Source: a virus
Reading direction: 5' to 3' (one strand)
DNA: 20,243 nucleotides
IMG/VR virus record: IMGVR_UViG_3300006921_000224
Span: 1 to 20,243 of that record
Shown here: positions 1 to 20,243 of the stretch, one piece after another
How the letters are laid out: the number at the start of each line of letters is the position of its first letter
How positions within the stretch are numbered: position 1 is the stretch's first letter
The notes under the pieces: model-generated
What the model was told of the DNA's origin: nothing
The model's database searches: none
Seen by the model: only the letters and a program-made list of their open reading frames with translations
Program-made: the position numbers and the translations under genes

Positions 1-318
1 ACTCGTGTCGTAGGTAAACCCAGTGGTGTCGTAATGATAGTAGAAGATGTTATCAGTGCGACTGTAGCAGCTAAACTATTCCCAGGCTTAACAGGTCTAG
101 CTATACTAGGTACATCATTTAGTGTGTCTAATATGCAACACTTAGATAATTTTTACAAAGTTATAGTAGCATTAGACCCAGATGCTGCACATAAAACATT
201 AGAGTACAAGAGAGAGATAGAGGCTTGCACAGGGTTAGAGACTATAGCGTTGAGACTCTATGATGATATTAAATATAAAGTAGAAGCAGACATTAAAAAA
301 CTAGAGGAGATAGTTTAA
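1..318 (+). CDS. DNA primase, TOPRIM C-terminal part (5' end outside window)
   Basis: The reading frame is open from base 1, so this is the C-terminal ~105 residues of a longer gene and the ATG at 34 is probably an internal methionine. Two elements match the TOPRIM fold of phage primases: an acidic turn (IVEDVISA) with the conserved glutamate, and later VIVALDPDA, which carries the DxD metal-binding pair. Between them is the hydrophobic AILGTSFS strand typical of this region. The enzyme would make RNA primers for lagging-strand synthesis. In T7, primase and helicase are fused; here the helicase is a separate gene about 780 bases downstream, after four small genes. The stop overlaps the next start (TAATG). 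The N-terminal zinc-binding part cannot be seen. The TOPRIM call is good; the exact primase subfamily is not resolved. Confidence 0.75.
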   Translation, partial: TRVVGKPSGVVMIVEDVISATVAAKLFPGLTGLAILGTSFSVSNMQHLDNFYKVIVALDPDAAHKTLEYKREIEACTGLETIALRLYDDIKYKVEADIKKLEEIV

Positions 319-512
319 TGACACCAAGAGAAGAAGCAGAGTTAGAAGCAAAGATAACACACGAAGCATTTATTAAGTGGGTAAAGGTTACCTTCTACTG
401 GATAATGGCAATGCTATTAGTACTAGCATACTTTAACTTTGGAGTAGATAACAAAACAGGTAGCCAGTACAACGGTGCAGTATACGCACCCAAGAATATA
501 GGAGACAAGTAA
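318..512 (+). CDS. Small single-pass membrane protein, unknown
   Basis: A 64-residue protein I do not recognise. A charged N-terminus rich in Glu and Lys is followed by one hydrophobic stretch at about residues 21 to 41 (aromatic and Leu/Ala rich), which should span the membrane, then a short polar tail. The start overlaps the stop of the primase gene by one base and the stop overlaps the next start by one base (TAATG in both cases), so it is likely translated by coupling within the replication operon. Its role is unknown. Small membrane proteins among phage early genes often act on the host, but nothing here shows that. Confidence 0.7.
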   Translation: MTPREEAELEAKITHEAFIKWVKVTFYWIMAMLLVLAYFNFGVDNKTGSQYNGAVYAPKNIGDK

Positions 513-727
513 TGCAACCAAAGAATGTACCATGCCATATCCGTATCAAGGTAGAGCCAACGCAGCAGCAGAATGGTAGAGCCTGTCGGTTACATGGCAA
601 AGACTTCAAGAGTATAGCTGATGCAGCGAGGCACTGGAATGTGAACTACTCGTGGGCAGCAGAACAAGTTAGTAAAGGATGGAACAAAGAAGGATTTCCT
701 CAAAAGTATAGGAAGAGTTATGTCTGA
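512..727 (+). CDS. Small basic protein with NUMOD1/HTH-like segment
   Basis: A 71-residue, positively charged protein. Residues about 29 to 58 read GKDFKSIADAARHWNVNY and then a helix ending in a KGWNKEGF turn. This resembles the NUMOD1-type DNA-binding helix-turn-helix found as a module in phage homing nucleases (pattern: Gly, Ser-Ile, Ala-Ala, then a second helix and a Gly-Trp). No nuclease domain is attached, so it may be a stand-alone DNA-binding protein. It overlaps both neighbours. The family link is by eye only and the function is unknown. Confidence 0.65.
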   Translation: MQPKNVPCHIRIKVEPTQQQNGRACRLHGKDFKSIADAARHWNVNYSWAAEQVSKGWNKEGFPQKYRKSYV

Positions 728-944
728 ACAATATTGTACAACAAAAGGTTTAGGGGATGATATGAAATACATAGTAGAGATAGAGATAGATACTGGTGAG
801 TATTTTCATGCTACAGGTAAAAGTATGTTCACACTTGATGACCCACCTATAGTTTTTAATACTAGAGAAGAAGCACAGTTAGAGGCTGATAGATGGAATA
901 CAGGAAGAGTAATAAGCTATGAAGAAGACAGCAATAATAGATGA
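720..944 (+). CDS. Small acidic hypothetical protein
   Basis: A 74-residue frame, unrecognised. Two starts are possible. The ATG at 720 has AGGAAG five bases upstream and overlaps the preceding gene by 8 bases. The ATG at 762 has GGGGAT close before it and would give a 60-residue protein beginning MKYIVEIEIDTGEYF, which looks like the more natural N-terminus because a beta strand starts at once. The C-terminal half (FNTREEAQLEADRWNTG) resembles small phage proteins in which an EEA helix follows a strand. It overlaps the next start at 919 by 26 bases. Function unknown. Confidence 0.6.
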   Translation: MSEQYCTTKGLGDDMKYIVEIEIDTGEYFHATGKSMFTLDDPPIVFNTREEAQLEADRWNTGRVISYEEDSNNR

Positions 945-1080
945 ACGTGTACCTCTAGGTAAAGTCTACGTTGACTTGACAGTAGATGAAGTGCTAGAGG
1001 CATGTAAGAGGTACGCATCAGACAAAGCCTTTGATGAAGAATTAGCTAGGATATATAACAAAGATACAAGTTTTGATTGA
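919..1080 (+). CDS. 53-residue hypothetical protein
   Basis: A short frame beginning MKKTAIIDERVPLGKVYVDL and ending just before the helicase ribosome binding site. It fills what would otherwise be a 150-base gap in a tightly packed operon. AGGAAGAG lies about 8 bases before the ATG. The residue pattern (an N-terminal strand, then an acidic and aromatic helix, TVDEVLEACKRYASDKAFDE) looks like a real small protein. It overlaps the preceding gene by 26 bases. No function can be given. Confidence 0.55.
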   Translation: MKKTAIIDERVPLGKVYVDLTVDEVLEACKRYASDKAFDEELARIYNKDTSFD

Positions 1081-1094
1081 GAGAGGAGACACAC

Positions 1095-2324
1095 ATGATG
1101 GAACTGGCACTGATCCACACTATGCTGGACAAAGAGTTCTACGATAATCACAAGGGCATACGTTGCCCTGATAAGATATTCAGTAAAGATGCACGTAAGA
1201 TTAAGCACACTCTAGACTACGCTATGACTACCTACGACAAGAGCCTTACGCCTACTGAGTTAGAGGCTTTGTTTGAGGCTAACAACAGGAGTATGACTAC
1301 AGCTAACAAGCAAGTGTACCGTGAGTTGTTTACAAAGATAGCAAGAGAGAAGCCTCTCAGTAATGAGATAGCTACGGATGTACTGTCTAAGTTATTCCAA
1401 CAGGTAGTAGGTGAAGAGATTGCTAACCTTGGTTTTGATTACGTTAATGGAACTCAAGAAAGCTTAGAACCTTTACGTAATCTATTGACTAACTATCAAG
1501 ATGACTTCATGCCTAACCTTAAGGTAGAGTGGGATGACACAAGCATTGATACACTACTCAAAGCTAACGACATACAGTCACAATGGAAGTGGAACATACC
1601 TACTCTTAGACGCAAGACAGAGGGCATCAGCGCAGGACACCTGGTTGTTGTAGGTGCTAGACCTAACACAGGTAAGACAAGCTTTCACGCTAGTGCAATA
1701 GCTGCACCTGATGGGTTTGCATCACAGGGTGCTAAGTGTATGGTGCTGTGTAATGAAGAAAGTTATGAACGTGTAGGTGCAAGATACCTTAGTGCCGCCA
1801 CAAGTATGAGCATGGATGAAGTAAAGACTAACATGGCGGTGGCTGCGTTACGTTACGATCCAGTAGAGAAGAATGTATTCATCAAGGATAGCACAGGTAA
1901 AGACATGGCATGGGTTGAGGCTATCATCAAAGCATACGAGCCTGACATTGTAGTGCTTGATATGGGTGACAAGTTTGCGTCCAAGACAAGTGATAAGTCA
2001 GACATCTATCTTAAGGAAGCAGCGATACATGCACGTAACATAGCCAAGCAACACAACTGTGCAATCATATGGATGTCTCAGTTAAGCGCAGCAGCAGAGG
2101 GTTTGGTACATCCTGATCAGTCAATGCTTGAAGGTAGCAAGACAGGCAAGGCAGCAGAGGCAGACCTAATGATACTCATATCAAAGAACAAGGTAGTTGA
2201 AGGACAGGACGAAGACGAAAGTAGCCAACGACATCTTTGTATAGCTAAGAACAAACTCAAGGGTGGGTGGCATGGAACTGTACACTGTGAGTTAGATGGT
2301 GATAGGAGCCAGTACTTAGCATGA
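1095..2324 (+). CDS. Replicative DNA helicase, DnaB-like
   Basis: A 409-residue hexameric-type helicase of the RecA-fold DnaB/T7 gp4 class, which unwinds DNA ahead of the phage polymerase. The Walker A motif is GARPNTGKT (residues 187 to 195), the Walker B strand is DIVVLD ending at Asp289, and the sensor glutamine is in IIWMSQLS (Gln329). A C-terminal KNKLKGG segment matches the KN(K/R)xG element of DnaB proteins. The N-terminal ~130 residues are helical, like the DnaB N-terminal domain, and there is no primase domain. I chose the ATG at 1095 because GAGAGGAG sits six bases upstream; the frame also allows a TTG at 1077, which lacks such a site. The stop overlaps the polymerase start (ATGA). 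Confidence 0.9.
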   Translation: MMELALIHTMLDKEFYDNHKGIRCPDKIFSKDARKIKHTLDYAMTTYDKSLTPTELEALFEANNRSMTTANKQVYRELFTKIAREKPLSNEIATDVLSKLFQQVVGEEIANLGFDYVNGTQESLEPLRNLLTNYQDDFMPNLKVEWDDTSIDTLLKANDIQSQWKWNIPTLRRKTEGISAGHLVVVGARPNTGKTSFHASAIAAPDGFASQGAKCMVLCNEESYERVGARYLSAATSMSMDEVKTNMAVAALRYDPVEKNVFIKDSTGKDMAWVEAIIKAYEPDIVVLDMGDKFASKTSDKSDIYLKEAAIHARNIAKQHNCAIIWMSQLSAAAEGLVHPDQSMLEGSKTGKAAEADLMILISKNKVVEGQDEDESSQRHLCIAKNKLKGGWHGTVHCELDGDRSQYLA

Positions 2325-4369
2325 GACTTGTACTTGATGTAGAAAACACAATCACTAAACGAGAGAAGAAGAACATCCTTGATCCGTTTGAACCTGGACT
2401 TGAGCTTGTGCAAGTAGGTATGCAGAATGTAGACAACACTGACGAGACATACCTGTTCACTCTTAACCATAAGCAAGATCAAGACGTTGGTGGCTCAAGG
2501 GCTATAAACATTCAGATTATACTGGATAACACAACTCTCTTGATCATGCACAATGCACAGCATGACTTGATGTGGCTATGGGAATCTGGCTTCAAGTATG
2601 ACGGTGACATCTATGACACGATGTTAGCTGAGTACCTGTTACAACGTGGGCAGAAAGCACCTATAAGCTTAGAAGCTTGCGCTGAACGTAGGAATCTAAA
2701 CTATCAGAAGCAAGACACTCTCAAAGAGTATTACAAGAAAGGATACAACACCAATGAGATACCTTTACAAGAGCTTCTTTTTTATCTTAGGAGTGACCTC
2801 GACATTACTCGTGAGTTGTACCTTGCCTTGGAACAAGACTACTCCCAGCCAGAATCAGAGTCCTTACATAAAGTTAGAAAAGTTACCTTCAACACATGCA
2901 AAGCCCTCACCCGAATGTATATGTCAGGAATCTGTGTGGACAGGAATACCCTTCAAGAAGTCCGACTAGAATTTGAACAAGAGAAAGCTGAGATAGAGGA
3001 TAGACTACAACGTAAGACTCGTGATCTTATGGGTGACACACCTATTAATCTCAACAGCCCAGAGCAAGTATCTCAAGTTATATTCAGTAGACGTGTAAAA
3101 AATAAGAAAGAATGGGCTTACTTGCTTGAACACACTAAAACAAAGAGAGGGTTTGAAACAGTAATAGAAGAAAACAGTTCTGTCATTAGAAAGACTAAAG
3201 CATCTACTTGTCCTAAGTGTAATGGACGTGGCTTAGTACATAAGTTGCGTAAGGATGGTACACTTTACAAGCTACCAACTAAATGTAAGCCATGTGACGG
3301 TAGAGGTTATCAGCTAAAAGAAATTAACGTAGCAGCAGGGTTACAATTCAACCCACCAAGCAAGAAGTGGGTAAGTGCAAATGGATTCAGTACTAGTAAG
3401 GGCAACCTTGAAAGTCTTATGGCTACCGCTACAAGTAAGTGCATGGATTCTGCTCTTGCTTTCCTTACTGACCTTAAGCGTCTGTCTGCTATTAGCAGTT
3501 ACCTTAGTAGCTTCGTGGATGGTATCGACATATTCACCAAGCCCAACGGATTCTTACACGTTAACCTTACCCAAAGTGTTACCAGTACAGGTAGATTTTC
3601 TGGACGCAATCCCAACATGCAAAACATGCCAAGAGGAGGTACATTCCCAGTGAAGCGTGTGTTCATATCACGATGGGAAGGTGGACAGATAATGGAATGT
3701 GACTTTGCTCAGTTGGAGTTCAGAGTTGCTGCATTCCTCTCACAGGACAGCACAGCTATGGAGGAGATAGATACAGGGTTTGATGTGCACTCCTACACTG
3801 CAAAGGTTATCAGTGATGCAGGACAGCCTATACAGCGCCAGGCAGCAAAGGAGCATACCTTCGCCCCACTCTTCGGAGCCAGCAGTTATGGTAGACCCAA
3901 GGCTGTAGCCGCATACTACAATCATTTTACGGAGAAGTACCAGGGCATAGCTAAGTGGCACAAGAAGCTAGGCAAGGAAGCAGTAAGACTTTTTAAAATA
4001 ACCAACGTAAGTGGTAGACAGTATGCGTTTCCTGATGTTGAGAAGAGAGCGAATGGTAGTGTGACACACTTCACTATGATTAAGAACTACCCTGTCCAAG
4101 GATTTGCTACAGGTGACATCGTACCTGTCGTACTACTAGAGTTTGAGCGATTGCTTGAGCCTCTACAATCATGCTTAGTCAATACTGTACACGATTCTAT
4201 GGTGATAGATGTACATCCTGACGAAGTAAAAAAAGTCTTAGCTATTGTTGAGACTATTAATGCTAATCTAAACTGTGTTATAAAAGACGCATACGATGTA
4301 GAAATGAATGTGCCTTTATTATTAGAAGCTAAAATAGGAAAGAATTGGCTTGACACAGTTGACGTTTAG
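2321..4369 (+). CDS. polA: DNA polymerase I (family A) with DnaJ-like zinc finger insertion
   Basis: A 682-residue phage replicative polymerase with 3'-5' proofreading. Exonuclease motifs are Asp6/Glu8 (LDVENT), Asp82 in MHNAQHD, and YLRSD (Tyr155, Asp159). Polymerase motif A is DFAQLEFR with Asp461. Motif B is RQAAKEHTFAPLFG, with Arg506, Lys510 and Phe514; Phe514 lines up with E. coli Phe762. Motif C is VHDS (His624, Asp625), with Ser instead of the usual Glu after the aspartate. Between the exonuclease and polymerase domains, residues 297 to 331, lie two CxxCxGxG motifs (Cys297, Cys300, Cys322, Cys325) like the DnaJ zinc finger. That insertion is a known hallmark of HMO-2011-type phages. 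No 5'-3' exonuclease domain is present. The gene ends in TAG. Confidence 0.95.
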   Translation: MRLVLDVENTITKREKKNILDPFEPGLELVQVGMQNVDNTDETYLFTLNHKQDQDVGGSRAINIQIILDNTTLLIMHNAQHDLMWLWESGFKYDGDIYDTMLAEYLLQRGQKAPISLEACAERRNLNYQKQDTLKEYYKKGYNTNEIPLQELLFYLRSDLDITRELYLALEQDYSQPESESLHKVRKVTFNTCKALTRMYMSGICVDRNTLQEVRLEFEQEKAEIEDRLQRKTRDLMGDTPINLNSPEQVSQVIFSRRVKNKKEWAYLLEHTKTKRGFETVIEENSSVIRKTKASTCPKCNGRGLVHKLRKDGTLYKLPTKCKPCDGRGYQLKEINVAAGLQFNPPSKKWVSANGFSTSKGNLESLMATATSKCMDSALAFLTDLKRLSAISSYLSSFVDGIDIFTKPNGFLHVNLTQSVTSTGRFSGRNPNMQNMPRGGTFPVKRVFISRWEGGQIMECDFAQLEFRVAAFLSQDSTAMEEIDTGFDVHSYTAKVISDAGQPIQRQAAKEHTFAPLFGASSYGRPKAVAAYYNHFTEKYQGIAKWHKKLGKEAVRLFKITNVSGRQYAFPDVEKRANGSVTHFTMIKNYPVQGFATGDIVPVVLLEFERLLEPLQSCLVNTVHDSMVIDVHPDEVKKVLAIVETINANLNCVIKDAYDVEMNVPLLLEAKIGKNWLDTVDV

Positions 4370-4414
4370 AGTATAACTAACCATCTTTAACTTTAAAAGA
4401 AAGTAAGTAAAACA

Positions 4415-5269
4415 ATGAATACAGAACTAGCTATACAGAACGATTTAGGTATGTCTCTTGCAGAGGCAGTAGGTGTAACTACTCAAAGTGGTGAAAGAAA
4501 GACTGCTGCTTTACCTAGAGTAAACCTCATGCACACTGGTATCATGGGTAGTATTGATGTTAACGGAAAGTCTATTAAGACTGAGGTTGTACCATCAGGA
4601 TCATTTAAGATTACCAGAGGTGAAGACGATGTTGTTTACGCAACTAGTCCTAGCATACGCATCTTTGCAATCAGGCAACAATACTCCAAGTGGGATGCCA
4701 AAGAAGAGGTAATGAATAAGACAGTAATGTCTAACGATCTCAAGGGTGACTTGAAAGATAACTTAGGTACATTTAATCTTGGTAGACCATCAGGTTATAT
4801 CGAAGATTGGGATAGCGTACCTGATAAGACAAAGGATCTGATTCGCAGTATCAAGCGTAAGAAGATTCTCTTTGGTCAACTAACTGCTTCAGGTGTTACT
4901 GATGAATCAGGTAATGTAGTAGATGAAATTACTGATATGCCTTTCTACTTTGAAGTACCTACCTCAAGTATACAGTCTTTGGACTTTGCAGTTAATGCAT
5001 TATCACGTAAGAATATTTTACCTATCCAGTGTAACTTTAAGCTAGGTCACAAACCTGGTGGAGAAACTTGGGTTACTCTAACATTAGAGTATGATGGTAA
5101 GGTAGAACTACAGCCAGAGGATCAAGAGACTCTACATAACTTCTTGGCATACATCACTACTCAAAACGAGTACATCTTAAATCAGTGGGCTGATAAAAAT
5201 AAAGAGTCTATCTCTGATGATGATGCAGAACTAGTTACGCATTTCGTTAATGTAGAAGAGGCAGACTAA
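4415..5269 (+). CDS. Conserved phage protein, possible ssDNA-binding protein
   Basis: A 284-residue protein I do not recognise with certainty. It lies between the polymerase and the exonuclease, where phages of this sort often carry a single-stranded DNA-binding or recombination accessory protein. The body is rich in predicted beta strands with charged loops. The last ~20 residues are acidic (SDDDAELV and then VEEAD), as in many SSBs whose acidic tail contacts replication partners. There is no clear OB-fold signature I can name. It follows a 45-base gap, one of the few in this module, and has AAAAGAAAG about 11 bases before the ATG. The stop overlaps the next start (TAATG). The SSB idea is inference from position and tail. 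Confidence 0.7.
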   Translation: MNTELAIQNDLGMSLAEAVGVTTQSGERKTAALPRVNLMHTGIMGSIDVNGKSIKTEVVPSGSFKITRGEDDVVYATSPSIRIFAIRQQYSKWDAKEEVMNKTVMSNDLKGDLKDNLGTFNLGRPSGYIEDWDSVPDKTKDLIRSIKRKKILFGQLTASGVTDESGNVVDEITDMPFYFEVPTSSIQSLDFAVNALSRKNILPIQCNFKLGHKPGGETWVTLTLEYDGKVELQPEDQETLHNFLAYITTQNEYILNQWADKNKESISDDDAELVTHFVNVEEAD

Positions 5270-6141
5270 TGAACCACCCTGCTGAACTAGCTGTCTTTGA
5301 ATACCTTGGCAAAGCTCTCAAGGGTGAGACAGATATGGCTGAAGACATACGCAAGCAAGTTGCTGCTGATGTTGAGGCTGCATTAAAGAAACAGTTCAGT
5401 GGTGGGCCTCGTGACAAGTTTAGATTAAGGATGTCCAACATTGGGCGTCCTACTTGTCAGCTATGGTTTGAGAAGAATGATCCTGAAAATAAGAAACCAC
5501 TACCTCCACACTTCCTAATGAATATGATTATAGGAGATATTGTAGAGGCAGTGTTCAAAGGGCTTCTTCGTGCTGCTGGAGTAGAGTTTAAGGATAATGA
5601 TAACGTAACACTTAAGCTAAAGGATGGCACAAAAATTAAGGGTGAGTACGATATGGTGCTTGATGGTAAGGTAGATGACATTAAGTCTGCTTCACCTTGG
5701 TCATACTTAAACAAGTTTGTAAGTCTTGAAAGCCTAGCTAAAAGCGATAGCTTCGGATATGTATCTCAACTTGTTGGCTACGCTAAAGCTGCAGGATTAG
5801 ACGTTGGTGGCTGGTGGGTAGTCAATAAGGCTAACGGTGAGTTTAAATATGTGGATGCAAGTTCCGTAGACGAGCCTACAGTTATGCAAGAGATTGAAGA
5901 GACAGTAGAGTACATCAATGAAGACAAACCTTTCAAGCGTTGCTTTGAGGCAGTACCTGAGAGTTACTTCCGTAAGCTTACTGGTAATATGATTTTAGGT
6001 ACAGAGTGTGGCTTTTGTTCATACAGACACAAGTGTTGGCCTAACTTAAAAGAACTACCATCGAAGACATACAAGGGTAAGAAGACACCACCAATGGTAG
6101 ACTACGTACTGTTGAGTCCTGAGTATGCGGAAGCACATTAA
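5269..6141 (+). CDS. PD-(D/E)XK exonuclease, RecB/Cas4-like, probable Fe-S cluster
   Basis: A 290-residue nuclease of the RecB/Cas4 type. The core reads GDIVEAVF (Glu93), GEYDMV (Asp128), then VDDIKSAS with Asp137 and Lys139 as the D-x-K pair, and QLVGY (Gln167, Tyr171), matching the QxxxY motif of this group. One cysteine near the N-terminus (Cys63, in RPTCQLWF) and three near the C-terminus (Cys247, Cys250, Cys256; spacing C-x2-C-x5-C) match the arrangement that holds a 4Fe-4S cluster in Cas4 and AddB. It probably degrades or resects DNA ends in phage recombination or host DNA breakdown. It overlaps the endonuclease gene by 17 bases. Confidence 0.85.
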   Translation: MNHPAELAVFEYLGKALKGETDMAEDIRKQVAADVEAALKKQFSGGPRDKFRLRMSNIGRPTCQLWFEKNDPENKKPLPPHFLMNMIIGDIVEAVFKGLLRAAGVEFKDNDNVTLKLKDGTKIKGEYDMVLDGKVDDIKSASPWSYLNKFVSLESLAKSDSFGYVSQLVGYAKAAGLDVGGWWVVNKANGEFKYVDASSVDEPTVMQEIEETVEYINEDKPFKRCFEAVPESYFRKLTGNMILGTECGFCSYRHKCWPNLKELPSKTYKGKKTPPMVDYVLLSPEYAEAH

Positions 6142-6556
6142 AGGTAGGTATCGCAGTGGCCTAGAGAAAGAGGTTGCTGCGTACTTACGTAAGACACAAA
6201 AGAAAGTCAGATACGAAGTACTGAAAGTAGAGTGGGAAGACTTACGTTACCGCACCTACACACCAGACTTCGTGTTAGACAACGGTATTATTATTGAGAC
6301 GAAAGGTATATTTGATAGCGAAGATAGACGTAAGCATCGTGAGATACAGAGACAGCACCCTGAGTTAGACATAAGGTTTATATTCAGTAATGCTAAAGCT
6401 AAGTTGTATAAGGGTGCAAAGTCTAGATACTTTAACTGGTGTGAGCAGCATAAGTTTCAGTGGGCTAATCGTGTGATACCAGAAGATTGGTTAAAAGAAA
6501 AAGGTAAAGAGATTAAAGTTAAACGTATAGAATTAAAAACAAAAAGGAAAGACTAA
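6125..6556 (+). CDS. Endonuclease I, Holliday junction resolvase (T7 gp3-like)
   Basis: A 143-residue protein very close to the T7 endonuclease I family, which cuts branched DNA such as Holliday junctions before packaging and helps break down host DNA. The active site is readable: Glu14 in SGLEKE, Asp48 in YTPDFVLD, and Glu58 and Lys60 in IIETKG. Spacing matches T7 Glu20, Asp55, Glu65 and Lys67. The segment FSNAKAKLYKGAKSRY and the later WCEQH and IPEDWL are also typical. Length is near the T7 protein (149). A lysine-rich tail follows the last conserved part. The start lies inside the end of the exonuclease gene with no strong ribosome site, which suggests coupling. Confidence 0.92.
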   Translation: MRKHIKGRYRSGLEKEVAAYLRKTQKKVRYEVLKVEWEDLRYRTYTPDFVLDNGIIIETKGIFDSEDRRKHREIQRQHPELDIRFIFSNAKAKLYKGAKSRYFNWCEQHKFQWANRVIPEDWLKEKGKEIKVKRIELKTKRKD

Positions 6557-6891
6557 TGGGCCACGATTTAAGAGATGATGAGATAGCTATAGTGATAAGC
6601 CCTGTTGGTTATGAAGTACCTTCTGAATGGCAGGGTGATATAAATGTAGGTCTAGTAATCTCACCAGACAATGAGATACCAGAAGATATTATGACTAGAG
6701 TTATAGGCATAGCTACTTTGATGTCAGCTTTCTTGGATGTAGCTTCTGACAATCCTGAGATACACGACATAGTTGAAGAGCACAGAAATTATTTAATGAA
6801 GTTAGACGAAGAAAAAGAAAAACCTGTTGTAAGTAAAGATGGAAATGTTTATACACTTGACATATGGACAAAGACAAAGGGTAATGCATGA
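6556..6891 (+). CDS. Hypothetical protein
   Basis: A 111-residue acidic protein with no family I recognise. The N-terminal half carries two hydrophobic strands (IAIVISPVGY and VGLVISPD), the middle a helix, MTRVIGIATLMSAFLDVA, and the C-terminal part an acidic helix followed by a strand. The repeated VISP element in the first 40 residues may mark paired strands. A good ribosome site, AAAAAGGAAAG, precedes the ATG. It sits between the resolvase and the nucleotide-metabolism genes and overlaps the next gene by 4 bases. Function unknown. Confidence 0.7.
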   Translation: MGHDLRDDEIAIVISPVGYEVPSEWQGDINVGLVISPDNEIPEDIMTRVIGIATLMSAFLDVASDNPEIHDIVEEHRNYLMKLDEEKEKPVVSKDGNVYTLDIWTKTKGNA

Positions 6892-7115
6892 CTGATCCAG
6901 TTAATAAACCAGTACACTACAATCAAGGTGGCATAGAATGTATCGAAGCAATAAGAGCAATGACTACAACTATGGATGGAACGTCAGCTTATATGGCAGG
7001 TAATGTAATTAAATATGTCTGGCGTCACGAATATAAGAACGGCATAGAAGATTTAGAGAAAGCTCAAGTATATCTTGGGTGGCTCATAGATAGTTATAAG
7101 GAGAAGCATAAGTGA
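6888..7115 (+). CDS. DUF3310 family protein
   Basis: A 75-residue protein that fits the DUF3310 pattern: an N-terminal NKPVHYNQGGIECIEAI, then GNVIKYVWRHEYKNGIEDLEKA and YLGWLI. This short domain is widespread in phages. In T7 a related domain is part of gp1.7, reported as a nucleoside monophosphate kinase, so a link to nucleotide metabolism is possible. The neighbours, a MazG-like hydrolase and ribonucleotide reductase, fit that idea. At 75 residues it is only the domain core, so enzymatic activity is not shown by the sequence. It overlaps both neighbours by four bases. Confidence 0.85.
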   Translation: MTDPVNKPVHYNQGGIECIEAIRAMTTTMDGTSAYMAGNVIKYVWRHEYKNGIEDLEKAQVYLGWLIDSYKEKHK

Positions 7116-7597
7116 TTACACAAGATGATATAGATGCATTCACTCCGCCTAGACCACACGAAAAGGTAGGTAACTTTATTGTAGCATTCAATGGATCACT
7201 AGACCCACGACTTTGGGTTAAGCTTATTGATGAAGAGATGAAGGAGTTGAAAGCGGAAACGTATGGTACGGTAGAACATCTTAAAGAATTGTGTGATCTA
7301 CTGTATGTCTCTACTGGATTAGCTCTTACAGCAACAGAACATATAGGTATGCTTATGCAGAATGAAGAACGTAAATCTGTAGTAGAACAGCAAAGCCAGG
7401 TAAGCCGTTTGTTAGACAGTGGGCTAGAGCATTACGGTGAAGATGTATTTATGGAAGCGTTTGCACGAGTACACGATAGTAACATGTCTAAGCTAGACAG
7501 CAACGGCAAGCCTATCATACGTGAAGACGGTAAGGTTATGAAAGGTCCAAACTATAAGAAGCCTGACTTGAATGATTTATTGGAAAAGGCAGCATGA
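7112..7597 (+). CDS. MazG-like nucleotide pyrophosphohydrolase
   Basis: A 161-residue member of the all-alpha NTP pyrophosphohydrolase group (MazG / phosphoribosyl-ATP pyrophosphohydrolase-like). The metal-binding pattern EExxE (Glu41, Glu42, Glu45) is followed 13 residues later by ExxD (Glu59, Asp62), as the family requires. The C-terminal part, RVHDSNMSKL and then GKVMKGPNYKKPDL, is typical of phage versions. Phage MazG proteins hydrolyse (d)NTPs and may alter host nucleotide or alarmone pools; the substrate cannot be read here. The start is GTG at 7112, chosen because AAGGAGA lies six bases before it. It overlaps both neighbouring genes by four bases. Confidence 0.85.
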   Translation: MITQDDIDAFTPPRPHEKVGNFIVAFNGSLDPRLWVKLIDEEMKELKAETYGTVEHLKELCDLLYVSTGLALTATEHIGMLMQNEERKSVVEQQSQVSRLLDSGLEHYGEDVFMEAFARVHDSNMSKLDSNGKPIIREDGKVMKGPNYKKPDLNDLLEKAA

Positions 7598-7758
7598 AGT
7601 TTGATGTAAAGCTGTTGTTAGATATAGATGAGGAAGAGAATATACTTCCTGTCTCAGAAGATATGTATGAGGATACAATAAAAGAATTATTCCAGTACAT
7701 AGTTTATGACATTGATGGTGCAAAGATTACAAGATTAGAGGTGAAACAAAAGAAATGA
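7594..7758 (+). CDS. 54-residue hypothetical protein upstream of reductase
   Basis: A short frame that begins in the ATGA overlap with the MazG-like gene and ends in an ATGA overlap with the reductase start, so it fills the gap exactly. The protein begins MKFDVKLLLDIDEEENILPV and continues with an acidic helix and a basic tail (RLEVKQKK). The alternating strand-helix-strand pattern looks like a folded small domain. Perfect overlap on both sides is good support that it is expressed. Function unknown; being next to the reductase suggests but does not show a role in dNTP supply. Confidence 0.65.
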   Translation: MKFDVKLLLDIDEEENILPVSEDMYEDTIKELFQYIVYDIDGAKITRLEVKQKK

Positions 7759-9650
7759 ATAATTACTTACCAACAGATTACCAAAGTTTTATACACAAAT
7801 CACGATACGCTAAGTATGTAGATGGTAAAGGTAGAGAGTCTTGGTCTGAGACAGTGGATCGCTACATAGAAAACGTTGTAGGAACTAAAGTAGATGCAGA
7901 TACTAAAGATGAAATAATGTTTGCTATACTTAACTTAGAGATCATGCCTAGCATGAGAGCTATGATGACTGCAGGTGCAGCACTTGAGAGAGACAATACT
8001 GCAGGGTATAACTGTAGCTATCTACCTGTAGATGACCCAAAGTCCTTCGATGAGGCTATGTACATCCTCCTCTGTGGTACTGGTGTTGGTTTCAGTGTCG
8101 AGAGACAGTTCATTAGCAAGCTTCCCGAAGTACCTGAATTGTTCGATAGTGATACTACCGTTGTGGTAAAGGACAGCAAGGAGGGCTGGGCTAAGGCGTT
8201 TAGACAAGTGTTAGCTCTCTTATGGGCAGGTGAAATTCCACAGTGGGATGTTAGCAGAGTTCGCCCTGCAGGTGCAAGGCTAAAAACATTTGGTGGTAGA
8301 GCTAGTGGCCCAGCGCCTTTGATTGAGCTATTCAACTTTGCAGTTAAGACATTCAAGGATGCTCAAGGGCGTAGACTATCTAGCTTAGAATGCCATGACC
8401 TAATGTGTTTCATTGGTCAGATAGTTGTAGTTGGTGGTGTTAGACGTAGCGCCATGATTAGTTTGTCTAACCTCAGTGATGATCGTATGCGTTACGCTAA
8501 GTCAGGACAGTGGTACGACAATGCAGGACATCGTGCTTTAGCTAACAACAGTGTATCTTATACAGAGAAGCCTGACTCAGAAACATTCATGCGTGAGTGG
8601 CTATCTCTAGTAGAAAGTAAATCAGGTGAGAGAGGAGTATTCAATCGTGAAGCATCTAAGAAACAAGCTGCAAAGTTTGGCAGACGTGATCCTAACTTTG
8701 AGTTCGGAACTAATCCTTGTAGTGAGATTATCTTACGCCCATACCAGTTCTGCAATCTTACAGAAGTTGTGGTACGAGCCACGGACACGGTGGATGACTT
8801 GGATAGAAAAGTCAGACTCGCCACAATACTTGGCACGATCCAAAGCACGTACACAAAGTTCCCATACCTCAGAAAAGTCTGGACAACCAACACAGAAGAA
8901 GAGAGACTCTTAGGAGTAAGCCTTACAGGTATAATGGATAACCCTCTTATGACATCTGCAAACAAAGGATTGGAGAAGACACTTGAACATTTACGAGAAA
9001 CTGCTGTTCATACTAATGCTGATTGGGCTGACCGCCTTGGCATTCCACAGTCAGCAGCAATTACCTGTGTAAAACCTAGCGGTACGGTATCACAACTTGT
9101 TGACTCTGCATCTGGTATACACGCTAGACATGCACTTCATTATATCAGGACTGTGAGAGGTGACAACAAAGATCCACTTACACAAATGATGAAGGATCAG
9201 CGCATACCTAATGCACCTTGTGTGATGAAGCCTGATACTACTACAGTGTTTAGCTTCCCACAGAAGTCACCCAATAAAGCTGTAACTCGTAACGACTTGT
9301 CAGCCATTGAGCAACTGGAGACATGGTTAACTTATCAAAGACACTGGTGTGAGCATAAACCTTCTGTAACAGTGACAGTTCGTTCTGATGAGTGGATGGA
9401 AGTAGGTGCATTTGTTTACAAACACTTTGATGAAATGAGTGGTGTGTCTTTTCTGCCACACTCTGATCATACTTATCAGCAAGCGCCCTATCAAGACTGT
9501 ACAAAGGATGACTACAAAAAACTTTCAGCTATAATGCCAAAAAGTATTGACTGGTCAAAGCTTAGTGAGTATGAACAAGAAGATAACACTGTTGCCATGC
9601 AAACAATGGCTTGCTCTGGTGACGTGTGCGAAATGGTAGACATAGTTTAA
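7755..9650 (+). CDS. Class II adenosylcobalamin-dependent ribonucleotide reductase (RtpR-like)
   Basis: A 631-residue reductase that converts ribonucleotides to deoxyribonucleotides for phage DNA synthesis. The active-site loop NPCSE (Asn320, Cys322, Glu324) matches Asn406, Cys408 and Glu410 of the Lactobacillus leichmannii monomeric enzyme. The redox pair is Cys87 (YNCSYL) and Cys333, the latter exactly 11 residues after the thiyl cysteine, as in Cys408/Cys419. The tail pair Cys620 and Cys625 (CSGDVC, C-x4-C) matches Cys731/Cys736. No NrdB-like or NrdG-like partner lies nearby, which fits class II. It is about 100 residues shorter than the Lactobacillus enzyme. It would need adenosylcobalamin from the host. 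It overlaps the upstream gene by 4 bases. Confidence 0.93.
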   Translation: MNNYLPTDYQSFIHKSRYAKYVDGKGRESWSETVDRYIENVVGTKVDADTKDEIMFAILNLEIMPSMRAMMTAGAALERDNTAGYNCSYLPVDDPKSFDEAMYILLCGTGVGFSVERQFISKLPEVPELFDSDTTVVVKDSKEGWAKAFRQVLALLWAGEIPQWDVSRVRPAGARLKTFGGRASGPAPLIELFNFAVKTFKDAQGRRLSSLECHDLMCFIGQIVVVGGVRRSAMISLSNLSDDRMRYAKSGQWYDNAGHRALANNSVSYTEKPDSETFMREWLSLVESKSGERGVFNREASKKQAAKFGRRDPNFEFGTNPCSEIILRPYQFCNLTEVVVRATDTVDDLDRKVRLATILGTIQSTYTKFPYLRKVWTTNTEEERLLGVSLTGIMDNPLMTSANKGLEKTLEHLRETAVHTNADWADRLGIPQSAAITCVKPSGTVSQLVDSASGIHARHALHYIRTVRGDNKDPLTQMMKDQRIPNAPCVMKPDTTTVFSFPQKSPNKAVTRNDLSAIEQLETWLTYQRHWCEHKPSVTVTVRSDEWMEVGAFVYKHFDEMSGVSFLPHSDHTYQQAPYQDCTKDDYKKLSAIMPKSIDWSKLSEYEQEDNTVAMQTMACSGDVCEMVDIV

Positions 9651-9690
9651 ATACTGTGCTATTGTAAACTTGTATTAGAAAGGAAATAAT

Positions 9691-9804
9691 ATGCAAGCGT
9701 TTGGAATCTTAATAGCTTTAATTGTAGGGCTAGAATTGTTTGAGCAATATAATAATACCTCAGATAATGTTGACACTACAGAATCAGTAGAAAGCACAGA
9801 GTAA
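9691..9804 (+). CDS. 37-residue membrane peptide
   Basis: A very short frame with a clear ribosome site, AAAGGA, six bases before the ATG. The protein starts MQAFGILIALIVGLELFEQY, a hydrophobic segment long enough to sit in the membrane, followed by an acidic, Thr/Ser-rich tail. It fills the space after the reductase, and its stop overlaps the next start (TAATG). I cannot assign a function. It is supported by ribosome site, packing and composition only. Confidence 0.5.
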   Translation: MQAFGILIALIVGLELFEQYNNTSDNVDTTESVESTE

Positions 9805-9995
9805 TGTATGTTCTAGTACTCATAATGTCTGTTGCTCCTGGCTATACCCAGGTACAAGCAATTAATCACATCTATCCTACAATGAACCTATGCAAACAAG
9901 GTGCTTCATATATAAGGAGTGAGCTTATGAGTGCTAGACCTACACCTGAGTCTACAGTTTCAGCATACTGTACTGAGATACCAGTAGAAGTTTAA
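9804..9995 (+). CDS. Small protein with hydrophobic N-terminus and two cysteines
   Basis: A 63-residue protein. The N-terminus (MYVLVLIMSVAPGY) forms a short strand or signal-like segment; later come Cys30 in LCKQGASYIR and Cys56 in AYCTEIPVEV. This layout, a hydrophobic start, a Cys-containing helix and a C-terminal YCxEIP, recalls a family of small phage hypothetical proteins from marine viruses, though I recognise it only loosely. No lipobox is evident, so it is not a clear lipoprotein. It overlaps both neighbours by one base. Function unknown. Confidence 0.6.
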   Translation: MYVLVLIMSVAPGYTQVQAINHIYPTMNLCKQGASYIRSELMSARPTPESTVSAYCTEIPVEV

Positions 9996-10399
9996 TGCAG
10001 TTAGACTTATTCAATAAGGATACAGTTAATCTGAAACCTTCTTCTAACAATACTAGAACTTGTAACAAATGCCATGAGACAAAAGACTTACAAGATTTTC
10101 ATGTACCTTATTACAAAAAGAATAATGAAAAAGGAAGAAGCCATACTTGTAAGGCTTGTATTAAAAAGCAGAATAAGGATGTATCTTTATTAAGACTAGA
10201 ACATACCCCACCAGAAGATAGTTGTTGTGAACTTTGTGGTGTATTTAATCAGCATTTACATTTAGATCATGATCATACAAAGCGTTCGTTTAGAGGTTAT
10301 CTTTGTGCTAACTGCAATCAAGGACTAGGTAAGTTTAAAGACAGCATATCTAAATTAAAATTAGCAATAGATTATCTAAATAGAAAGGGCGATCTATGA
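9995..10399 (+). CDS. Endonuclease VII-like HNH nuclease
   Basis: A 134-residue nuclease of the recombination endonuclease VII (T4 gp49) type. The core is HLDHDHTKRSFRGYLCANCN. Asp91, His92 and Asn108 would be the catalytic residues, with Cys78, Cys81, Cys104 and Cys107 holding structural zinc. A second, N-terminal four-cysteine cluster (Cys23, Cys26, Cys52, Cys55) looks like another zinc finger that could bind DNA. T4 endonuclease VII resolves branched DNA; short relatives may instead be nicking or homing-type nucleases. This phage also has a T7-type resolvase, so the two may differ in role. Its start overlaps the previous stop and its stop overlaps the next start. Confidence 0.88.
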   Translation: MQLDLFNKDTVNLKPSSNNTRTCNKCHETKDLQDFHVPYYKKNNEKGRSHTCKACIKKQNKDVSLLRLEHTPPEDSCCELCGVFNQHLHLDHDHTKRSFRGYLCANCNQGLGKFKDSISKLKLAIDYLNRKGDL

Positions 10400-10602
10400 G
10401 CCTAGAAAAAGAAGCGAAAGACTTTGTGTCTAGGAGGAAAGATCATTTTGAACAAGGTATACAACAAAAGGTAGAGGTCTTAGATAAGTTTATAACTGAT
10501 AATCTTTACCACACTTCCGAAACAAGAGAAGCTATAAAGCATCTGATAGCAGTACAGATGTGGGCCAATCGTAGCTCCAGACTTAATGGTGTAAAAAAAT
10601 AA
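10396..10602 (+). CDS. Small helical protein, possibly Acb2-like
   Basis: A 68-residue, all-helical protein, last gene of the forward module. AAGGG lies about seven bases before the ATG and the start overlaps the upstream stop (ATGA). The N-terminal half is a charged amphipathic helix (residues ~3 to 36). The C-terminal part, SETREAIKHLIAVQMWANRS, resembles the end of the Acb2 / Vs.4 family (DUF7681), where a Ser-Glu-rich turn leads into a helix with an MWAN motif. Acb2 proteins sequester cyclic oligonucleotides and block CBASS and Thoeris defence. The likeness is from memory of the pattern, not an alignment; a plain hypothetical protein is the safe call. Confidence 0.65.
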   Translation: MSLEKEAKDFVSRRKDHFEQGIQQKVEVLDKFITDNLYHTSETREAIKHLIAVQMWANRSSRLNGVKK

Positions 10603-10628
10603 GGCCGCTAATGCGGCCCTGTTTGTTA
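10592..10628. terminator. Bidirectional intrinsic terminator between convergent modules
   Basis: A perfect 6-bp GC stem, GGCCGC / GCGGCC (10603-10608 with 10613-10618), has a TAAT loop. Rightward transcripts meet CTGTTTGTT after the stem; leftward transcripts meet TTATTTTTTT, the complement of the A run at 10593 to 10599. The leftward U tract is the stronger. It sits between the stop of the last forward gene (10602) and the stop of the first reverse gene (10626), just where opposing transcripts must end. Confidence 0.85.
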
Positions 10629-12680
10629 TAGCTTGTAGTAATCTTCAATGTAATCGATGTAGTCTGTGAAGAGTTGTAACTCTGGGTATGTCATATCTCT
10701 TACACTACCTTCAAAGTTATATTTATTTTTCATAAACTTCAATGCTTTACTGCGTAACTCTTTGTTACCTGCCTTGGATGCTTTACTCCTTGCCGCACTT
10801 AGCCTTGTCTCCGCTGGTGCTCTATCATTCAAGTACTCTCTTACATCTTTCTTAACTAACCTAAGTGTATTCTTAACTAGCCTACGCCTAGCTTCTAAGT
10901 CACCCTCTAAGAATGCAGGTGTTTTAAGGAGTCTAGCTGTAGCGTTTTCTAACATAGGTGCTACAGTTTGATTGAACACTTTATCATACTCTGCTATCTG
11001 TGATCTTTCGTTGGCTGTCCACGATTGCATGTTTGCCATAGAGTAAACTCTCTCTGTTGCTGTACGTCCAGGCAATACAGTTACACCAAATAGTTTAGCC
11101 ATTGGGTTAGCATCTTGTATCTTACCTTCACGAGTAGCTACAGCTAACTGTTCACCAGTAACACCCTCTACTTCCTCACTGAATATCTCAAATATATTGT
11201 CAAAGTATTTTGTAGCAGACTGTGTTAACAGTTGACCAGATGACTTAGCTTGTCTGACATCTTTAGCTACATCAGTATCCATGATATATCCTGTGAGTTT
11301 ATTTGCTGCATCAAGAGGGCGTGTGAAACCAGCTAAGTAATTACCTGTGGCTCTAGCTAAGAAGTCAAAGCTTGATTTACTTGCTGCTACATCTTGATTT
11401 AACAAAGCACTCATTATCTTTGTAATGTCATTACCAAACTCTATGTCTGATGCAAGCTGTCCTACAGCTAACTGCTCTCCTAATTCTTTAGATAGCTCTG
11501 GTGGTATATCTTCTCCACGTCTCTTCAAGTTACCTATACGTCCAGCTACCAAGAACAATGAGAATGGATAGGTGTTCTTAGCATCTATGATAGTGCCACC
11601 TCCACCCTCTACTTCAAATGTACCTAGACCTTTAGCCCTACGCTCTTCATCGTAGTTGATAGCTAGTCCTATAGTAGTTGCACCAACCAAGCTACGTGCA
11701 GCAGCTTCCACAGTTTCTATATTACGACTCTGTTTGTTGTATATTGCAGACATTACAGGAGCAGCACCACCTATACTCCACTGGTAAGATGTAGCTATGA
11801 CGTTGTTAAAGAATCTACCGAAAGGCAAGATAGTACCAATCAAAGGTATGTTAGATATACTCTCAGTTAGTTTAGCAGCTTGCCTTAGAAGCTGATCATC
11901 TGTTGTGTAGTTCTTTGAGTATACAGATTTAAGAGTTGTGTCTAATGCGCTACCTACTACACTATCATCTAGTAAGTCTAAGTCACCTTGCTCTAGTATC
12001 TCTTTTAGTGTCTTGTCTTTCTTAATCCTAGCGAACTTGTCTAGCTCAGTCATAAACATCTGTGACTTGGTAAACGTATCTTGTATGCGTACACCTGTAA
12101 GTCTACCCATAGCATTAGTCGTACCTTCTATCTGCTTAAACCAAGGAGCATTAGGATCAATGCCGTACTTAACACCTGATCTTTCAACACCACCTGTAAT
12201 ACTTTCAAACAAAACTTTACTGATGTCTTTGTGCTCATCTAAGAATGACATGTAAGCATCATGTGTAGTATATGGGTCCATCAAGTTACGAATCTTTTGT
12301 GCTTGTATATTCTTGTACACACTAGCTATACGTAAAGCTTCACGCCCACGATTAGTTAAGTTACCGCCCAGCGCCAATCCATATGTAAAGGATGCTGTAC
12401 CTGCAAACAGATCAGCCATAGTTTGACCTGCATAGAACTGTCCAAAACCAGCAATGTTAATCGCTGTTGTGGCAGGTGAAGACACTAGCAACCTACGCCA
12501 TACAGACTGTGAGTAAGCACCTAGCTGCATAGGATTCTTACCTATCAACTTTGCTTGCTCTTCTTCTATGGCTTCTTTAGCTTGTGGGTTACGCACCAGG
12601 TTGTCCATAACACGAGTACCATTAGCTAGTCCAGCTTCTATAGTACGTTTAGCTTGAGACATTATACCACCATAAGTCAT
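10626..12680 (-). CDS. Large presumed internal virion protein, C-terminal part after in-frame amber
   Basis: A 684-residue frame from the ATG at 12680. It is mostly helical, with hydrophobic or glycine-rich stretches (for example SPATTAINIAGFGQFYAGQT and IPLIGTILPFGRFFNNVI) and long charged helices. The C-terminal third is basic and helical. This is the look of large internal or ejection proteins of podoviruses, but no enzyme motif is visible and I cannot name the family. The frame continues upstream without a stop through 14 more sense codons to a TAG at 12723-12725, and beyond it is the 482-residue frame in the same phase. The ATG has no well-placed ribosome site (GAAGG lies only one or two bases before it). 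It may therefore be the second half of one ~1180-residue protein. It ends TAA beside the terminator. Confidence 0.75.
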   Translation of the reverse strand: MTYGGIMSQAKRTIEAGLANGTRVMDNLVRNPQAKEAIEEEQAKLIGKNPMQLGAYSQSVWRRLLVSSPATTAINIAGFGQFYAGQTMADLFAGTASFTYGLALGGNLTNRGREALRIASVYKNIQAQKIRNLMDPYTTHDAYMSFLDEHKDISKVLFESITGGVERSGVKYGIDPNAPWFKQIEGTTNAMGRLTGVRIQDTFTKSQMFMTELDKFARIKKDKTLKEILEQGDLDLLDDSVVGSALDTTLKSVYSKNYTTDDQLLRQAAKLTESISNIPLIGTILPFGRFFNNVIATSYQWSIGGAAPVMSAIYNKQSRNIETVEAAARSLVGATTIGLAINYDEERRAKGLGTFEVEGGGGTIIDAKNTYPFSLFLVAGRIGNLKRRGEDIPPELSKELGEQLAVGQLASDIEFGNDITKIMSALLNQDVAASKSSFDFLARATGNYLAGFTRPLDAANKLTGYIMDTDVAKDVRQAKSSGQLLTQSATKYFDNIFEIFSEEVEGVTGEQLAVATREGKIQDANPMAKLFGVTVLPGRTATERVYSMANMQSWTANERSQIAEYDKVFNQTVAPMLENATARLLKTPAFLEGDLEARRRLVKNTLRLVKKDVREYLNDRAPAETRLSAARSKASKAGNKELRSKALKFMKNKYNFEGSVRDMTYPELQLFTDYIDYIEDYYKL

Positions 12681-12722
12681 ACCTTCACTTACGTTAGCAG
12701 CTATAAGATCACCTATGCTTTG

Positions 12723-14171
12723 CTATATAGTAGTCATATCACCTAGTGTATAACCTACCATTGGCTGCATACGTTTTGCTATCTCTTGTAATTGATCTTC
12801 TGGTAGCTGCTTAACTGCGCTTGTCATAACGTCTGTTATCAAAAGCTTATTACTGAGTGGCATACCTTCATCAGCAAATACTTTAGCGATACCACCTTTG
12901 CCATCTGCACCTATCATAATATCTCTTATTAGTTCAGACGGTAGCATAGATGTCTGGTTTAAATCTTTACCACGTTTTACTTTAGCATCCCAGTTATCTA
13001 AAGTCTTATTCATTTGTTTAGCCATCTTCTTTACAGCAGAATCAGGTATAGCAAGTAGTAACTCTTTTTGTAATTCTTGTTCTGTCTTAGCTGATCTTCG
13101 TGATGCTTTTAACTGCTCAGATATATTGCTTAAACCACTTGAACCTTTAGCCCTACCACCTAGAAGTTGACCACCAGCGCCTACTGCACCTAACAAAGAA
13201 CTAAACCCTGTCTGTAATGCACTGTACTCTTCTTGTGCACCTACATCTATCATAACATTTTGTATCTGGTAATCATTAAGCATAGCTAAAGTACCGTCAA
13301 TACCAGCAGTACCCATCAAAGCTTTTCTACTAGCAGCTTTCTCACGGCCTACTATAAACTGTCTTTGGGCTTTTTTCTTTTCGTTAATCAAAAAGTCATC
13401 TCTAGCTTGTTTAGCTATACGATTCCTAAACTCTTTAGAAGCAGGTGTCCGTACACCACGAGCAGCTAGGCGTTGGGCCGCACTCTCTGCAGCTTCATTA
13501 CCTATACGAATTGCAGCTCGCCCTGTAACCCCATCTTTAACTGCTTTCTTACCAGCTTCAACAGCAGCACGTTTAACTAGGGCTTTACCACTTGCGGATA
13601 TACCCATAGCACCAGCTTTACTCAAGCCACCTGTAAGTATACCTATGTAGTTTGAAGGATCACTGGCTGCAGCTTTGATGTAATCAAACACACCATCTAC
13701 TGCACCAAAGAATCCATCGTTAACAAATACATTACCTAGTTGATCATATAATTGATAAGCTTCTTTAGCGGCAACTTTATCACCCTCACTGGCATTAGAT
13801 ACAAAGCGTACCTCACCTCCTGTAGATATTAAGTTGGTGTTAAAACTACGCATATGATCTACAAACTTTTCAACAAGCTCATCATCATCTATCCTACCAG
13901 CATCCACACCTTTACGTGCTATCATGTAGCTACGTATCTTTTCTATGTTGCCAGCCTTAAGTAAGTCTTTCTTCTTAAGCTTCTTACCCATGTCAACAAC
14001 AGTGTCTTCCTGTTCCTGTCGTTTGCTAACAGAGTATTTACTTCTAAAAGAAGCTAGGCTTTTAGGTTCATTATCATCATCTTTTATATCTAACAAGTTA
14101 TCAGTTTGCAGATCAGTCTGTGACTTACCAACGCCATACTTACTACGCAAGTCCTGTAAAGTACTACTCAT
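12723..14171 (-). CDS. Large presumed internal virion protein, N-terminal part ending in amber
   Basis: A 482-residue frame that begins MSSTLQDLRSKYGVGKSQ and ends in TAG. The N-terminus carries two copies of an RSKYxVxKxQ element (residues 9 to 18 and 43 to 52) separated by an acidic linker. The middle is helical, alanine- and glycine-rich (about residues 150 to 230 and 330 to 350), then charged helices follow. No catalytic motif is visible. It is in the same frame as the 684-residue gene downstream, with only the TAG between them. AGAAAG lies eight bases before the ATG. Position in the late module and composition suggest an internal or ejection protein. Whether the two halves are one protein is unresolved. 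Confidence 0.75.
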   Translation of the reverse strand: MSSTLQDLRSKYGVGKSQTDLQTDNLLDIKDDDNEPKSLASFRSKYSVSKRQEQEDTVVDMGKKLKKKDLLKAGNIEKIRSYMIARKGVDAGRIDDDELVEKFVDHMRSFNTNLISTGGEVRFVSNASEGDKVAAKEAYQLYDQLGNVFVNDGFFGAVDGVFDYIKAAASDPSNYIGILTGGLSKAGAMGISASGKALVKRAAVEAGKKAVKDGVTGRAAIRIGNEAAESAAQRLAARGVRTPASKEFRNRIAKQARDDFLINEKKKAQRQFIVGREKAASRKALMGTAGIDGTLAMLNDYQIQNVMIDVGAQEEYSALQTGFSSLLGAVGAGGQLLGGRAKGSSGLSNISEQLKASRRSAKTEQELQKELLLAIPDSAVKKMAKQMNKTLDNWDAKVKRGKDLNQTSMLPSELIRDIMIGADGKGGIAKVFADEGMPLSNKLLITDVMTSAVKQLPEDQLQEIAKRMQPMVGYTLGDMTTI

Positions 14172-14190
14172 TATTTAAACTTTCTATATC

Positions 14191-16059
14191 TTATGAACTT
14201 ATCTTACTTTGTATTTTTGTTATTAGTTGTTCATTTATAGGTACATCATTCTGCATAAACCAATCTCGTATTATCTCTTTACCGTCTTCGCCTTTAAGTA
14301 GTTCCATCTCAGGAAACTCATCGACTAGTTCGTTATATATATCTGTAGCCATGTCTTGTCCATCTACTTCTGGTCTTGGCTTTGGTCTAGGTGAGGACAT
14401 TAAACCTTCAGGCTTACCGCCTGTTTCTACAGTGACAGCTTCTTTAGGCTCTTTACCGTACAGTTTCTTTAATCTACTAGCACTCATAGTTCTACGAGGT
14501 ATCTTTTCATCTACATCAAATTCATATACCTCTACACCACCTTGTTCAGCAGATAGGTTTTGGTCAGGTACATACTTAAGGTTCTCACCTTTTATTTTAA
14601 AGTTACCTAAAGGTGCTATGTTTATTTTGTAGAACGCATCAGGGTCTGCATTCCGTTTTAAATCTACCATATTCATACCTTCTTCAGTGCCAAACTTCAT
14701 AAAGCCACCACCAAAGTTACGTTCAGGTAAACCTAAGTTTTTTCTTTCCTGTCTACTTAACTCTTCAAACTGCTCTCTTGTGATAGATAAAGGATCAAAG
14801 TCTAAGTTTTTCTCTTGAGCAGTAACCTCTAGATCCTCTGGTCTTTTTATTACACCTGGTGCTACAAAGCTTGTCATATCACTGTATAATTCCATAACAT
14901 CGTTACTAGCTACCTCTTCACCAGTTGATGCAGTTGCAGACACAGGCAATCCATCTACGTCCATCTGAAAAGTAAACGCAATAGCATCACCTTTATCGTC
15001 TTTCATAAAATTAGGGTGAGATAGTTTAACTTCATTATCTGACAAAGCTTCAACCTTACCTTCATTATCTCCTGCTTTTGGAGTATTGTTACCTCCTCCA
15101 GTTATTTCAGATACAGCAGGTCCATACACAGACTTCAGACTGTCTAGGTACTCTGTACCCATATGCATTTGCATCAAATCTTTTAGCCCAGTGTAAGCTT
15201 GTGTTCCATACAAAGCCAATGTCTCATCAAACAGAGGTCTTAAAGCTCTCTCGTTCTGATCTTTTACGTAGGTTTGTGCAGCAAGCAGAGACTCTTCTTC
15301 TTCAGGTTGCAGTACACCACTAGACCTACCTGAAAACTTTTCAATAATTGCAATAGAAGAATTATATCTAGAGCCTGGAGTGTTTAAGGTATTTATAGCG
15401 TCCTCTATAGTAGATCTTATACCTAAACTTTCAGCAGCACCAAATCTTCTTATGTCTGTTATAGCCGCAAAGGTAGATGGTATAAGTGTTTTATAATCCG
15501 CTTGTCTAGCTAACTCATTTATATCTGCTGCAGTCATACCCTCGTAAATAACATCACGATCTAACTTAGCACGAGAGCGATCCATAGCATTGCTACCTAG
15601 TGCTGTTTCCCACCAGTTATACTTTGTTTCATCTTCAGACGGTCCTATAGTAGGAGAGTACGTACCAAATGTAGACTCTATGTATTTATCTATAGGCATG
15701 TCTAGTGCTTGGAAGTTTTCTGGTAATGCTATGATAGTGTCAAAGTCTGCTGCACTTAGTGTATCACCGTATACCTCTTTAGCTTTAACTACTGAGTTAG
15801 CAAATCTAGTTAACCCATCAGGGCCACTAGCTATAGCAGCTTGTATTTGATCTTTAGAAGCACCAGCATCGCTCAACATTTTTGACAAACCTTTAGCTTG
15901 ACTGACTACAGCGTTACGCTTAGATAGCGTTAGCATATTGTCTCTAGCTAAATCTTTTTGCTCTTCAAAGTACTCTTTAGCTTCGGCTTTGTTTTCTCTA
16001 ATGTCTTTAGCTTCTTCTTCTAAAAAGCTAGTGGCAAATGCCATCCAATCAAAACCCAT
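14191..16059 (-). CDS. Presumed virion protein, 622 residues
   Basis: A large acidic protein with no family I can name. The N-terminal ~60 residues are strongly helical and charged (EEEAKDIRENKAEAKEYFEE), suggesting a coiled coil. The middle is mixed helix. From about residue 330 a beta-rich stretch begins with a GGGNNTPKAGDNEG linker. Near residues 551 to 563 is GLM followed by a Pro/Arg/Lys-rich run (SSPRPKPRPE), a likely flexible linker before the C-terminal helices. The GLM element recurs in two neighbouring proteins. AGAGGTG precedes the ATG by five bases. Its place between the 185-residue protein and the large internal protein suggests a core or ejection role, by analogy with podoviruses; this is inference. 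Confidence 0.72.
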   Translation of the reverse strand: MGFDWMAFATSFLEEEAKDIRENKAEAKEYFEEQKDLARDNMLTLSKRNAVVSQAKGLSKMLSDAGASKDQIQAAIASGPDGLTRFANSVVKAKEVYGDTLSAADFDTIIALPENFQALDMPIDKYIESTFGTYSPTIGPSEDETKYNWWETALGSNAMDRSRAKLDRDVIYEGMTAADINELARQADYKTLIPSTFAAITDIRRFGAAESLGIRSTIEDAINTLNTPGSRYNSSIAIIEKFSGRSSGVLQPEEEESLLAAQTYVKDQNERALRPLFDETLALYGTQAYTGLKDLMQMHMGTEYLDSLKSVYGPAVSEITGGGNNTPKAGDNEGKVEALSDNEVKLSHPNFMKDDKGDAIAFTFQMDVDGLPVSATASTGEEVASNDVMELYSDMTSFVAPGVIKRPEDLEVTAQEKNLDFDPLSITREQFEELSRQERKNLGLPERNFGGGFMKFGTEEGMNMVDLKRNADPDAFYKINIAPLGNFKIKGENLKYVPDQNLSAEQGGVEVYEFDVDEKIPRRTMSASRLKKLYGKEPKEAVTVETGGKPEGLMSSPRPKPRPEVDGQDMATDIYNELVDEFPEMELLKGEDGKEIIRDWFMQNDVPINEQLITKIQSKISS

Positions 16060-16061
16060 AG

Positions 16062-16619
16062 TTACACCTCTTTAGCCATAAGACCCTTACTGCTTTCAGC
16101 AGGTGTAGTCTCTATTGTTTCTTTTTCTTGTACTGTAGCTTCATCATCTGCAGCTTGTTGCATCTCCTCTAGTAGAGTTGCACCTGCATCATCTGCATCA
16201 TCAGCTTCTATAAGAGCCAACTCTAATGCCTTAAGTGTTCGTGCCTTTTCACGCTTGTCCATCTCTTCCTTTGGATCAAATGGCTCATCTTTAGCTTCGA
16301 TACCGTAGGTAGACATTGCCGCTTTTACGTAAGCGTGTACGACAGGTGCAGCCAACATACCAGCTTGTACGGTATGCTTGCCAAACATAAAGCCACTACT
16401 CATAAGTGTCTTAACAAAAGAGGATACAGACATACCTGCATTAAACACTACAGATAAATCATCCATAACTTCTTGATCAGACAGTTTATCAATGTAGTAC
16501 TTAGCTACCTCTTCTTTAGTCACCATCTCAGGTGGCTTCTCAAAAGGATAGTTTCCTGGTGTGTTTGTAAGAGACTGCCCTGGTATAGGTGCAGATAGAA
16601 AAGCTACAGGTGTTACCAT
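16062..16619 (-). CDS. Conserved virion-associated protein, 185 residues
   Basis: The N-terminus, APIPGQSLTNTPGNYPFEKP and then PEMVTKEE, recalls a protein found in several marine phages whose start reads IPGQSLT with a following TPGNYP(W/F)E element. The centre is hydrophobic and helical (SSFVKTLMSSGFMFGKHTVQ, then AGMLAAPVVHAYV), perhaps membrane-interacting. The C-terminal 60 residues are very acidic (DADDAG, EEMQQAADDE) and end in SSKGLMAKEV, carrying the GLM element shared with neighbours. AAGGT sits nine bases before the ATG. It lies between the membrane protein and the 622-residue protein with two-base and twelve-base gaps. Exact function unknown. Confidence 0.72.
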   Translation of the reverse strand: MVTPVAFLSAPIPGQSLTNTPGNYPFEKPPEMVTKEEVAKYYIDKLSDQEVMDDLSVVFNAGMSVSSFVKTLMSSGFMFGKHTVQAGMLAAPVVHAYVKAAMSTYGIEAKDEPFDPKEEMDKREKARTLKALELALIEADDADDAGATLLEEMQQAADDEATVQEKETIETTPAESSKGLMAKEV

Positions 16620-16631
16620 TTTATTTATACC

Positions 16632-17075
16632 TTATTTAGTAAATCCAGCGCCAAAGTATAGTCCTACTATGGCTGATACAATGTGTGTGTCTAGTGGTGT
16701 GATTACAAAGCCTTGTGCCATCTTCCACTGTATAGCTTCGTCTGGTCCAAACAACCAGTTCATAAAACCACCAGTTGCTTCAGTATATCCTACGTACACA
16801 CTTACTTCAGGATACCATACTGCGACTAGCTTTGGCAATACAATAATAGAGAACACAGCAGATAAAGCTATAAGCCTACGTGTCCACGCAAAGTGTGAAT
16901 CATTCTTACCTGCGTCACGAGCATCCTTAACTGCAGACTTCCTAAAGTTAGCACGTTCCATGAGCATGTCATTCTGTGCTTGCTTAGACTTTATTGATTG
17001 ACCCCATATAGACATTACTCCACCTAGTACAGTGGAGAAAAGCATGGTGATTAGTTCTAGTGGTAATCCAAACAT
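16632..17075 (-). CDS. Three-helix membrane protein, putative holin
   Basis: A 147-residue protein with three hydrophobic segments, at about residues 3 to 23, 66 to 87 and 126 to 145. Between the first two is a charged amphipathic helix (KSKQAQNDMLMERANFRKSA). This layout fits three-segment phage holins, which open the inner membrane so lysozyme can reach the wall, and the gene next to it encodes a GH19 lysozyme. The segment RRLIALSAVFSIIVLPKLVA resembles the second segment of such proteins. AGGA lies seven bases before the ATG, which overlaps the lysozyme stop (TAATG). It could instead be a virion membrane protein that works with the ejection proteins. Confidence 0.72.
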   Translation of the reverse strand: MFGLPLELITMLFSTVLGGVMSIWGQSIKSKQAQNDMLMERANFRKSAVKDARDAGKNDSHFAWTRRLIALSAVFSIIVLPKLVAVWYPEVSVYVGYTEATGGFMNWLFGPDEAIQWKMAQGFVITPLDTHIVSAIVGLYFGAGFTK

Positions 17076-18541
17076 TAGTTATTCCTATTAACTAGCACTA
17101 CTAATTGCATATCGGTAGCATTTTCAGGTACAGTAACATTATTTTCAGTTAGCCATGCACGCATAGATCTTCTACTATTTGGACCTATAACACCGTCTAC
17201 TGTAGTACCTGATATTCTTTGTGCAGCATACTCATTTCTTAACTGCATCTCTTCTGCTTTATCTTGCTCTCCTGCGTTTTCAAGAGCATTAACAACAGCA
17301 CCCCATCTTTCTTCAGCAACTTCAGGAGAGGCTCCTGTATTTATAAGATTGTTAAGTTCTTTAGCAGAGCTATTTTCTGCAGAATTATTATTTAAACCTA
17401 CATGTTCAAGATAAGCTAAAGCAACAGGTAAAGCATACTTATCATCAAGAGCTAATTCTGGGTTGTTTACTAAATCAATATCAATACCTTTTGACTCAAG
17501 TACATTATCAACAGCTTGATAAGTTGCTTTTCCAGTTATTTGTATTAAACCTCTTCCTCTGTATGTATCGCCATCACCTGAAGCGTAGTTTCCATTACCA
17601 TTTCTGTTGGCGTATACAGAGTTAAAAACGTTTGTACCTGAGTAGTTTATTAGATTACCATCCTCTGCCATAACTCCATCACGAATCATTCTTCTACGCC
17701 AAGGATCTTTAAACTTACCTACCATTTGGTCATTTGCCGTTAGTTCTCTACCCTCAAAATTATCACCAACTGCAAATCTAGCAGTACTACGACTATTTAT
17801 GTTTTCTTCTGTATATCTAACTTCTTCAACTGGCCCTTCATCACCTACTTCTATATCCATAGTACCTTTTAGTAAGGATTGTTTATATGGATTTGTTACA
17901 GAATCATCTAATGCTTTCTCAAGAGCTACCTGAGAAAAATTACCATCAAGCCCTGTTATACTAGTATTAAAGTAAGCGTTTATAATAGGCTCACCTTCAC
18001 CTAAAGGTTCTAAGTCAGATAAGTCCTTGCTAGGAGGTTTACCCATTAACCCACCTGTAGGTACATCATCTAAGTTAGGCTGATTGTCTTGGGCTTTCCC
18101 AGAATCATCAATAGCACTACTAGCAGTATCAGTATCCTCTGCATCTGTAAGTACCTCCTCTGTTTGCTTATCTGTTGTCGTTGGGGCAACAAACTTTTCT
18201 ACTTCTTGCTCAAGACCTTCTTCTGTAAAACCACCTACTTCAGGCATAGGCTTCTCTTCAAAAGACTTGTCTAGCTTTTTCTTTGCATTACCTATAGCCA
18301 AACCAAGATTTTCCATAACCCTGTTTATAGTTTCTTGATACATATCTTTTTGTTGTACAGCATTTGCCGTAAGTGTTTCTTTTGTTTTCCTAGGTGTGTC
18401 AGTAAAATCAGTCATAAGATCTATAGTTTTTGTTGCCCAATCTACTTCTTGATACTGCGCTACATCATTACTCATAATACCTGTTGTAGGTCTTGGTTGA
18501 AGTAAAACACTTCTAGGATCGTAGTTGTATTTGTATATCAC
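17075..18541 (-). CDS. GH19 lysozyme/endolysin with long N-terminal extension and PG-binding tail
   Basis: A 488-residue peptidoglycan hydrolase. The glycoside hydrolase 19 (chitinase-like lysozyme) core spans about residues 205 to 400 and contains VYANRNGNGNYASGDGDTYR and RGRGLIQITG (Tyr327 and following). Glu231, in MDIEVGDEG, is the best candidate for the catalytic acid; the usual HE of GH19 enzymes reads IE here. Near the C-terminus, DGVIGPNSRRSMRAWL looks like a peptidoglycan-binding repeat. The first ~200 residues are disordered, acidic and Thr/Asp-rich, with GGLMGKPPS at about 163 to 171. Such an extension suggests a virion-associated enzyme. The start is GTG at 18541, with GGAGGG five bases before it; that site overlaps the end of the upstream gene. 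Confidence 0.85.
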   Translation of the reverse strand: MIYKYNYDPRSVLLQPRPTTGIMSNDVAQYQEVDWATKTIDLMTDFTDTPRKTKETLTANAVQQKDMYQETINRVMENLGLAIGNAKKKLDKSFEEKPMPEVGGFTEEGLEQEVEKFVAPTTTDKQTEEVLTDAEDTDTASSAIDDSGKAQDNQPNLDDVPTGGLMGKPPSKDLSDLEPLGEGEPIINAYFNTSITGLDGNFSQVALEKALDDSVTNPYKQSLLKGTMDIEVGDEGPVEEVRYTEENINSRSTARFAVGDNFEGRELTANDQMVGKFKDPWRRRMIRDGVMAEDGNLINYSGTNVFNSVYANRNGNGNYASGDGDTYRGRGLIQITGKATYQAVDNVLESKGIDIDLVNNPELALDDKYALPVALAYLEHVGLNNNSAENSSAKELNNLINTGASPEVAEERWGAVVNALENAGEQDKAEEMQLRNEYAAQRISGTTVDGVIGPNSRRSMRAWLTENNVTVPENATDMQLVVLVNRNN

Positions 18542-18543
18542 TT

Positions 18544-20243
18544 TTACCCTCCTACTACAGCAGCTACAATAGATCCTACCGCACCTGCAAATGCAGCAGA
18601 CTTACTAGCAGCAGCTTGATCTGCAGAGGACTCTTGTCGCATAGTTTCTACAGCTAATGTAGTAGCTCTATCTGCGTTATTGTTTGCTGTCTGGAATGCA
18701 AAGCTTGCCTGATCACGCTCCTTCTGTACCTGTGCATTGTACGCAGCCATTGACATATCATTAGATGCCCTTGCCTCCTCAATGTTAGCAGCGTTCGTAG
18801 CAGCAGTTTCTGCCATTGCTATATCTTGTTCAAACTTTGTATTAGCTTGCTCAATGATCAAAGCATTAGTTGTGTTGAACTCTTCACGATTAGACTCTAA
18901 GTCTGCATTAAACATAGCAACAGCGTTAGCTTGCTCCGTCTCAAACATGTTAAGAGTGTTTGTTTGTGTGGAATTAAACTGGTCTATGGTAGCGTTTATA
19001 GATGCGTAGAACTGATCTACTTGGTTCTCACTTGTAGCGTTGAATTGTTCAGCAGCGTTGGTAGCAGCTTGGTCTGTCAAGATAGATTGTACAACACTCT
19101 GTGCTTTAAACAGAGCAGTCTGTTGATCATTGTCTAAGTTCTTAGCGTCTATCTGTAAGAATGCTTCTGCTTTCTGTACAGCCGCTTGCTGTTGATTACT
19201 CAAGGTGCTGATGTCTACTTGTGTCATGGCAGCAGCGTCAGCTAATACTTTAGCACTCTTAGCGTCTAAGTTACCTAAGTCTACAGAGTTAGTAAGACCA
19301 GCATTCTCTAGTGCTATCTGTACTTTAGAACTAAAGTTTATGTTAGCTATGTCAGATACCTTGGCAGCATTGGCTACTCGTGTTTGGAACTCTTGATCAA
19401 ACTCAACACCCAAGAACTTAGCACGTTGCTCTGCACCAAACATAGCTACTTGCTGTCTGTTAGATAAGTTCTGCGCTTCAAACTGTGCTCTTACTGATGC
19501 GTCAGCCTGTGCAATAGGTAGTGCAGATTCCATAGCAGCTTGTACAATAGCTTGACCTGCCATGCTTGATGCGGCTAACCCTCTAGCAGCTAGTGTAGCT
19601 GTAGCTGATCTCATAGCTCCTGCAGCCCAAGGAGGTGTTGCACCATCCTCAAACTGAGAGAGAAGCTGTGTTAGTTGCCCTTGTACTGTAGCCTCAGTAG
19701 ATGGTACACCAGTAGCAGCTTCAAAGTTTAGGGCTTGTGATTCTAGCCTGTCCATTGATACAGCAGAGCCAGGTATCTTTTCACCCTCACCCATCACACG
19801 TTCATCTGGCGATATTACTTGTACAGCTTTTTCTATCTGCGCTGCATCTAGACCTAATGATGCTAATGTTTCTGCATCCATCGTAGCAGCTTCAGCTACA
19901 GCTTCATCACTAGGCTTACCTGTTGCAGCTTTAAGTTTATCAATAGTAGCTTGCACATCTGCTTCAGCTAAATCAGCAGTAACAGTTGCAGCCTCTTGTT
20001 CTGTTACAATATCAGCAGTATCAGCTTCATCTGATGTGGTAAGCTTTGCTTCATCAACAAGACCTGCATCACCTGTACCTTCAGTGATCTTACCTCTTTC
20101 TATTTGATCAGGTGTCAGCGTCGCAACATCTGCTTTGGCAATATCTTTAGTTGGATCTTCTTCGATTGCCTCAATACGCTTACCTCTGTTGACTAACCTG
20201 CTTGCTTTCTCAGCCTTAACAGCCTCATCTCTTTTAGCTTTAT
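18544..20243 (-). CDS. Repeat-rich presumed virion protein (5' end outside window)
   Basis: The frame is open from its TAA at 18544 to the right edge, giving at least 565 residues. A GTG at 19956 is not needed as a start, since coding-like, Asp/Glu/Ala-rich sequence continues upstream of it. The first ~100 visible residues are acidic and disordered. The middle has about ten 22-residue repeats (18823 to 19482). The last ~90 residues are a helical, alanine-rich stretch ending in the hydrophobic AGAVGSIVAAVVGG. Phe, Asn and Gln are frequent and Cys is absent from the visible part. Repeat-bearing proteins of this look occur in virions of marine phages; a rod-like internal or tail component is likely but not proven. 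Confidence 0.72.
   Translation of the reverse strand, partial: KAKRDEAVKAEKASRLVNRGKRIEAIEEDPTKDIAKADVATLTPDQIERGKITEGTGDAGLVDEAKLTTSDEADTADIVTEQEAATVTADLAEADVQATIDKLKAATGKPSDEAVAEAATMDAETLASLGLDAAQIEKAVQVISPDERVMGEGEKIPGSAVSMDRLESQALNFEAATGVPSTEATVQGQLTQLLSQFEDGATPPWAAGAMRSATATLAARGLAASSMAGQAIVQAAMESALPIAQADASVRAQFEAQNLSNRQQVAMFGAEQRAKFLGVEFDQEFQTRVANAAKVSDIANINFSSKVQIALENAGLTNSVDLGNLDAKSAKVLADAAAMTQVDISTLSNQQQAAVQKAEAFLQIDAKNLDNDQQTALFKAQSVVQSILTDQAATNAAEQFNATSENQVDQFYASINATIDQFNSTQTNTLNMFETEQANAVAMFNADLESNREEFNTTNALIIEQANTKFEQDIAMAETAATNAANIEEARASNDMSMAAYNAQVQKERDQASFAFQTANNNADRATTLAVETMRQESSADQAAASKSAAFAGAVGSIVAAVVGG
18823..19482 (-). repeat. Ten tandem 22-residue repeats (paired 11-residue units)
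   Basis: Inside the repeat-rich virion gene, the protein divides into ten consecutive blocks of exactly 22 residues without gaps. Typical blocks start with V/I and carry NLSN, TLSN or NLDN at positions 5 to 8, then QQ, then a hydrophobic residue at position 14. Examples of block starts are FEAQNLSNRQQ, VDISTLSNQQQ and IDAKNLDNDQQ. In the later blocks a Phe recurs every 11 residues (QFNA, QFYA, QFNS, MFET, MFNA, EFNT). A period of 11 fits a long, nearly straight coiled coil. The repeats are diverged in DNA sequence. Confidence 0.75.

Follow-up and report, generated by a model that had tools for sequence, protein, structure and literature searches.

In HMO-2011-type phages the DNA polymerase characteristically carries a partial DnaJ-like insert containing two CXXCXGXG motifs (PMC9038755). 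The window analysed here, a viral record of 20,243 bases, is a 20-kb fragment of an uncultivated marine phage of this type, whose kinship to CRP-603 makes a bacterium of the Roseobacter group its probable host. The DNA polymerase gene of the window (2321-4369) encodes both motifs of the DnaJ-like insert (CPKCNGRG and CKPCDGRG), and its product is 70% identical to the polymerase of Roseobacter phage CRP-603 and 67% identical to that of CRP-207. Most of the window genes have CRP-603 homologues in the same order, both in the replication and in the structural module. The polymerase motifs and the gene order, compared at the sequence level, both place the window among the HMO-2011-type phages.

Three isolates of Roseobacter phages carry one uninterrupted large late gene, CRP-603 gp44 (UAW59211.1, 1,152 aa), CRP-207 gp39 (UAW58929.1, 1,148 aa) and CRP-9 gp36 (QSL99451.1, 1,141 aa), which is homologous to the window gene along most of its length and is found at the same place, converging with the metabolism module. 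The products of 1,141-1,152 aa compare with 1,181 codons in the window, where the gene copy is interrupted by TAG at codon 483 and where both halves match the single gene of the isolates.

The site was read directly on the minus strand as ...ACT ATA TAG CAA AGC ATA GGT..., with the TAG at 12725-12723. Apart from this codon there is one open frame of 1,181 codons (482 + TAG + 698), which stays open for 698 codons beyond the TAG, confirming the amber codon in a frame of about 1180 codons that had been noticed from the letters alone. The program-made list gives two ORFs, of 482 and 684 aa. The upstream one starts with the ATG at 14171, and this 5' part (12723..14171, minus strand, 482 codons and the TAG) is homologous to the N-terminal part of CRP-603 gp44 and CRP-207 gp39. 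The 3' part (10626..12680, minus strand, 684 codons from an internal ATG) is in the same phase and is homologous to the C-terminal part of the same two proteins. Between the two ORFs are the TAG and 14 sense codons (12681..12722, minus strand, QSIGDLIAANVSEG), which align without gaps to most relatives; the sequence-only reading described them accurately. It was also right about the downstream start: no Shine-Dalgarno-like sequence stands at a usable distance from the ATG at 12680, where a GAAGG ends 1 nt upstream, and most other window genes have Shine-Dalgarno-like matches of 4-6 bases. In the relatives one continuous frame matches both halves, which by homology shows them to be parts of the same gene.

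No other window gene is open as far past its own stop, the runner-up being the gene at 16632-17075 (189 codons). A second pair of same-frame neighbours, with TAA between them, was detected at 16062-17075. CRP-603 has the identical boundary (gp47/gp46), so this pair represents a true gene boundary.

The gene had been described as a virion gene, with an ejection-type protein as its product. Its place in the late, structural module stands; no family model matches the protein, and a virion or DNA-ejection role is suggested by position in the late module. The intact protein of the sister contig L005 gave no significant family in Pfam or PHROGs scans, the profile search of solved structures returned a chance-level match (E 0.71), and no relative of the protein was detected when contigs of bacterial and archaeal genomes were scanned. 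The AlphaFold2 model of this intact protein is nearly all helical and of low confidence (mean pLDDT 53), and the stop site falls between short helices, in residues 481-547, which are modelled with low confidence.

The homologue set comprised 87 contigs or genomes, 84 of them spanning the site. A comparison of close relatives had been proposed, in order to see whether the protein is uninterrupted and which residue replaces the TAG. The spanning relatives were directly seen to be intact: none of the 84 has a stop there, and L005 has CAG. The codon in the aligned column varies (GCA, CGT, AAG, GCT, GGT, CAG and others), no relative is split into two genes at the site, and the 95,321 aligned codons of the 87 homologous contigs or genomes contain no internal stop. 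Frameshifts were detected elsewhere in the large late gene of two contigs, L043 (2679-6040) and L047 (2623-6028), a rate of about 2/87, and these are probably assembly errors or private mutations. They show that assembled contigs of this kind can have private breaks in the large late gene.

The closest relative, L005, is 97.7% identical to the window in DNA over 4.8 kb. Its protein is uninterrupted for 1,181 codons and is 99.2% identical in amino acids (residues 1-1180). The L005 codon at the site is CAG (Gln), a directly observed difference of one base, being one transition from TAG. When viral contigs were scanned for identical flanks, whatever the codon between them, the L005 contig alone was returned, and with this single closely related contig for comparison the TAG may be common to a small cluster of strains. 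Window and L005 differ by 13 synonymous and 3 nonsynonymous changes before the stop, and by 32 synonymous and 7 nonsynonymous changes from the stop on (the stop and the last codon counted in). Synonymous changes predominate before as well as after the stop, so there is no sign of decay in the 3' part, in keeping with an error or with a change that happened very recently. Polarisation with outgroups assigned six changes to the window branch, all six synonymous; the outgroups have GCA at the position of the stop codon, so that the stop itself is not assignable to a branch.

Two other regions of the window differ from L005. The endonuclease VII-like (HNH) gene at 9995-10399 has a divergent gene of similar type at L005 4792-5232, with flanks about 97% identical, and this region represents a local gene swap between the two close relatives. 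At 14780-15070 of the window, differences from L005 cluster in the middle of a 622-aa gene, for which homology to CRP-603 and CRP-207 is confined to the first third to half. The clustered differences and the partial homology indicate that the 622-aa protein has a fast-changing part.

We consider it very probable that the in-frame TAG is a private single-base change or a sequence error, that is, a nonsense allele or a consensus error, and not a recoding signal. The event would be a C to T change on the coding strand that turned CAG into TAG in the large late gene of this HMO-2011-type phage, and it could have arisen as a recent nonsense allele or as a consensus or sequencing error in the metagenomic contig. 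Because every relative has a sense codon there, we infer that CAG was the ancestral codon. If the change is real, the protein of about 1,181 residues would be truncated at residue 482 and the genome copy would probably be defective. A recent nonsense mutation and an assembly error were both among the explanations offered by the sequence-only reading, and as a pair they are supported by a stop unique to the window and by L005 being one base off.

Programmed amber readthrough had also been put forward, by which a virion protein would be made in a short form of 482 residues and a long form of 1,181 residues. Before and after the TAG the frame is open and looks like protein, the undamaged 3' part would also fit readthrough, and UAG followed by C is a potentially leaky stop context, which is weak evidence on its own. 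However, the stop is missing from every other contig or genome spanning the site, including the one with near-identical protein, which refutes readthrough as a trait conserved across the family; the residue at the aligned column is variable, and neither around nor downstream of the stop is the RNA more stably folded than shuffled sequence (z -0.22 and -0.54). Together with the ordinary use of TAG to terminate genes in this phage group, these results leave programmed readthrough without support and make it very improbable. An amber allele at the level of the strain, kept by a host suppressor or by leaky reading of UAG C in the host, would let one lineage make both the short and the full-length form, and we regard this too as highly unlikely.

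Decoding of the codon, for example as Gln, by an amber suppressor tRNA of the phage or its host or by a recoded TAG would be neutral with respect to the CAG of L005, and TAG-to-Gln recoding is known in crAss-like phages (PMC9523058). In this phage group, however, TAG is a normal terminator. The window DNA polymerase gene ends with it, at the position where the homologues end, and so does the CRP-603 polymerase gene, at the matching protein end; it terminates 9 of the 77 CRP-603 genes, and it is also the stop of the large late gene itself in 11 of the 92 homologous loci that are full-length, a set that includes overlapping stretches of one contig. The TAG at codon 483 is the only in-frame TAG inside any window gene, against 268 Gln codons, which does not indicate TAG recoding, and recoding of the whole genome was rejected on this count and on the terminator usage. 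No tRNA genes were detected in the window fragment, in complete CRP-603 or in complete CRP-207, and hence no suppressor with the CUA anticodon in these three. A host or phage suppressor, which had been suggested earlier, is thus not supported, and there is little chance that it or a recoded TAG accounts for the site. Gene fission, with two functional genes in this lineage and a restart downstream of the stop, would agree with both halves being intact and with an ATG 14 codons past the stop. The candidate starts just downstream are without a good ribosome site, though, no terminator- or promoter-like site was found close to the stop (promoter-like sites being searched within 12500-12900), and the relatives keep the gene whole here, making fission exceedingly improbable.

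With a private change or sequence error as the preferred explanation, the ORFs of 482 and 684 codons are best annotated together, as a single gene with an interruption. For metagenomic phage contigs in general, recoding should be proposed for a lone in-frame stop only after comparison with a sister contig that is nearly identical, a comparison that resolves the case here. The finding is an ordinary one, of little importance beyond annotation. If readthrough were real, a marine phage would be making a large late protein in two lengths, short and long, but the comparison argues against it.

The phages with TAG recoded to Gln (genetic code 15, PMC9523058) resemble the window in having TAG in place of a Gln codon. 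Many in-frame TAGs are expected in such phages, in contrast to the single one in the window, where TAG terminates elsewhere and no suppressor tRNA was found. A study of stops common to orthologues of at least two species provides the other comparison: the window stop is present in a single sequence only, and the likeness to that study is that a relative has CAG opposite the TAG and that purifying selection apparently acts on the part downstream.
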